From: Synechococcus sp. SynAce01
GTDB taxonomy: Bacteria; Cyanobacteriota; Cyanobacteriia; PCC-6307; Cyanobiaceae
Direction of reading: 5' to 3'
DNA: 64,000 nucleotides
NCBI RefSeq assembly: GCF_001885215.1
Contig: NZ_CP018091.1
Coordinates: 1,302,001-1,366,000 of the forward strand
Positions within the stretch are counted from its first letter, which is position 1; every line of letters starts with the position of its first letter. The notes beneath the pieces are model-generated. The model was not told the DNA's origin and did not search any database. It worked only from the letters and a program-made list of their open reading frames with translations. A program made the position numbers and the translations under genes. Of this stretch, positions 1 to 64,000 are shown piece by piece.

Positions 1-116
1 TGGGCGTATTGCCACCATGATCCCCCGACAGGGTCACCCATCGACCGATTTCCAACCAACTCCCTGAACCCGTACGCCAGACAACCGCTTTAATTGGGAC
101 GACTCGAAAGGATTGG

Positions 117-587
117 ATGAACCTTTTTGCCCTGTTGGCCCTGGCGGCGCCGCTTCTGATTGGCAGCGGATCTGGCGCGTCCGTTGCCGCCGAGCGCTGC
201 ACCTTTCTGCAGCCCATCGGCGGCGATGGCACCACACCGATCGTGAACAAGCAGGTGAGCCGCGCCAAACTTCTCGGCAAGACGAACTGGAACACCGACT
301 TCATCGTCGACCAGCCTTATACCAGTTTCAAGTTCTTCTTCACCGCCAACTCCTCCGATCCAGGCGCAAAATACCCGGTGGAAGGGTTCATGAAGTTCAG
401 CGATGGCTCCAACCTCCAGGTGATCAATGAAGTAATGAATCCACCGATCGGCACAGGCCGCATGTTCGGCCCGTTTGCGGCTGTCGAAGGCAAGCAGGCC
501 AGCCAGATGAATTTCAAGGTGGGCGCCAGCGCCGACCCCAAAGCCCTTGGATTCAGCTATCGCCTCTCCGTTCAGGGCTGCAGCTGA
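117..587 (+). CDS. Secreted/periplasmic hypothetical protein, 156 aa
   Basis: I do not recognise a named family. The first 25 residues form a Leu/Ala-rich hydrophobic segment ending in VAA before Glu26, which fits a signal peptide cleaved by signal peptidase I. The mature part is about 130 residues, rich in beta-prone and Gly/Ser/Asn stretches, with one cysteine just after the cleavage site (C28) and one near the C-terminus (C155), which could form a disulfide in the periplasm. The ATG at 117 directly follows a short AT-richer stretch with GGAC/AAAGG upstream. The gene runs toward uvrA, which is on the opposite strand and ends 10 bases away. Function unknown; the coding call itself is well supported by reading-frame length and signal peptide. 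Confidence 0.75.
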   Translation: MNLFALLALAAPLLIGSGSGASVAAERCTFLQPIGGDGTTPIVNKQVSRAKLLGKTNWNTDFIVDQPYTSFKFFFTANSSDPGAKYPVEGFMKFSDGSNLQVINEVMNPPIGTGRMFGPFAAVEGKQASQMNFKVGASADPKALGFSYRLSVQGCS

Positions 588-596
588 CGCCGGGGT

Positions 597-3500
597 TCAG
601 ACCGTCGCCCCAGCAACGGCGGGGTGTTGGGCCAGCACCTCTTTGAGGTAGCGGCCGGTGTGGCTGCTGGGGTGCTCGGCCACCTGCTCGGGCGTGCCGG
701 CCGCCACGATCTCGCCACCCTTGTTGCCCCCCTCGGGGCCGAGGTCGATCAGCCAGTCAGCGCAGCGGATTACATCGAGGTTGTGCTCGATCACCACGAT
801 CGAATTGCCCTTGTCCACCAGGCGCTGCATCACGTCCATCAGCTTGTGGACGTCGTAGAAGCTGAGGCCGGTGGTGGGCTCGTCGATCAGGTAGAGCGTC
901 TTGCCGGTGGCCCGTTTTGACAGCTCCGTGGCCAACTTGACCCGCTGAGCCTCGCCGCCGGAGAGGGTGGGGGCCGGTTGACCGAGCTTGATGTAGCCCA
1001 GCCCCACATCCACCAGGGTGCGCAGCCGATCCGCCGCCTGGGGGATCGCACTGAACACATCGGCAGCCTGCTCCACCGTCATCTGCAGCACCTCAGCGAT
1101 GGTGTGGCCCTTGTAGGCCACCTGGAGGGTTTCGCGGTTGTAGCGGGCCCCCTTGCAGACATCGCACTGCACATACACATCGGGCAGGAAGTTCATCTCG
1201 ATCACGTTCACTCCCTGGCCGCTGCAGGCCTCGCAACGTCCCCCTTTGACGTTGAAACTGAATTGCCCCACCTGGTAGCCGCGGGCCTTGGCCTCCACGG
1301 TGGCGGCAAACACCTGGCGGATCGGATCGAAGGCACCGGTGTAGGTGGCGGGATTGGAGCGGGGCGTGCGGCCGATCGGGCTCTGATCGATCACGATCAC
1401 CTTGTCGATCGACTTGATCCCGCGCAGCTCCTGGAGCCCGGAGGGGAAGGGCACCTTGAGGCCGAGCTTGTGCTCCAGGGCCGGATGCAGCAGCTCATTC
1501 ACCAGGGTGCTCTTGCCGCTGCCGCTGACGCCGGTGATGCAGACCAGACGACCGAGGGGAATGTCGAGATCGAGGTCCTGAAGGTTGTTGCGGCGGCACT
1601 GCACCAGGCTGAGCTTGCGGCTGCCGGCGTTGCGGCGCTCCGGCGGTGTGGGGATCGAGCGGCGACCGCTGAGATAGGCACCGGTGATGGAGTCTTCCGC
1701 CTCCAGCAGGTTCTGCAGCGAACCCTCAGCCACGATGTGGCCGCCATGTACGCCGGCCCCCGGCCCGATGTCGACCAGATGGTCAGCAGCGCGGATCGTG
1801 TCCTCGTCGTGCTCGACCACGATCAGGGTGTTGCCCAGGTCGCGAAGTTTGAACAGGGTGGCGAGCAGGCGGTCGTTGTCGCGCTGGTGCAGGCCGATGC
1901 TTGGTTCATCGAGCACGTAGAGCACGCCGGTGAGGCCGGCGCCGATCTGGGTGGCCAAGCGAATGCGCTGGGCCTCGCCACCGGAGAGGGTCATCGCCGG
2001 GCGATCGAGGCTGAGGTAGTCGAGCCCCACATCCAGCAGGAACTTCAGCCGCATGCGGATCTCGCGCAGCACCAGATCGCCGATCTGGATCTGGCGCGCG
2101 TTGAGCAGGGGAGCTGAACCCTCGGCCGCACCCACACCCATCAGGGCCTCGATGCGCTCCAGGGTGTCGGCCACGCTGACGTTGGTGAGATCCGTGATGC
2201 CATAGGGACCCACCTTGACGGCAAGGGCCTCGGGCCGCAGCCGCAGGCCATGGCAGGTGCCGCAGGGCACCAGATCCAGGTACTTCTCCAGCTTCTGGCG
2301 GATCGCCTCACCGCTGGCGTCGCGCAGCTGGCGCTCCAGGATCGGCAGGATTCCCTCAAAGGGCCGCAGGTAGCCCGGACCCTTGGCGTAGCGGCTGTCG
2401 GCCTGCACGGCGATCGGCTCGGGGCTGCCCTGCAACAGGATCTGCTGCTGCTCCAGCGTGAGCTGGTTCCAGGGCTGTTTGATTTCGAAGCCGAAGGCTT
2501 CGCCCACACTGAACAGCAGGGAGAAGTAATAGCTGTTGTCCTTCTCGCTCCAGGGGGCGATCGCCGCATACACCGGCAGGCTCGGATCCGGCACCACCCG
2601 CTCAAAGGTGAAGGTACGCAGGTGGCCGAGGCCGTGGCAATCCGGGCAGGCGCCGTAGGGGCTGTTGAACGAGAACAGCCGTGGTGAGAGTTCCTCCATC
2701 ACCGCGCCATGGACCGGGCAGGCGAAGTTTTCGGAATAGAGCCGCTCCCGCTCCACCCCTTCCGGCGGCTCCTCACCCGCCTTGGGCACCACCTCCACCA
2801 GGGCCAAGCCATCGCCCCGTTTCAGGCAGGTGCGCAGCGAATCGGTCAGCCGCTCGGCGATGCCCTCACGGGCCACCAGCCGGTCGACGACGACCTCGAT
2901 GTGGTGGGCGTGGTTCTTGTCGAGCTCGATGTTGTCGGAGAGCTCACGCACCTCGCCATTGATCCGCACCCGGGCGAAGCCTTCGGCCACCAGGCCGCTG
3001 ATCAACTTGGCGTGGGTGCCCTTCTTGCCCCGCACCACCGGAGCCAGCAGCTGGTAGCGGGTGCCGTCGGGCAGGGCCAGGATCCGGTCGACCATCTCAT
3101 CGATGCTCTCCGGCCGGATCGAGCGCTCGCACTGGGGGCAATGGGGCTCACCGGCACGGCCAAAGAGGAGCCGCAGGTAGTCCTGAATCTCGGTGACCGT
3201 GCCGACGGTGGAGCGGGGGTTGTGGCTGGTCGACTTCTGGTCAATCGAGATCGCCGGTGAGAGCCCCTCAATGGCATCCACGTCCGGCTTGTCGACCTGG
3301 CCAAGGAACTGGCGGGCATAGGCGGACAGACTTTCGACGTAACGACGCTGGCCTTCAGCGAAGATCGTGTCGAAGGCCAGAGAGCTCTTGCCACTGCCAC
3401 TGACGCCGGTGAACACCACCAGGCTGTTGCGCGGAATGGTGAGGTCGAGGTTGCGCAGGTTGTGCTGGCGGGCGCCCCGCACCCGGATCACGTCTTCGAC

Positions 3501-3632
3501 GCTGCCGTCGAGGTTGAGGGTGTGATCCGCCGTTGGCGCCTGCTTCGGCGAGCCCTTCTTCTTTGCCGCCGGCTTCCCTGCCGGCTTGGGTGCTGTTGTG
3601 TCCTGCCCGTTGACGCCAGCCAAGCGACCCAT
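597..3632 (-). CDS. uvrA: Excinuclease ABC subunit A
   Basis: UvrA is the damage-sensing ATPase of nucleotide excision repair; it loads UvrB on lesions. The 1011-aa protein has two ABC ATPase halves: Walker A (GVSGSGKSS) at about residues 76-84 and a second GVSGSGKST near residue 710, with an LSGGEAQRI/V signature in each half. Zinc-binding cysteine pairs are visible (CPQC, CPDC, and the C-terminal CEAC...CDVC module). Length exceeds the roughly 940 residues of E. coli UvrA because of an approximately 45-residue Lys/Ala/Pro-rich N-terminal extension; a shorter start inside this extension is possible. It is followed downstream (leftwards) by a convergent hypothetical gene, and recN lies 50 bases upstream in the same orientation, so the two repair genes may be co-transcribed. 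Confidence 0.97.
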   Translation of the reverse strand: MGRLAGVNGQDTTAPKPAGKPAAKKKGSPKQAPTADHTLNLDGSVEDVIRVRGARQHNLRNLDLTIPRNSLVVFTGVSGSGKSSLAFDTIFAEGQRRYVESLSAYARQFLGQVDKPDVDAIEGLSPAISIDQKSTSHNPRSTVGTVTEIQDYLRLLFGRAGEPHCPQCERSIRPESIDEMVDRILALPDGTRYQLLAPVVRGKKGTHAKLISGLVAEGFARVRINGEVRELSDNIELDKNHAHHIEVVVDRLVAREGIAERLTDSLRTCLKRGDGLALVEVVPKAGEEPPEGVERERLYSENFACPVHGAVMEELSPRLFSFNSPYGACPDCHGLGHLRTFTFERVVPDPSLPVYAAIAPWSEKDNSYYFSLLFSVGEAFGFEIKQPWNQLTLEQQQILLQGSPEPIAVQADSRYAKGPGYLRPFEGILPILERQLRDASGEAIRQKLEKYLDLVPCGTCHGLRLRPEALAVKVGPYGITDLTNVSVADTLERIEALMGVGAAEGSAPLLNARQIQIGDLVLREIRMRLKFLLDVGLDYLSLDRPAMTLSGGEAQRIRLATQIGAGLTGVLYVLDEPSIGLHQRDNDRLLATLFKLRDLGNTLIVVEHDEDTIRAADHLVDIGPGAGVHGGHIVAEGSLQNLLEAEDSITGAYLSGRRSIPTPPERRNAGSRKLSLVQCRRNNLQDLDLDIPLGRLVCITGVSGSGKSTLVNELLHPALEHKLGLKVPFPSGLQELRGIKSIDKVIVIDQSPIGRTPRSNPATYTGAFDPIRQVFAATVEAKARGYQVGQFSFNVKGGRCEACSGQGVNVIEMNFLPDVYVQCDVCKGARYNRETLQVAYKGHTIAEVLQMTVEQAADVFSAIPQAADRLRTLVDVGLGYIKLGQPAPTLSGGEAQRVKLATELSKRATGKTLYLIDEPTTGLSFYDVHKLMDVMQRLVDKGNSIVVIEHNLDVIRCADWLIDLGPEGGNKGGEIVAAGTPEQVAEHPSSHTGRYLKEVLAQHPAVAGATV

Positions 3633-3682
3633 GCCTTCTGTTCGTCAGCCAGTCATTGTACGAAGCCGCACCGGGCGGCGAG

Positions 3683-5383
3683 TCAGGCCGCGCCCCGGCC
3701 CAGCAGGCTGGCGGCGTAGCTGTGGGCCTCACCGGAATCACCACCGGCCAACTCGGCCAGTTCCCGCTGCCGCGCCTGGGTGTCCCGCAGGTGGGACACC
3801 CGCGTCAGCGTGCGGCCGTCCTCCACCTGCTTGCTCACCTGGAAGTGGTGGTCGGCGGCGGCCGCAACCAGGGGCTGGTGGGTGACGCAGAACACCTGGC
3901 GTTGCTGGGCCAGGCGCCGCAACAGCGCCGCGATCGCGCCGCTCACCCGGCCGCTGACGCCGGCGTCGATTTCATCGAAGAGCAGGGTGACGTGGGGATC
4001 GGCCGCCGCCAGGCAGGTGGTGAGCGCCAGCAGGAAGCGGCTCATCTCGCCACCGGAGGCCACCTCCTGCAGCGGGGCCAGGGGCTGGCCGGGGTTGGCC
4101 GAGAACAGGAACTGGACCAGATCGGCGCCGTCATCTTTTGGTGCGACGGCCTCCAGCGCCACGCTGAAGCGCACATTGGCGAGGCCAAGCGGTCTGAGTG
4201 AATGAGTCAGTTGCTCCTCCAGGAGACGGGCCGCCTCGCTGCGCCTGGTGCTGAGCAGGGCGCAGGCCCGATCCCGCGCGCTGCGGGCAGCGGCCTCAGC
4301 GGTCTCCAGGCTTGCGAGCGTCTGGGCTTCGCCGCCGGGGGCCAGCAGCAACCGCAGCTGGTCACGCCGGGCAATCAGGCCGGCGAGATCCTGGCCATGG
4401 CGGCGCTCCAGGCCCTTGAGCTGGGCGATCCGCTCCTGCAGACCGGCCAGGCCGGCCGGATCGCTCTCCAGGGCGGCGCCGTAGCGCTCCAGGCCGCGGG
4501 CCAGATCCTGCAACTGCTGCAGGGCCTCGCCGCAGCGCTGCTGTAGCGGCTCCAAGCTGCCGTCGAGGGCGGTGATCAGTTGCAGTTCCTGCTCGCAGGC
4601 GCCGAGATGGTCGAGAACCGACGGGGCCTGCTCGGCCCCTTCCACCAACCGGCCCAGCAGTAGAATCACCCCCTCCTGCAGCCGCACGCCGTGGGAGAGA
4701 CGGTCCTGCTCAACTTCAAGCGCCTGCCGCTCGCCTGGATCGTCGAGATGGGCCGCGTCGAGATCCTCGAGCTGCTGCTGCTGAAGCTGGCGGCCTTGCT
4801 CCAGTTGCTCGCGATCGGCTCGGGCGGCCTCAAGAGCAGCCGCCGCCTGCTTCCAGCTCTGGTGGGCGGCGCGGACCGGGCCGAGGGCCGCCGCCAGGGG
4901 CTCACCGCCAAAGCGATCCAGCCAGCGGCGCTGCTGGCCGGGGCGGGCGAGTTGGCGGGTCTGGCCCTGAACGGTGAGCTCCAGCAGCAGGGGCCGCAGC
5001 TCCAGCAGCTGGCTGCGGTTGACGGCCACGCCGTTGAGGCGGCTGCGGCTCTGGATGCGCTCGCCGCTCTGCCGCCACTCACGGCTGAGCAGCAGCTCCG
5101 GCTCGTCGCCATCCAGGTTGCCATCGAGCTGCTGGGCCTGGAGCCAGGCCTGCAGCGGCGGCGAAGAGGCAAAACTGGCCTCAATCAGGCCACGGTCACA
5201 GCCCTGGCGCAGCAAGCGGCTGCCCTGGTTGGCCGGGCCGCCGCCAAGCAGGGCATCCAAGGCATCGAGCAGCAGCGACTTGCCGGCACCGGTTTCGCCG
5301 GTGAGCACCGTAAAGCCCCGGTCGAAGCTGAGCTCCAGGCCGTCAATCAGAGCGATGTTCTCAAGGCGCAGACCCGTGAGCAC
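3683..5383 (-). CDS. recN: DNA repair protein RecN
   Basis: RecN is an SMC-like ATPase acting in double-strand break repair. The 566-aa protein opens with the typical LxLENIALID segment followed by a Walker A motif GETGAGKS at residues 29-36, has a long Gln/Leu/Arg-rich coiled-coil middle (about residues 150-380), then the ABC signature ASGGEMSRF and a Walker B LLFDEIDAGVSG close to the C-terminus. Length matches the family (about 550 aa). It is on the same strand as uvrA with a 50-base gap and is divergent from the ABC1 kinase gene that begins at 5463, leaving about 80 bases for two promoters. Confidence 0.96.
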   Translation of the reverse strand: MLTGLRLENIALIDGLELSFDRGFTVLTGETGAGKSLLLDALDALLGGGPANQGSRLLRQGCDRGLIEASFASSPPLQAWLQAQQLDGNLDGDEPELLLSREWRQSGERIQSRSRLNGVAVNRSQLLELRPLLLELTVQGQTRQLARPGQQRRWLDRFGGEPLAAALGPVRAAHQSWKQAAAALEAARADREQLEQGRQLQQQQLEDLDAAHLDDPGERQALEVEQDRLSHGVRLQEGVILLLGRLVEGAEQAPSVLDHLGACEQELQLITALDGSLEPLQQRCGEALQQLQDLARGLERYGAALESDPAGLAGLQERIAQLKGLERRHGQDLAGLIARRDQLRLLLAPGGEAQTLASLETAEAAARSARDRACALLSTRRSEAARLLEEQLTHSLRPLGLANVRFSVALEAVAPKDDGADLVQFLFSANPGQPLAPLQEVASGGEMSRFLLALTTCLAAADPHVTLLFDEIDAGVSGRVSGAIAALLRRLAQQRQVFCVTHQPLVAAAADHHFQVSKQVEDGRTLTRVSHLRDTQARQRELAELAGGDSGEAHSYAASLLGRGAA

Positions 5384-5462
5384 CAGGGTCTCCGGTCAGG
5401 GACCCGACCGTAGCGAGGGTTGGATTCGTTTAGAAGGGAATCAACGATTCCTGAGGGGGCGA

Positions 5463-7379
5463 TTGACTCTCCCGACCACGACGGGGCTCAGCGATTTCAC
5501 CGAAGCCGCTGGCCTGCTCCGCTACGACCCGGCCGCCATCAGTCGGATTTATGCCGGCCATCCCAGGCGGCTGTTCCGGCGGGTCTGGCAGACCCTGGTG
5601 CCGATCGGTCTGTTTCTGCTCGGTGTGGGTTTCGATCGCTTCAGCGGCCGGCTGGCCAACAAGGAGCGTGCCCAGGCCAGGGCGCGGCAATGCACTGAGC
5701 TGCTGGCCAGCCTCGGCCCGGCCTTCATCAAGGCCGGCCAGGCCCTCTCCTCACGTCCCGACATCGTGCCGCCGCTGTTGCTCGATGAGCTCGCCGGCCT
5801 GCAAGACCAGCTGCCGGGCTTCGACAGTGAGCTGGCGATGGCCTGCATCGAAGAAGACCTGGGGGCAGCGGTGGGTGAGATCTACGCCCAGCTCGATCGT
5901 GAACCGATCTCGGCGGCCTCCCTGGGCCAGGTGCACCGCGGCCGGCTCAAGGATGGCCAGGCGGTGGCGGTGAAGGTGCAGCGTCCGGGGCTGCGCGAGC
6001 AGATCACGCTCGATCTCTACATCGTGCGCAACATCGCCAGCTGGCTGAATCGCAACGTCAGCCTGATCCGCAGCGACCTGGTCGCCCTGATCGACGAGCT
6101 CGGCATGCGGGTGTTCGAGGAGATGGACTATCTCCACGAAGCGGAGAATGCCGAAGCCTTCGCCAGGCTCCACCAGCACAATCCCCGCATCGCCGTGCCG
6201 GCCATCTACCGCCAGGCCACCAGCCGGCGGGTGCTGACGATGGAATGGATTGATGGGGTCAAGCTCACCAACCTCAAGGCCGTCGAAGCCCTCGGCATCG
6301 ACCCCGATGACATGGTCCAGGTGGGGGTGAACTGCTGCCTGGAGCAACTGCTGGAACACGGCTTCTTCCACGCCGATCCCCACCCCGGCAACCTGCTGGC
6401 GATGGCCGACGGCCGGCTGGCCTTCCTGGATTTCGGCATGATGAGCGAAGTGAGCCGGGCCTCACGCACCGGCCTGATCCAGGCGGTGGTGCACCTGGTC
6501 AACCGAAATTTCGATGCGCTCTCCACCGATTTCGTCACCCTCGGTTTCCTGGGCGAGAAGGTGAACCTGGCACCGATCGTGCCGGCGTTCGAGTCGGTGT
6601 TCGGCCAGGCCCTGGAGATGGGGGTGAGCCGGATGGATTTCAAGGCCGTCACCGACGACCTCTCCGGGGTGATGTATCGCTTCCCCTTTCAGGTACCGCC
6701 CTATTACGCCCTGATCATTCGTTCGCTGGTGACGCTGGAGGGCATTGCCTTGAGCGTGGATCCGGAGTTCAAGATCCTCGGTGCCGCCTATCCCTACTTC
6801 GCCCGTCGGCTGATGGAGGATCCCGACCCGGATCTTCGCCGCAGCTTGCGCGAGATGCTCTTCGACGGTGACGACTTCCGCTGGCAGCGGCTGGAGAGCC
6901 TGATCAGCAGCGCTTCCCTGCAGGAGCAGCTGGATGTGGAGGGATTGCTGGATCAGGTGCTGGATTTCCTCTTCTCCGCCAACGGTGGGATGCTGCGCCA
7001 GCAGCTGGTGGACGGCCTGGTGGATCAGGTCGATGCGCTCGGTTGGCGGGCGTTTCAGAGGCTGGGTCGGCGACTGCCGAAGCGGTTGCAGCCCCCCGGG
7101 CTGCGCTCCAGGCCCGTGGTCGCCATCGAGAGCGATCCGTTACTGAACCTGGAGCCCATTCAACCCCTGCTGGAGATCCTGCGCCAACTGCCGGGTTTCG
7201 AGCCCCAACTGCTGCTGAACCGCCTGCCACGACTGCTGGCCGAACCGGACCTGCGCCGCATGGGCGTCAAGGTGGCCCAAGGGTTGGCCGAACGCAGCGT
7301 GGTACGGCTGCTGCGGGACGTGCTTGTGACCCAGGAGATCCGTAGCGAAGCGGGATTGACGCCAGCGACAAGCTTCTAG
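5463..7379 (+). CDS. ABC1/UbiB family atypical kinase-like protein
   Basis: A 638-aa member of the ABC1/UbiB/ADCK family, which in cyanobacteria is linked to quinone and tocopherol metabolism; the exact substrate is unknown. Family motifs are visible: the KxGQ helix (AFIKAGQALSSRPDIVPP), the Ala-rich loop with SAASLGQVHRG, the invariant lysine in VAVKVQRPG, the catalytic HADPHPGNLL and the metal-binding FLDFGMM. The frame is open far upstream, but that part only shadows recN; the first usable start is TTG at 5463, preceded by a purine-rich GAGGGGG, giving LTLPTT as N-terminus. The C-terminal roughly 200 residues are divergent and probably membrane-associated. The next gene starts 27 bases downstream. 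Confidence 0.9.
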   Translation: MTLPTTTGLSDFTEAAGLLRYDPAAISRIYAGHPRRLFRRVWQTLVPIGLFLLGVGFDRFSGRLANKERAQARARQCTELLASLGPAFIKAGQALSSRPDIVPPLLLDELAGLQDQLPGFDSELAMACIEEDLGAAVGEIYAQLDREPISAASLGQVHRGRLKDGQAVAVKVQRPGLREQITLDLYIVRNIASWLNRNVSLIRSDLVALIDELGMRVFEEMDYLHEAENAEAFARLHQHNPRIAVPAIYRQATSRRVLTMEWIDGVKLTNLKAVEALGIDPDDMVQVGVNCCLEQLLEHGFFHADPHPGNLLAMADGRLAFLDFGMMSEVSRASRTGLIQAVVHLVNRNFDALSTDFVTLGFLGEKVNLAPIVPAFESVFGQALEMGVSRMDFKAVTDDLSGVMYRFPFQVPPYYALIIRSLVTLEGIALSVDPEFKILGAAYPYFARRLMEDPDPDLRRSLREMLFDGDDFRWQRLESLISSASLQEQLDVEGLLDQVLDFLFSANGGMLRQQLVDGLVDQVDALGWRAFQRLGRRLPKRLQPPGLRSRPVVAIESDPLLNLEPIQPLLEILRQLPGFEPQLLLNRLPRLLAEPDLRRMGVKVAQGLAERSVVRLLRDVLVTQEIRSEAGLTPATSF

Positions 7380-7405
7380 AGTTCGGCTGCGAACAGGAAC
7401 GCACC

Positions 7406-7990
7406 TTGCCCAAACGCTCGAAACTCCTTGGGGCCCTGCTCGGTCTCAGTCTCAGCCTGGCTGGGCCAGGGCTGCAGGCGGCCGAGCAGATCGTTTTGGT
7501 GAGCGGAGCCTTCCGCCGCTCGATTCCTGTGGCCGATTTCACCCATCTCGCTGAAACAGGCCAGGCCAGGGGCCTTCTGGCCGATCTGCTCAGCTTGAGC
7601 CGCCAAGATCCTGCTGAGGTTTCGAAGCTACTGAATCAGCCTGTGTCACTGCCGCTGGTGCTGACCAGCCGCCTGCTGGGCACTCGAATCGGCGAGGTTC
7701 TGCTGGAGCGTCTGGCCCGGATCATCGCGCCACTCAGCGCTCCTCAGACTGGCGTTCCGGCACTCCGGGCCGCCGTGATCCTGGGTCTCCATGCAGGCGA
7801 CGGCACGATCACCCCAGTCGGCTTCCTGCAGGCCTACCCGGTTAATGAATTGGCGATCAGCCTGCCGGCCCTGGTTGCCCTAGCTGACAAGGCCAGTTCG
7901 ATTGCCGATCTGGTGCGCTTCTTCTCGGAATCACCGCTCGATGGCCTGCGCGAGGAGGCTGAGCCTCCAGCCCAACCGAAGGAGCCCTGA
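7406..7990 (+). CDS. Secreted DUF1400-like protein
   Basis: A 194-aa protein starting at TTG 7406, with a hydrophobic N-terminus (residues 5-25, ending GLQAAEQ) that looks like a signal peptide. The rest resembles the cyanobacterial DUF1400 domain, a helical region often found in front of alpha/beta hydrolases: it has the typical arrangement of a serine/arginine region ([10 protein letters not shown]) followed by repeated Leu-rich helices and the [26 protein letters not shown] segment. No hydrolase domain follows; the protein ends in a Pro/Glu-rich tail. It may be co-transcribed with the kinase gene upstream (27-base gap). Function unknown; the DUF1400 assignment rests on recognition, not on a search. 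Confidence 0.7.
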
Positions 7991-8075
7991 GCCGGCGCGT
8001 AGATTCGAATCCGCCCCTTTTGCTTCGATCGTGCCCGTTCTCTCCGCTCTCAGACGTCTGGGCGCGAGGCCGACG

Positions 8076-9134
8076 ATGCAGGACTGGCCAGGTCTGATCG
8101 AAGCCTATCGGCGCTGGTTGCCGGTCACCGATCAGACGCCGGTGGTGACCCTGCGCGAGGGGGCGACCCCCTTGATCCCGGCCCCATCGCTTGCTGAGCG
8201 CATCGGACGTGGCGTCCGGGTCTTTCTCAAATACGACGGCCTCAATCCCACCGGCAGCTTCAAGGATCGGGGGATGACGATGGCGGTGAGCAAGGCCAAA
8301 GAAGCGGGCGCCGAAGCGGTGATCTGCGCCAGCACCGGCAACACCTCAGCCGCCGCCGCCGCCTATGCCCGCCGCGGCGGCATGCGGGCCTTTGTGATCA
8401 TCCCCGACGGCTATGTCTCCCAGGGGAAACTGGCCCAGGCCCTGGTGTACGGCGCCGAAGTGCTGGCCGTGAAAGGCAACTTCGATCGGGCCCTTTCGAT
8501 CGTGCGCGAGCTGGCCGATCGCTATCCGGTCACCCTGGTGAACTCGGTCAATCCCTACCGCCTGCAGGGCCAGAAGACAGCGGCCTTCGAGGTGGTCGAT
8601 GCCCTCGGTGAGGCCCCGGACTGGCTCTGCATTCCGATGGGCAACGCCGGCAATATCAGCGCCTATTGGATGGGTTTTCAGGAGTATCAGGCGGCGGGCC
8701 ACTGCCGCCGCCTGCCGCGGATGATGGGCTTCCAATCGAGCGGCTCAGCGCCGCTGGTGCTGGGCCACACCGTGGAGCAGCCCGACACCATTGCCACGGC
8801 GATCCGGATCGGCAATCCCGCCAATCGCGAGAAGGCCCTGTTGGTGCGCGAACAGAGCGGTGGCGCCTTCCAGGCCGTGACCGACCAGGCCATCCTGGAG
8901 GCCTACAAGCTGCTGGGCCGCGAGGAAGGCATCTTCTGCGAGCCCGCCAGTGCCGCCTCGGTGGCCGGACTGCTGCAACACAGTGATGAGCTGCCAGCAG
9001 GCGCCACGGTGGTGTGTGTGCTCACCGGCAATGGCCTCAAGGATCCCGCCACCGCCATCGACAACAGCGACGGCAGCTTCCACGCCGGCCTGGACCCTGA
9101 GGTGGATGTGGTGGCCTCTGTGATGGGCTTCTGA
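8076..9134 (+). CDS. thrC: Threonine synthase
   Basis: Converts O-phosphohomoserine to threonine with pyridoxal phosphate (PLP). With the ATG at 8076 the protein has 352 aa, matching the short cyanobacterial type. The PLP lysine lies in [11 protein letters not shown] (K63), the substrate loop is [13 protein letters not shown], and the phosphate-binding loop is [15 protein letters not shown] at 8031 in the same frame would add 15 residues (VPVLSALRR...), so the start is not certain; the ATG agrees better with family length. The gene is followed by a 605-base non-coding stretch that I interpret as the replication origin. Confidence 0.95.
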
Positions 9135-9739
9135 GCGCTCCGGCGCCGACAACCTGCTGACTGCTTACCGCGATGTCGAGGACATGGCTGAGGGCATCGC
9201 CTGCGGAGAACGGCCACGAGCTGCTGAAACAGGCTGGCCACTGCGGGGGTGTCGGCATGCCTCCAATCGCACCACCGCAAACATCTCCAGAGGCCTGAAA
9301 CCGGTCGTTAGGCCATGACTGCGGCAGAAAAAGCCTTAGCCAGTCGAGGAACTGGCCGAAATCGGGCTGCGGAAAACCGCGCCGGCATCGGGGAGAACCG
9401 GCAGAGAACTCGACCGCCGAAGTGCGCCAACGTTTCCCCCAGGCAGGGGAATTTGTGGGAAACGTTTGATCAAGGGTTCATGGTCTTTTTCATTCCCCAA
9501 TCAACAAAGCTGAAAAACCTTGAAATCACTGGGCTTCAAACGTTTTCCACCGGTTTCCACAACCCCTACGGCTACGGGTCTTTTCTTCTTTTTTTTAATC
9601 CTTTTAAACCCGTAGTGAGCAGAAGCAAAAAGAGCGTGATCGCCCTGGCTTGTGGCTCTGTGCCGTTGCGGATGGAGCCCGGTTGTGGAACCGTGGTGGG
9701 GCCTGTGGCGGGGTGTCTGTCCCCGATGTGTCAAACGCC
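9135..9739. other. oriC: Probable chromosomal replication origin (oriC) upstream of dnaN
   Basis: No convincing gene lies in these 605 bases. They hold four DnaA-box-like nonamers close to the cyanobacterial form TTTTCCACA: TTTTCCACC at 9543-9551, GTTTCCACA at 9553-9561, TGTGGGAAA (reverse strand, reads TTTCCCACA) at 9454-9462, and TGTGGAACC (reverse, GGTTCCACA) at 9684-9692. Just after the tandem pair is a T-rich tract at about 9579-9609, the only long AT-rich run in the area, which could be the unwinding element. In Synechococcus elongatus and in marine picocyanobacteria the origin is placed upstream of dnaN, so position and box content agree. Strand-skew analysis was not possible here. Confidence 0.7.
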
Positions 9740-10900
9740 ATGAAGCTGGTCTGCTCCCAGAGCGAACTGAGCACCAGCCTTCAGCTGGTCAGCCGGGCGG
9801 TCGCCAGTCGTCCGACCCACCCCGTGCTCGCCAACGTGCTGCTCACCGCTGATGCCGGCACCGGCCGGCTCAGCCTCACCGGCTTCGATCTCAGCCTCGG
9901 CATCCAGACGAGCCTGCCGGCGGCGGTGGAAACCAGCGGCGCCATCACCCTGCCCTCCCGCCTGTTCGGCGAGATCGTCTCGCGGCTCTCGCCCGAAAGC
10001 CCGATCACGCTCAGCTGCGAGGAAGGCCAGGAGCAGGTGGAGCTCACCAGCCTCTCGGGCAGCTACCAGATGCGGGGCTTATCGGCCGAAGACTTTCCCG
10101 ATCTGCCGTTGCTGCAGACCGGCGCCCCGATCCGCCTCAACGTGGATGCGCTGGTGAAAGGCCTGCGCGCCACCTTGTTTGCCAGCAGCGGCGATGAGGC
10201 CAAGCAACTGCTCACCGGCGTGCACCTCGGCCTGGAGGCCCGCGGCCTGGAATGCGCCGCCACCGACGGCCATCGCCTCTCGGTGCTGCGCCTCGACAAT
10301 GCCGCCCAACCCTCTGACAACCAACCCAGCGACAGTGAGGCCAGCGAGAGCTTTGCCGTGACGGTGCCAGCCCGTTCCCTGCGCGAACTGGAGCGCCTGC
10401 TCTCCGGCCGTCAGTCGCAGGAGCCGGTGAGCCTGTATTGCGACCGGGGCCAGGTGGTGTTCCTCTGGGCCGACCAGGTGCTCACCAGCCGCAGCCTTGA
10501 TGGCACCTACCCCAACTACGGCCAGCTGATCCCCACCAGCTTCAGCCGCAGCCTGGAAGTGGATCGTCGCGGTTTCATCACCGCCTTGGAGCGGGTGGCC
10601 GTGCTCGCCGATCAACACAACAACGTGGTGAAAATCAGCAGTGATCCGGCCGCCGGCCGCCTGCAGATCAGCGCCGATGCCCAGGACGTGGGTTCGGGCG
10701 CCGAGGAATTGGCCGCCGTGGTGAGCGGGGAGGCGATCGCCATCGCCTTCAACGTCCGCTACGTGCTCGAAGGGCTCAAGGCGATGGCCGCCGAACGGGT
10801 GGAGCTGCGCTGCAATGCCCCCACCACCCCAGCCGTTCTCGTGCCGGTGGAGGATCCCGGCTACACCTATCTGGTGATGCCCGTGCAGATCCGCAGCTGA
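9740..10900 (+). CDS. dnaN: DNA polymerase III subunit beta (sliding clamp)
   Basis: The ring-shaped clamp that holds the replicative polymerase on DNA. With ATG at 9740 it begins MKLVCSQSEL and has 386 aa, the usual clamp length, containing three similar domains of about 125 residues; the typical ends of the fold are seen in the C-terminal NVRYVLEGLKAMAAERVELR and the final YLVMPVQIRS. The frame is open back to 9650 but the upstream part lacks family similarity and overlaps the oriC region. The next gene starts 4 bases after the stop, so dnaN, the PRC-barrel gene and probably purL-purF form one transcription unit leading away from the origin. Confidence 0.97.
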   Translation: MKLVCSQSELSTSLQLVSRAVASRPTHPVLANVLLTADAGTGRLSLTGFDLSLGIQTSLPAAVETSGAITLPSRLFGEIVSRLSPESPITLSCEEGQEQVELTSLSGSYQMRGLSAEDFPDLPLLQTGAPIRLNVDALVKGLRATLFASSGDEAKQLLTGVHLGLEARGLECAATDGHRLSVLRLDNAAQPSDNQPSDSEASESFAVTVPARSLRELERLLSGRQSQEPVSLYCDRGQVVFLWADQVLTSRSLDGTYPNYGQLIPTSFSRSLEVDRRGFITALERVAVLADQHNNVVKISSDPAAGRLQISADAQDVGSGAEELAAVVSGEAIAIAFNVRYVLEGLKAMAAERVELRCNAPTTPAVLVPVEDPGYTYLVMPVQIRS

Positions 10901-10904
10901 TCCC

Positions 10905-11801
10905 GTGCCCCTCCCCCAGCAGTTGCTGCTCAGTGACCTGCTGCGATTGCGGGTGCGTTGCGATCAGGGTCTGGAGCATGGCGCCGGCCTGATCGGCTGG
11001 ATGCACCCGCCGGTGCACCGGCTGCTGGGCTGGGCGAGCAAGCCTTCCGCCTTCGGTGGCCGCCGTCTGATCTGGCGGCTGAACCAGCTGCGCGGCCTCA
11101 GTGAGCTCGAAGCGATGGTGCAGGGGGAGCCAGCTGAAACCGAGCAAAGCGTTCTCGATCGCCTGCCCACCCTGTTCGACGCGGCTTTAACCGGCAGCGA
11201 TGGCAGCGTGCTCGCCACGGTGGTGGATGCGGCGGTGGAGCTGCGCACGGGCCGGATCCTGCATTACCTGGTGGCCCGCAGCGATCCCCGCCTACCGGGC
11301 AGCAGCCGCTGGCGACTGACGCCCGATCGCATCGTCGATCAGCAACCGGGCCTGGTGGCCACCGGCCTGGCCGGCCTCGACGACCTGCCGCTGGCGCGGG
11401 CCAGTGTGCGCCAGGAGCTGCTGCGCCGGTCTCGCCGCTGGAGGGATCAGATGGGCGAGGAAACCAGCCGGTTGCGTGGCCAGTTTCAGCAGGTGGGTGA
11501 TCGCTTTGAGGAGCGGCTGGAGGGCTGGCTGGAAGAGCCCCGTTGGGATGACCCCGATCCCCGCGAGCCCAGCGATTCCGCTGAACCCAGCCCCCACGGC
11601 CCCCGGGCCAGCGATCCCCTTGATGACTGGGACGAAGCCGGTTGGTTAGAGCCGGAAGCTGAACGCGAATTTGAACCCGAGCTGGAACCTGACTTCGAAC
11701 AGGATTTCGAACAGGAGCTGGAACAGGACGATCATCCGGATGCCCCCGCGGCGGCCCGGCGCAGCCACGACTCCAGTCGCGATCCCGATCCCTGGGTCTG
11801 A
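10905..11801 (+). CDS. PRC-barrel-like protein with acidic tail
   Basis: A 298-aa protein starting at GTG 10905, found between dnaN and purL as in other picocyanobacteria. It has two similar stretches that look like PRC-barrel folds: residues about 5-65 (LLLSDLLRLRV...GLIGWMHPPVHRLLGW) and 95-150 (GSVLATVVDAAVELRTGRILHYLVAR, then WRLTPDRIVD). A helical Arg-rich segment follows, and the last roughly 100 residues are a low-complexity acidic tail with repeated FEPELEP/FEQDFEQELEQ units. PRC-barrels occur in RimM and photosynthetic reaction centre H subunits and usually bind protein or RNA partners; no specific role can be given here. Confidence 0.8.
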   Translation: MPLPQQLLLSDLLRLRVRCDQGLEHGAGLIGWMHPPVHRLLGWASKPSAFGGRRLIWRLNQLRGLSELEAMVQGEPAETEQSVLDRLPTLFDAALTGSDGSVLATVVDAAVELRTGRILHYLVARSDPRLPGSSRWRLTPDRIVDQQPGLVATGLAGLDDLPLARASVRQELLRRSRRWRDQMGEETSRLRGQFQQVGDRFEERLEGWLEEPRWDDPDPREPSDSAEPSPHGPRASDPLDDWDEAGWLEPEAEREFEPELEPDFEQDFEQELEQDDHPDAPAAARRSHDSSRDPDPWV

Positions 11802-11849
11802 GGGCCGGATCGCCCTCCGTCAGACTGAACTCCTGTCGTCGGCCTTGCC

Positions 11850-14243
11850 GTGGTTGCTTCCTCGCCTTTTTCGGTGGCCGATGCCCTGCGGCGCGAAGGG
11901 CTCTCCCAGGCCGATTACGAGGAGATCGTGCGGCGGCTGGGCCGGGAGCCGAACCGGGCTGAGCTGGGCATGTTCGGGGTGATGTGGTCGGAGCACTGCT
12001 GCTACCGCAACTCCAGGCCCCTGCTGAGCGGTTTTCCCACCACCGGGCCCCGGGTGCTGGTGGGGCCAGGCGAGAACGCCGGTGTGGTGGATCTGGGCGA
12101 GGGCCAGCGGCTTGCCTTCAAGATCGAGAGCCATAACCACCCCTCGGCGGTGGAGCCGTTCCAGGGGGCGGCCACCGGCGTGGGCGGCATCCTGCGCGAC
12201 ATCTTCACCATGGGCGCCCGACCGATTGCCCTGCTCAATGCCCTCCGTTTTGGCCCCCTCGACGACCCCCGCAACGTTGGCCTGATCGAGGGCGTGGTGG
12301 CCGGCATCGCCCACTACGGCAATTGCGTTGGCGTACCCACCGTGGGCGGAGAAGTGGCCTTCGATCCCAGCTACAGCGGCAACCCCTTGGTGAACGCCAT
12401 GGCCCTGGGGCTGATGGAAACCGAGGAGATCGTCTGCTCGGGGGCGGCCGGGGTCGGCAATCCGGTGGTCTATGTGGGCAGCACCACCGGCCGCGATGGC
12501 ATGGGCGGGGCCAGCTTTGCCTCGGCCGAGCTCAGCGCCGCCTCTCTCGACGATCGCCCCGCCGTGCAGGTGGGTGATCCCTTCCTCGAGAAGGGTTTGA
12601 TTGAGGCCTGCCTGGAGGCTTTCAAGAGCGGGGATGTGGTGGCCGCCCAGGACATGGGCGCCGCCGGGCTCACCTGCAGTTGTTCGGAGATGGCGGCCAA
12701 GGGTGGCCTGGGGATCGAGCTGGATCTCGATTTGGTGCCGGCGCGAGAAACGGGAATGACGGCCTACGAGTTCCTGCTCTCGGAATCCCAGGAGCGCATG
12801 CTGTTCGTGGTGAAACCAGGCCGCGAGGAGGCGCTGATGGCGCGCTTTCGCCGCTGGGGCCTGCAGGCTGCCGTGGTGGGACGGGTGCTGGAAGAGAACG
12901 TGGTGCGGGTGCTGCAACACGGTGCGGTGGCGGCCGAGGTGCCAGCCAATGCCTTGGCCGATGACACCCCGATCAACCACCATGAATTGCTCGCTGAGCC
13001 ACCGGCGGAGATCCAGCGCCACTGGCAATGGCGGGAAGGCAGCCTGCCGCCGGCGCTGCGCGAAGGCATCACCCCCGCTAGCGGCCAGCTCCTGCCGTGG
13101 GGCGCGGTTCTCAAGGCATTGCTGGATGACCCCACCATCGCCAGCAAGCGCTGGGTTTACCGCCAGTACGACCAGCAGGTGCAGGCCAACACGGTGCTGT
13201 TGCCGGGTGGCGCTGATGCGGCGGTGCTGCGGCTGCGGCCCCAGGACGGGGAAGGGGCGCTTCAGGCCTCCAGCCGGGGCGTGGCCGCCACGGTGGATTG
13301 CCCCAACCGCTGGGTGGCGCTCGATCCGCAGCGCGGTGCGATCGCGGCGGTGGCAGAGGCGGCCCGCAACCTCAGTTGCGTCGGCGCCGAGCCGCTGGCT
13401 GTCACCGACAACCTCAATTTCCCTTCACCGGAAACACCCACCGGCTACTGGCAGCTGGCGATGGCCTGTCGGGGGATCTCCGAGGCCTGCACGGCCCTGG
13501 CCACGCCGGTCACCGGCGGCAATGTCTCCCTCTACAACGAAACGCGCCGGCCCGATGGCGGCCTCCAGCCGATCCAGCCCACGCCGGTGGTGGGCATGGT
13601 GGGTTTGGTTCACGACCTCACCCGGGTGACGGGCCTGGCCTGGAAGCAGGCCGGCGACACGATCTGGCTGCTGGGCGTGCCGCTGGAAACCGGCCCGGAC
13701 AACCAGGCCAAGCAAGCCTCCGAGGATCGACTCGGGCTGGCCGGCAGCAGTTACCTCGAGCGGATCCATGGACGGGTCACGGGCCGCCCGCCCCGCACCG
13801 ATCTGGCCCTGGAGTGCCGCGTGCAGGCCTTGCTGCGCGAAGCGATCAGCCAGGGCCTGCTGGCCTCCGCCCACGACCTCAGCGACGGCGGCCTGGCGGT
13901 GGCCGCGGCCGAGTGCTGCATCGCCTCGGGCCTGGGGGCCGAGCTGGCCTTGCCGACTGGCGACTGCCGCCTGGATCGGCTCCTGTTCGCCGAAGGCGGT
14001 GCCCGGGTGCTGGTGAGTGTGTCGCCGGCGCGGCTGCCGCAGTGGCAGGCGCTGCTGGCCTCCAAGCTGCCGGAAGCTGAACCCGGCCAGCCGGCGTTTC
14101 CCGCCCAACCGCTCGGCCAGGTGGCCGCCGATGGCCGGCTGCAGATCAGCGCTGGCGGCGCGGCGCTGCTGGGCGAGCAGGTGGACGACCTGGCCGAGAT
14201 CTATGAGCAGGCCTTGCCCAGTCGTCTGGCTGCCACGGCCTGA
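11850..14243 (+). CDS. purL: Phosphoribosylformylglycinamidine synthase, large subunit
   Basis: Catalyses the ATP- and glutamine-dependent amidation of FGAR in purine synthesis; works with separate PurS and PurQ proteins. The 797-aa length is that of the small, multi-subunit PurL type. Visible motifs: [15 protein letters not shown] near residues 40-55, the substrate and metal segment [21 protein letters not shown] (around residue 100), and in the second half SDNLNF-like [11 protein letters not shown] and the [12 protein letters not shown] motif. The start is GTG 11850, 48 bases after the PRC-barrel gene. purF follows 23 bases downstream. Confidence 0.96.
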
Positions 14244-14266
14244 GGCACAATGCAAGCAGCACTTTC

Positions 14267-15787
<1,521 letters not shown>

Positions 15788-15834
15788 AACAACCACACCC
15801 GTTTAGATCAACCACTTCGACGAGAAGCATCGAC

Positions 15835-16494
15835 CTGGAAAACGGTTCCGATCAAGGGTTTCTGCTCACAGCCGATGACGGTATCTGCCGCTGTTGGTGG
15901 GGCGCCAGGCACCCTGACTATCGCCACTACCACGACCACGAATGGGGCCACCCCACCCGTGACGACCAACGCTTGTTCGAAAAGATCTGCCTGGAGGGCT
16001 TTCAATCGGGCCTCTCCTGGCTCACCATCCTGCGCAAACGCGAGAATTTCCGCGAGGCCTTCGATGGCTTCGACTTCACCAGGATCGCCGCCTACAACGA
16101 CGGCCCGGCCGTGGCCCGTCTGCTCGGCAATGCGGGCATCATCCGCCACCGCGGCAAGATCAAGGCCACCATCCACAACGCCCGCCGCGCCCTGGAGCTG
16201 GTGGAGGCCTACGGCAGCCTGGCCGCCTACCTCTGGCAGTGGGAGCCGCCTGGTCGGGAGCCCGATCTCGGCAGCGCGCCCGCCCATTCCCCCCTTTCCA
16301 GCAGCACCCGCACGTCCAAGGCCCTGAGTGCCGACCTCAAGGCACGGGGCTGGATGTTCGTTGGCCCGACCACGGCCTATGCCCTGATGCAGGCCTGTGG
16401 ACTGGTGAATGATCACCTGGAGGGATGCGCCAGCTTTGCCGCCGTTGAGGAGCTGCGGGCTGGCTTTGTGCGGCCGGCTTCCTGCCGTCTCTGA
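15835..16494 (+). CDS. tag: DNA-3-methyladenine glycosylase I, start codon unclear
   Basis: Base-excision repair enzyme that removes 3-methyladenine. Family features: a cysteine-tryptophan N-terminus CRCWW followed by YHDHEWGHPTRDD (zinc histidine), the core CLEGFQSGLSWLTILRKRENFREAF, IIRHRGKIKATI, and the C-terminal MQACGLVNDHLEGC that supplies the other zinc ligands. The frame is open from 15730, but no ATG, GTG or TTG occurs before the essential N-terminus: the first TTG is at 15973, too late. I give CTG 15835 as start; ATC 15829, one base from ATG, is the other candidate. The protein would be about 219 aa. It ends 14 bases before the duplicated target site of the IS element. Confidence 0.8.
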   Translation: MENGSDQGFLLTADDGICRCWWGARHPDYRHYHDHEWGHPTRDDQRLFEKICLEGFQSGLSWLTILRKRENFREAFDGFDFTRIAAYNDGPAVARLLGNAGIIRHRGKIKATIHNARRALELVEAYGSLAAYLWQWEPPGREPDLGSAPAHSPLSSSTRTSKALSADLKARGWMFVGPTTAYALMQACGLVNDHLEGCASFAAVEELRAGFVRPASCRL

Positions 16495-16508
16495 CTGAAC
16501 CGCTGCTG

Positions 16509-16514
16509 GTTAAG
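16509..16514. repeat. Target-site duplication GTTAAG, left copy
   Basis: The hexamer GTTAAG lies immediately outside the left inverted end of the IS481 element and is repeated exactly at 17560-17565 just outside the right end. This is what a 6-bp duplication on insertion would leave. Confidence 0.85.
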
Positions 16515-17559
16515 TGTGCTTTCTCACCAGGTCATTCAGCGATCAGCAGCCGCTGGAGGCATTGCTGAGGAGTGAGGCCACCGAGAGCCATGTGGCACCT
16601 GCTGCCGTTATAGATCCCCAGATAGCGGGGTAGCCAGCGGTTGCGTTCATCCGATGTTTGGTAGGCGATCACATAGGCCCATTCCGACAAGATGGTTTTG
16701 ATGAACCGTTCGGCCTTGCCGTTGGTCTGCGGGGTGTAGGGCTTGGTGCGGATGGGTTTCAGATCCAGAGCCCGACAGGCTTTTCGCCAGTCATCCGAGC
16801 GATAGGAGGGGCCGTTGTCCGAGAGGATCCGGCGACAGGTGATCCCCTGTTCAGAAAACCATCCGACGGCACGGGCCAGGAAGCCAACGGTTGTCGCCTT
16901 CTGCTCGTCTGCGAGCACCTCGACGTAAGCCAGGCGGGTGGCGTCGTCGATCGCGACATGTACCTTCTCGTAGCCGGCACCTCGGGAGGAGCCTTGACGA
17001 CGGTCGCCGGTGATGCGGTGGCCGACCCGCTCAAACCTGGCCAGCTGTTTGATGTCGACATGGATCATGTCCCCGGGGCGCTCCCACTGGTAGCGACGAA
17101 CAAGACGTTTGGGGTCAAGGTTCTTCAGGCGTCCCAGGCCCAGGCCCTTCATGAGCCGACCAACGGTGGAGAGGGGCGCACAGAGAGCCCTGGCGATGCG
17201 GCGGAGCGTGCAGCGCTGGTGCCGCAGGTCTACAGCCTGCTGGAGTTGCTGCGGATCGAGCGTCCGCCGCTGGCTGCGGCGAACACTCCGTCGATCCGCC
17301 AGTGCCGCTACGCCGCCTGCTCGAAACCTGGAGAGCCACTTGTAGGCCGTACGCAGGCTGATCCCGGCTTGTGCTGCAAGGGCTTTGAGTGGCACGCCTT
17401 CATCGAGATGCCGGCGGATGAGCCGTTCCCGACTGATGGGTGTCAGTCGGGCCAGAGGGTGGCTATGCATGGTGTGTGAGGTCTTGGGACGGTGGTGACA
17501 CTCCGACCCTGGCGACCTCACACCCCCTTGTCAGCTGAACAACGTGGTGGGACTACACA
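16515..17559 (-). mobile_element. Complete IS481-family insertion sequence, 1045 bp
   Basis: The left end starts TGTGCTTTCTCACCAG and the right end, read on the other strand, starts TGTGTAGTCCCACCAC; over the first 26 bases they match at 19 positions, forming terminal inverted repeats. GTTAAG flanks the element on both sides. One transposase gene on the minus strand fills the element. The TGT...ACA ends are usual for IS481. It sits in the short gap between the converging genes tag and the sugar kinase-like gene and breaks no reading frame. Confidence 0.9.
16532..17470 (-). CDS. IS481-family transposase
   Basis: A DDE transposase of 312 aa when started at ATG 17470 (MHSHPLARLTPIS); the frame is open to 17521 but that extra part runs towards the inverted end. 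An N-terminal helix-turn-helix (VPLKALAAQAGISLRTAYKWLSRFRAGG) is followed by an rve catalytic core: first Asp in GDMIHVDIKQL, second in RRILSDNGPSY, and Glu in TNGKAERFIKTI. The C-terminus YNGSRCHMALGGLTPQQCL is typical of the family. No frameshift or stop is seen, so the element may still be active. Confidence 0.92.
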   Translation of the reverse strand: MHSHPLARLTPISRERLIRRHLDEGVPLKALAAQAGISLRTAYKWLSRFRAGGVAALADRRSVRRSQRRTLDPQQLQQAVDLRHQRCTLRRIARALCAPLSTVGRLMKGLGLGRLKNLDPKRLVRRYQWERPGDMIHVDIKQLARFERVGHRITGDRRQGSSRGAGYEKVHVAIDDATRLAYVEVLADEQKATTVGFLARAVGWFSEQGITCRRILSDNGPSYRSDDWRKACRALDLKPIRTKPYTPQTNGKAERFIKTILSEWAYVIAYQTSDERNRWLPRYLGIYNGSRCHMALGGLTPQQCLQRLLIAE

Positions 17560-17565
17560 GTTAAG
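17560..17565. repeat. Target-site duplication GTTAAG, right copy
   Basis: Exact repeat of the hexamer at 16509-16514, directly next to the right inverted end of the IS481 element. Confidence 0.85.
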
Positions 17566-17589
17566 CCCCATGGATCGATCTGCTGCTGA

Positions 17590-19050
17590 TCAGGGCGGCA
17601 AGTCATCGAAACCTTGCATGCGCCGCCAGGCCTGGCGCAGGGTGCCGGCTGTGCCGAGGTTGCCCGGAAAGGTGAGCAGGGGCAGGGCGGGGAAGAGCGG
17701 GTGATCGGCTGGCAGCCGCAGCAGTGACAGCCCTGGCAGCAATTGACCCTCCAGCCGCACCGTGCCCAGGTCGAGGCCGGAGCTCAGGAGCGTCTGGCTG
17801 GTGGTTCCTCCTTTGCTGATCAGATAGCTCAGCTCGACGGGGAGCCGGGCGGCCAGGCGGGCGATCTGAAGCGCCAGAGCCCGGCCCAGCCGTTGGCGTT
17901 CCTCGGCGTCGTGGCAAATAGCCTCCCCCCGGCTGGTGAAAAGCACCGGCGTGCGGCCAGCGGCGATGACGTTGGCCATCACTTCAGCAAGCTCAAGTTC
18001 CAATTCCAGCTCAAGTTCCAGGTCCCGATCCAACTCCAGATCCCGCTCTTGCTCGCCACCGAGGCTTTCCGCGCTGGCCGTGTGCGCCTTGCGCAACGCT
18101 GCAAGCACCCGCGTCACCGGCAGCTCCACGCCCAAACAAGCCGGCTCCAGCAGCAGCTCCTGCAGTTGCCGGTTGCTGAGCGGCACCCAGGAGCCCACTA
18201 GCACGGCACCCGGTGCTCCACTGCGGCGCAGCTGGGCCAGGGCCGCGGGCTCCAGCGGTTGAGGTGGCAGGTTTGCCAGGCCATTCAGCAGGCTGGCCGC
18301 CGATTGCAGTAGCAAGCGCCGCGGCCGCGGCCCCTCCCGGCCAGGCAACGGCACCGGCCGCACCACCTGGCGCAGCGCCGCCCCCAGGGCCCTGAGCTGC
18401 TCAGGCTTCTCCGCATCCACCACCAGCAGCGGGTTGCCGGCCAAGGCCGCCAGTCGGGCGCTGAGCCCAATGGCGTTCGCGGGCTCCAGTTCCGCCAGGC
18501 CGATCCTGCCCACCTGGGCCGCCTTCCGCCTTCCGCCACTCTTGGCTTCCGCCCAGTCGGGCAGAAAGCTGGTGGCGTAGCTGAAGCGGCTGTCGGCGGC
18601 AAAGGGGGAGTGGTGCACCGGTTCACCGTGCAGCAGGTGCACCCCCTCCACCGTGGTGCGTCCGCCCTCCACGAAGGCCGGAACCAGCAAGGTGGCATCG
18701 AAGGGGCCGAGCTCCTGCTCGATCACCTCCACCTCCAGCGGGAAGTGACCCCGCAGGGTGGAGTCACCGCGGCTCACCAGCAGCCACTGCTCCAGACCGG
18801 CTTCGGCCAGGGCCGGTTTCAGGGCCCGGCAGATCTGGCGCACCCGGGCCGCCGCCGCCGCCGGGCCCAGGGCGCGGGTGTCGGCCAGCAGGAAGACCAG
18901 GGGGGAGGGATCCCGCAGGCCGGCCAGCAGGGTCGGCCGATCCCAGCGCAACAGCAGCGGGCAGCTGTGCACCGTCTGCGAACCGGTGGGATCGTCGTCG
19001 ATCACGACAATCTTCAGGGCCGGCACTCCATTCGCTACTCCATGCGCCAT
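17590..19050 (-). CDS. Four-carbon acid sugar kinase family protein (DUF1537 type)
   Basis: A 486-aa protein with the family start VVIDDDPTGSQTVHSCPLLLRW (substrate Asp residues), the VSRGDSTLRGHFPLEVEVI motif, LVPAFVEGGRTT, and the C-terminal nucleotide-binding end LISKGGTTSQTLL...LLTFPGNLGTAGTL. These kinases phosphorylate four-carbon acid sugars such as threonate or 3-oxo-tetronate; the cyanobacterial substrate is not known. The linker between the two domains (about residues 340-370) contains a run of alternating Glu-Leu and Asp-Leu residues coded by imperfect hexanucleotide repeats at 17988-18054, unusual for the family. It is divergent from glcE with only 14 bases between start codons, so their promoters must lie inside each other's coding region or overlap tightly. 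Confidence 0.85.
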   Translation of the reverse strand: MAHGVANGVPALKIVVIDDDPTGSQTVHSCPLLLRWDRPTLLAGLRDPSPLVFLLADTRALGPAAAAARVRQICRALKPALAEAGLEQWLLVSRGDSTLRGHFPLEVEVIEQELGPFDATLLVPAFVEGGRTTVEGVHLLHGEPVHHSPFAADSRFSYATSFLPDWAEAKSGGRRKAAQVGRIGLAELEPANAIGLSARLAALAGNPLLVVDAEKPEQLRALGAALRQVVRPVPLPGREGPRPRRLLLQSAASLLNGLANLPPQPLEPAALAQLRRSGAPGAVLVGSWVPLSNRQLQELLLEPACLGVELPVTRVLAALRKAHTASAESLGGEQERDLELDRDLELELELELELAEVMANVIAAGRTPVLFTSRGEAICHDAEERQRLGRALALQIARLAARLPVELSYLISKGGTTSQTLLSSGLDLGTVRLEGQLLPGLSLLRLPADHPLFPALPLLTFPGNLGTAGTLRQAWRRMQGFDDLPP

Positions 19051-19064
19051 GGCACCATCGTGCC

Positions 19065-20249
19065 GTGATCACGCCTGAGCCCCACGAACTGAGCGAGCTG
19101 GTGCGGCAGCTGCATGGCCAGGCGACCCCCTGGCTGCCGGCTGGCTTCGGCAGCCGCCTGGGCTGGGGACCCGCCGTGCAGGACACGGCCACCGTTGTCA
19201 GCTGCCAGCGCCTCAACCGCATCCTCGACCACGCCGTCGGTGACTTCACCGTGACCGTCGAAGCCGGCACACCGCTGCGCCAGCTGCAGGAAACGCTCTG
19301 GAGCCACGGGCAGTGGCTGGCGATCGACTGGCCCTGGGGCAGTGAGGCCGATGGCTCGGGGGCCGGCTCGGTCGGCGGCCTGGTGGCCCGCGGCCTGGCC
19401 GGTGGGCTCTGCCATCGCTACCTCGGTGTGCGCGATCAACTGATCGGCATCGGCCTGATGCGAACCGATGGGGTCGCGGCACGGGCCGGCGGAAAGGTGG
19501 TCAAGAATGTGGCCGGCTACGACCTGATGCGGCTGTTCACCGGCAGCTGGGGGTCCCTCGGCCTGATCACCGAACTGACCCTGCGCACCACCCCGATGCC
19601 CCCCCAGCGGCGGGGCCTGCTGCTGCAGGGACCGCTCGAAGCCCTCGATGGCCTGCGCCGCTGGCTGCTGCGCTCCAGCCTCACGCCGGAGTTGATCGAC
19701 TGGTGGAGCCCGGCCCTGAGCCTGCGGGCGGCCCGTGAGCCGAAGAATGCTTTGTTGCTCAGCCTGGCCAGCGTCAGCGCCGAGGCCCTTGCCGACCAGA
19801 GCACGGAGATCCAGGGCCGGGCCGAGGCGCTGGGCCTGCACGGCCAGCGCCTCGATCCCGAACGGCTCGAAGCCTTGCGGGCCGTGGCCCTCGGCGAGCG
19901 CAGCGCCCAGGGTTGGCTGCTGCGCCTCGGGCTGTTGCCCAGCCATGCCAGCGAGCTGCTGGCCGACCGCGCCCTGCGCGATCTTCCGCTGGTGCTGGGC
20001 GCCGGCAGTGGCCTCGGTTACGCCTGGGCCACCGCCGAAGCCCTGCCCGCCTACCGGGTGGAGGAGCTGCGCCGGCTCTGCTGCCGGCACGGCGGCTACC
20101 TGACCGTGCTGCAACAACCGCAGTCCACGGCAGTGCCCGCCTGGAGCGATGCCCCCTCACGCGCCCTGATTGAAGCGGTGAAGCGGGAGTTCGATCCGAA
20201 GCAGCAGCTGGCCCGCGGCCGCCTGCCCGGGGTGCTCAAAGCAGCCTGA
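19065..20249 (+). CDS. glcE: FAD-binding oxidoreductase, glycolate oxidase GlcE-like subunit
   Basis: A 394-aa flavoprotein of the vanillyl-alcohol-oxidase/PCMH fold. GlcE is one FAD subunit of glycolate dehydrogenase (with GlcD and GlcF), important in photorespiration. The FAD-binding N-terminal half shows VEAGTPLRQLQETL, GSGAGSVGGLVARGLAGG (the Gly-rich pyrophosphate loop, about residues 100-115), YLGVRDQLIG and AGGKVVKNVAGYDLMRLFTGSWGSLGLITELTLR. The C-terminus has LKREFDP-like VKREFDPKQQLARGRLPG, as in GlcE. Start is GTG 19065. GlcD and GlcF are not in the window. The 3' end overlaps the converging epimerase gene by 14 bases. Confidence 0.87.
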   Translation: MITPEPHELSELVRQLHGQATPWLPAGFGSRLGWGPAVQDTATVVSCQRLNRILDHAVGDFTVTVEAGTPLRQLQETLWSHGQWLAIDWPWGSEADGSGAGSVGGLVARGLAGGLCHRYLGVRDQLIGIGLMRTDGVAARAGGKVVKNVAGYDLMRLFTGSWGSLGLITELTLRTTPMPPQRRGLLLQGPLEALDGLRRWLLRSSLTPELIDWWSPALSLRAAREPKNALLLSLASVSAEALADQSTEIQGRAEALGLHGQRLDPERLEALRAVALGERSAQGWLLRLGLLPSHASELLADRALRDLPLVLGAGSGLGYAWATAEALPAYRVEELRRLCCRHGGYLTVLQQPQSTAVPAWSDAPSRALIEAVKREFDPKQQLARGRLPGVLKAA

Positions 20250-21156
20250 GGGCGTAGCGGCACTGCAGCCTCTGCACGCCGCCGGCGGGCACCACCAGGC
20301 GACGGTCGCCACTGACTAAGGCGCCGCGTGGAGCGGTCCAGGGCTCGAGGCAGAGCATCGACCGCGGCGGTTCGGTCCAGATCACCGCCAGATCGAAGGG
20401 GGGTGTGGGCTGCAACTCAAGGGCGAGGCCGGCGGCGGGATCCAGCAGCCGCACGGCTCCTGCAGGGGCGGCCAGCAGGTCGACGCCAACCGCCAGCCGC
20501 TGCAGCTGGGGCGCGGTGGCCTCCTCGGCCATGGTCAGGTGGTTGAAACAGTGTTCGGGCAATCCCTCCAGCCGCAGAGCGTTTCCACTGGCTGCCTCTT
20601 CACCAGCCGCCTCGGCTGTGGCCAGCCCCGGGGCCTGCAAACCCGAGACATTGAAATAGGGGTGGAGGCCGAAGCTGTAGGGCATCGGCTCGTCGCCGCA
20701 GTTCTCGATCCGCACCTTGATCGCCAGGGCCGCCGCTTCGAGGCGATAGGCCAGTTGCAGGTGGAAGCGAAACGGGAAAGCGGCCAGGGTCGCGGCTGTG
20801 TCAGTGAGGCTCAGCTCCACCCCACCGCCCTTGCCACCTGCGGGCTCAAGCGGGGCGAGCTGCCAGGGCAGATCCCGGGCAAAGCCGTGTTGCTTGAGCT
20901 CAAAATCGCCCTGGGGTAAGGGCAGCCGGTCGCCCGGTAGGTTGCCGCAGATCGGGAATAGAACCGGGATTCCCCCCCGCACCGACAGGGCCGGCTCGGC
21001 GAAGCGGGCCTGATCCAGGTAGAGCAGCTCATGGCCAGAGCAGCGCCAGCCGCTCAGCAGCCCGCCCCGCTCGGGCACGACCCGGAGCAGGTCGCCGCTG
21101 AGTGGATCCTCGTACTGCCAGTGGGGATAGGGCGTGTCGCGTTGGAGCAACGGCAT
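20236..21156 (-). CDS. Aldose 1-epimerase family protein
   Basis: A 306-aa galactose-mutarotase-like protein of the YeaD/glucose-6-phosphate 1-epimerase type. The features seen are LSVRGGIPVLFPICGNLPGD (phosphosugar-binding Arg region), KQHGFARDLPW with the catalytic histidine, the second histidine in YSFGLHPYFNVSG (about residue 165) and the late acidic residue in the WTEPPRSMLCLEPWTAP stretch. It would interconvert sugar anomers in the cytosol. The alpha/beta hydrolase gene ends 19 bases upstream of its start in the same orientation, so both may be in one unit. Confidence 0.87.
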   Translation of the reverse strand: MPLLQRDTPYPHWQYEDPLSGDLLRVVPERGGLLSGWRCSGHELLYLDQARFAEPALSVRGGIPVLFPICGNLPGDRLPLPQGDFELKQHGFARDLPWQLAPLEPAGGKGGGVELSLTDTAATLAAFPFRFHLQLAYRLEAAALAIKVRIENCGDEPMPYSFGLHPYFNVSGLQAPGLATAEAAGEEAASGNALRLEGLPEHCFNHLTMAEEATAPQLQRLAVGVDLLAAPAGAVRLLDPAAGLALELQPTPPFDLAVIWTEPPRSMLCLEPWTAPRGALVSGDRRLVVPAGGVQRLQCRYALRLL

Positions 21157-21175
21157 CGCGGTGATCTCGGATCTC

Positions 21176-22087
21176 TCAGGCCAACTCCAGCTTGGCGAGC
21201 CACTCCAGCAGGGCGGCGTTCACCTGATCGGGCACCTCGTCGTGGGGGCAGTGGCCAGCCTCCAGCACCACCTCGGTGGTGGCGGCAGGGGCGTGGCGCT
21301 GGAAGTCGCCGCGCCGGCCGACGGCATTGATCCAGGGATCGCGGATGCCCCAGAGCAACAGCAGGGGGGCCTGCAGCTCGGCGAACAGTTCATCGAGCGG
21401 CTGGCCGCGGGGGATGTCGAAGACGGTGCGGAAGACACCGAAGGCCCCAGGGTCGAGTGACGGCCGCCGGATCGCCTCCACCAGGGCGTCGTCGACGTTG
21501 GTGCGATCGATATAGACCTGGTTCAAGGTGCGGCGGATCGTCGCCGGTCGCCGCAGGTTTTCGAACAGCAACCGCTGCAGCACCGGGCTGCGTAGCAGGG
21601 CGCCGCCGATCGTGCGGCGTGCGATGGCGCCCCAGCCGCCCGGTTCGGCTTTTTCATCACTGAACGGTCCGGCTGCATTGATCAGCACCACCCCGGCGGC
21701 TTGGGGGCCCAGGGCGGCACCGGCGGCGAGCACGGCGAAGCCGCCCAGGGAATTACCCACCAACACGGTGGGCCGGCCGATCCGCTCGTTCACATAGGCC
21801 ACCAGCTGGTCACGCCAGAGGCCGCCGCCGTAGGGCAGACCCACAGGCTTGGCACTGCGGCCGAAGCCGATCAGGTCGATGGCATGCACCTCGTGCTGCT
21901 CGGCCAGCACGGGGATGTTGAAGCGCCAGTGGTCGGTGGAGGCGCCGAAGCCATGAACCAGCAGGACGGCCGGACCTTCGGGCTGGGCCGGTGCCTGGCA
22001 GACGCTGTGGACGGGATGGCCGTGAAAGGTCCAGCCCTCCGCTCGATCGATGGACAACCGATCGATGGACAACAGATCGATGGACAA
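21176..22087 (-). CDS. Alpha/beta fold hydrolase
   Basis: Serine hydrolase of unknown substrate, similar to the cyanobacterial hydrolases with the opening VLLVHGFGASTDHWRFNIPVLAE. The oxyanion HGFG is followed by the nucleophile elbow GNSLGG, the acid in WGIRDPWINA and the catalytic His in EAGHCPHDEVP. The frame is open to 22216, where the only ATG lies, but that would add a 60-residue extension of which part is coded by a 15-bp repeat (SIDLLSIDRLSID). TTG codons inside each repeat unit, including the one at 22087, are alternative starts; I chose 22087 as a compromise and regard the start as open. Roughly 300 residues from there is a normal family length. Confidence 0.8.
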   Translation of the reverse strand: MSIDLLSIDRLSIDRAEGWTFHGHPVHSVCQAPAQPEGPAVLLVHGFGASTDHWRFNIPVLAEQHEVHAIDLIGFGRSAKPVGLPYGGGLWRDQLVAYVNERIGRPTVLVGNSLGGFAVLAAGAALGPQAAGVVLINAAGPFSDEKAEPGGWGAIARRTIGGALLRSPVLQRLLFENLRRPATIRRTLNQVYIDRTNVDDALVEAIRRPSLDPGAFGVFRTVFDIPRGQPLDELFAELQAPLLLLWGIRDPWINAVGRRGDFQRHAPAATTEVVLEAGHCPHDEVPDQVNAALLEWLAKLELA

Positions 22088-22089
22088 CA
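22045..22089. repeat. Three tandem 15-bp repeats GATCGATGGACAACM
   Basis: Units at 22045-22059, 22060-22074 and 22075-22089 are identical except for the last base (C, A, A). The array lies at the 5' end of the hydrolase gene, 43 bases before the start of the divergent small membrane protein gene. It either codes for an N-terminal repeat of the hydrolase or is an intergenic array between the two divergent genes. Confidence 0.95.
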
Positions 22090-22131
22090 CGGGCCAGGTC
22101 GGGTGGTCGATGCTAAGGATCCATCCCCGGG

Positions 22132-22437
22132 GTGCGTTCCTTGCTCGATTGGTCCAGCCTGTTGCCAGGAACGGCTCTCTGGGCCCTGGCGCTCTACCTG
22201 CCGCTTTCCGTGCCATTGAGGCGGCTGGAGGCGGCCCTGGCGGAGGGCACGCTCAGCGAAGGTCTGCGCCAGATCGCCCTGCTGCTCAGCAGCGTGGCCC
22301 TGGCCCTGGCGGTGGGTGCCCTCACCCAGCTGGCCCTGAGCGTGCTGCTTGGTCCCAGCTGGGGCGCCAGCCTCGGACTAATGGCTGTGCTGGCTGGTGC
22401 TTTCTGGAGCCTGGCCAGCCGCAGCCAGGACGATTGA
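22132..22437 (+). CDS. Small membrane protein, 101 aa
   Basis: Starts at GTG 22132. Two hydrophobic segments are evident (about residues 12-28 and 46-92, the latter long enough for two helices: LLLSSVALALAVGALTQLAL and WGASLGLMAVLAGAFWSLA), so it is predicted to sit in the cytoplasmic or thylakoid membrane with two or three helices. I do not recognise a family. It is divergent from the alpha/beta hydrolase and converges on the methyltransferase gene, whose stop is 8 bases away. Confidence 0.65.
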   Translation: MRSLLDWSSLLPGTALWALALYLPLSVPLRRLEAALAEGTLSEGLRQIALLLSSVALALAVGALTQLALSVLLGPSWGASLGLMAVLAGAFWSLASRSQDD

Positions 22438-22444
22438 ATCCGGC

Positions 22445-22984
22445 TCAATGGCGCCAGTCGAGCCAGGGCAGGCCGGGAATGATCGCGGCGGTTTCGGCTC
22501 TGTAGCTGGCGTAGGCGGGATGCTGGGCGATCAGACCCCGCTCCTCGCGCCTGGCTTTGCCGCCGAGCACCGCAATGAGGGCGAGCAACAGGGCCAGGTG
22601 CAGCAAGCTGCCCAGCGCCAGGCTCAACCCGAGGCCGCAGATCAGCACCGCCTGATACAGCGGGTGGCGGCAGCGGCCGTAGGCGCCGCTGGTGACCAGG
22701 CCAGCGCCGGGTTTCGGGTCAGGCAACGGGCTGAGGCTCGACCCCAGGCGCAGGAAGGCTGCGGCGGCCAGCAGCAGGCCGATCGCCAGCAGGCTCCAGC
22801 CCACCAGCGCCAGGGGCCAGGGCCACACCAATCCCAGCGATAACGGCGCCGGGGTGGCCGGCAGGAGGTTGAGAAGGATGAGCACGCCCTGGGCGGCCAG
22901 CCACCATTCGCCCTGGCGGTTGTCGCGCAGGCCTGCCCAGCTCAGGCCCCAGCCTTGAAAGGCCTCAGGCAGGTTGTTCGGCAA
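22445..22984 (-). CDS. Isoprenylcysteine methyltransferase-like membrane protein
   Basis: A 179-aa integral membrane protein with four or five hydrophobic segments. The C-terminal half carries the ICMT/PEMT-family signature: GAYGRCRHPLYQAVLICGLG (the RHP-Y/P motif binding S-adenosylmethionine) followed by a final helix and ARREERGLIAQHPAYASYRA (the R-EE motif). Such proteins methylate small or lipid-like substrates; the substrate here is unknown. The start overlaps the end of the antiporter gene by 20 bases on the same strand, so translation is probably coupled. Confidence 0.82.
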   Translation of the reverse strand: MPNNLPEAFQGWGLSWAGLRDNRQGEWWLAAQGVLILLNLLPATPAPLSLGLVWPWPLALVGWSLLAIGLLLAAAAFLRLGSSLSPLPDPKPGAGLVTSGAYGRCRHPLYQAVLICGLGLSLALGSLLHLALLLALIAVLGGKARREERGLIAQHPAYASYRAETAAIIPGLPWLDWRH

Positions 22985-24302
22985 CGTCGGTCTTGCGGCT
23001 CAAGACCAGTCTGAGCAGAACCGGCGCCAGGAAGGTGGTGCCGATCACCATCAGCAGCACGGCCGCCTCCAGCGACGGGGTGAGCAGTCCAGCGCTGGTG
23101 CCCAGGCCCAGAAAGATCAGTCCCACCTCGCCGCGGGGCATCATGCCCAGCCCCACCACCAGGCGATTGGTGGGCTTGTCGCTCACGAAGCTCCAGCCCG
23201 ACGCCAGCTTGCCGAGAACGGCCACCACGAACAGGAAGGCCGCAATCACCAGGCCGGAGCGGTTGGCGGGGTCGGCCGGGTTGATCACCGAAAGATCCAT
23301 GCTGGTGCCGATCAGCACGAAGAAAATCGTCGCGAATAGCGACACCAGCGGAACCACGGCGGTCTGAATGGCGTGGGTGCGCTTCGAGCCACTCAGGATC
23401 AAGCCAGCGGCGAAGGCGCCCAGGGCGGCCTCCAGGCCGATCGCCGTGGCGGCGAAGCAACACAGACAGAGCACCAGGAAGGAGGCCACGATCACTTCGC
23501 CCGGTGCCTTGAGCTGATCGAGCACCCAGTCGAAGGCCGGTGCGGCGGTGCGGCTCAGGGCCAGGGCCACCACCACGAACAGCGCCGCTGCGATGCAGAG
23601 CTTGACGATCGGACCGATTTCCAGCTGGCCGCCACCGGCCAGTGCCACCACCACCGCCAGGATGACGATGCCGAGGATGTCATCGAGCACGGCGGCGCCG
23701 ATCACGATCTGACCCTCGCGGGTTTTCAGGTATTTGAGTTCGCCGAAGACGCTGGCGGTGATGCCGATGCTCGTCGCTGTCATCGAGGCGCCGGCGAACA
23801 CCGCCGGGATCAGATCCACCTGGAAGATCGCCATCAGGCCGAAGGTGCCCAGGGCAAACGGCAACACCACACCGGCGAGGGCCACCGTCGAGGCCTGGGC
23901 GCCGACGGCGACCAGTTCATCGAGCTCACTTTCGAGGCCGGTGAGAAAGAGCAGGGCGTAGAGGCCGAGGGTCGAAACCCCCTGCAGGATCGGGAAGGTC
24001 TCGTCGTAGATCGGCTGGACCGAGTCAGGCGGGATGGCGGAGAGGGTGCTCACCAGCCGGATCAGACCCTGGTTCAGTTCCGCGTGGGTTTCCGGTGGTA
24101 CCACCAGATGGAGCCCGGAGGCGCCGATCAACACACCCGCCACCAGTTCGCCAAGGATGGTGGGCAGCTGGAAGCGCACCAGCAGTTCAGCGAGGGCGCG
24201 GGCCGCCACAAAGATCACCAGAAAGCGACCGACCCCGATCAGGGTTTCGGCCACTTCTATTTGGTGGTTGCCCAGTTCGAGCAATAGGGAAGGAACGATC
24301 AT
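22965..24302 (-). CDS. Cation:proton antiporter (CPA2/NapA type)
   Basis: A 445-aa protein with about 12-13 membrane segments. It fits the Na+/H+ exchanger domain of CPA2 antiporters such as cyanobacterial NhaS3: PTILGELVAGVLIGASGL in helix 2, GLYALLFLTGLESELDEL, SMTATSIGITASVFGEL, and the paired aspartates of GAAVLDDILGIV that carry ions. The end shows the conserved MMPRGEVGLIFLGLG. It would exchange Na+ or K+ for protons in the plasma or thylakoid membrane. It is divergent from xfp across 310 bases. Confidence 0.92.
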   Translation of the reverse strand: MIVPSLLLELGNHQIEVAETLIGVGRFLVIFVAARALAELLVRFQLPTILGELVAGVLIGASGLHLVVPPETHAELNQGLIRLVSTLSAIPPDSVQPIYDETFPILQGVSTLGLYALLFLTGLESELDELVAVGAQASTVALAGVVLPFALGTFGLMAIFQVDLIPAVFAGASMTATSIGITASVFGELKYLKTREGQIVIGAAVLDDILGIVILAVVVALAGGGQLEIGPIVKLCIAAALFVVVALALSRTAAPAFDWVLDQLKAPGEVIVASFLVLCLCCFAATAIGLEAALGAFAAGLILSGSKRTHAIQTAVVPLVSLFATIFFVLIGTSMDLSVINPADPANRSGLVIAAFLFVVAVLGKLASGWSFVSDKPTNRLVVGLGMMPRGEVGLIFLGLGTSAGLLTPSLEAAVLLMVIGTTFLAPVLLRLVLSRKTDVAEQPA

Positions 24303-24612
24303 TCAGCCAGCTGACACCCTGGGTGGGAGTTGGAAATGCGGCGACCTTAGGGTGTTTGCCAGCGAGCTGACCGTCCAGCCCTGCGAACAAGCCATGGGCG
24401 TTGTTTGATGGGCTTGCCTGCATGGGCGCAGTGCAACGGGACGCCGCCGGCGATGGATCCGCCGTGATCGGGCTGCCCAGTCCGAAAAAGCTGATGTTTC
24501 ATGCAGCCAAGAGCCAGGCCAGGGATGCTGAAGGCTCACCCGTTTTGCCAAAAGTTGATCAGGGCTTGAGCCAGCCAAGCCCTGATCAACTGTCTCCCCT
24601 GCCGCCATTCCC
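24303..24612. other. Non-coding region between antiporter and xfp
   Basis: 310 bases without a convincing gene. It must hold the divergent promoters for the antiporter and for xfp. The one clear structure is the perfect inverted repeat at 24553-24591 listed separately. No clear promoter hexamers or NtcA-type site were seen. Confidence 0.6.
24553..24591. promoter_or_regulatory. Perfect 16-bp inverted repeat before xfp
   Basis: AGTTGATCAGGGCTTG at 24553-24568 and its exact reverse complement CAAGCCCTGATCAACT at 24576-24591 are separated by 7 bases. The right arm ends 21 bases before the xfp ATG. In RNA it would be a very stable hairpin in the xfp leader; as DNA it would suit a dimeric regulator. 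No U-run follows on the xfp strand, so it is not a typical terminator there. Confidence 0.9.
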
Positions 24613-27048
24613 ATGACAAAAAGCCTCACCACGGATCTTTCCCGCGAAACGGCTCCCCTGGGCACAGAGGAACTCAGCCTGGTCGATGCCTGGTGGCGCG
24701 CGGCCAACTACCTGGCTGTGGGCATGATCTACCTCCAGGACAACCCCCTGCTGCGCGAACCGCTTGTCCCGGAGCACATCAAGAACCGGCTGCTCGGCCA
24801 CTGGGGCTCGAGTCCTGGTCAGGCGTTCATCTGGGCCCACGCCAACCGGCTGATCCAGGCCAACGATCTCGACATGATCTACCTGTCGGGGCCTGGCCAT
24901 GGTGCCCCCGGCGTGCTCGGACCCACCTACCTCGACGGCAGCTACAGCGAGATCTATCCCGACAAATCCCAGGACGCGGAAGGGATGCGCAGCTTTTTCA
25001 AGCAGTTCTCCTTCCCCGGCCACATCGGCAGCCACTGCACCCCGGAAACGCCCGGCTCGATCCATGAGGGCGGTGAACTCGGTTACGTGCTCTCCCACGC
25101 CTGTGGCGCCGTCTTCGACAACCCCGACCTGATCGCCCTGGCCTGCGTCGGTGATGGCGAGGCCGAAACCGGCCCTTTGGCCACCTCCTGGCACATCAAC
25201 AAGTTCCTCAACCCGATCAGCGACGGCGCCGTGCTGCCGGTGCTGCACCTGAACGGCTACAAGATCGCCAACCCCAGCCTGCTGGCCCGGATCGGCCACC
25301 AGGAGCTGGAGCATCTGATGCGGGGCTACGGCTGGAATCCGCTGTTCGTCGAGGGGCATGAGCCCGAGGCGATGCACCAGGCGATGGCCGCGGCGATGGA
25401 TACGGCCGTCAGCCAGATCCTGGCGATCCGCCAGCAGGCCCGCCGTAGCGGTGAGGCCGTGCGGCCGGCCTGGCCGATGATCGTGCTGCGCTCCCCCAAG
25501 GGCTGGACGGGCCCCAGCGAACTGCATGGCAAGAAACTGGAGGGCTTCTGGCGCTCGCACCAGGTGCCGCTGCCGGCGCCCAACAAGGATCCCGAGCAGT
25601 TGCAGATGCTCGAGACCTGGCTGCGGAGCTACCGCCCCGACGAACTGTTCGATGCCGGCGGCACCTTGATCGCCGAGCTCCAGGCCCTTTCGCCCAAGGG
25701 CTCCAGGCGGATGGGATCGAGCCCGCATGCCAATGGCGGCCTGCTGCGCCGCAAGCTGCGCCTGCCACCGATCGAGGCCTATGCGGTGGCGGTGGAGCAC
25801 CCCGGCCAGAGCGAGCACGAGAACACCTACCCGCTCGGTGAACTGCTGCGCGACACCATCGTCCGCAATCCCGACGGGATGCGGGTGTTCGGCCCCGATG
25901 AAACCGCCTCCAATCGCCTACAGGCGATTTATGAGGTGAGCAAGAAGGTGTGGATGGAGGAGCTGCTGCCGGAAGATGCCGGCGGTAGCGAGCTGGCCCG
26001 CAACGGCCGGGTGGTGGAGATGCTCTCGGAGCACACCCTGGTGGGAATGATGGAGGGCTACCTGCTCACCGGTCGCCACGGCTTCTTCCACACCTACGAG
26101 GCCTTCGCCCACGTGATCGCCTCGATGTTCAACCAGCACGCCAAATGGCTGGAATCCTGCATCCACCACGCCACCTGGCGCGCACCGATCGGTGCCTGGA
26201 ACTGCCTGATCTCCTCCACGGTCTGGCGGCAGGATCACAACGGCTTCACCCACCAAGACCCGGGCTTCATCGACCTGGCCGGCAACAAGAGCGGCGAGGT
26301 GGTGCGGGTGTATCTGCCGGCCGATGCCAACAGCCTGCTAGCGGTGGCCGAAGAGGCGTTCCTGGAAACGAACGTGTGCAACATCATTGTTTCTGACAAG
26401 CAGAAGCACCTCCAATACCTCACCATCGAGCAGGCCCGCCAGCATGTGGCCAAGGGCATCGGCCTCTGGAGCTGGGCCAGCAACGATGACCGCGCCGAAG
26501 AGCCGGATGAACCCGATGTGGTGATGGCCTGCGCCGGCGACATTCCCACCAAGGAGGTGCTGGCGGCCGTGGAGATCCTGCACCGCGAGATCCCGACCCT
26601 GAGGATCCGGGTGCTGAACGTGGTCAAGCTGTTCGCCCTCTGCGAGCCGAGCGAGCATCCCCACGGGCTGTCGGATCGCGATTTCGACAGCCTGTTCACC
26701 ACCGACAAGCCGGTGATCTTCAACTTCCACGGCTATCCGTGGCTGATTCACCGTCTGGCCTACCGGCGCACCAACCACGCCAATATGCATGTGCGCGGCT
26801 ACAAGGAAAAGGGCAACATCAACACCCCACTGGAGTTGGCGATGAACAACCAGATCGACCGCTTCAACCTGGTGATCGACGTGATCGACCGGGTGCCATC
26901 GCTGGGCTCCCGCGCTGCCCATGTCAAGGAGCGCATGAAGGAGGAGATCCTTCGGCACCGTGCCCATGCCCACATCCATGGCATGGACTCTGCCGAAATC
27001 ACCGGTTGGCGCTGGGGGCTGGGAGCTGGCACCGAGGCGCCCGGCTAA
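24613..27048 (+). CDS. xfp: Phosphoketolase
   Basis: Thiamine-diphosphate enzyme that splits xylulose-5-P or fructose-6-P to acetyl-phosphate plus a shorter sugar phosphate. The 811-aa length fits bacterial phosphoketolases. Visible motifs: [16 protein letters not shown] (residues about 92-107), the thiamine-diphosphate site [45 protein letters not shown], and [13 protein letters not shown]. In cyanobacteria this enzyme supports a carbon-saving bypass and acetate formation. It is the first gene of a likely operon with glgP (51-base gap) and ackA. Confidence 0.96.
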
Positions 27049-27099
27049 GTCTTACCCGGCCCCGTTTTCTCCCTTCCCCTTTGCCAGCCCCGTTTCTCC

Positions 27100-29673
<2,574 letters not shown>

Positions 29674-30722
29674 ATCCGGCGTGGATCTGGTGCTCGTCTT
29701 CAATCTGGGGAGCTCCAGCCTCAAGGTCCGCCTGATCGATGCCGGCGGCGACACTCTCTGGCAGCAGAGCTCCAGCTTCGAATCCGGGCAAGGAGGTGAC
29801 GGGCCGCTGCTTGGCTTGGATGCCTGGCTGCCTGAGGCCCTGGCGCCCTGGTTGGAGCGGATCGGTCTGGCCGCCCACCGGGTGGTGCATGGCGGCGACT
29901 GGTTCACGACCCCGACGTTGATCACACCGGCGGTGGAAGAGGAGCTCAGCGCCCTCATCCCCCTGGCGCCGCTCCACAACGCCGGCGCCCTGGCGGCAAT
30001 CCGCTGGCTGCGGCAGTGGCGTCCGGCCCTGCCCCAGTGGGCCTGCTTCGACACCGGTTTTCACAGCACCTTGGAGCCGGCTGCTTTCACCTATGCGGTG
30101 CCGGAGTCCTGGCGCTGGGCGGGCCTGCGCCGCTTCGGTTTCCATGGCCTCAACCACCAGCACATCAGCGAGGTGGTGATGGCCCAGCACGGCCATCACC
30201 ATCCGTCCGGCCTGAGGCTGATCAGCTGCCACCTGGGCGCCGGCTGCTCGCTGGCGGCGATCCGCGATGGGCGCAGCATCGACACCACGATGGGCTACAC
30301 CCCTTTAGAAGGGCTGGTGATGGCCAGTCGCAGCGGCTCAGTGGATCCGGGGTTGCTGCTGCACCAGCTCCGCGCCGGCCTGACGGTCGAGGAATTGGAG
30401 CGGCAGCTGCAGAAGGAGAGTGGGCTGCGGGGCCTCTCGGGTCTCAGCGGTGACATGCGCCAGCTGCGCGAGGCCGCAGCAACAAACCATGCCGGGGCCG
30501 CGCTGGCCCTGGAGGTTTTCCTGCACAGGCTGCTGCAGGGCATCGGCGCGATGGCGGCAAGCCTGGGCGGTGTTGATGTGATCGCCCTGACGGGTGGGAT
30601 CGGCGAAAACGACACCATGATCAGGTCCGAACTGGCCGAACGGCTGGCCTGGCTGGAGCCTTTTGCTTTGGTGGTGGTTCCCGCCGACGAGGAGGGGATG
30701 ATCAATCGACTCTGCCGGCGTG

Positions 30723-31250
30723 CTAACTACGATCAGGCAGGTCAGGGGTCTGATGCAGCAGGCGATTGAGCCGCAAGCGGTCAGCATTGAGCGGATCGGG
30801 TGCCAGTTCGCCGGCCACCTCGCGGAATTTCTGCTCCACTTCCTCCGGTACCCGCACATCGAAGATGCGCTCCATCAGCGCTTCGATCGAGAACAGATGG
30901 GCGTTGATGTTTTCGAGATCGGCAATCGCCTGCTGAACCTCGTCGGGTTCGTCAGCGGCTGTGCTGCCTGGGGAAGCAGGGGCTGCTGCGCCAGGGGCAG
31001 CGGCACCAGCGCCGGAGCCGGCCGGACCTCCGCTGGCATTGATCGAGCGCGGCGCGGTGGCCTCACTTTCATCCTCCCCGTGTTCCTTCTGCAGCTCCTC
31101 CAACACCCGGCCTGCCAGGGTGCGAAACGACTGCAACGCAGCCCAGTTGAGCTCCTGCTGCTGGCGCAGCGTGGCATGTTCGCGGATTAGTCGGTCATGT
31201 TCCCGATAAAAACGCTGACAATCCGGACATTGGCAGGGCTCTTCAGGCAC
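30723..31250 (-). CDS. Hypothetical protein with CxCPxC motif and coiled-coil, 175 aa
   Basis: Unknown family. The N-terminus has C-x-C-P-x-C (EEPCQCPDCQRF, residues 6-11), suggesting a small metal site, followed by a charged helical segment (YREHDRLIREHATLRQQQE...LEELQKEHGEDES). The middle is an Ala/Gly/Pro linker of about 35 residues; the last 75 residues are again helical and acidic (VQQAIADLENINAHLFSIEALMERIFDVRV). No membrane segment or signal peptide. The 3' end overlaps ackA by 47 bases in converging orientation. The composition and frame length support a real protein. Confidence 0.65.
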   Translation of the reverse strand: MPEEPCQCPDCQRFYREHDRLIREHATLRQQQELNWAALQSFRTLAGRVLEELQKEHGEDESEATAPRSINASGGPAGSGAGAAAPGAAAPASPGSTAADEPDEVQQAIADLENINAHLFSIEALMERIFDVRVPEEVEQKFREVAGELAPDPLNADRLRLNRLLHQTPDLPDRS

Positions 31251-31306
31251 CGAGCTCCCTATTTCCTTCGGGTTCCATCATGGCATTGCGTGCAGGCTTT
31301 CAGCGA

Positions 31307-31651
31307 TCAGGCCAGACCAGGACAGGAATCGGCTCCACCCTCTCCTTCTTCCAAGCGGTGGTGGGAGGTTTCCTCCTGGGCGGCTGGCAGAGGGATTTCG
31401 ATCGAACTCACCACCTGGAGCACGTCCCGCAAACGCATCGAATCGGCAAACCAACCCATGGCCTGCCCCATGTCGCCATGACGCTCGGCCTCTGAGGCCT
31501 GATCTTCATGGGCTTCGGAGAGCAGGGCCAACCAGCAGAGGCAGCGTGCCTGCACCACAGAAAGGTCCAGTTCGGCGGGCTGGCTACGGGCGATGCGCTC
31601 GCTTTCCTGCTGCACCAGCAGCCGCAGCCGCAGATCGTGGAGCTGGGTCAT
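31307..31651 (-). CDS. Hypothetical helical protein, 114 aa
   Basis: Starts at ATG 31651 (MTQLHDLRLRLLVQQESERIA); the frame is open to 31687. The protein appears mostly alpha-helical with regular Leu/Ala spacing (LDLSVVQARCLCWLALLSEAHEDQASEAERHGDMGQAMGWFADSMRLRDVLQVV) and an acidic, probably unstructured tail. I do not recognise a family. It follows the CxCPxC gene on the same strand at a distance of about 56 bases measured from the other gene's start, i.e. it lies upstream of it and could be co-transcribed. Confidence 0.55.
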   Translation of the reverse strand: MTQLHDLRLRLLVQQESERIARSQPAELDLSVVQARCLCWLALLSEAHEDQASEAERHGDMGQAMGWFADSMRLRDVLQVVSSIEIPLPAAQEETSHHRLEEGEGGADSCPGLA

Positions 31652-32170
31652 CAGATAGGGACGGACGACTGAACCAACGTTAGTCACGGTGACTGGGTTG
31701 TGCAGAGCGCCACAGGTGGTGGATCCGCCCAGGTTGTCTTCGTCTGTGAATGAAGATTTGCGGGCAGAGGCGCCAGCGCATCAATGCTGCTGGGCCAGCA
31801 GTGAGATGGCCGGAGAGTTTTCATTGAAAATGGAGCAATGAGCCCTGAAGATAGCTGTTTCTGATGACATCGACACTTTGATGACAGGAATGCCTTGGTG
31901 ACAGGCAACTCTTAACGATTAGCGAGTTTTGATCATTGCAAGGCTGGGTCGTCACCCCTTGCTGGTTACAGGCTGGCCTCTGCTTTGGCTTCTTGCCCCA
32001 CCGCGAAGGTGGCGAGCACCTCGTGGCAACGGCTGATCTGCCGCTCCCTCAACGTGGAGCTGATGTTGCCTTGATCCGCCATCGATACTGATCGTTCCCC
32101 GGTTTGTGTCATCGGGCCAATCAGATGGCTGGATGCTCAGAGCGTCCAATGCCAGGCACAACGTTCTCTT
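31652..32170. other. Non-coding stretch, AT-richer, no clear gene
   Basis: About 520 bases between the 114-aa hypothetical gene and the decayed transporter start. Base composition is more AT-rich than the surroundings. Short direct repeats of TGATGACA occur around 31862-31885. A 38-codon frame on the minus strand (31966-32082, MADQGNISSTLRERQ...) reads naturally but is too short to call; it could be the start of a lost gene. Confidence 0.5.
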
Positions 32171-32270
32171 CGTAAGTTCACGCTGCACCAGCACCCAATG
32201 CGGTAGTCCCAGGCTCTGGAAGATGCTTTGGCAGGCCGTGCCTGGAGGCCTGGGAATTGCCCTGCTGATG
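32171..32270 (+). pseudogene. Decayed 5' end of a nucleoside-transporter gene
   Basis: The 24 bases at 32171-32194 match 33128-33151, upstream of the intact transporter gene, at 22 positions. The reading frame from ATG 32223, MLWQAVPGGLGIALL, matches MLWQTVRGSLGIALL at 33168 (37 of 45 bases identical, differences largely in third positions). Similarity stops at about 32270, next to the end of the toxin gene. It is either a leftover of a second, tandem transporter gene or an old partial duplication; the third-position differences argue against a recent copy. Confidence 0.7.
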
Positions 32271-32277
32271 CAAGAGC

Positions 32278-32706
32278 TCAGCCGATCGGAACGCGGCAGA
32301 ATGGTTCACGCCGGAAACGCCGGTAGATATCGAAGTCGCTGTCCAGGCTGAGGATCTCGGCAACATCCAGCCGTTCCGAGAGCGTCACCAAGGTGAGATC
32401 GGCAAAATCGCCGGGTAGATCGGCATAGCGGTGATTGAGTTCCGCAATGCGGGCGTAATCCTCCCGAAGCAGGTTGATTGCCTCGATGCCACCGCGGCTG
32501 ACGGCCCCAAGCAGGTGGTTCTGAGCCGACAGGACGCGGGGATCACCTGGATTCCCCAGCAGCCAGAGCACCTCGGCGATGCAGATCGGTGAGGTGATCA
32601 GCTGCGCAGCGGTCTGGTCAAAGAAGCTGACGACAGCTTGATGCAGGGGCTCCTGCTGCTGGTAATAGCTCAGCAGGATGCCCGAATCAATCAGGATCCG
32701 CCGCAT
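32278..32706 (-). CDS. PIN-domain toxin (VapC-like)
   Basis: A 142-aa PIN-domain ribonuclease. The acidic metal-binding residues are seen in RRILIDSGILLSYY (Asp7), ITSPICIAEVLWLL (Glu), the DFADLTLVTLSE stretch and the final DSDF. Such toxins usually cleave tRNA or rRNA when their antitoxin is lost. The start ATG overlaps the stop TGA of the antitoxin gene at 32706, so the two are translationally coupled. The gene abuts the decayed transporter fragment. Confidence 0.85.
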   Translation of the reverse strand: MRRILIDSGILLSYYQQQEPLHQAVVSFFDQTAAQLITSPICIAEVLWLLGNPGDPRVLSAQNHLLGAVSRGGIEAINLLREDYARIAELNHRYADLPGDFADLTLVTLSERLDVAEILSLDSDFDIYRRFRREPFCRVPIG

Positions 32707-32972
32707 CAGCGCCGTTCCGCCTGCCTTGCTGTGAGTGTCTGGCCAAGCCGCCGGCGCCGCTGCTCACGCTCTGCACTGCCGGGCGGCAGGGTATTGAGGA
32801 AGGACTCAGGGTGCCCGCCAATCCGCTGCGCGATCGACGGACTGGGTTGCCGCTGCTGCCAACACTCGCGGATCAGTTGGCGGATCAGGGAACTCCTGTC
32901 CTGGCCGGTTTCCGCCAGGAGCTCCTTCAGGCAGTGCTCGGTTTCGTTGTCCAGCCGGACGGTGAGCGGCAT
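32706..32972 (-). CDS. Ribbon-helix-helix antitoxin
   Basis: An 88-aa protein whose first 45 residues have the ribbon-helix-helix form: beta strand MPLTVRLDNETEHCL, then helix KELLAETGQ, turn, DRSSLIRQLIRECWQQR. The basic C-terminal part (AEREQRRRRLGQTLTARQAERR) would contact the toxin or DNA. It precedes and overlaps the PIN toxin gene. The upstream region at 32985-33025 has imperfect inverted copies of a GACTACGA / GTAGTACC type that could be the autoregulatory operator. Confidence 0.8.
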   Translation of the reverse strand: MPLTVRLDNETEHCLKELLAETGQDRSSLIRQLIRECWQQRQPSPSIAQRIGGHPESFLNTLPPGSAEREQRRRRLGQTLTARQAERR

Positions 32973-33167
32973 GGTGCGCAGGGACTACGACCCGTATGAC
33001 GAAGTAATTGATTGTAGTACCGATGCTTGGGACGTCGACCGGCTTGACGCGAGACAGGTGTTCTTGACCTGAAGCTGGCCGAAAATCCCCGTATCACCCA
33101 GACCAAGCCGTTGAACGGCACTCCCTCCGTAAGTTGACGCCGCACCAGCACTAAAGGCGAAGGGCCC

Positions 33168-34469
33168 ATGCTCTGGCAAACCGTGCGAGGAAGCCTGGGG
33201 ATCGCCCTGCTGCTGCTGGTGGCCTGGTTGTTCTCGCAGGATCGGCGGGCGATTCCCTGGCGGCTGATCGGGGTGGCCCTGGCTACGCAGGTGGGGCTCG
33301 GTTTGCTCCTGTTCCAGCTGCCATTCGGGCGGGTGGTGTTCTCCTCGCTCAATGGAGCGGTGGTGGCGCTGCTGGCGCCGGCCCGTACGGGCGCTGAATT
33401 TGTGTTTGGCCCGCTGGCGGTTCCTGCGGGAGAAGAGGGCAGCCTGGGTTTGATCCTCGCTTTTCAGGCCTTCCCAATTGCGATCTTTTTCGCGTCTCTC
33501 ACGGCCCTGCTCTATCACCTGGGGGTGATGCAGAGAGTGATTCACACTCTGGCCCGCTTTTTTCGCCGGAGTCTGGGGATCACAGGTGTGGAGGCCACGG
33601 CGGCCGCCAGCAATGTGTTCGTGGGAATTGAATCGATGCTCACGATTCGCCCCTATCTGGCCACGGCCCAGCCCCATGAGCTGGCCGTGGTGCTCACCGC
33701 TGGCATGGCCACCATCGCCAGCACCATGTTGGGGCTCTATGTGGGTGTGCTCCAGCCCTATTTCCCAGGCATTGCCGGCCATCTGATCACCGCCAACCTG
33801 CTCAGTGCCCCGGCGGCGGTGATGATGGCGCGTCTCCTGGTGCCGGCACCACGGAGGCCGGAGACGGTGGCAGGCAGCGCATCGCGGCCGTTGCTGCCGG
33901 AGCTGGTGGACGAGGGGCGCTACAGCAGCAGTGTGGAGGCCATCACGCAGGGCGCCAACGACGGCCTCAAGCTGGCGCTGGGCATCACCGCCGTGCTGAT
34001 CGCCTTCGTGGGGCTGCTCGCCCTGGCCAATGCGGGGGTCGGCTGGATGGGCGGCTGGTTTGGCCAGCCGCAGGTCACGCTGCAATCCCTGCTCGCCTGG
34101 CTGTTTCTTCCCTTGGTCTGGATGATCGGGTTGCCCTTCAACGACGCGCTACCAGCCTCGGAACTGCTGGCCCTGCGGCTGGTGGCCACGGAGGTGCCGG
34201 CGTTTGTGAGCCTGGCCGGCAGCCTGCAGGCGGGCGAATGGAGCGATCCCCGCTCGGTGGTGATCCTCGCCTATGCACTCTGCGGCTTTGCCCATCTCCC
34301 CTCACTGGGGATTTTTGTGGGTGGATTGTCTGCGCTGGCTCCCGAGCAGAAGGGAGTGGTGGGAACCCTCGCCTGGCGCGTGCTGCTGGCTTCCACGCTG
34401 GCCTGCTTGCTCACCGGGGCCATGGCCGGCTTGCTGGGCGGATTCACCGGATTTTCCCTGGCCACGTGA
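33168..34469 (+). CDS. NupC-family nucleoside transporter
   Basis: A 433-aa concentrative nucleoside transporter (CNT) with about 9-10 membrane segments. The family core is visible: SLTALLYHLGVMQRVI, then SNVFVGIESMLTIRPYL (substrate loop, Glu and Ser/Thr), MATIASTMLGLYVGVL, and ITANLLSAPAAVMMARLL. Uptake of nucleosides with sodium or protons is the expected role. A short decayed copy of the gene start lies 0.95 kb upstream, with a toxin-antitoxin pair in between. Confidence 0.88.
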   Translation: MLWQTVRGSLGIALLLLVAWLFSQDRRAIPWRLIGVALATQVGLGLLLFQLPFGRVVFSSLNGAVVALLAPARTGAEFVFGPLAVPAGEEGSLGLILAFQAFPIAIFFASLTALLYHLGVMQRVIHTLARFFRRSLGITGVEATAAASNVFVGIESMLTIRPYLATAQPHELAVVLTAGMATIASTMLGLYVGVLQPYFPGIAGHLITANLLSAPAAVMMARLLVPAPRRPETVAGSASRPLLPELVDEGRYSSSVEAITQGANDGLKLALGITAVLIAFVGLLALANAGVGWMGGWFGQPQVTLQSLLAWLFLPLVWMIGLPFNDALPASELLALRLVATEVPAFVSLAGSLQAGEWSDPRSVVILAYALCGFAHLPSLGIFVGGLSALAPEQKGVVGTLAWRVLLASTLACLLTGAMAGLLGGFTGFSLAT

Positions 34470-34599
34470 GCGGCCTGTGCACAACAAGAACCTGATCAAT
34501 CGCCAATTCAAGCCATCGGGATGAGCCTCCCCAACAGGCCAGAGATCGTTGCTGGGGCTCCGATGCTTGGATGGCTGGATCTGATTCAGGCAGGGGCCG

Positions 34600-35058
34600 A
34601 TGGAATGGCAACAAGGGGCCTTCACGCTCTCCTGTGATCCCGAGCGCATTCAATTGGATGTGGTGCTGGAGTTCCTGCGTCAGTCGTATTGGGCCAGCGG
34701 GATCACCACCAGCCAGGTGCAAGTTTCCATACAACATTCGTTGAATTTCAGCCTGTTCCGAGGGCCCGATCAGATCGGCTATGCGCGGGTGGTCAGTGAT
34801 CGCTCCACCTTCGGCTATCTCACCGATGTGTTTGTGCTGCCGGAGCATCGGGGCCAGGGTCTGGGCAAATGGCTGGTCAGCTGCGTGTTCTCCCACCCCG
34901 AGCTGCAGGGGTTTCGCCGTTGGATGCTGGCCACCGAGGATGCCAAAACCCTCTACGCCCGCTATGGCTTCAACGCCTTCGACGACTCCGGCATGATCAT
35001 GCAGAAGTTCGACCCAGACGCCTACAAGCCCGCCTCCATGCCGCCTGCCGCACAATGA
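34600..35058 (+). CDS. GNAT family N-acetyltransferase
   Basis: A 152-aa acetyltransferase. The acetyl-CoA-binding motif A is TDVFVLPEHRGQGLGKWLV (R/Q-x-x-G-x-G/A), preceded by the strand FSLFRGPDQIGYARVVSD and followed by RRWMLATEDAKTLYARYGFNAF. It resembles the YhbS/ArgA-like small acetyltransferases with a WASGITTSQVQ start region. Substrate unknown. The stop overlaps the ATG of the next membrane protein gene (ATGA), which overlaps the hydrolase gene, so three proteins are made from one coupled unit. Confidence 0.9.
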   Translation: MEWQQGAFTLSCDPERIQLDVVLEFLRQSYWASGITTSQVQVSIQHSLNFSLFRGPDQIGYARVVSDRSTFGYLTDVFVLPEHRGQGLGKWLVSCVFSHPELQGFRRWMLATEDAKTLYARYGFNAFDDSGMIMQKFDPDAYKPASMPPAAQ

Positions 35059-35543
35059 CCCATCTCGGGCTGGGGCTGATCCCGCTGGTGGGGCTGTCGA
35101 TCTCTTTGTCGCAGGTGTTCGCGCTGCTGGCCAATCGGCTCACCCCCCGCCAGATCGCGCTTCAGCTGGTGCTCACTGCCCTGCTGCTGGCGTTGGCGCT
35201 GTTGATCGTCTGCCTGCTGGACATGCTGCTGCTGGCGGCGTTCGGTAGCCAGCCGGTGCCGCCCAGCACCTTTGTGAACGCCATGGTGCCCGCCCTCTGG
35301 CCTGGCCTCTTCTATGTGCTTGCCGCGGCGCCGTTCATCGGTGATCTCATCGCCGTGGCCATCTGGGCCCTGATCCAGCTCAACGTGATCCTGCTGTTGC
35401 ACAACTTGTTCGCAGTTCCCTATCAAGAAGCGCTGCTACTCGCCACACCGGGCTATGTGCTCGGCCTGGTGGTGGTGGCGATCCTGTTCCGCCAGAGCTG
35501 GAACGCCGGCTACCGCCGCCTGATCGCCGATCTCGATGGCTGA
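35055..35543 (+). CDS. Integral membrane protein, 162 aa
   Basis: With the ATG at 35055 (overlapping the GNAT stop by 4 bases) it has 162 aa and four to five hydrophobic helices: residues about 3-24, 34-60, 78-105 and 112-150 (LIAVAIWALIQLNVILLLHNLFAV and GYVLGLVVVAILF). This looks like a Yip1-type or similar polytopic protein but I do not assign a family. It overlaps the following hydrolase gene by 8 bases. Confidence 0.75.
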   Translation: MTHLGLGLIPLVGLSISLSQVFALLANRLTPRQIALQLVLTALLLALALLIVCLLDMLLLAAFGSQPVPPSTFVNAMVPALWPGLFYVLAAAPFIGDLIAVAIWALIQLNVILLLHNLFAVPYQEALLLATPGYVLGLVVVAILFRQSWNAGYRRLIADLDG

Positions 35544-36651
35544 GCCTGGCCCTTCCACTGCCACCACCAACTCCTCCGCCGCGTTCCGTGGCCTGCTGCG
35601 CAGCCATCGCCTTGGCCTGCGGGGTCTGGTGGTGGTGCTGCTCGCCGTGGCGATCTGGGTGTCGCTCAGCCTCGGCGTTCTGTTGCCGGTGCTCGGCTCG
35701 GTGTTCAGCGGGCCCGACCTGCGTCTGCTGATCAGCGTGGTTGCAGCCCTGCTACTGCTGCTGATCCCCACCGCAGGCATCTATTCGCTGATCGGCCAAT
35801 ACGCCTTCTGGGAAGGCTGGCTCACGGGCCTGCCCAGACCCGCCGACCTGTTTCGATCTGCCCCCTCGCCACCCTCGGCTGCACCAACGCGCTTCCTGGT
35901 GTATCTCGATGGCATCCACCAGGTGGAGCGCGACCATCCACCGCGGGTGCTGCGCCTGCTGGAGGAGATCGAGCGGGGCCTCGATCCGGGCACGGTGCTG
36001 TTGAAGGGGATGGAGTCGTACACCGTGCTGCCGGTGAAGCTGGCAGACGATCGTGGCAGTGCCTGGCTGTGGCGCCGGCTGTTTGCCCTGCAGGAGGAGC
36101 ACCCCCTGGCCTGGATCCGCTTTCTCGCCGCCTTCCTGGTGCAGGCCAACAACGTGATCAAGGTGGGCATCTCCTCTGATCGGCGCTACGGACCTATCGC
36201 CAATTACCTGCTGGCGCTGAAGATCGTCCACAGCCTGCTGCCGCTTGGCTTCGTAATCGGGCAGCAGCAGCAGCTGGTGCTGCTGGGCTACAGCGGTGGC
36301 GGCGAGATGGCGATGGGCGTGGCCGACTATCTCCACCAGCTCAGCCGCAGCCCGATCCGCATCCTCGCCTTCTGCGGGGTGTTCAGCGGCAACCAGCAGC
36401 TTGAGCATGTGGAGTCCATTGAGATGGTGGTGGGCAGCCGTGATCCGGTGGCCGCCTTTGGCCGGCTCGCCTACCCCGGCCGCCTGGACTTGCTGCCGCT
36501 CTCTCGCTGGAACCAGGCCCGGCGGCGGGGTCAGGTGTCGCAACGGATGCTGCGGGGCATGGGCCACAACGGCGAGTACGGGCCGTTCTCCGATCGCTTC
36601 CGCTCTTCCCTGGCCCGCTGCCTGCTCGACCTGCTCAGCCGCCCGGCCTGA
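35536..36651 (+). CDS. Membrane-anchored alpha/beta hydrolase-like protein
   Basis: A 371-aa protein with two N-terminal membrane helices (about residues 28-55 and 63-85) followed by a soluble domain. The segment LVLLGYSGGGEMAMGVADYL contains a G-x-S-x-G nucleophile elbow (GYSGG), preceded by FLVYLDGIHQ; possible acid and base partners are VGSRDPV and GMGHNGEYGPF near the end, which places Ser-Asp-His in the usual order. Substrate unknown; the anchor suggests a lipid or membrane substrate. Third gene of the coupled unit with the GNAT and the 162-aa membrane protein. Its end overlaps the converging gene by 17 bases. Confidence 0.75.
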   Translation: MAEPGPSTATTNSSAAFRGLLRSHRLGLRGLVVVLLAVAIWVSLSLGVLLPVLGSVFSGPDLRLLISVVAALLLLLIPTAGIYSLIGQYAFWEGWLTGLPRPADLFRSAPSPPSAAPTRFLVYLDGIHQVERDHPPRVLRLLEEIERGLDPGTVLLKGMESYTVLPVKLADDRGSAWLWRRLFALQEEHPLAWIRFLAAFLVQANNVIKVGISSDRRYGPIANYLLALKIVHSLLPLGFVIGQQQQLVLLGYSGGGEMAMGVADYLHQLSRSPIRILAFCGVFSGNQQLEHVESIEMVVGSRDPVAAFGRLAYPGRLDLLPLSRWNQARRRGQVSQRMLRGMGHNGEYGPFSDRFRSSLARCLLDLLSRPA

Positions 36652-38179
36652 GCAGAAAGGGGCTGGAGAGGGGCGCACTGCTACCGATCCGCGCGCTGGC
36701 TCCGCCGATGGCCGCCTCCCCGTGGATCGAGAGGTCGAGCGGCAGGCTGCCCAGGGCACGGTCATGGCGCGCCAGGGCCCGTGCGTGGCCGTCGCTCCAG
36801 CGGCCTCCTGTGCCGGCCATTGCCCGCGCCTGGGTGCTGGCGCCACGCAGCCGTTCGCGCCAGAGGCCGCTCAGCAGGATCGGGAAGAGGGAGCAGCGAT
36901 CGCGCATGGCCTGCTGCAGCAGCGCCGTGCTGTCGATGCAGAAGCCGAGGCTGCCGTAACCACCGAGGCTCAGACTCTGCTGCGTGGCGATCCCGTTATG
37001 GAGCAAGGCCACCACCTCGCAGAGCTCGATCAGCTCCAGCAGCTCCTCGCCCTCGAAGGGGGCATCCAGATACCGCACCGTGCCGTTGGTGCGGTCGTTC
37101 TGCCAGGGGCGATGCAGATCGTTGAGACCTTCCCAGCCGCACAGCCCCTCCGTTCCCTGGTAGTACTGCAGCAGCAGGGGAGCGGCCCCAGCGGGCCGGC
37201 ACGACGCCAGCTCCAGCTCCAGCTCCAGGCTGCTGTGGGGCAAGAGGATGCGCTGCTCCGGCCGATTGGGCCGTGGCGCAGCGGCCGGATCGAGAAGGCC
37301 GGTACGCAGCGGCAACGCCAGGGGCACCTGGGCCCAGCCGCCAGTGGCCAGCGGCAGGCTGGCACCCAGCCCGAAGCTGGCGACGCTGCTGCGCAGACGG
37401 GCCCGCACCGTCCAGCCCTGGGCCTGCAGCGCCGCGATCAACGACCGTCCCGTGCGGCAGCCCTCCAGGCTCCAGGCCTGGTCGGTGAGCAGGTTGGCTG
37501 CCAGTCGGTTGAAGGCCTGGGCCAGCAGGGCGTTACGCCGCCGGCAGGGTTCGCTCTGCAGAAATGCCAAGCCGGTGTTGCGCAGGCGCAGGCCCCCAGG
37601 GGGGTTGGGGCTGCGACCACGATCCCCGGAAACGGTGGCCACAGAAACAGTGGCTTCGAAGTCAGTGGCCGCGTTGGTGGCGGTTAAGGCAGTGGCCATC
37701 AACTCGCTGAGGGAGCCAGGCAGCGGCAGGGTGGCGCCGCCCCAGCGGATCGTTTCGGCCCGCCAGCGCTCCAGTGCCGACGGCTCCCGCCCCAGCCCCG
37801 TTCGCAGGATGGGCAGTTCGTCCACCAGGGCATGGAGCAGGGCGGGGCTGAGCAACTGGCCCTCCAGCAGCTCCGCCAGCGAGCGCAGCCGGGCGGGAAC
37901 CTGGGCGGCGCTCAGCCGCCAGCGCTGGGGCAGCATCCACAGCAGCGGCAGGTGGACGCGGTGGCGGAGCGATCGCCCCAGCTGATCGAGAACGTCCTCA
38001 CGGCTGACGCCCCGCCGCAGCACGGTCTGCTCCAGGGCCTGCTCCAGCCCGAGCAGGGGCACCGGCGAGGGCCAGGCCGGGTCAATCGCCAGGGGATCCG
38101 GCGGCGAAGACGACGCCAGCGACACTCCGACCACCAGCGCTCCGCAGCGGATTCCCAGCATGGCGGCGCCGTGCTCCAA
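36635..38179 (-). CDS. Hypothetical protein, 514 aa
   Basis: I do not recognise a family. The N-terminus (LGIRCGALVVGVSLASSSPPDPLAI) could be a weak signal peptide or lipid anchor-like segment. The protein has an Ala/Leu/Arg-rich helical first half and a second half with beta-type sequences including LGGYGSLGFCIDSTALLQQAM and two LELELELA/LLELIEL stretches. The sequence CAGCTC is repeated three times at about 37207-37224, giving Leu-Glu repeats. Frame length and third-position GC support a real gene. It is divergent from a 67-aa gene, overlapping by 20 bases at the 5' ends. Confidence 0.65.
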   Translation of the reverse strand: MEHGAAMLGIRCGALVVGVSLASSSPPDPLAIDPAWPSPVPLLGLEQALEQTVLRRGVSREDVLDQLGRSLRHRVHLPLLWMLPQRWRLSAAQVPARLRSLAELLEGQLLSPALLHALVDELPILRTGLGREPSALERWRAETIRWGGATLPLPGSLSELMATALTATNAATDFEATVSVATVSGDRGRSPNPPGGLRLRNTGLAFLQSEPCRRRNALLAQAFNRLAANLLTDQAWSLEGCRTGRSLIAALQAQGWTVRARLRSSVASFGLGASLPLATGGWAQVPLALPLRTGLLDPAAAPRPNRPEQRILLPHSSLELELELASCRPAGAAPLLLQYYQGTEGLCGWEGLNDLHRPWQNDRTNGTVRYLDAPFEGEELLELIELCEVVALLHNGIATQQSLSLGGYGSLGFCIDSTALLQQAMRDRCSLFPILLSGLWRERLRGASTQARAMAGTGGRWSDGHARALARHDRALGSLPLDLSIHGEAAIGGASARIGSSAPLSSPFLLRPGG

Positions 38180-38363
38180 TTTCAGCGCCAGTCCGTGTCC
38201 TGCCGCTTTGGATCGTCGTCACTGGGTGCTGCTGTTCGCCGCCCTGGCCTGCCTGGGCGGGCTCTTCCTCTGGATCGCCGCAATCGACCTGGTTCTCGAT
38301 GAATCCCTTCCCCCCGCTCCTACGGCCCAGCCGGCCCCGGAACCAGGGGGCTTGAGGAAATGA
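38160..38363 (+). CDS. Small single-helix membrane protein, 67 aa
   Basis: ATG at 38160. One membrane helix at about residues 22-45 (WVLLFAALACLGGLFLWIAAIDLVL) flanked by a basic RRH on the inner side and a Pro/Ala-rich C-terminal tail. The 5' end overlaps the start of the divergent 514-aa gene by 20 bases. Unknown function; the call is tentative because of its small size. Confidence 0.45.
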   Translation: MAAPCSNFSASPCPAALDRRHWVLLFAALACLGGLFLWIAAIDLVLDESLPPAPTAQPAPEPGGLRK

Positions 38364-38366
38364 CCA

Positions 38367-38500
38367 ATGCGTCGTTACAGCGAAGCCGTTAAAGCTGATG
38401 TGAGAAGCCGGATGAGCCCGCCGCACCGGCAGAGCGTGGCCAGGATTTCAGAAGACCTGGCGGTTGCAAGGAGAGGTGGTGCCGGCATCCCACGGGGCCT
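38367..38500 (+). pseudogene. Remnant of an IS3-type transposase OrfA (helix-turn-helix)
   Basis: From ATG 38367 the frame reads MRRYSEAVKADVRSRMSPPH and RQSVARISED, the usual start of an OrfA with a helix-turn-helix. The part that should complete the helix-turn-helix is missing; the sequence resumes in another frame with KTWRLQGEVVPASH, which is the continuation in such proteins. Thus an internal deletion of roughly 15 codons and a 3' truncation at about 38500. Confidence 0.75.
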
Positions 38501-38824
38501 GCCTTGCCGCCCGGCAGTTCTCCGCTGAGATAGGCCTCATCCATCTGGATCTTTCCCCGCAGCACGTAAGCGTCTTCCCGCTCACTCATGGCCCGCTGGA
38601 TCTTTTTATGCAGCAGCCAGGCTGTGTCGTCGTTGACGCCTAAGTGGCGGCTCAGTTCCAGAGAGGAGATCCCCGTTTTGGCCTGACCGATCAGATAGAA
38701 CGCCAAGAACCAGGTGGTGAGCGGGCTTTCTCCAGCGCCGCCTCACACGGCTCCTCCGTTCCGTAGTGGCACTGGAACTCAGGCAGGGAAAGGTCTTAGT
38801 GGAACTGGATACCGCTTCGAGCCA
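38500..38824 (-). pseudogene. Remnant of an IS1595-family transposase
   Basis: Reading from ATG 38824 on the minus strand: MARSGIQFH, a TAA stop, DLSLPEFQCHYGTEEPCEAALEKAR, then, after loss of the zinc-ribbon segment, LTTWFLAFYLIGQAKTGISS with the helix-turn-helix SSLELSRHLGV, and KIQMDEAYLSGELPGGKAG, which is the beginning of the ISXO2-like catalytic domain. It is cut off there, joined to the other remnant. One stop, one deletion and one truncation make it inactive. Confidence 0.85.
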
Positions 38825-39025
38825 TGAGTGGAACAGTATTTGTGTGCTGCTCTAGCCGCGCTGGCTGGGCCCGGCGGAGCAAGCTGGGTCATCAAGTTTG
38901 TCCTTTCTGGTGTAGGCAAGTGCCTTCATCGTCCATCGTGAGGATCTTCAGAAAGATCGTTCGGTCTTTCTTTGGATCGACGGATGCGGGCATCAGCCTG
39001 CCGAGGATGCAAGCTCGAACCAGGA

Positions 39026-39454
39026 TCAATGGCTACCGTCCCCACCATTGACCCAATCGAGAGGAACCCAGTTTTCAAGGAGCAGGCCGGGAACCTGGGC
39101 AAACTCGCGGCTGTTGTTGGTGATCAGCGTGGCCTGCTGGCTCAGGGCATGGGCCGCAATCATCGTGTCGAGAGAGCCGATTGGCGTGCCCCGGCGTTCC
39201 AGTTCGGCACGCAGGTCGCCATAGGCCCAGGCGGCGCGCTCATCAAAGGGCTGAAGTGTGAGAGGGGCTAGAAACATCTCCAGGGCCTGGCGGTTGCGCG
39301 CTGAACCACTCTTGGCCACACCAAAGGCCAACTCGGCGGCCACCACACTGCACAGACCAATCTCGCCCATCCGGTACTGCTTGAAGCGCGCCAGCACTGA
39401 CGCTGGCCTGGCATTGATGATGTAAATGCAGATGTTGGTATCGAGCAAGATCAT
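39026..39454 (-). CDS. vapC: PIN-domain toxin VapC
   Basis: A 142-aa PIN-domain ribonuclease: MILLDTNICIYIINARP with the first Asp (residue 5), SVVAAELAFGVAKS with the Glu, and GSLDTMIAAHALSQQATLITNNSREFAQVPGL with the later acidic residues and the T-N-N-x-x-x-F end typical of VapC. It overlaps the antitoxin gene by 4 bases (ATGA type). Confidence 0.92.
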   Translation of the reverse strand: MILLDTNICIYIINARPASVLARFKQYRMGEIGLCSVVAAELAFGVAKSGSARNRQALEMFLAPLTLQPFDERAAWAYGDLRAELERRGTPIGSLDTMIAAHALSQQATLITNNSREFAQVPGLLLENWVPLDWVNGGDGSH

Positions 39455-39684
39455 GGGCTGAAGGCTTCCCGGATCTGTATCTCGGGTTGCTCGCGCTTGA
39501 GCTCAAAGCCAGGCTCGAAGGCCTCCAACGCGGCCTCCATGGTTTGCCAGGGGTCGTCGATGGGCAGCAGCAGCACGCCACTACCGAAGTGCTTCACCAC
39601 CACCTCGCTACCGCTGAAGCGGTACTCCTTCGGTAGACGCACCGCCTGGCTGCGGCCCGATTGAAAGAGCTTGGCAGTGTCCAT
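39451..39684 (-). CDS. vapB: Antitoxin VapB (AbrB/SpoVT type)
   Basis: A 77-aa antitoxin: MDTAKLFQSGRSQAVRLPKEYRFSGSEVVVKHFGSGVLLLP has the swapped-hairpin AbrB fold signature (FxSGRSQAVRLPK), binding its own promoter. The C-terminal part (WQTMEAALEAFEPGFELKREQPE) would bind VapC. The promoter should lie in 39685-39846, shared with the divergent fic gene. Confidence 0.92.
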   Translation of the reverse strand: MDTAKLFQSGRSQAVRLPKEYRFSGSEVVVKHFGSGVLLLPIDDPWQTMEAALEAFEPGFELKREQPEIQIREAFSP

Positions 39685-39846
39685 GGCAGGGCTCTGATCG
39701 GGTAGTGACCCACGATAGATACCAAGGCTGGAAATTGGCTCCTAGCGACAGGGCCAGCCGTGAACACGGACAGGCGCCCTTATTCAAGGTAAGCCCCTTG
39801 CTCTTTAATAGAATGCAAGCCTGTTCAAGGTTCTCGAAGCAGCCCC

Positions 39847-41019
39847 ATGCAGCGTGACGACGCGGGCCGCTATGAGGTCACCAGCGCGGCTGGTGAGTCC
39901 GTTCGAGCCTTTGTGCCGGCGCCGTTGCCGCCGGATCCACCCGTGCTGCTCGAGGGTGCTCTCCAGGCGCTGCATGAGCGGGCGCTGCTGGCTTGCGGGC
40001 GCCTGGACGGGGTCTCAGCCCTGCTGCCGGATCAGGCCCTGTTTCTCTACGCCTATGTGCGGCGGGAGGCCCTGCTGTCCTCCCAGATCGAGGGCACCCA
40101 GTCCTCGCTCTCTGACCTCCTGCTGTTTGAGCTGGAGGAGGCCCCCGGCGTTCCCACAGGCGATGTGGTCGAGGTTTCCAGCTACGTGGCGGGGCTTGAG
40201 CACGGCGTGGCACGGCTGCGGGAGGGCTTCCCGCTCTCCTCCCGCTTGCTGCGGGAGATCCACGCCCGGCTGCTGGCCAGGGGTCGCGGGGCCGATCGGC
40301 TGCCCGGGGAGTTTCGCCGTAGCCAGAACTGGATCGGCGGAACCCGCCCCGGTAACGCCAACTTCGTGCCTCCGCCACCTGGCCTGGTGGAGGCCTGCAT
40401 GGGCCAGCTCGAGCAGTTCATCCATGGCACGCCTGGCGGGGCCCATGCCCTGCCTGTGCTGGTGCGGGCCGCTCTGGCCCATGTGCAGTTCGAAACCATC
40501 CACCCCTTCCTCGACGGCAATGGCCGACTGGGCCGGCTGCTGATCGTGTTGATGCTGATCGATGCCGAGGTTCTGCAGCTGCCACTTCTCTATCTCAGTT
40601 TGTTCTTCAAGCAGCACCGCAGCCGCTACTACGACCTACTCAATGGCGTGCGCCAGAACGGCGACTGGGAGGCCTGGATCGATTTCTTCCTGGAGGGCGT
40701 CGAGAGCACGGCGACAGCCGCTGTGACAACGGCCCAGCGGCTGCTGGCGTTATTCTGCTCCGACGAAGCCCGTTTGAGCGGGATGGGGCGATCCGGCCCC
40801 AGCGTTCGCCAGGTTTATGCGGCCCTCTGCCGGCGGGCACTGAACAGCATCGGCCAGCTCAGCGCCGCCTGTGACCTGAGCTTTCCCACCACGGGCAAAG
40901 CCCTGGAAAGACTGGTGGCACTCGGTATCGCGCGGGAAAGCACCGGCGGCCAGCGCAATCGCCTTTTTGCCTACGACGCCTATCTGGCGATCCTCAGCGA
41001 GGGCGCGGAGCCGCTTTGA
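39847..41019 (+). CDS. Fic-domain protein (AMP transferase type)
   Basis: A 390-aa Fic protein. The catalytic motif HPFLDGNGRLGR (about residues 219-230) is intact. An N-terminal inhibitory-helix motif SSQIEGT (S/T-x-x-x-E-G/N, about residue 79-85) makes this an autoinhibited Fic of class II. A Fic N-terminal domain precedes it and the C-terminus (SIGQLSAACDLSFPTTGKALERLVALGIARE) is a winged helix-turn-helix. Expected to transfer AMP from ATP to a protein; target unknown. It is divergent from vapBC and is followed by tRNA-Arg 170 bases downstream. Confidence 0.92.
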   Translation: MQRDDAGRYEVTSAAGESVRAFVPAPLPPDPPVLLEGALQALHERALLACGRLDGVSALLPDQALFLYAYVRREALLSSQIEGTQSSLSDLLLFELEEAPGVPTGDVVEVSSYVAGLEHGVARLREGFPLSSRLLREIHARLLARGRGADRLPGEFRRSQNWIGGTRPGNANFVPPPPGLVEACMGQLEQFIHGTPGGAHALPVLVRAALAHVQFETIHPFLDGNGRLGRLLIVLMLIDAEVLQLPLLYLSLFFKQHRSRYYDLLNGVRQNGDWEAWIDFFLEGVESTATAAVTTAQRLLALFCSDEARLSGMGRSGPSVRQVYAALCRRALNSIGQLSAACDLSFPTTGKALERLVALGIARESTGGQRNRLFAYDAYLAILSEGAEPL

Positions 41020-41061
41020 CCCAGCCAGGGGTCGAAGGCAGGCACAGGATTGGCCTAATCA

Positions 41062-41120
41062 TTTGACTAATGGTGGTCGATCCGGGCCGATTTGCCTAGT
41101 TCTTTGCCTAACGGCGGCGG
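41062..41120. repeat. Imperfect direct repeats beside tRNA-Arg
   Basis: TTTGACTAATGGTGGTCG (41062-41079) and TTTGCCTAACGGCGGCGG (41103-41120) match at 13 of 18 positions; TTTGCCTAG recurs at 41091-41099. They lie between fic and the 3' end of tRNA-Arg. They might be arm-type sites of an old integration system; this is only a suggestion. Confidence 0.4.
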
Positions 41121-41188
41121 TGGGCGGGAGTCGAGTTTACGGCCTTGACTTACGTGAAAACCCCTGTAGCGACTGGGCTTTAGAAGCA

Positions 41189-41262
<74 letters not shown>

Positions 41263-41349
41263 CAGGTGGTCATTATCAGCCTCGGACGCTCCCAGCCGCT
41301 GGCCCGCGCGGTTGACACTCGGCTGCTCCTTCCTCTCTCGACCTTTCCG

Positions 41350-41379
41350 TTGAAGCAGGCTGGCACCCCGGCCTAAAGT
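41350..41379 (+). promoter_or_regulatory. Sigma-70-type promoter of rnpB
   Basis: TTGAAG (41350-41355), an 18-base spacer, and TAAAGT (41374-41379). The first base of rnpB at about 41388 is 8 bases past the -10 hexamer, as expected for the transcription start. Confidence 0.65.
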
Positions 41380-41387
41380 CTGGGGTT

Positions 41388-41793
41388 GAAAGCAGGCGAG
41401 GTGGTCGCAATCGGAGTGGAACATTGGCCTGCGGGTCGGTGGACTGGGTCCGGTTGAGGAAAGTCCGGGCTCCCCAATGGCCAGGCCTGCTGGGTAACGC
41501 CCAGTGCGGGCGACCGTGAGGACAGTGCCACAGAAACACACCGCCGATGGCTCCGGGTTCGCCCGCTGCACAGGTAAGGGTGCAAGGGTGCGGTAAGAGC
41601 GCACCAGCAGCATCGAGAGGTGCTGGCTCGGTAAACCCCGGCTGGGAGCAAGGCCCAGGGACAACGGTTGGCCATGACACCCGTCCCGACACAAGTGCGC
41701 CGCTCGAGGCCGTTGGTAACAGCGGTCCCAGATAGATGATCGCCCCGGCAGGCTTCGGCCTGCCGAACAGAACCCGGCTTACGTCCTGCTTTC
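41388..41793 (+). ncRNA. rnpB: RNase P RNA
   Basis: Catalytic RNA that trims tRNA 5' ends. The conserved parts are present in order: GAGGAAAGTCCGGGCTCC near 41456, ACAGAAACACACCGCC near 41527, GGTAAGGGTGCAAGGGTGCG, GGTAAGAGCGCACC, and near the 3' end AGATAGATGATCGCC and ACAGAACCCGGCTTAC. The P1 helix is GAAAGCAGG at 41388 with CCTGCTTTC ending at 41793, giving about 406 bases, normal for bacterial type A. rnc starts 31 bases after. Confidence 0.97.
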
Positions 41794-41823
41794 ACCCCAT
41801 TCCCGCGCCCCGCTCGCCTGCGC

Positions 41824-42567
41824 ATGCCCCCAACGCGCTCCCAGCTGATCAGCTTTCTCGCTGAGATCGGCGTGCTCGAAGCGGCTGGGCCCGAGCCAGG
41901 CGCGCTCCCGCCGATTGAGCCCGATCTGGCGCCGATCGAGGAGGCCCTCACCCACAGCTCGGCTGGTCTGGCCTGGAACCACGAACGGCTCGAATTCCTC
42001 GGGGATGCCGTGCTGCGCCTGGCCGCCTCGGAGTATCTCCAGCAGCACCATCCCGAGCTCAGCGTTGGCGCCTGCTCGGAATTGCGCGCCCAGATCGTCT
42101 CCGATCGCTGGCTGGCGGAACTGGGCGCAACCTGCGGCATCGACCGGGTGGTGCGCCTGGGGCCACTGGCCATCGGCGACCAGGCCGCCAGCCGCACGAT
42201 CCGCGCTGAATCCTGCGAAGCTCTGGTGGGCGGGCTCTACGAGGCCTGGGGCAACCTGCGGGCGGTGCACCGCTGGCTGGCCCCCCACTGGAAGCGCAGC
42301 ATCGCCGAACTGCTCGCCGATCCCCATCGCCACAACTGGAAATCGGGCCTGCAGGAATGGAGCCAGGCCGAAGCCCGGGGACTGCCCAACTACCGGGTGG
42401 AGGAGCGCAGCCAGCTCCATGGCGATCCCCGTCGCTTCCACTGCTGGGTGGAACTCGAAGGCAAGCGCCTGGCCGAGGGCTGGGGGGGATCGCGACGGGA
42501 GTCTGAGCAGCAGGCGGCCCGGGCTGCCTTGGCCGGAATCGAGCTGCCGGTGTCAACTCAGCCCTGA
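41824..42567 (+). CDS. rnc: Ribonuclease III
   Basis: Double-strand RNA endonuclease that processes rRNA and regulates mRNA. The 247-aa protein has the nuclease signature HERLEFLGDAVLRLAASEYL (about residues 57-76), the second acidic site ESCEALVGGLYEAWG, and a C-terminal dsRNA-binding domain (about 178-245: FHCWVELEGKRLAEGWGGSRRESEQQAARAAL). It directly follows rnpB. The stop region overlaps the end of ndhS on the other strand by 10 bases. Confidence 0.96.
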   Translation: MPPTRSQLISFLAEIGVLEAAGPEPGALPPIEPDLAPIEEALTHSSAGLAWNHERLEFLGDAVLRLAASEYLQQHHPELSVGACSELRAQIVSDRWLAELGATCGIDRVVRLGPLAIGDQAASRTIRAESCEALVGGLYEAWGNLRAVHRWLAPHWKRSIAELLADPHRHNWKSGLQEWSQAEARGLPNYRVEERSQLHGDPRRFHCWVELEGKRLAEGWGGSRRESEQQAARAALAGIELPVSTQP

Positions 42568-42743
42568 TCGAGGGCGCTGAGCGGAATCGTGACGAGCTTG
42601 TCCCAGTTGCCGCCCTCGAAGAAGACCGCAGCCCTCGCTCCGCTGATCCGCTGCACGAAACCGCGGTAGCCGTTGTAGATCGAGCGGCCGTCACGCACGG
42701 TCACGGTGCTGCCCGGCAGGATCGGCAGGTCAGACGCAGCCAT
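42558..42743 (-). CDS. ndhS: NAD(P)H-quinone oxidoreductase subunit S
   Basis: With ATG at 42743 (MAASDLPILPGSTVTVRDG) the protein has 61 aa, the length of NdhS. It shows the SH3-like fold signature LPGSTVTVRD...YRGFVQRISGARAAVFFEGGNWDKLVTIPLSAL; the block FEGGNWDKLVTxxLSxL is characteristic. NdhS forms part of the ferredoxin-binding site of photosynthetic NDH-1 in the thylakoid membrane. The frame is open to 42815 but the extra 24 residues have no similarity. Divergent from rimM. Confidence 0.88.
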   Translation of the reverse strand: MAASDLPILPGSTVTVRDGRSIYNGYRGFVQRISGARAAVFFEGGNWDKLVTIPLSALDQG

Positions 42744-42797
42744 CAAATCGATGCATCGGGTTCGTCCATTATCGAGCCTGGAAGCTGAAAATGGTTG

Positions 42798-43487
42798 ATG
42801 GACAGCGGCGATCAAGCGGCGACGGGCGCAGGGGCGGGCTCAGCGAAAGGCACAGTGGCGGGCTCAGAGGAAGACGAGTGGCTGGTGGTGGGCCGCGTCG
42901 TCGGGGCCCAGGGCCTGCAGGGTGAACTGCGCATGCTGCCCCGCACCGATTTCCCGGCACGGTTCACCCGGCCTGGCCGTCGCTGGTTGCGCCACAAGCG
43001 CGAAACGCCGCGGCAGGTGCAGTTGCTCAGCGGCCGTCAGCTGCCTGGCCGGGAGCTGTTCATCGTGCGCTTTGAGGGCATCCACAGCCGCGAGGCGGCC
43101 GAAGCCCTGGTCGACCATGACCTGCTGGTGAGCGCGGAGGATCGCCCTCCCCTGGCCGAAGGTGAATTCCACCTGCTCGACCTCCAGGGACTGGCCGTGC
43201 GGCTCGCGCCGGAGGGCACCGTGATCGGAACAGTGGTCGACCTGATCCACGCCGGCAACGACCTCTTGGAAGTGGAACTGATCGCCCCCGAGAGCCACGA
43301 GCAGCCCCCAGAGCCAACCCAGGATTCCGGCCAAGCTGCCGGCAAAACTTCTGGCAAGACGTCCGCGAAAACGTCCGCCAAGCTCCGTCGCGTCTTGATC
43401 CCGTTTGTGCTGCCGATCGTGCCGCGGGTCAACGTCGGCGAGGGTTGGCTGGAGATCACGCCGCCACCAGGGCTGCTCGACCAATAA
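42798..43487 (+). CDS. rimM: Ribosome maturation factor RimM
   Basis: Assists 30S subunit maturation by binding S19. The 229-aa protein starts at ATG 42798 (a TTG at 42795 is just before). After an Ala/Gly/Glu-rich leader comes the N-terminal domain [28 protein letters not shown] and the C-terminal PRC-barrel ([12 protein letters not shown]...[22 protein letters not shown]), then [31 protein letters not shown] linker of Lys/Thr/Ser repeats ([14 protein letters not shown], coded at 43341-43382) interrupts the PRC-barrel; this is unusual. Confidence 0.94.
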
Positions 43488-43550
43488 GCAACGAGATTTC
43501 CGGACTATTTTTGCCTTCATCAACCTCGGCGCGATGCGGATGTTCCGACC

Positions 43551-45077
43551 ATGAGCCCAGCTGCCTCCCTGGTGCCGGTCATCCTCTGTGGCGGCACCGG
43601 TACCCGCCTCTGGCCGCTCTCACGCGCCTCCTATCCCAAGCAGTACTGGCCCCTGGCCGGCCTGGGCGAAGAAACCCTGCTGCAGCAGACCCAGCAGCGG
43701 CTCGAAGGGCTCGCCAATCTGGGCGCCCCGTTGCTGATCTGCAACGAGGATCACCGCTTCATCGTCGCTGAGCAGATGCGGCAGATCGGTGTGGATCCCG
43801 CCGCCATCCTGCTGGAGCCGATCGGCCGCAACACGGCTCCGGCGATCGCGGTGGCGGCCCTCCATGCCACGGCCTTTGGCGACGACCCCCTGTTGCTCGT
43901 GCTCGCCGCCGACCACGTGATCCGCGACGCTGCCCGTTTTCGCGCCACCGTCGAAGCCGGCCGCGCCGCCGCCGAAGCCGGCCAGCTGGTCACCTTCGGC
44001 ATCGTGCCCACCGCCCCTGAAACCGGCTACGGCTACATCGAGGCGGTCGAGCCGTTGCCAGCCCGGCTCGCCGACTCCGGGGCCATCCCGCCGCCGGTGC
44101 CGATCGCCCGCTTTGTTGAGAAACCCGATGCCGCCACGGCCGAGCAGTTCCTCTCCACCGGCCGCTTCACCTGGAACAGCGGCATGTTCTTGTTTCGGGC
44201 CAGCGCCATCCTGGCTGAGCTTGAACGGCTCTCTCCTGAGCTGGTCAGCAGTTGCCGCGCCGCCCTCGATCACGACAGCGCCGATCTCGAGTTTCTGCGG
44301 CTGGAGCGCGAGGCCTTTGCGCGCTGCGCCAACGTGGCGATCGATGTGGCGGTGATGGAGCGCACCCTGCTGGGGTCTGTGTTGCCCCTGGAGGCGGGCT
44401 GGAGCGATGTGGGCAGCTGGAAAGCGCTCTGGGAAACCGCCGATCAGGATTCCGCCGGCAACGTCTTGCGGGGGCGGGTGATCAGCGAGGGCAGCCGCAA
44501 CTGTTACCTGCGCAGCGAGCATCGCCTGGTGGTGGGCCTCGGCGTCGATGATCTGGTGGTGATCGAAACCGATGACGCCGTGCTCGTTGCCCACCGCGAC
44601 CGGGCCCAGGAGGTCAAGACGATCGTTCGCCAGCTTGAAGCCGCCGGTGCCTCTGAAGGCAAGGCCCACCGCCGCATCTACCGGCCCTGGGGCCACTACG
44701 ACGGCGTGGTCGAAGGGGAGCGCTGGCAGGTGAAGAAGATCCTGGTGAAACCTGGGGCCTGCCTGTCGCTGCAGATGCACCATCACCGCGCCGAGCACTG
44801 GGTAGTGGTCAAGGGCACGGCCGTAGTTGAAAAGGACGGGGTCGAGGAGTTGGTGGGCGAGAACGAAAGCACCTACATCCCGCTTGGCTCCAGGCATCGC
44901 CTGTCCAACCCAGGCAAGATCCCGGTGGAGCTGATCGAGGTGCAGAGCGGCCCCTATCTTGGCGAAGACGACATCGTCCGTTTTGAAGATCGCTATGGCC
45001 GCAGCGACGTCCAGGCCAGCTCAGCGCGCCAGCACCCGGCCGATCACAGCGGCCTGCTCGAAGCCACTGGCCCTTAG
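43551..45077 (+). CDS. manC: Mannose-1-phosphate guanylyltransferase / mannose-6-phosphate isomerase
   Basis: Makes GDP-mannose for polysaccharides. The 508-aa bifunctional protein has a nucleotidyltransferase domain (about 1-340) with VILCGGTGTRLWPLSRASYPKQ, the FVEKPD signature and WNSGMFLFRASA, and a C-terminal cupin isomerase domain (about 365-475) with RPWGHYD, CLSLQMHHHRAEHWVVVKGTA and IPLGSRHRLSNPGKIPVELIEVQSG. The last 57 bases overlap the converging selD gene. Confidence 0.95.
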   Translation: MSPAASLVPVILCGGTGTRLWPLSRASYPKQYWPLAGLGEETLLQQTQQRLEGLANLGAPLLICNEDHRFIVAEQMRQIGVDPAAILLEPIGRNTAPAIAVAALHATAFGDDPLLLVLAADHVIRDAARFRATVEAGRAAAEAGQLVTFGIVPTAPETGYGYIEAVEPLPARLADSGAIPPPVPIARFVEKPDAATAEQFLSTGRFTWNSGMFLFRASAILAELERLSPELVSSCRAALDHDSADLEFLRLEREAFARCANVAIDVAVMERTLLGSVLPLEAGWSDVGSWKALWETADQDSAGNVLRGRVISEGSRNCYLRSEHRLVVGLGVDDLVVIETDDAVLVAHRDRAQEVKTIVRQLEAAGASEGKAHRRIYRPWGHYDGVVEGERWQVKKILVKPGACLSLQMHHHRAEHWVVVKGTAVVEKDGVEELVGENESTYIPLGSRHRLSNPGKIPVELIEVQSGPYLGEDDIVRFEDRYGRSDVQASSARQHPADHSGLLEATGP

Positions 45078-47228
45078 CTCCCCTAGCGCGGCGGCGGCCC
45101 GCTCGGCTGGCAAGGCCGCCAGCAACGGGCCGCAGGTCTGGGGATCGATCAGCAGCTCTTTGAGCAGCTCCGGCTGTTGTGCTGGCGGTCTGAACCGCAC
45201 CAGCCCGCACTCCAGCCATCCCAGCGCCTGCCGGTTGGATGGCGCCAGGCTGCTGGAGAAGCCATCGGCCAGCAGCGCCCAGACACCTGGCAGGACCGCA
45301 ATCGCCTCCCCATCGAGCTCAACGGTCAGCTCCCCGGCGGCGAGCATTTCGCCCAGGTGGCCCAGCAGCCCGAAACCGGTGATGTCGGTGCAGGCCGTGC
45401 AGCCGTGGGCGGCCAGCTGCTCCACCAGCACCGCCTGGCTCTGCTGCATCACGGTCAGGGCCTGATCGATCCAGCTGGCGCCGGCGCCGCCGGCCATGGC
45501 CGCGGCGAACAGCACTCCCGTGCCGATCGGTCGCGTGAGGATCAGGGCATCGCCGGCCCGGAGGCCGCCCTTGGCCCAGAAGCGGCAGGCCGGGGTGCTG
45601 CCGTTGACGCAGAGGGCCAGACTCAGCCCTTCGCCAGCCTGTAGCTGCTGCAGGGTGTGGCCGCCCAGCAGCTCGGCGCCAAGGTCGTCGAGCACCGAGC
45701 GCACCCCGGCCAGGGTCTGCAGCAGCAGGTCTTCCTGGAGTGAATCGGCCGCTCGGGGCAGGGTCACCAGGGCCTGGGCACTCTCCACCCGGCCGCCGCA
45801 GGCCCAGAGGTCCGAGCAGGCATGCAGGGTGGTGAGGCGGCCATTCAGCCAGGGATCGTCCACCAGGGCGGGGAAGCCATCGAGGCTCTGCAGCAGCCGG
45901 GAGCCATCGGCTGCGGCCGCGATGATCACCGCGTCTTCGGCGGTTTGTGCGGTTGCGATCCCGCCTGACTGGCCTCCGGCCAGGCCGGCCAGCCGCGCCA
46001 GGGCACGCGAGAGGGGCGCGGCCGGCAATTTGGCCGCACAGCCTCGGCAGGGCATGGCGATAGCCGACTGGCCGGCCTGGCCCATTGCCGCCACGTCTTC
46101 GAAGCCGTCCATGAAGCGCTGATCGAGGTGTGCTTTCCAGCGCCACAGCCAGCGGCTCGGGCCCACGGCCAGGGGCCCCCAGAACGCGACCGCCCTGGGT
46201 TGAGCGGCCTTGTGTCCTGCCGTATTTCCAGGGCCGGCGCCGAGCAGCCGCAAAGCCTGCCGCTGGGGACGCCAGCGGCGCAGAGGCGTGCCAGCCGGGC
46301 TCAAGCTGCGGCGCAGATTGGTCGCCAGCACGGGTGCGGCGCGCACCGCCCACACCCCGCTGGGCGGGCGCGGTGCCGTTCGGATCAGGCCGCAGTCGCC
46401 GCTGGCGAAAATCGCCGTTTGGCCCTCCACCTGCAGGCTGGATTCGGTCCACACGCGGCCGCTGGCCGGATCGGTGGCCAGACCGGCGGCCGCCAGCCAG
46501 GCCGGTGCCCGGCTGCCCGTGCAGAGCACCCGCTGGGTTTCGGGCTCGGCGGCTCCGATGCGGATGCCCGCGGCGGCCAGCAGCCTTTCGCCGCAACGGT
46601 TCGCTGCCGCTGAGCCCAGCTGCAGGCCCGTGGGCCGCGGCTCGATCGCCAACGACCGCCCCGGGCCGAAGCGCCTGCGCAGGGCGAGGGCCACCTCCAG
46701 CCCGGCCGCCCCTCCCCCCAGTACCGCCAACGCGGCGGAGCTGGAATCCTGGGCGTCACACCAGCCCAGAAAGGGCTCCAACGGCTTGATGGCGATGTCC
46801 CGGCCACAGCCGTCGCCTCTGCCGTCGCCTCCGCAGCGCGCCGGGGCAGGGGCGCTCACAGCCCCGACATCAAGGCTGAGTCGGTCCCAGCGCAAGGGGG
46901 GGCGTCCCGCCAGCTGCAGCTCCTGCCTCGTCAGGTCCAGGCCGGTGATCTCGGCGCAGACGAAGCTCACCCCCGCCTGTGCGCAGAGCCGGCGCAGATC
47001 AATGCTGCAGGCCTCCCGGGCATAGAGCCCGGCGATCAGGCCAGGCACCATGCCGCTGTAGAGGGCGCTGCTGCTGCGGCTCACCAGGGTGATCAGGGCG
47101 TGGGCAGGAGGGCCGCTTCTGCTGTTACCCCTGGCTCTGGCCATGGCCCAGGTGCGCAACACCAGGGCGTGGCTGTGACCACCCCCGGCCAGCACCAGGT
47201 GGTGGGTGGGCGGGGTGGTGGACCTCAA
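45021..47228 (-). CDS. selD: Selenide, water dikinase fused to an NADH-dehydrogenase-like domain
   Basis: A 735-aa two-domain protein. The first half (about 1-370) is a pyridine-nucleotide-disulfide oxidoreductase: HHLVLAGGGHSHALVLR, a second dinucleotide site ALAVLGGGAAGLEVALALRRR, and IFASGDCGLI. The second half is SelD: the catalytic start PCRGCAAKLP (Cys and Lys), TAEDAVII, SDLWACGGR, ELLGGHTLQQL and DITGFGLLGHLGEML. It makes selenophosphate for 2-selenouridine in tRNA or selenocysteine; cyanobacteria often have this fusion. The flavin domain may supply reduced selenium, by inference. It overlaps galE by 4 bases upstream. Confidence 0.9.
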   Translation of the reverse strand: MRSTTPPTHHLVLAGGGHSHALVLRTWAMARARGNSRSGPPAHALITLVSRSSSALYSGMVPGLIAGLYAREACSIDLRRLCAQAGVSFVCAEITGLDLTRQELQLAGRPPLRWDRLSLDVGAVSAPAPARCGGDGRGDGCGRDIAIKPLEPFLGWCDAQDSSSAALAVLGGGAAGLEVALALRRRFGPGRSLAIEPRPTGLQLGSAAANRCGERLLAAAGIRIGAAEPETQRVLCTGSRAPAWLAAAGLATDPASGRVWTESSLQVEGQTAIFASGDCGLIRTAPRPPSGVWAVRAAPVLATNLRRSLSPAGTPLRRWRPQRQALRLLGAGPGNTAGHKAAQPRAVAFWGPLAVGPSRWLWRWKAHLDQRFMDGFEDVAAMGQAGQSAIAMPCRGCAAKLPAAPLSRALARLAGLAGGQSGGIATAQTAEDAVIIAAAADGSRLLQSLDGFPALVDDPWLNGRLTTLHACSDLWACGGRVESAQALVTLPRAADSLQEDLLLQTLAGVRSVLDDLGAELLGGHTLQQLQAGEGLSLALCVNGSTPACRFWAKGGLRAGDALILTRPIGTGVLFAAAMAGGAGASWIDQALTVMQQSQAVLVEQLAAHGCTACTDITGFGLLGHLGEMLAAGELTVELDGEAIAVLPGVWALLADGFSSSLAPSNRQALGWLECGLVRFRPPAQQPELLKELLIDPQTCGPLLAALPAERAAAALGELRASGFEQAAVIGRVLAR

Positions 47229-48253
47229 TAGCCGGCGGGATTGGCCCGCTGCCAGGCCCAGCCATCGCGGCAGATGTCATCGAGTCCGCGCTGGGTGCGC
47301 CAGCCGAGGCGTTCGCCGGCCAGGGCGGGATCCGCCACCGTGATCGCCACATCGCCCGGCCGCCGCGCCACCAGTCGGTGGGCGATCGGGTGACCGCAGG
47401 CCCGCTCAAAGGCGTGCACCAGCTCCAGCACCGAATGGCCCTGGCCGCTGCCGAGGTTGAGGATGAGGTGCTGGGGCGCCTCGGCGAGCAGGACGTCGAG
47501 GGCGGCGCGGTGACCCTCAGCCAGATCCATCACGTGGATGTAGTCGCGCACGCCGGTGCCATCGGCGGTGGGCCAGTCATGGCCGAAGACCTCGAGATGG
47601 GGCCGCCGCCCCACCGCCACCTGGGTGAGGAAGGGAAAGAGATTGTTGGGATGGCCGCCGGGGTCTTCGCCGATGCGGCCACTGGGGTGGGAGCCCACCG
47701 GATTGAAATAGCGCAGGCAGGCGATGCGCCAGCCGTCTTCGCTGGCCGCCACATCGGCCAGCAGCCGCTCGGCGGCGGCCTTGCTGTGGCCATAGGGATT
47801 GACCGGTCGCAGCGGCGCCGTTTCCGGGATGGGCACCGTTTCCGGCAGGCCGTAGAGGGTGGCGCTGCTGCTGAACACGATCGTGCGGCAGCCCGCCTTC
47901 GCCATCGCCATCAGCAGCCGCTGGGTGCCGCAGACATTGACATCCCAGTAACGGAGCGGATCAGCCACCGATTCCGCCACGGCCTTGAGGCCGGCGAAAT
48001 GAATCACCGCGTCGATCGGCACGCTGCCGCCGAAGGCCCGCGCCAGGGCTGCGGGATCGCGGATGTCCCCCTCGATCACCTCCAGCCGATCGCCTGCGTC
48101 TGCGCCGGCCAGCTCGGCCACCCGGCGCAGCGCTTTGGGAGAGCCGTTGGAAAAATCATCCAGCACCACCAGCCGGTGGCAGGCCTCCAGCAACACCAGA
48201 GCGGTGTGACTGCCGATGAAGCCCGCTCCCCCGGTGATCAGCAGGGTGGGCAT
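47225..48253 (-). CDS. galE: UDP-glucose 4-epimerase
   Basis: Interconverts UDP-glucose and UDP-galactose for polysaccharide synthesis. The 342-aa short-chain dehydrogenase has the NAD-binding LITGGAGFIGSHTALVLLEA at the N-terminus, the catalytic Ser in FSSSATLYG and the Tyr-x-x-x-Lys pair in YGHSKAAAERLL, followed by RYFNPVGSHPSGRIGEDPGGHPNNL and the DYIHVMDLAEGH substrate segment. Its stop overlaps the start of the selD fusion by 4 bases, so it is translationally coupled with that gene. The upstream 190 bases are AT-rich (48290-48360) and should contain its promoter. Confidence 0.95.
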   Translation of the reverse strand: MPTLLITGGAGFIGSHTALVLLEACHRLVVLDDFSNGSPKALRRVAELAGADAGDRLEVIEGDIRDPAALARAFGGSVPIDAVIHFAGLKAVAESVADPLRYWDVNVCGTQRLLMAMAKAGCRTIVFSSSATLYGLPETVPIPETAPLRPVNPYGHSKAAAERLLADVAASEDGWRIACLRYFNPVGSHPSGRIGEDPGGHPNNLFPFLTQVAVGRRPHLEVFGHDWPTADGTGVRDYIHVMDLAEGHRAALDVLLAEAPQHLILNLGSGQGHSVLELVHAFERACGHPIAHRLVARRPGDVAITVADPALAGERLGWRTQRGLDDICRDGWAWQRANPAGY

Positions 48254-48444
48254 GGCTGGATTGGCACAACACCATTGAGCCTAACAAGCGATTGCCGATC
48301 TCCTTGCTGTTTATCTAAAGCCGTGGCCATAAATCAAGCATTTTTGCAGTTAATAAAAAGCAGCAGATCCTTGCCAAGGAAGTAACCAATGCTGGACATC
48401 TGCGCCAAGTTCAAGCCTGGTTCAAGCCAAAGCTCCAATCTGGT

Positions 48445-50610
48445 TCAGGCCAGGCGCAGATCGAGCGTCCGGCAGCCTCCAGCTGGCTCCGGCCAGTCCG
48501 CTGCATCGCTGGCCCAGGGGGGCGCTGCCTCTTCACTGCTTTCTGCCGCGGCCGCTTCCTGCGAAGGGCTCAACGGCTGAAAAGCATCCCCTGCCTCGCC
48601 CGTGCCATCGAGCACGAAGCGCGCTGGGAGATCCTGCAGGTCTGGGTTGCCTTCAATGGCCAACTGCAGGGGCAGGTGGGGCTCAATGCAGGGATGCAGC
48701 GAGGGGTAGAGGCTGCTGTGCCGGTAGCGCAGCCCCAGCCAGCCGTCGCCGAGGGGCAGCACCCGGCCGTTGAGGCGCAGGCGGTGGTTGGCGAGAAACG
48801 CTGCATTGGCCTTGATTTCCAGGCGCTGCAGCGAACTGTCCACGAAGCGGCTCGTGCTGCCGCCCTCCACCGGGGTGTCGCAGAGCAGGGGCCAGGGCTC
48901 CAGGGCCCGGCGGATCTCCAGGCTGGCTCCGTCGCGCTGCCAATCGAGCAACAGCGGAAAGCGCCACTCCCAGATCTGGCGGAACGGAGCCGTCTCAAGC
49001 GGCAGTCCATCGCCGCCGAGGCGGGCAATCAGGCCTTCAAGGTCACTCCAGAGGGCGGCGGGGAGAAGGAATTCGTCGTGGAGCCGCTCACCGAACGGCT
49101 CCAGACCGCTTGGACGATGGCTGGGCTCCAGCAGGTGGGCCGCCAGCGCGGTCCAGAGCAGGGCGATCGTGGCGGTCCATTGCGGCTGCGGCAGGCTTTC
49201 GATCGCCCGGAATTCGATCAGGCCCTGGCAGCCGCCGCCCCAGGCGGGATTCCAGAATTTGTCGAAGCTGATTTCACTGCGGTGGGTGTTGCCGCTGCGA
49301 TCGGCGTGGATGTGGCGCAGGGTTTCGCTGATCAGTTGGCGTTGATCGCCCTCCGGCAGCGCTTCGATTGCGGTGTGGGCCAGGGTCAGATCGAGGCGGC
49401 TGGCGCTGCCTTCATCGAGCCGGGGTGACTGCGAGGCCGGACCGACCGAACGGTTGCCGAACAGATAGGACAGGCTGGGGTGGTGCTGCCAGAACCGCAG
49501 GATTCCAATCAGCCAGGCGGGCCTGCCGAAGAATGGGTTCTGCTCCAGGCTTGGTCCGCCCCAGAGCAGGTGATTGCCACCGCCGGTGCCCTCGATCGAG
49601 TTGCCGTTGCGCTTCCAGGAACGCAGTCCAACCAGCGCGCCGACGGTATCGAGGGTGTGGATCCAGCCGGCGTACTCGCCCCAGCTGTGGCAGACCGGCA
49701 GGTTCACCTCCAGCACACCGGGATCGGCCGTCAGGCCGAGCACCTGCCAGTGGCCGTCCATGTCGATCGGCAAGACGCCGCTCAGCTCCGGCCGACTCCA
49801 GCCGGCACTGGCCGTGGCGATCACCTCCAGCAGTTGTTGCAGCGGCTGGCGGGCCAGGGGAGGGAGGAACAGGGTCCAGCCATCGGCTGTGATCTCCAGG
49901 GTGAGCACCTGGCGCAGCACGCCCTCCGGGAAGGATTGGAGCGGCAGGCGCAGGCCGGCGGGCCCCGTGGCCATCAACAGGTTGCGCAGCTCCTTGGCCA
50001 GGGGCCAGCGGGCCGCCTGCCAGCCGGGCGGCTCAGCGGCCTCGGCCGGATCCTCCGGTTCGCTGATGTGGCAGAGCGCCGCGGCCCAGACCCGGCTGTC
50101 AGCGGCGAGGGGATCGCGCAGCTTGAGCGGGTGCAGGCGGCAGCCCAGGGCCGTACCGATCGCCTCGAGAAAGGCCTCGGCCTGCTTGGCAGGCAGGGGT
50201 TTGGCCTTCTTGAGCTTCTTCGGTCGTCCCTTGGCCGGGGAGGAGGCGGGATCGGCATCCTGGGGCCAGTGCACCACTGGCGTGGCGTCGGGCCCGGTGA
50301 TCAGCCGCAACGCCCAGCGCGGATTGACTTCGCCGTCGTAACGCTTGCCCGGGCAATACATCAAGGTGCTGCCAGGCCAGACCCTGAGACGCAGCTCCTG
50401 GGCCAGGGCGCGGGCGTAGGTGAGTTTGGTCGGCCCATCGGCTGCCACCGTCCATTCGGCGCCTGTCGGCTCAAAGGGCACATAGGTGGGCTCACCGCCG
50501 AGGGTGAGGCTGATGCCGGCCGCCTGCAGCCGGACCTCGGCGGCAGCAGCGGTTGCTTCCATCCAGTCCCCGGTCTTGGCCATCGACGGCGCCAGTTCGG
50601 TGATCAGCAT
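48445..50610 (-). CDS. DUF2126 transglutaminase-associated protein
   Basis: A 721-aa protein of the DUF2126 family, usually fused to or encoded next to a transglutaminase. The N-terminus has the block GISLTLGGEPTYVPFEPTGAEWTVAADGPTKLTYARALAQEL, followed by RVWPGSTLMYCPGKRYDGEVNPRWALRL, and further on GTGGGNHLLWGGPS and RSEISFDKFWNPAWGGGCQGLIEFRAIES. The transglutaminase part that often precedes it is here a separate gene (53182). The biochemical role is unknown; in a proposed model the family works with ATP-grasp amidoligases. It is the last gene of the operon, 1 base after glgP. Confidence 0.87.
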   Translation of the reverse strand: MLITELAPSMAKTGDWMEATAAAAEVRLQAAGISLTLGGEPTYVPFEPTGAEWTVAADGPTKLTYARALAQELRLRVWPGSTLMYCPGKRYDGEVNPRWALRLITGPDATPVVHWPQDADPASSPAKGRPKKLKKAKPLPAKQAEAFLEAIGTALGCRLHPLKLRDPLAADSRVWAAALCHISEPEDPAEAAEPPGWQAARWPLAKELRNLLMATGPAGLRLPLQSFPEGVLRQVLTLEITADGWTLFLPPLARQPLQQLLEVIATASAGWSRPELSGVLPIDMDGHWQVLGLTADPGVLEVNLPVCHSWGEYAGWIHTLDTVGALVGLRSWKRNGNSIEGTGGGNHLLWGGPSLEQNPFFGRPAWLIGILRFWQHHPSLSYLFGNRSVGPASQSPRLDEGSASRLDLTLAHTAIEALPEGDQRQLISETLRHIHADRSGNTHRSEISFDKFWNPAWGGGCQGLIEFRAIESLPQPQWTATIALLWTALAAHLLEPSHRPSGLEPFGERLHDEFLLPAALWSDLEGLIARLGGDGLPLETAPFRQIWEWRFPLLLDWQRDGASLEIRRALEPWPLLCDTPVEGGSTSRFVDSSLQRLEIKANAAFLANHRLRLNGRVLPLGDGWLGLRYRHSSLYPSLHPCIEPHLPLQLAIEGNPDLQDLPARFVLDGTGEAGDAFQPLSPSQEAAAAESSEEAAPPWASDAADWPEPAGGCRTLDLRLA

Positions 50611-50611
50611 C

Positions 50612-53068
50612 TCAGGCTTGGTCCGCCTGTGCCGAGGGGATCAGGGCGCAGGTTGTGATGGGCACTGGAGACACCTTCCAGATGCGCTCGGCGTACTCGT
50701 TGATCGAGCGGTCGCTGCTGAAGAAGCCGCAGCGGGCACAGTTCAGCAGGGACATCTTGCTCCAGCTCTCGCTTCGCACCCAGGCCTCATCCACCGTGTT
50801 CTGGGCGCGGCGGTAATCGCCGATGTCGGCCATCACCCGGAAGGGATCACTGCTGCAGAGGTTGGCCAGCAGCGGATGGAAGAGGTCGCGGTCACCTTCG
50901 CTGAAGTGGCCCGAGCCGATCAGGTCGATGGCCTCGCGGGCGATCGGGTCGTTCTCCAGCCAGGGCATCGGGTGGTAGCCATTGCGGTTGATCGCCTCGA
51001 TCTCTTCGGCGGTGTGGCCGAACAGGAAGAAATTCTCGTGGCCCACCAGATCGCGGATTTCCACATTGGCGCCATCGAGGGTACCGATCGTGACCGCCCC
51101 GTTCAGGGCCATCTTCATGTTGCCGGTGCCGGAGGCCTCCTTGCCGGCCGTTGAGATCTGCTCGGAAAGGTCGACCGCTGGATACACCTTCTGGCCAAGG
51201 CTGACACTGAAGTTCGGCAGGAACACCACCCGCATCCGGCCGTCCATGGCGGGATCCATGTTGACGATTTCGGCGATGCCGTTGATCAAGCGGATAATCA
51301 GCTTGGCCATGGCGTAGCCCGGGGCCGCCTTGCCACCGAAGATGAAGGTGCGCGGCGGCAGATCCTCACCGTTGCGCAGGCGCAGGTAGCGCTCGACGAT
51401 CTGCAGGGCGGCCAGGTGCTGGCGCTTGTATTCGTGGATCCGCTTCACCTGCACATCGAACAGGGAGGAGGGATCCACCAACACCCCCAGGTCCTGATGG
51501 ATGGTGTTCGCCAGGCGCTGTTTGCCCTGGTCGCGCACGGAATGCCAGCGCTCCAGGAAGCTGGCGTCGTCGGCGAACGATTCCAGGCGCTGCAATTCGC
51601 CCAGATCACGGCGCCAGTTGGCGCCGATCGCCTCATCGAGCAGGCCGGAGAGAGGGGGGTTGGCCACGGCGATCCAGCGCCTGGGCGTGACGCCATTGGT
51701 GACGTTGGTGAAGCGCTCGGGCCAGAGCCCGGCGAACTCGGCGAACAGCTGGCTGCGCACCAGTTGGCTGTGCAGCTCCGCCACCCCGTTGACGTGGTGG
51801 CTGCCCACCACCGCCAGGTTGGCCATGCGCACCTTGCGCTGACCGCCCTCCGAAATCAGCGACATCCTCTCCAGCAGGCCCGGTTGGCCGGGGTAGCGGA
51901 TGCGAACCATGCGCAGAAAGCGGCTGTTGATTTCGTAGATGATCTGCAGTTGGCGGGGCAGCAGCCGCTCGAACAGATCCACTCCCCAGGTTTCCAGCGC
52001 CTCGGGTAACAGGGTGTGATTGGTGTAGCTGATGCTGGCGGTGGTGATTGACCAGGCGGTGTCCCAGTCCACGTCGTGCTCATCCATCAGCAGCCGCATC
52101 AGCTCAGCCACGGCGATTGCCGGGTGGGTGTCGTTGAGCTGAACGGCGAATTTGGTGTGGAAGTCGGTAACCGCCAGCCCCTGCCCCTTGAGGATGCGGA
52201 ACATGTCCTGGAGGCTGCAGCTCACGAAGAAGATCTGCTGGCTCAGGCGCAGCTGTTTGCCCTGCTCCATCTCGTCATTGGGATAGAGCACCTTCGAGAG
52301 CGTTTCCGACTGCATCTTCTGCAGAACCGCCCGGGTGTAGTCGCCGGCGTTGAAGGAGGCGAAATCGAACGCTTCCGGGGCCTGGGCCGACCAGAGCCGC
52401 AGGGTGTTGGCGGTGCTGACTCCATAGCCAAGGATCGGCGTGTCGTAGGCGACGCCGATCACCGTGTTGTCGCCGATCGTGACCGGGTAGCTCCACTCCG
52501 GGCGCACCACTTCCCAGGGGTTGCCCTGGGCCAGCCAGGGGTCGGTGCTCTCCACCTGATTGCCGTAGCGAATCTGCTGGCGGAAGATGCCGAACTCGTA
52601 ACGGATGCCGTAGCCGATCGCCGGCAGCTCAAGGCTGGCCATTGATTCCTGGAAGCAGGCCGCCAGGCGACCCAGACCGCCGTTGCCCAGCCCCGGTTCC
52701 GGTTCTTCCTCGATCAGCTCCTGCAGGTCAAGGCCCAGTTCGCTGCAGGCGGCTGCGGCGGCCTCGCGCAGGCCGAGGTTGACCAGGTTGTTCTCCAGGT
52801 GAGGGCCGAGCAGGTATTCGGCCGAGAGATAGCTGACGGTCCGGACGTGGGCCTGGGTGTAAGCCTCGGCGGTATCGACCCAGTTGTGCAGCAGTTGATC
52901 GCGTACCGCCAGTGCCAGGGCGCGGTAGTAATCGTGCTGGGTGGCCAGCGAGGGCGACTTCGCCAGGCTGGAGAAGAGATGGTGGCGCATCCCCTCGGCC
53001 AGGGTGTGGCCGTCAGAGAAGGGAGCGTTACCCCGGTTGGCGGGGGGTGCGCTGGTCGTTGCCATCAA
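50612..53068 (-). CDS. glgP: Glycogen/starch phosphorylase (second copy)
   Basis: An 818-aa alpha-glucan phosphorylase with RTVSYLSAEYLLGPHLENNL, EPGLGNGGLGRLAACFQESM, QLNDTHPAIAVAELMR and the PLP-lysine segment EASGTGNMKMALNGAVTIGTLDGANVEI. Similar to, but clearly diverged from, the copy next to xfp. It is inserted in an operon of ATP-grasp, alpha-E, transglutaminase and DUF2126 genes: 113 bases after the transglutaminase gene and 1 base before the DUF2126 gene, so it is probably co-transcribed with them. All recognised catalytic blocks are intact. Confidence 0.96.
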   Translation of the reverse strand: MMATTSAPPANRGNAPFSDGHTLAEGMRHHLFSSLAKSPSLATQHDYYRALALAVRDQLLHNWVDTAEAYTQAHVRTVSYLSAEYLLGPHLENNLVNLGLREAAAAACSELGLDLQELIEEEPEPGLGNGGLGRLAACFQESMASLELPAIGYGIRYEFGIFRQQIRYGNQVESTDPWLAQGNPWEVVRPEWSYPVTIGDNTVIGVAYDTPILGYGVSTANTLRLWSAQAPEAFDFASFNAGDYTRAVLQKMQSETLSKVLYPNDEMEQGKQLRLSQQIFFVSCSLQDMFRILKGQGLAVTDFHTKFAVQLNDTHPAIAVAELMRLLMDEHDVDWDTAWSITTASISYTNHTLLPEALETWGVDLFERLLPRQLQIIYEINSRFLRMVRIRYPGQPGLLERMSLISEGGQRKVRMANLAVVGSHHVNGVAELHSQLVRSQLFAEFAGLWPERFTNVTNGVTPRRWIAVANPPLSGLLDEAIGANWRRDLGELQRLESFADDASFLERWHSVRDQGKQRLANTIHQDLGVLVDPSSLFDVQVKRIHEYKRQHLAALQIVERYLRLRNGEDLPPRTFIFGGKAAPGYAMAKLIIRLINGIAEIVNMDPAMDGRMRVVFLPNFSVSLGQKVYPAVDLSEQISTAGKEASGTGNMKMALNGAVTIGTLDGANVEIRDLVGHENFFLFGHTAEEIEAINRNGYHPMPWLENDPIAREAIDLIGSGHFSEGDRDLFHPLLANLCSSDPFRVMADIGDYRRAQNTVDEAWVRSESWSKMSLLNCARCGFFSSDRSINEYAERIWKVSPVPITTCALIPSAQADQA

Positions 53069-53181
53069 GCGTGACGTGTTGCTGAGACCTTCATGGTGCG
53101 GGAAGGGTGATCAATGCTGCTCCAACGGTTACCGATTCCTGTTGAGGATGGATGGCCCTCAGGCTTTGGTTTGGGTTTTGC

Positions 53182-54072
53182 TCAGAAGTGCAGCAGGTTC
53201 GGCAGCGTCGGTACGGCGTCAAGCATTTCCGCTTCGATCAACCAACTCAGCTCGCTCTCCACACCCAATGGCCCGCTGAACGAGCCGGAGATCGCGGCGG
53301 TAAGGGTGGATTTCGAGGAGGTGGCCAGTGGGATGTAGCGATCGTCGATGGCCCCCATGCCGCTGGGATCGAAGCCCCGCCAGCCAGCACCCGGCAGGTA
53401 CACCTCTGCCCAGGCGTGCAGGTCGTAGCGCTCCGGTTTCGGCTCCACCAGGTGGTAGCCACTGACGAACCGCGCCGGCAGCCCGACGCAGCGGCAGGCT
53501 TCGATCATCAGCACCGCCAGGTCCCGGCAGGACCCCACCCGTTCCTTGAGGGTGCGTCCGGCCGGCCAGGCCGGACCGGTGTGCCGTTGTGTGTACTTGA
53601 CCCGGTCCTGAATCATTTCGACCAGTTGCTGCAGAAACATCAGGGCGCGCTGATCGCTTCCCATCAGTGCTTCCTGGGCCAGTTCCACCGCCGCCGGCTC
53701 GTGCTGTCCGTTGGGCAGCCAACCCTCCAGGCTGCCCATCAGATCCCCGTTCAACTGGCCCACGGGATAGGGCAGTTCCGGTTCGTTCAGGGCCAGGCAG
53801 GCCTGCAGCAAGGGAGCCACCTGGGTTTCCACTTCGCTGATCGCCCGGACCTCAAGGCAGTCGGTGGAGCCGAGGAAATGGGCGCGCAGGATGTCGTCAC
53901 CACTGGCGGCGATCAACGGATGCAGGCCGTGGGGATCGGGGGAGAAGGCCAGATCAAAGGCCAGCAGCCGCTGAAAACCATGGGCGCGCGGCTTCATGCA
54001 GAGGCGATGGGGTCCCAGCAGCACCGGCGCGCTGTAGCGATAGGTGAGGGTGTGGGTTATGCGGGCGCGCAT
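53182..54072 (-). CDS. Transglutaminase-like cysteine protein
   Basis: A 296-aa protein with the bacterial transglutaminase-like N-terminal beta domain (MRARITHTLTYRYSAPVLLGPHRLCMKPR) and a catalytic domain (about 160-260): Cys in ERVGSCRDLAVLMIEACRCVGLPARFVSGY, His in YDLHAWAEVYLPGAGWRGFDPS with the following Asp. Such proteins can act as peptidases or transamidases. It overlaps the alpha-E gene by 16 bases, as is usual for this gene pair, and the two gene products are predicted partners of the ATP-grasp protein. Confidence 0.92.
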   Translation of the reverse strand: MRARITHTLTYRYSAPVLLGPHRLCMKPRAHGFQRLLAFDLAFSPDPHGLHPLIAASGDDILRAHFLGSTDCLEVRAISEVETQVAPLLQACLALNEPELPYPVGQLNGDLMGSLEGWLPNGQHEPAAVELAQEALMGSDQRALMFLQQLVEMIQDRVKYTQRHTGPAWPAGRTLKERVGSCRDLAVLMIEACRCVGLPARFVSGYHLVEPKPERYDLHAWAEVYLPGAGWRGFDPSGMGAIDDRYIPLATSSKSTLTAAISGSFSGPLGVESELSWLIEAEMLDAVPTLPNLLHF

Positions 54073-55139
54073 GCCTGGGACGTGGGAGCGGTGGGGAGGG
54101 TGGAGCTCGCAGCGACAACGGCGGATTCGGCCCCAGTGTCGCCATTGGACGTGTCGCCACTGAAATCGGACGGCATCGAGGCAGTGGCCGGCGCCGGTTG
54201 GCTGGTGACGAAATAACGCTCGTCGATGCGTTCATGCAGGGTGTTGAGATCGCTCTGGAAGTGATCGATCGCCTCATGCAGGCCCCGACCGACCAACTCA
54301 TCGATGCGCACATAGCTCCAATTGGCGAGCATCAGGCCACTCAGGCATTCCAGGTCGTCGGGTGGACCTGGCACGGGGTTGCCGCGAATCACCCGCAGGG
54401 ATTTGTTGATTCCCTCCAGGCAATAGCGCACGGAGCGGGGAAAAATCGGGTCGAGCAGGAGGAAAGACGCCACGGCCTTGGGGGCGATGGCCTTCTGCTG
54501 CGACTGCCGGAACATCTGGTAGGCGCCGGCGGAGCGCAACAGCGAGATCCACTGCAGCTCATCGACCACACCGCCGACCACCTCGGCGGCTGGCAACAAC
54601 AGAAAATACTTGACATCGAGAATCCGGCTTGTCTTTTCGGCGCGCTCGACCAATCGGCCCAGTTTGCTGAATTGCCAGGAGAGATCACGGCTGAGCGTTG
54701 CATCGGTGATGCCATAGAACAGCTGGCAGGCGTAGCGGATCTGGTGCAGTTGCTCCTGGGCTGGCTGCTGCCAGAACTGGTCGCTTTCGTGAATGGTGAG
54801 ATAGATGTCGTTGAGCTGCTCCCACATCTCGGAGGTGATCACCTCGCGGATCTGACGGGCGTTCTCCCGGGCCGAGGCGATGCAGTTGACGATGCTGCTG
54901 GGGTTCTCCGGGTGGTTGATCAAAAAGCCCACCACGTCGCTGGGGCGGCCCTGCGGACAGAGCTCGTCGAAGAGCTCACGATCGTCGCTGGCATCGATCA
55001 GGGGCAGCCAGGGCTCGGCGCTGCCCGGCGGGCAGTCGAGGGCCATGGCTTCGCTGACCTCAAGGAAGCGCGACAGGTTTTCCGCTCGCTCGATATAGCG
55101 GTTGATCCAATAAAGGGAGTCGGCGACGCGGCTCAGCAT
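54057..55139 (-). CDS. Alpha-E domain protein (DUF403)
   Basis: A 360-aa all-helical protein of the alpha-E family. It has the typical opening MLSRVADSLYWINRYIERAENLSRFLEV, the middle TLSRDLSWQFSKLGRLVERAEKTSRILDVKYF, and LLDPIFPRSVRYCLEGINKSLRVIRGNP. Its C-terminal roughly 40 residues are a Ser/Thr/Ala-rich tail. The family occurs with circularly permuted ATP-grasp proteins and transglutaminases; function is unproven. It overlaps both its neighbours (7 bases with the ATP-grasp gene, 16 with the transglutaminase gene), indicating coupled translation. Confidence 0.92.
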   Translation of the reverse strand: MLSRVADSLYWINRYIERAENLSRFLEVSEAMALDCPPGSAEPWLPLIDASDDRELFDELCPQGRPSDVVGFLINHPENPSSIVNCIASARENARQIREVITSEMWEQLNDIYLTIHESDQFWQQPAQEQLHQIRYACQLFYGITDATLSRDLSWQFSKLGRLVERAEKTSRILDVKYFLLLPAAEVVGGVVDELQWISLLRSAGAYQMFRQSQQKAIAPKAVASFLLLDPIFPRSVRYCLEGINKSLRVIRGNPVPGPPDDLECLSGLMLANWSYVRIDELVGRGLHEAIDHFQSDLNTLHERIDERYFVTSQPAPATASMPSDFSGDTSNGDTGAESAVVAASSTLPTAPTSQACAPA

Positions 55140-56572
55140 GTGGCTTCATCCACGATCCAGGTGTCCTTGCAGCCCCCGCCCTGGGAGGAGTTCACCACCA
55201 GTGAACCGCGCCGCAGGGCGACACGGGTGAGGCCGCCGGGGCTGACCCAGGCGCCCTTGCCGCGCAGCACATAGGGCCTGAGATCCACGTGACAGGGGTA
55301 GAGCTCACCTTCACTCAGCGAGGGCACCGTTGAAAGTTCCAGGGTGGGTTGCGCAATGAAATTACGTGGATCGGCCTGAATCTTCTCAGCAAAGAGCTGG
55401 ATCTCCTCGGCGGAGGCATGGGGGCCGATCAGCATGCCGTAGCCGCCCGCTTCACCGACGGATTTGACCACCAGATCCTTGAGGTGGGCCAGCACGTAGG
55501 CCCTGTCTTCAGCCCGCGCGCAGATGTAGGTGGGCACGTTTTCGATGATCGGCTCCTCGTCGAGGTAGTAGCGGATCATCTCCGGCACATAGGCATAGAT
55601 CAGCTTGTCGTCGGCCACGCCGGTGCCGGGGGCATTGGCAATCGCCACCCGGCCGGCGGCGTAGACCTCCATCAGCCCGCGCACCCCCAGCATCGAATCG
55701 GAGCGGAACACGGCTGGGTCAAGGAAATCGTCGTCGATGCGCCGGTAGATCACATCCACCAGCTCCAGGCCGGCGGTGCTGCGCATCCAGACCCGGTTGT
55801 TCTCACAGACCAGATCCCGGCCCTCCACCAGCTGGATGCCCATCTGCTGGGCCAGGAAACTGTGCTCGAAGTAGGCGCTGTTGAACACCCCTGGCGTGAG
55901 CAGCACCACCTTGGGGGTGTCGGTCCAGGGGGCGAGCTTGTGCAGGGTCTGGAGCAGGTGGGAGGGGTAGTCGTCGATCGGCTGGACGGTGGGCCCGGCG
56001 AACAGGCTCGGGAACATCCGCTTCATCACCCGCCGGTTTTCCAGGAAGTAAGCCACGCCCGATGGGCAGCGCAGGTTGTCTTCCAGCACCCGCCAGGTGC
56101 CCTGTCCATCACGGATCAGGTCGAGACCGGACACATGGCACCAGCGCCCGAGCGGCGGCTTGAAGCCCCGCATCTGCGGCCGCCAGCCATGGGAGCTCTC
56201 GACATCGCTGCGGGGAACGACCCCGTCCTTGAGGATGGCCTGGTCGCCGTAGACATCGGCGAGGAAGTGATCGATCGCTTCGAGCCGCTGGATCAGGCCC
56301 CGTTCCAGGCGCTGCCAGTCGCCGGAGCGGATCAGGCGGGGCAGGGGATCAAAGGGAAGGATGCGCTCGCCGCCATCCTCGCCGGAGCCGTTGAGCCGGA
56401 ACGTGGCCCCGAGCCGCTTGAGCAGCAGACCGGCGGCCACGTGGTTGCGGTTGATCTCCTCGATGCCGAGCTGGCCCAGGGAGGAGAGCAGGGGTTTGAG
56501 TGCGGCCCGGGGCTCGGCCGTTGCGGTGAAGTACTCGTCATATCCCTTGCGTGGCAGATACTCGGTGAACAT
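55133..56572 (-). CDS. Circularly permuted type 2 ATP-grasp protein
   Basis: A 479-aa predicted amidoligase. Family blocks are visible: FDPLPRLIRSGDWQRLERGLIQRLEAIDHFLADVYGDQAIL, HVSGLDLIRDGQGTWRVLEDNLRCPSGVAYFLENR (ATP/Mg region), VVLLTPGVFNSAYFEHSFLAQQMGIQLVEG, NAPGTGVADDKLIYAYVPEMI, and VVKSVGEAGGYGMLIG. These proteins are predicted to form amide bonds in peptide-like products. First gene of the five-gene operon; the 17-base leader after a proposed NtcA-type promoter agrees with this. It is divergent from nirA. Confidence 0.93.
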   Translation of the reverse strand: MFTEYLPRKGYDEYFTATAEPRAALKPLLSSLGQLGIEEINRNHVAAGLLLKRLGATFRLNGSGEDGGERILPFDPLPRLIRSGDWQRLERGLIQRLEAIDHFLADVYGDQAILKDGVVPRSDVESSHGWRPQMRGFKPPLGRWCHVSGLDLIRDGQGTWRVLEDNLRCPSGVAYFLENRRVMKRMFPSLFAGPTVQPIDDYPSHLLQTLHKLAPWTDTPKVVLLTPGVFNSAYFEHSFLAQQMGIQLVEGRDLVCENNRVWMRSTAGLELVDVIYRRIDDDFLDPAVFRSDSMLGVRGLMEVYAAGRVAIANAPGTGVADDKLIYAYVPEMIRYYLDEEPIIENVPTYICARAEDRAYVLAHLKDLVVKSVGEAGGYGMLIGPHASAEEIQLFAEKIQADPRNFIAQPTLELSTVPSLSEGELYPCHVDLRPYVLRGKGAWVSPGGLTRVALRRGSLVVNSSQGGGCKDTWIVDEATC

Positions 56573-56595
56573 CGATCAGCCTTGGGCAGATGGAG

Positions 56596-56637
56596 ATCAT
56601 GAAGAGCGTCATTGACAGCCCCAGTGATCGTTGCTAC
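56596..56637 (-). promoter_or_regulatory. NtcA-like promoter facing the ATP-grasp operon
   Basis: On the minus strand: GTAGCAACGATCAC (56637-56624), exactly 22 bases, then CATGAT (56601-56596). The NtcA consensus is GTA-N8-TAC followed by about 22 bases and a TAN3T -10; here the second half is CAC and the -10 is imperfect. Transcription would start 10-20 bases before the ATG at 56572. Confidence 0.5.
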
Positions 56638-56686
56638 TGATTCAACTCGGGTTGGTGATCGATCCCCCGGCTGTGTGTTCAGAGCC

Positions 56687-56728
56687 GTAACGATCACGAC
56701 ACCGCCTGGCAGCCCTGCCCTGCATGAT
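56687..56728 (+). promoter_or_regulatory. NtcA-like promoter facing nirA
   Basis: GTAACGATCACGAC (56687-56700), exactly 22 bases, then CATGAT (56723-56728). The second half-site is GAC instead of TAC. nirA is a classical NtcA target, which supports the call; the -10 is not perfect. Confidence 0.5.
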
Positions 56729-57000
56729 CAAAGCGGCTCTCGACGATTGGGCCGGCCCTTCAGGGCCTTGTTGACCATTCCCCAGGCGACGCACCTCTCA
56801 TTGGCGTCAGCCGGCTGTTTGCGGTTCCACCTCTGCTGGGGCCCGGCTGCAGGCGCCGCTGTTGCTGGATCTACCGGTGCTGAATTCGCTGGCACCTTGA
56901 GCTTTGGCTCCATTGGGTTTGCCGCTGCGTGATTAGCGCCGTCACGCCATTTTTCCCACGTTGTTCGGGTGTGCCTGTTGGGCGTGCCGTTTGTATCGCC

Positions 57001-58566
57001 ATGACTTCCGCTTCCCCTCCGGCTTCAGAACATCTGCCAGCGACGCTGACCAAGGTGGAGCAGGCCAAGGCTGACCTCTGCGGCCTCGACCTCCTGCCCC
57101 GCTTGCCCCAGCTGGCCCGCAATGGCTGGGAGGCCCTCGATGAGGCCACCCTCACCATTCGCCTCAAGTGGTTGGGGATCTTTTTTCGGCCGGTCACACC
57201 CGGCCGCTTCATGCTGCGCTTGCGGCTTCCCAACGGGGTGATCACCGCCGAGCAGCTGGAACTGCTGGGTGAAGCGATCGATCGTTGCGGTGAGCACGGC
57301 AGCGCTGACATCACCACCCGCCAGAACCTGCAGCTGCGGGGGCTGCTGTTTGAAGACATGCCGCCGTTGTTGGACGCCATGGAGCGGCTCGGCCTCACCA
57401 GCCGCCAATCCGGCCATGACAACCCCCGCAACATCACCGGCAACCCTCTGGCCGGGATCGACCCCGAGGAGATCGTCGACACCCGCCCGCTGGTGCAGGC
57501 CATCCAGGATCGCCTGTTCTGCGCCGATGGCCCGCGCAACCTGCCCCGCAAGTTCAACGTGGCCGTCGGCGGTGCTCCCGACAGCTTCCTGCTCCACAAC
57601 GACCTGGCCTTCCTGCCGGCCCATCACGACGGCCGGCTCGGCTTCACCGTGATGGTGGGGGGCTTCTTCTCCGCCCAGCGCAATGAACTGGCCATCCCCC
57701 TCGGGCTCTGGCTGGAGGCCGACCAGCTGCCCGATTTCGCCCTGGCGGTGCTGCGCCATTTCGAGCAGTGCGGCAACCGCAAGCTGCGCAACAAGAGCCG
57801 GCTGATGTATCTGATCGACGAGTTCGGCCTGGAGGCCTATCGGGCGGCGGTTCTGGAGGTGTATGGCGAGCAGGCCGGTGCCCCGGCTGAGGCCCGGATC
57901 CAGCCCCACGACGGCCGCCACCTGGTGGATCGGGCCCCCCGCGATGGCCTGGGCTGGAATCCACAGGCGCAGGAGGGGCTCGGCTGGCTCGGGCTCCACG
58001 TGCCGATGGGCCGACTGGATGGGGAGTCGATGCTGGCCCTGGCCGGCCTGGCCCGCCGCTATGGCAGCGGCGAGCTCAGGCTCACCGAGGCCCAGAACGC
58101 CCTTCTGCCCGATGTTCCGCTGGCTCGCCGCCAGGCGCTGGAGGCGGAGCCGCTCCTGCAGCGCTTCCGCCCCGACCCCGGCGCCCTGCAGGCCGAAGCC
58201 GTGAGCTGCACCGGCAGCGCCTACTGCAGCTTTGCCCTGATCCCAACCAAAGGCACCGCCCAGGCGCTGGTGGAGGAGCTGGAGCGACGGGTTGACCTGC
58301 CTGAATCGGTGCGTACCCACTGGACCGGCTGCCCCAACGCCTGTGGCCAGCCCTACATGGGTCAGATCGGCCTGATGGGCGCCAAGGCCCGCAAAGACGG
58401 CGAGATGGTGGAGGCGGTGAAGATCTTCCTTGGCGGTGCCATGGGCGCCGAACCCCGGTTGGCCGAGCTGCACCACAAAGGGGTGCCCCTGAGCGAACTC
58501 CCCGATGTGATGGAGGAGCTGCTGGTGGAGCACTTCGGTGCCCGGCGGAAGCTGGCCGGCGGCTGA
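57001..58566 (+). CDS. nirA: Ferredoxin-nitrite reductase
   Basis: Reduces nitrite to ammonium with six electrons from ferredoxin. With ATG 57001 the protein has 521 aa, normal for NirA; a GTG at 56929 in frame would add an unsupported 24 residues. Seen are ITTRQNLQLRGL, NPRNITGNPLAGIDPEEI, KFNVAVGG, and the siroheme/4Fe-4S cysteines: Cys in VSCTGSAYCSFALIPTKG (C-x5-C) and in HWTGCPNACGQPYMGQIGLMG (C-x3-C). It is followed by a gene with a sirohydrochlorin-chelatase-like domain, which would supply siroheme. Confidence 0.96.
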   Translation: MTSASPPASEHLPATLTKVEQAKADLCGLDLLPRLPQLARNGWEALDEATLTIRLKWLGIFFRPVTPGRFMLRLRLPNGVITAEQLELLGEAIDRCGEHGSADITTRQNLQLRGLLFEDMPPLLDAMERLGLTSRQSGHDNPRNITGNPLAGIDPEEIVDTRPLVQAIQDRLFCADGPRNLPRKFNVAVGGAPDSFLLHNDLAFLPAHHDGRLGFTVMVGGFFSAQRNELAIPLGLWLEADQLPDFALAVLRHFEQCGNRKLRNKSRLMYLIDEFGLEAYRAAVLEVYGEQAGAPAEARIQPHDGRHLVDRAPRDGLGWNPQAQEGLGWLGLHVPMGRLDGESMLALAGLARRYGSGELRLTEAQNALLPDVPLARRQALEAEPLLQRFRPDPGALQAEAVSCTGSAYCSFALIPTKGTAQALVEELERRVDLPESVRTHWTGCPNACGQPYMGQIGLMGAKARKDGEMVEAVKIFLGGAMGAEPRLAELHHKGVPLSELPDVMEELLVEHFGARRKLAGG

Positions 58567-58620
58567 GGCCGCTGGCTGGCGAGGCTGCCATCGTGGAACC
58601 CCATCACCTGCGAGGACGGC

Positions 58621-59952
58621 GTGGCCTGCACGCCTGAGACAAGCCTGTTGCCGGCCGCCTTGCCGGGCCCGGAGTCTGCGCAGCGCTGGCCCTGGCTGCA
58701 GCGGCTGCGGCGCAGCAGCGATGTGCCCCTGGAGGCCTGGTTGCAGGCGATCGAAACCGGAGCCCTGTCGCTCGATGCCGACCTGATCGCCGCCCTGGCC
58801 CCGCGCCTCGACGCCGCGGCGGCGCTGCGGCTGCTGGACGGCTGGTTGAGGGGCGGCTCCAGGGATCCCGCCGTGCTGCAGGTGATCGGTCAGCACCGCG
58901 GTCCCGCCCTGGCGGCCCGCTTGCGCCAGGCTTTGGCCGCCGATGGGGTCGGGCGGGCGCCCTGGCTGCTGCCCCTGCTCGGTCATCAGCGCGATCCGGC
59001 CGACTTTGCGTTGTTATCGAGCTGGCTGCTGGGTCCGCAGCCGTTGCGCTGCCGTCAGGCGGCCCTTGAGGGGCTGGCTGTCGGACTCTCCAGCTGGCCC
59101 CTGCCTGCGCTGCGCGCCCTGTTGCGCCAGCTGGTTACGGGTCTGCAGCCTTCCCTGGCCGCCCCTGCGCTGGATCTGCTGGCCCGCTTGCCCCAGCCCA
59201 GGCGGGCGCTCGCGGGCCTGGCGCCCGCAGCCCTGGAGCCTTCGGTGCAACGGCGCCGGCAACGCCGGCTTGCGGCCTTGCCGGCCAATCCCCTTGTCCT
59301 GGTGGTGCACGGCCGCAGTGGTGGGCTGATCCCGCCCGAGCTGGAGGTCCTGCGCGCCGAGTTACAAAGCCTGCGTCGCTCGCCGGTGCTGCTCCAGGCT
59401 CTGACGGCAGCGGCCTTGCCCGTTCCCGAACCGCTCCGCCAGGCCGCTGAGGGCCAGCCCCTGAGCCTGATGCCACTGCTGCTGCTGCCTGGCAGTCACG
59501 TCTGCGGCGATGTGCCGGCGCTGGCCGCCCGCTGGCGTAGCAGCGGCCCAGTGATCCGCTTGCCCTTCCTGGGGGCCTGGCCCCTCTGGCAGCAGGCCCT
59601 GCGCCAGGAAGTGTGCGCCCTGGTGGCGGCCAGCGAGCCATCCGCTGGCGACGACGGGCCGCTGCTGCCACTGCTGCTGCATCACCCGCTTCGGAGCTCC
59701 CTGGCCGGGCGCTATCTGGCCCACCTCGGCCCGTTCTGCGGCGCCACCTGCCTGCCCACGCCCTACAGCGCGCCGGATTCCGATGCAGGGCGCTCGCTGC
59801 TTGAAGACCCTTCAGACCGCCCCGTTGTGCTGCCGTTGGTGCTGGCCAGCAATCGCCTCACTGAGGCCTTGCCCGATTGGTGTGCTGAGCCCCTGCTGCA
59901 GCGCCCCGCACTGCGCGCGTGCCTGCTGGATTTGCTCCTCTGCCTGCCTTAA
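58621..59952 (+). CDS. HEAT-like repeat protein with C-terminal CbiX-like chelatase domain
   Basis: A 443-aa protein starting at GTG 58621. Residues about 20-215 are Leu/Ala-rich paired helices like HEAT repeats. From residue 223 on it resembles CbiX/SirB sirohydrochlorin chelatases: NPLVLVVHGRSGGLIPPE with the first His (H230), a hydrophobic LSLMPLLLLPGSHVCGDVPALAARW with His293 and Asp297, corresponding to the H-x-x-x-D metal site, and a second similar half with LPLLLHHPL. Insertion of iron into sirohydrochlorin gives siroheme, the cofactor of NirA encoded 54 bases upstream. The assignment is by motif and context; activity is unproven. Confidence 0.65.
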   Translation: MACTPETSLLPAALPGPESAQRWPWLQRLRRSSDVPLEAWLQAIETGALSLDADLIAALAPRLDAAAALRLLDGWLRGGSRDPAVLQVIGQHRGPALAARLRQALAADGVGRAPWLLPLLGHQRDPADFALLSSWLLGPQPLRCRQAALEGLAVGLSSWPLPALRALLRQLVTGLQPSLAAPALDLLARLPQPRRALAGLAPAALEPSVQRRRQRRLAALPANPLVLVVHGRSGGLIPPELEVLRAELQSLRRSPVLLQALTAAALPVPEPLRQAAEGQPLSLMPLLLLPGSHVCGDVPALAARWRSSGPVIRLPFLGAWPLWQQALRQEVCALVAASEPSAGDDGPLLPLLLHHPLRSSLAGRYLAHLGPFCGATCLPTPYSAPDSDAGRSLLEDPSDRPVVLPLVLASNRLTEALPDWCAEPLLQRPALRACLLDLLLCLP

Positions 59953-60016
59953 GCGCTCCCGCTGCGTGAGCAGATGACCACATGGGGCGGCTACCGAGCC
60001 GGGATCGGGGTGGTTG

Positions 60017-60058
60017 GTAACACGAGCTACAGGCAGGAAGACTCGCCCCTGTTCTAAT
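60017..60058 (+). promoter_or_regulatory. NtcA-activated promoter (class II) upstream of focA
   Basis: GTAACACGAGCTAC (60017-60030) fits the NtcA palindrome GTA-N8-TAC perfectly. Exactly 22 bases later comes TCTAAT (60053-60058), one mismatch from TATAAT. This is the classical layout of nitrogen-controlled cyanobacterial promoters. The next long gene is focA, 550 bases downstream. Confidence 0.8.
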
Positions 60059-60359
60059 AATTGAGTGAATGAGTCAGCCTTGGCTGCTTCATTTTCTTTT
60101 TGGGTCAATATCTGCGGGTGCAACTTTGTTATGGGGCCAATCGGCTCCTGACGCCCGCACATTGACTTCCACGCGTGAAACGCTTGGGCTCTGTGTCCTT
60201 CTAGGCATTGACCCGCAAGCTTTTGTTGCGTCGTTGCTTTGGCCAGCACGATTCAGCCGTTTGAATGATTTGCGTTGCTTGGCATCTTGGGTCCGCTCAG
60301 GTCCCTGCTGCCGCTGTATCTCAGCGAATCTCGTCCAACTATTTTTGCATTGAGTTTTT

Positions 60360-60509
60360 ATGGCTTCCATCCCTTCCAAGCAAGCTTCTGACCCGATGTC
60401 GCGGCTCCTCAATTGGTTCAGCGCCCTGGGCGCAGATACCCCTGAAACGCAGCCTTCACGGAAACGGCTTGATCCATTCAGCAGGTTGATGAATCGAATT
60501 AGCGGCTGA
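60360..60509 (+). CDS. Possible small protein, 49 aa
   Basis: ATG 60360 to TGA 60507-60509. The peptide has two short amphipathic parts, SRLLNWFSALGA and DPFSRLMNRISG, separated by a Pro/Thr/Arg stretch. A stop codon lies 3 codons before the ATG, so the start is fixed. No clear ribosome-binding site. It lies on the RNA from the NtcA-type promoter, 101 bases before focA. I do not recognise it; whether it is translated is unknown. Confidence 0.35.
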   Translation: MASIPSKQASDPMSRLLNWFSALGADTPETQPSRKRLDPFSRLMNRISG

Positions 60510-60610
60510 TGTCTTCTCTTTTTGCGAACGTCAGGCTCGAATCCCAGGCCTGATTCAAAATCTGATACGCGCTTCTGTCCCACACCCTTTTCCAGGCTTA
60601 CCTTCCTCCA

Positions 60611-61492
60611 ATGGATTACGTCTTACCGAATGAACTCGTCGACGGCATGATTGCCGCCGGCGGCAAGAAATCCAGCGTCAGTATTAAGAATCTGTTGTTG
60701 CGCGGGTTTTATTCCGGATCCGCCCTCGGCCTGGCGTTGTGCCTGGCCCTCACGATCATGGTTCAGACGGGCATTCCCTGGATCGGCTCGTTCATCTTCC
60801 CGTTCGGATTCGCCAGCATCGTGCTGTTCGGTATGGAGTTGGTGACTGGAAACTTTGCCCTGCTGCCGATGGCGGTCTGGGCAGGCCGGACCACCTGGAG
60901 CAAAACCTTCCGCAACTGGATCTGGGTGTGGATCGGTAATTTCCTTGGCACCGGCCTGGTCGGCATTCTCTTTGCCATCAGCCTCACCAGTGGTGGCACC
61001 GCAGACCTGGCCACAGGCTCCGGTGACTGGGTGGAGGTCGCCAACAAAATCATCGGCCTGAACAAGGCCAATGTGATTACCAAGTATCAAGATCTGGGCC
61101 TTCTTGGCTTTTTTCTTGCCTTTCTTCGTGGCGTGATTGCCAACTGGTTGGTTTGTCTTGGGGTCACCCTGGCGCTGGTGAGCAAGAGCGTTCCAGGCAA
61201 GATCATGGCCTGCTGGCTACCGATCACCGCCTTCCAAGCCCTGGGTATGGAGCACATTGTGGTGAATATGTTCCTGCACACCACCGGCCCTTTGCTGGGT
61301 TCTGGCGTGGGCTTCGCCCAGATCGTCTTCTGGAATTATCTTCCCGTCACTCTGGGCAACATTGTGGGCGGCATGGTGTTCATCGGCATGCTCTTCTACA
61401 GCACGCACCGTTCACCCATCAGCAATGTGTTGCCGCTGAAGCATGATGAACGGCTGGAGCGTGAATTGGCTGCCGAGCTTGGTGCTCGCTGA
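60611..61492 (+). CDS. focA: Formate/nitrite transporter family protein
   Basis: A 293-aa FNT channel with six membrane segments. The family features are LPNELVDGMIAAG at the start, FGFASIVLFGMELVTGNFALLP (the Omega-loop region with the conserved G-x-E-L-x-T-G-N), LRGVIANWLVCLGVTLAL, GMEHIVVNMF, and NYLPVTLGNIVGGMVFIG. Together with nirA, cynS and ureC, nitrite uptake is the most likely role. A strong terminator follows. Confidence 0.93.
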   Translation: MDYVLPNELVDGMIAAGGKKSSVSIKNLLLRGFYSGSALGLALCLALTIMVQTGIPWIGSFIFPFGFASIVLFGMELVTGNFALLPMAVWAGRTTWSKTFRNWIWVWIGNFLGTGLVGILFAISLTSGGTADLATGSGDWVEVANKIIGLNKANVITKYQDLGLLGFFLAFLRGVIANWLVCLGVTLALVSKSVPGKIMACWLPITAFQALGMEHIVVNMFLHTTGPLLGSGVGFAQIVFWNYLPVTLGNIVGGMVFIGMLFYSTHRSPISNVLPLKHDERLERELAAELGAR

Positions 61493-61536
61493 TCCAGCAC
61501 TCTCTCGATAAGTGGCTACTCTTCGTGAGTGGCCGA

Positions 61537-61562
61537 AACCCAGCCTCTGGCTGGGTTTTTTA
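61537..61562 (+). terminator. Rho-independent terminator after focA
   Basis: AACCCAGCC, loop TCT, GGCTGGGTT followed by TTTTA: a 9-bp GC-rich stem with a U-run, 45 bases after the focA stop. The converging gene cynS ends 38 bases further on. Confidence 0.92.
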
Positions 61563-61599
61563 TTGGCGAAAAGAACCGGGTCTGATCACCTGGCGGCGA

Positions 61600-62067
61600 T
61601 TACCACTTCTTGTAGGGCAGGAACTTGCCACACATGCTGACCTGGACGCGAGCGCCGCCGGGGTCTTCGATTTTTTCCACATTGAGGGTGAAGTCGATGG
61701 CGCTCATGATGCCATCGCCGAATTTCTCTTGAATCACATCTTTGAGCGGCAAGCCGTACACCTGCATGATCTCGTAGAAGCGATAGATCAAGGGATCGGT
61801 GGGCAGCACCGGATCCAGGCAGCCTTTGGTGGGGTAGGCCTGCAGGGCTTCGGCAATCTCCGCTGAGAGATCCAGCAGGCCAGCCAGTTGTTCGGCCTCC
61901 GCCGCTGAAGCTGCGGCCTGGCCATAGAACAACGAGGCAATCCAGACCTCATCGAGACCCATGGCCGCTTCCAGGTCAGCAAAGCTGAGGCCCTTGGCTT
62001 TCTTGGCGGCCATCAGGGTGGCGGTGAGGCTGGGGCCTGGCGAAGCTGAGGCAAACGAGTGGGCCAT
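61600..62067 (-). CDS. cynS: Cyanate hydratase (cyanase)
   Basis: Converts cyanate and bicarbonate to ammonia and CO2. With ATG 62067 ([29 protein letters not shown]) the protein has 155 aa, the normal size. The catalytic residues Arg and Glu are in [12 protein letters not shown] and Ser in [11 protein letters not shown]; the C-terminus [13 protein letters not shown] is typical. An N-terminal helix-turn-helix-like domain is present ([22 protein letters not shown]). In-frame ATGs at 62136 and 62151 would add residues without similarity, and 62151 lies within the proposed -10. Confidence 0.95.
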
Positions 62068-62150
62068 AAAATGAGTAGAGCGGCGTACAGAAGGGATGGA
62101 AACAAGCAGGTTTTTATGCTGCTGAGCAACCGCCATTATGCGGCCTTTCA

Positions 62151-62192
62151 ATCATCTCTTCCTAACGCGCAATAGCCCGTGCCGGTTGCTAC
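62151..62192 (-). promoter_or_regulatory. NtcA-like promoter facing cynS
   Basis: On the minus strand: GTAGCAACCGGCAC (62192-62179), exactly 22 bases, then GATGAT (62156-62151). The site shares GTAGCAAC with the site facing the ATP-grasp operon. The second half-site is CAC instead of TAC and the -10 is imperfect. The leader to ATG 62067 would be about 75 bases. Confidence 0.5.
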
Positions 62193-62215
62193 GAATAGCC
62201 CCACCCTGCCTGGAC

Positions 62216-63940
<1,725 letters not shown>

Positions 63941-64000
63941 GGGTCTGTTGGGGAAAGGTGTGGTGCGGAGAGGTTCGGTGCTGAAAGGGTTGGGCGAGCA

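Follow-up and report, generated by a model that had tools for sequence, protein, structure and literature searches.

The window analysed here is a 64,000-nucleotide stretch of a picocyanobacterial chromosome, that of Synechococcus sp. SynAce01 (G000:C1 1302001-1366000). Towards its end it carries, in order, nirA, a gene for a 443-residue CbiX-like protein, an NtcA box, a 49-codon frame, focA, and frames on the opposite strand that we read as cynS and ureC (Table 1). The CbiX-like gene is a candidate nirX. An earlier note on this DNA had described a long NtcA-driven leader before focA, containing the 49-codon frame, and proposed, by analogy with known small nitrogen-controlled inhibitors, that an undescribed small protein or a regulatory RNA might be specified here; the observation is confirmed and the interpretation partly supported.

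Table 1. Features of the nirA-focA region of the window (positions are those of the window).
Feature	Coordinates	Strand	Basis or remark
nirA, ferredoxin-nitrite reductase	56929..58566	+	C-terminus without motif-bearing tail in the window
443-aa protein with CbiX-like domain, between nirA and promoter	58621..59952	+	
NtcA box GTAACACGAGCTAC	60017..60030	+	strict GTAN8TAC match
-10-like hexamer TCTAAT	60053..60058	+	read from sequence, 22 bases past the NtcA box
5' leader of the sORF-focA unit, about 295 bases	60065..60359	+	inferred start; without Rfam family
Small-protein gene, 49 aa, two amphipathic helical motifs	60360..60509	+	
Predicted helix 1, residues 12-25	60393..60434	+	AlphaFold2, block pLDDT 79 and 61
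Predicted helix 2, residues 39-47	60474..60500	+	AlphaFold2
focA / nitM, formate/nitrite channel, 293 aa	60611..61492	+	Pfam Form_Nir_trans 7.4e-60
Conserved FocA C-terminal segment VLPLKHDERLERELAAELGAR	61427..61489	+	alignment

The NtcA-type promoter had been called perfect. This holds for the NtcA box, whereas the hexamer that follows departs from the textbook TAN3T. A TTAAT-type hexamer also occurs upstream of the frame in four aligned relatives (G001, G123, G144 and G097); in the same alignment the box is identical in G001 and G123, differs by two bases in G144 and is imperfect in G097. The window contains two strict GTAN8TAC sites against a chance mean of 0.34 and, since 7 of 100 shuffles also reach two, the box by itself is suggestive rather than proof. 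The second site, a palindrome at 62075-62088, lies about 8 bases upstream of the minus-strand cynS start as read, which is too close for a usual activator site. Further along, the plus strand at 63499-63789 matches the Rfam family 5_ureB_sRNA (121.8 bits) antisense to ureC, a match that probably stems from conservation of the ureC coding sequence and not from an RNA gene. Transcription of the unit would begin near 60065, about 545 bases 5' of the focA ATG, and the window copy of the small gene would come under NtcA control. The long leader of focA stands in that the inferred start is indeed so distant, but the small gene opens the unit after a leader of about 295 bases.

A conserved small-protein gene ahead of focA

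The 49-codon frame is a genuine conserved picocyanobacterial small-protein gene, separated from focA in the window by a spacer of 101 bases. A first search for relatives covered 60 genomes, our own included, and found 22 with E below 0.002; the frame lies directly before focA in 20 of these, and a later positional listing placed it likewise in the other two, G005 and G036. A profile built from a 16-row alignment (A1) was then used on 400 family genomes, of which 166 matched at E<=0.1 and 134 at E<=1e-3. The synonymous-biased change for which the earlier note had proposed to search is found throughout: dN is below dS in all 99 usable pairs, with a median ratio of 0.15 (of 137 pairs, 33 were saturated and 5 fell outside the dS limits), and the window gene compared with that of G001 (as L063) gives a dN of 0.076 and a dS of 0.395. 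This bias, the 84% identity of the window and G001 proteins and the occurrence of relatives across the family show that the frame is more than a product of chance.

Beyond the family, a draw of 339 genomes from the phylum gave 21 matches at E<=0.001, of which 20 are in the family and one is a doubtful outsider (G642, E 6.6e-5, inside a 352-residue frame), so that no good match outside the family was found in this draw. No Pfam or NCBIfam family matched the small protein above cut-off (best Pfam TPR_20, E 0.25; NCBIfam none). Weak matches in g18 (E about 0.013-0.02) were not counted, as in the g18 genomes inspected they fall within frames of 979-981 residues, and a competing 94-codon frame at 60069-60353 was rejected as unsupported, being interrupted by indels between G000 and G001. 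Copies away from focA occur at G122:C90, G124:C9 and G145:C21. The first of these (3704-3829, L164) may be contamination or a binning error; the same metagenome bin also has a copy at focA.

The small protein consists of two copies of one motif, roughly FS[RK]hhN[WR]hS, which in the window read DPMSRLLNWFS and DPFSRLMNRIS with a polar linker between them. Lengths range from 44 to 62 residues (44-49 in 47 of 49 rows). In the 16-row alignment seven columns are invariant; over 46 rows there are eight, including a single invariant Trp. Helix 2 holds six of these eight, and Cys is absent in 49 of 49 rows. The AlphaFold2 model is of modest confidence (mean pLDDT 66). Maximal helical moments have a mean of 0.78, compared with 0.58 after shuffling of the sequences. 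These data bear out the two amphipathic helices that had been read from the frame.

The gene is not quite undescribed, as had been supposed. Its ortholog in WH7803, SynWH7803_RSS12335, was published in 2022 as an expressed 44-residue ORF of unknown function between nirA and nitM (PMC9430850). It is described there as co-transcribed with nirA and nitM and strongly nitrogen-induced, with RNA-seq changes of +193.9 and +238.8-fold, and as possibly descended from existing nitrogen genes (PMC9430850). Our profile found the WH7803 locus (L106), whose product aligns with the window protein.

The authors of the WH7803 study suggest RNA processing (PMC9430850), which raises the alternative that a conserved leader RNA or processing element is what matters here, the frame being secondary. 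Leaders of roughly 290-400 bases, measured from inferred starts, in five genomes (G000, G001, G123, G144 and G097) would agree with this, as would the stretch from the nirA stop to the small gene at other loci (L064-L109, e.g. L075 around 3940-3986), which folds better than shuffles at z<-2 in 32 of 40 loci. This stretch usually contains one hairpin, in some Synechococcus of the form CCGTGAC-loop-GTCACGG with the stem changed in CC9311, and may govern the proportion between the RNAs of nirA and of the genes downstream. Against an RNA as the main actor stand the constraint on the coding sequence in every usable pair and the fusion of the protein to NirA, described below. Moreover, searches of Rfam at gathering thresholds over the whole window, and of the leader at relaxed ones, returned nothing credible, and the folding of the window leader is not significant (z -1.7; of the five leaders only that of G144 falls below -2). 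We regard this alternative as very improbable; of the two products that the earlier note had entertained, the small protein stands as a conserved gene, whereas the regulatory RNA is without Rfam support. The sole weak Rfam match, asR3 at 59955-60000 (E 0.23), falls under its own cut-off and was discarded. A leader hairpin, TGCGGGTG ... CGCCCGCA, is predicted at 60100-60175 in both G000 and G001, and between these two sequences, the only ones compared, one G-C pair changes to G-U.

Linkage to focA and fusion to NirA

Across the 400 family genomes we detected focA in 154, nirA in 273 and the small-protein domain in 134 (E<=1e-3). All but one of the domain-bearing genomes have focA (133 of 134), though not all of these have the free gene intact: in G074 and G341 the domain exists only as a NirA fusion, while G299 has only a remnant and G313 a frame-broken copy. 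The domain occurs in 132 of the 152 genomes with both nirA and focA, and in 0 of the 121 with nirA and no focA, counts of genomes that ignore shared descent. Within g1, g10, g18, g31 and g79, in each of which both states occur, domain and focA are co-present or co-absent. Among the 150 matches listed in 130 genomes, 127 genomes have a same-strand copy that precedes focA by 31-104 bases.

At 41 of 47 named loci the small gene lies between nirA and focA, with nirA ending 35-118 bases upstream. The window gene is not directly downstream of nirA, the CbiX-like gene and the NtcA-type promoter intervening; it is a homologue of the RSS12335 family in a different arrangement, as the first gene of a sORF-focA unit. 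In the g1 and g31 genomes that have the small gene, window included, nirA is 84-100% identical to that of the window and located apart, whereas nirA genes adjoining focA are about 45-54% identical to it. The domain therefore moves with focA rather than with the window type of nirA. At the focA-less loci L112, L113, L117-L119, L121, L122 and L124-L132 a HEAT-like frame stands directly downstream of nirA; it resembles the gene that follows focA elsewhere and is a candidate for the published nirX.

The domain is also found as part of a larger protein. The matches listed include at least 21 genomes, all from g79, that have the whole domain at the end of a 555-584-residue frame; these frames were taken as NirA by position, and that of G110 was read as NirA. 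A further free copy is present in 17 of these 21 among the matches listed, and in G237, G306 and G382 the only copy among those matches is the fused one, directly before focA. Behind the NirA-domain fusion of G110 (L169:71-2216) stand two free copies that are nearly identical, the product of a recent tandem duplication. Single motifs occur as well: NirA ends in the helix-2 motif in G074 and G341, where no free gene was seen, and in G178, which also has a separate free gene, while the NirA proteins of G006, G032 and G096 have a helix-1-like tail (E 7e-6 to 5e-5; 1e-6 to 5e-5 when G178 is included). More broadly, of the 42 NirA proteins that could be read at the 47 named loci, 11 are tailless, with 513-521 residues, and the other 31 have 524-561 counted from the first ATG, the motif being clear in only some of their tails. 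No motif tail was found in the 18 focA-less genomes in which the NirA C-terminus was read. A model of a tailed NirA (L085, 38 sequences) places a low-confidence tail helix at 523-533 beyond a low-confidence linker, an arrangement such as might be expected of a docking tag, and does not dock the tail confidently on the enzyme. Neighbouring genes readily become fused, a point against reading much into these fusions.

A gene that adjoins nirA, and is fused to NirA in several lineages, could encode a regulator resembling NirP1, a protein that would bind NirA and lower or tune its activity so as to balance uptake and reduction, the fused form acting intramolecularly. According to its description, NirP1 itself is missing from Prochlorococcus and from most marine Synechococcus (PMC10907346), which is compatible with such a role for the small protein there. 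We nonetheless consider this improbable: the domain is missing from all 121 nirA-bearing genomes without focA, its predicted structure differs from that of NirP1, its aligned sequences contain no Cys, and the modelled tail does not dock confidently on the enzyme. An inhibitor, the analogy drawn in the earlier note, is not favoured, and the evidence points instead to coupling or activation of the nitrite channel.

The FocA tail and a proposed activator

The case for activation draws on experiments in S. elongatus, which presumably lies outside the family that carries the small gene. Maeda et al. 2015 expressed marine NitM (=FocA) in a mutant of this species, where the proteins of CC9311 and MIT9313 were inactive and became active once 21 C-terminal residues were removed, while that of CC9605, naturally without the segment, was active; the authors postulate an activator that acts on NitM via the C-terminal domain (PMC4390861). 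A later FocA paper also describes the FocA C-terminus as a possible binding site for a regulator (PMC5572259). By alignment, the conserved C-terminal segment of the window FocA, VLPLKHDERLERELAAELGAR, would be equivalent to the 21 inhibitory residues of Maeda et al.

Two of the genomes in our set correspond to tested strains. The FocA of G238 has 275 residues, 225 of them (82%) identical to G244, with one internal NcoI site and TTC at codon 65 of its gene, and the FocA of G244 has 295 residues with the truncation point at nt 823. As these lengths, the identity, the NcoI site, codon 65 and nt 823 fit, we take G238 to be CC9605 and G244 to be CC9311. The small gene is intact in CC9311. CC9605 and G301, a near relative, have lost the FocA tail, and their small gene has decayed: the nirA-focA DNA still aligns with the small gene of G007, but the start codon is lost and indels and stops are present. 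Among the matches listed, the FocA match ends short of the last residues only in these two genomes and in G005, where the contig ends. Decay of the gene in CC9605 fits a task of relieving the tail, since loss of the tail would make the protein dispensable. The losses in CC9605 and G301 are probably one evolutionary event, and with 19 of the 152 other focA genomes also lacking the gene, the two losses would coincide by chance with a probability of about 0.13.

The tail also occurs without an intact small gene. Among the FocA proteins read at the C-terminus, fourteen retain it although the gene is absent or broken, namely seven from genus g9, in which it has the variant form KDTKLARELAAELGAR, and those of G026, G079, G101, G332, G365, G351 and G329; the FocA matches of two further gene-lacking cases, G313 (broken) and G299 (remnant), reach the last residue. 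The small protein is therefore not the sole way to handle the FocA tail, and in these genomes NirA itself or another factor may serve. When FocA columns were compared between the 14 genomes that lack the gene and 53 loci that have it, three differed, none of them convincingly.

On genomic evidence combined with the published physiology, the reading that we favour, at a probability of about 0.4, is that the small protein couples NirA to FocA/NitM and relieves the C-terminal brake of the channel. The protein, nitrogen-induced and predicted to consist of two short amphipathic helices joined by a flexible linker, would act as an adaptor at the cytoplasmic face of FocA/NitM, binding most simply at or near the C-terminal segment, and would also associate with the nitrite reductase NirA, bridging the two. 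Binding would relieve the autoinhibition exerted by the C-terminal segment, and nitrite would enter only in the presence of both NirA and the small protein. The reality of the gene, selection on its product, its linkage to focA, the NirA fusions and its decay where the FocA tail was lost support such an adaptor; a viral contig with focA and nirA (L178) that shows no copy counts against it.

That small transporter-stabilising proteins are known (PMC10710835), and that the gene sits directly ahead of focA, would also suit a chaperone-like part in the assembly or stability of FocA rather than in its gating. However, the truncated NitM proteins of CC9311 and MIT9313 work in S. elongatus without the small protein (PMC4390861), and hence FocA folding does not need it; we hold such a part to be quite improbable, more so than a tuning of NirA.

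The small gene also occurs in phages. Two IMG/VR contigs of 57.5 and 81 kb (L110 and L111), identical over the 12 kb compared, carry a 48-residue copy about 1.6 kb after psbA (L110:5989-6132). A search for focA found no match in either record, both of which may be fragments. An isolated copy in a phage is in keeping with a protein whose target is host machinery. No match to the small protein was found among INPHARED phages. In L178 (3317-5878) viral focA and nirA flank a small frame that we rejected as a copy of the gene, as by eye it is AbrB-like. A published ETSP viral scaffold likewise has focA and nirA, and the same paper mentions an uncharacterised gene between nirA and focA of MIT9313 (PMC8115048).

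The helices could instead serve as a tether without gating: they would hold NirA at the membrane beside FocA in a nitrite-channelling assembly, either bound to FocA or resting on the membrane, and would leave the C-terminal brake unaffected. Their amphipathic character would suit this, as would the NirA fusions taken together with the linkage to focA. Such a tether leaves unexplained the decay of the gene where the inhibitory tail was lost, albeit in one event, and also the lone phage copy, in records that have no focA match and may be fragments. We judge it rather unlikely.

Relief of the FocA brake by the small protein would speak directly to the 2015 work, which left the marine picocyanobacterial nitrite channel locked by its own C-terminus and its opener unknown. 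The small gene offers a concrete candidate: it neighbours the channel gene, is tied to it across genomes, gave no good match beyond the family among the genomes searched, and has decayed in CC9605, the only strain of those tested to have a channel that opens unaided. In its fullest form, which we put forward more tentatively than the coupling itself, the proposal is that the small protein may be the missing activator of the autoinhibited α-cyanobacterial nitrite channel, linking the channel to NirA either as a free protein or as a tail of the enzyme and so matching nitrite entry to reduction, and that with its lone copy a cyanophage may switch on nitrite uptake by the host. This would matter for the way in which very abundant phototrophs take up nitrite, and for the question of which strains leak it.

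Comparison with known systems

The closest known counterpart is RSS12335, which like the window gene lies upstream of focA/nitM on the same strand and for which PSIPRED predicts two helices (PMC9430850). The two arrangements differ in that the window copy has its own NtcA-type promoter and is not beside nirA. The published study noted a resemblance of RSS12335 to annotated nitrite reductases of CB0101 and NATL2A (PMC9430850), and we infer that these matches are NirA fusions. The titles, abstracts and passages searched give no function for RSS12335 and no link to NitM regulation; in our data it is seen as a separate domain, linked to focA and in some lineages forming part of NirA.

Two further small proteins act in nitrogen assimilation. 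NirP1 of Synechocystis 6803 is likewise small and tied to nitrite metabolism, and is controlled by NtcA, but it has 81 residues (its description gives mostly 76-86), a β-strand model, a conserved central Cys and three Trp (PMC10907346), whereas the small protein has two predicted helices, one invariant Trp and no Cys. PirN, which is also small and acts in nitrate assimilation, is a DUF1830 protein that Prochlorococcus and most marine Synechococcus are said to lack (PMC13205821). In size, the protein compares with SgrT, AcrZ and MgtS, which have about 30-50 residues and alter the activity of transporters (PMC10710835); it is set beside them by description, and matches no Pfam or NCBIfam family above cut-off.

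A parallel in mechanism is that of E. coli FocA with PflB/TdcE, in which transport by an FNT channel depends on contact with an enzyme that handles the substrate (PMC5572259). There the enzyme binds the N-terminal helix of FocA (PMC5572259), whereas in the arrangement proposed here a small domain, separate or fused to the enzyme, would work through the C-terminal segment.
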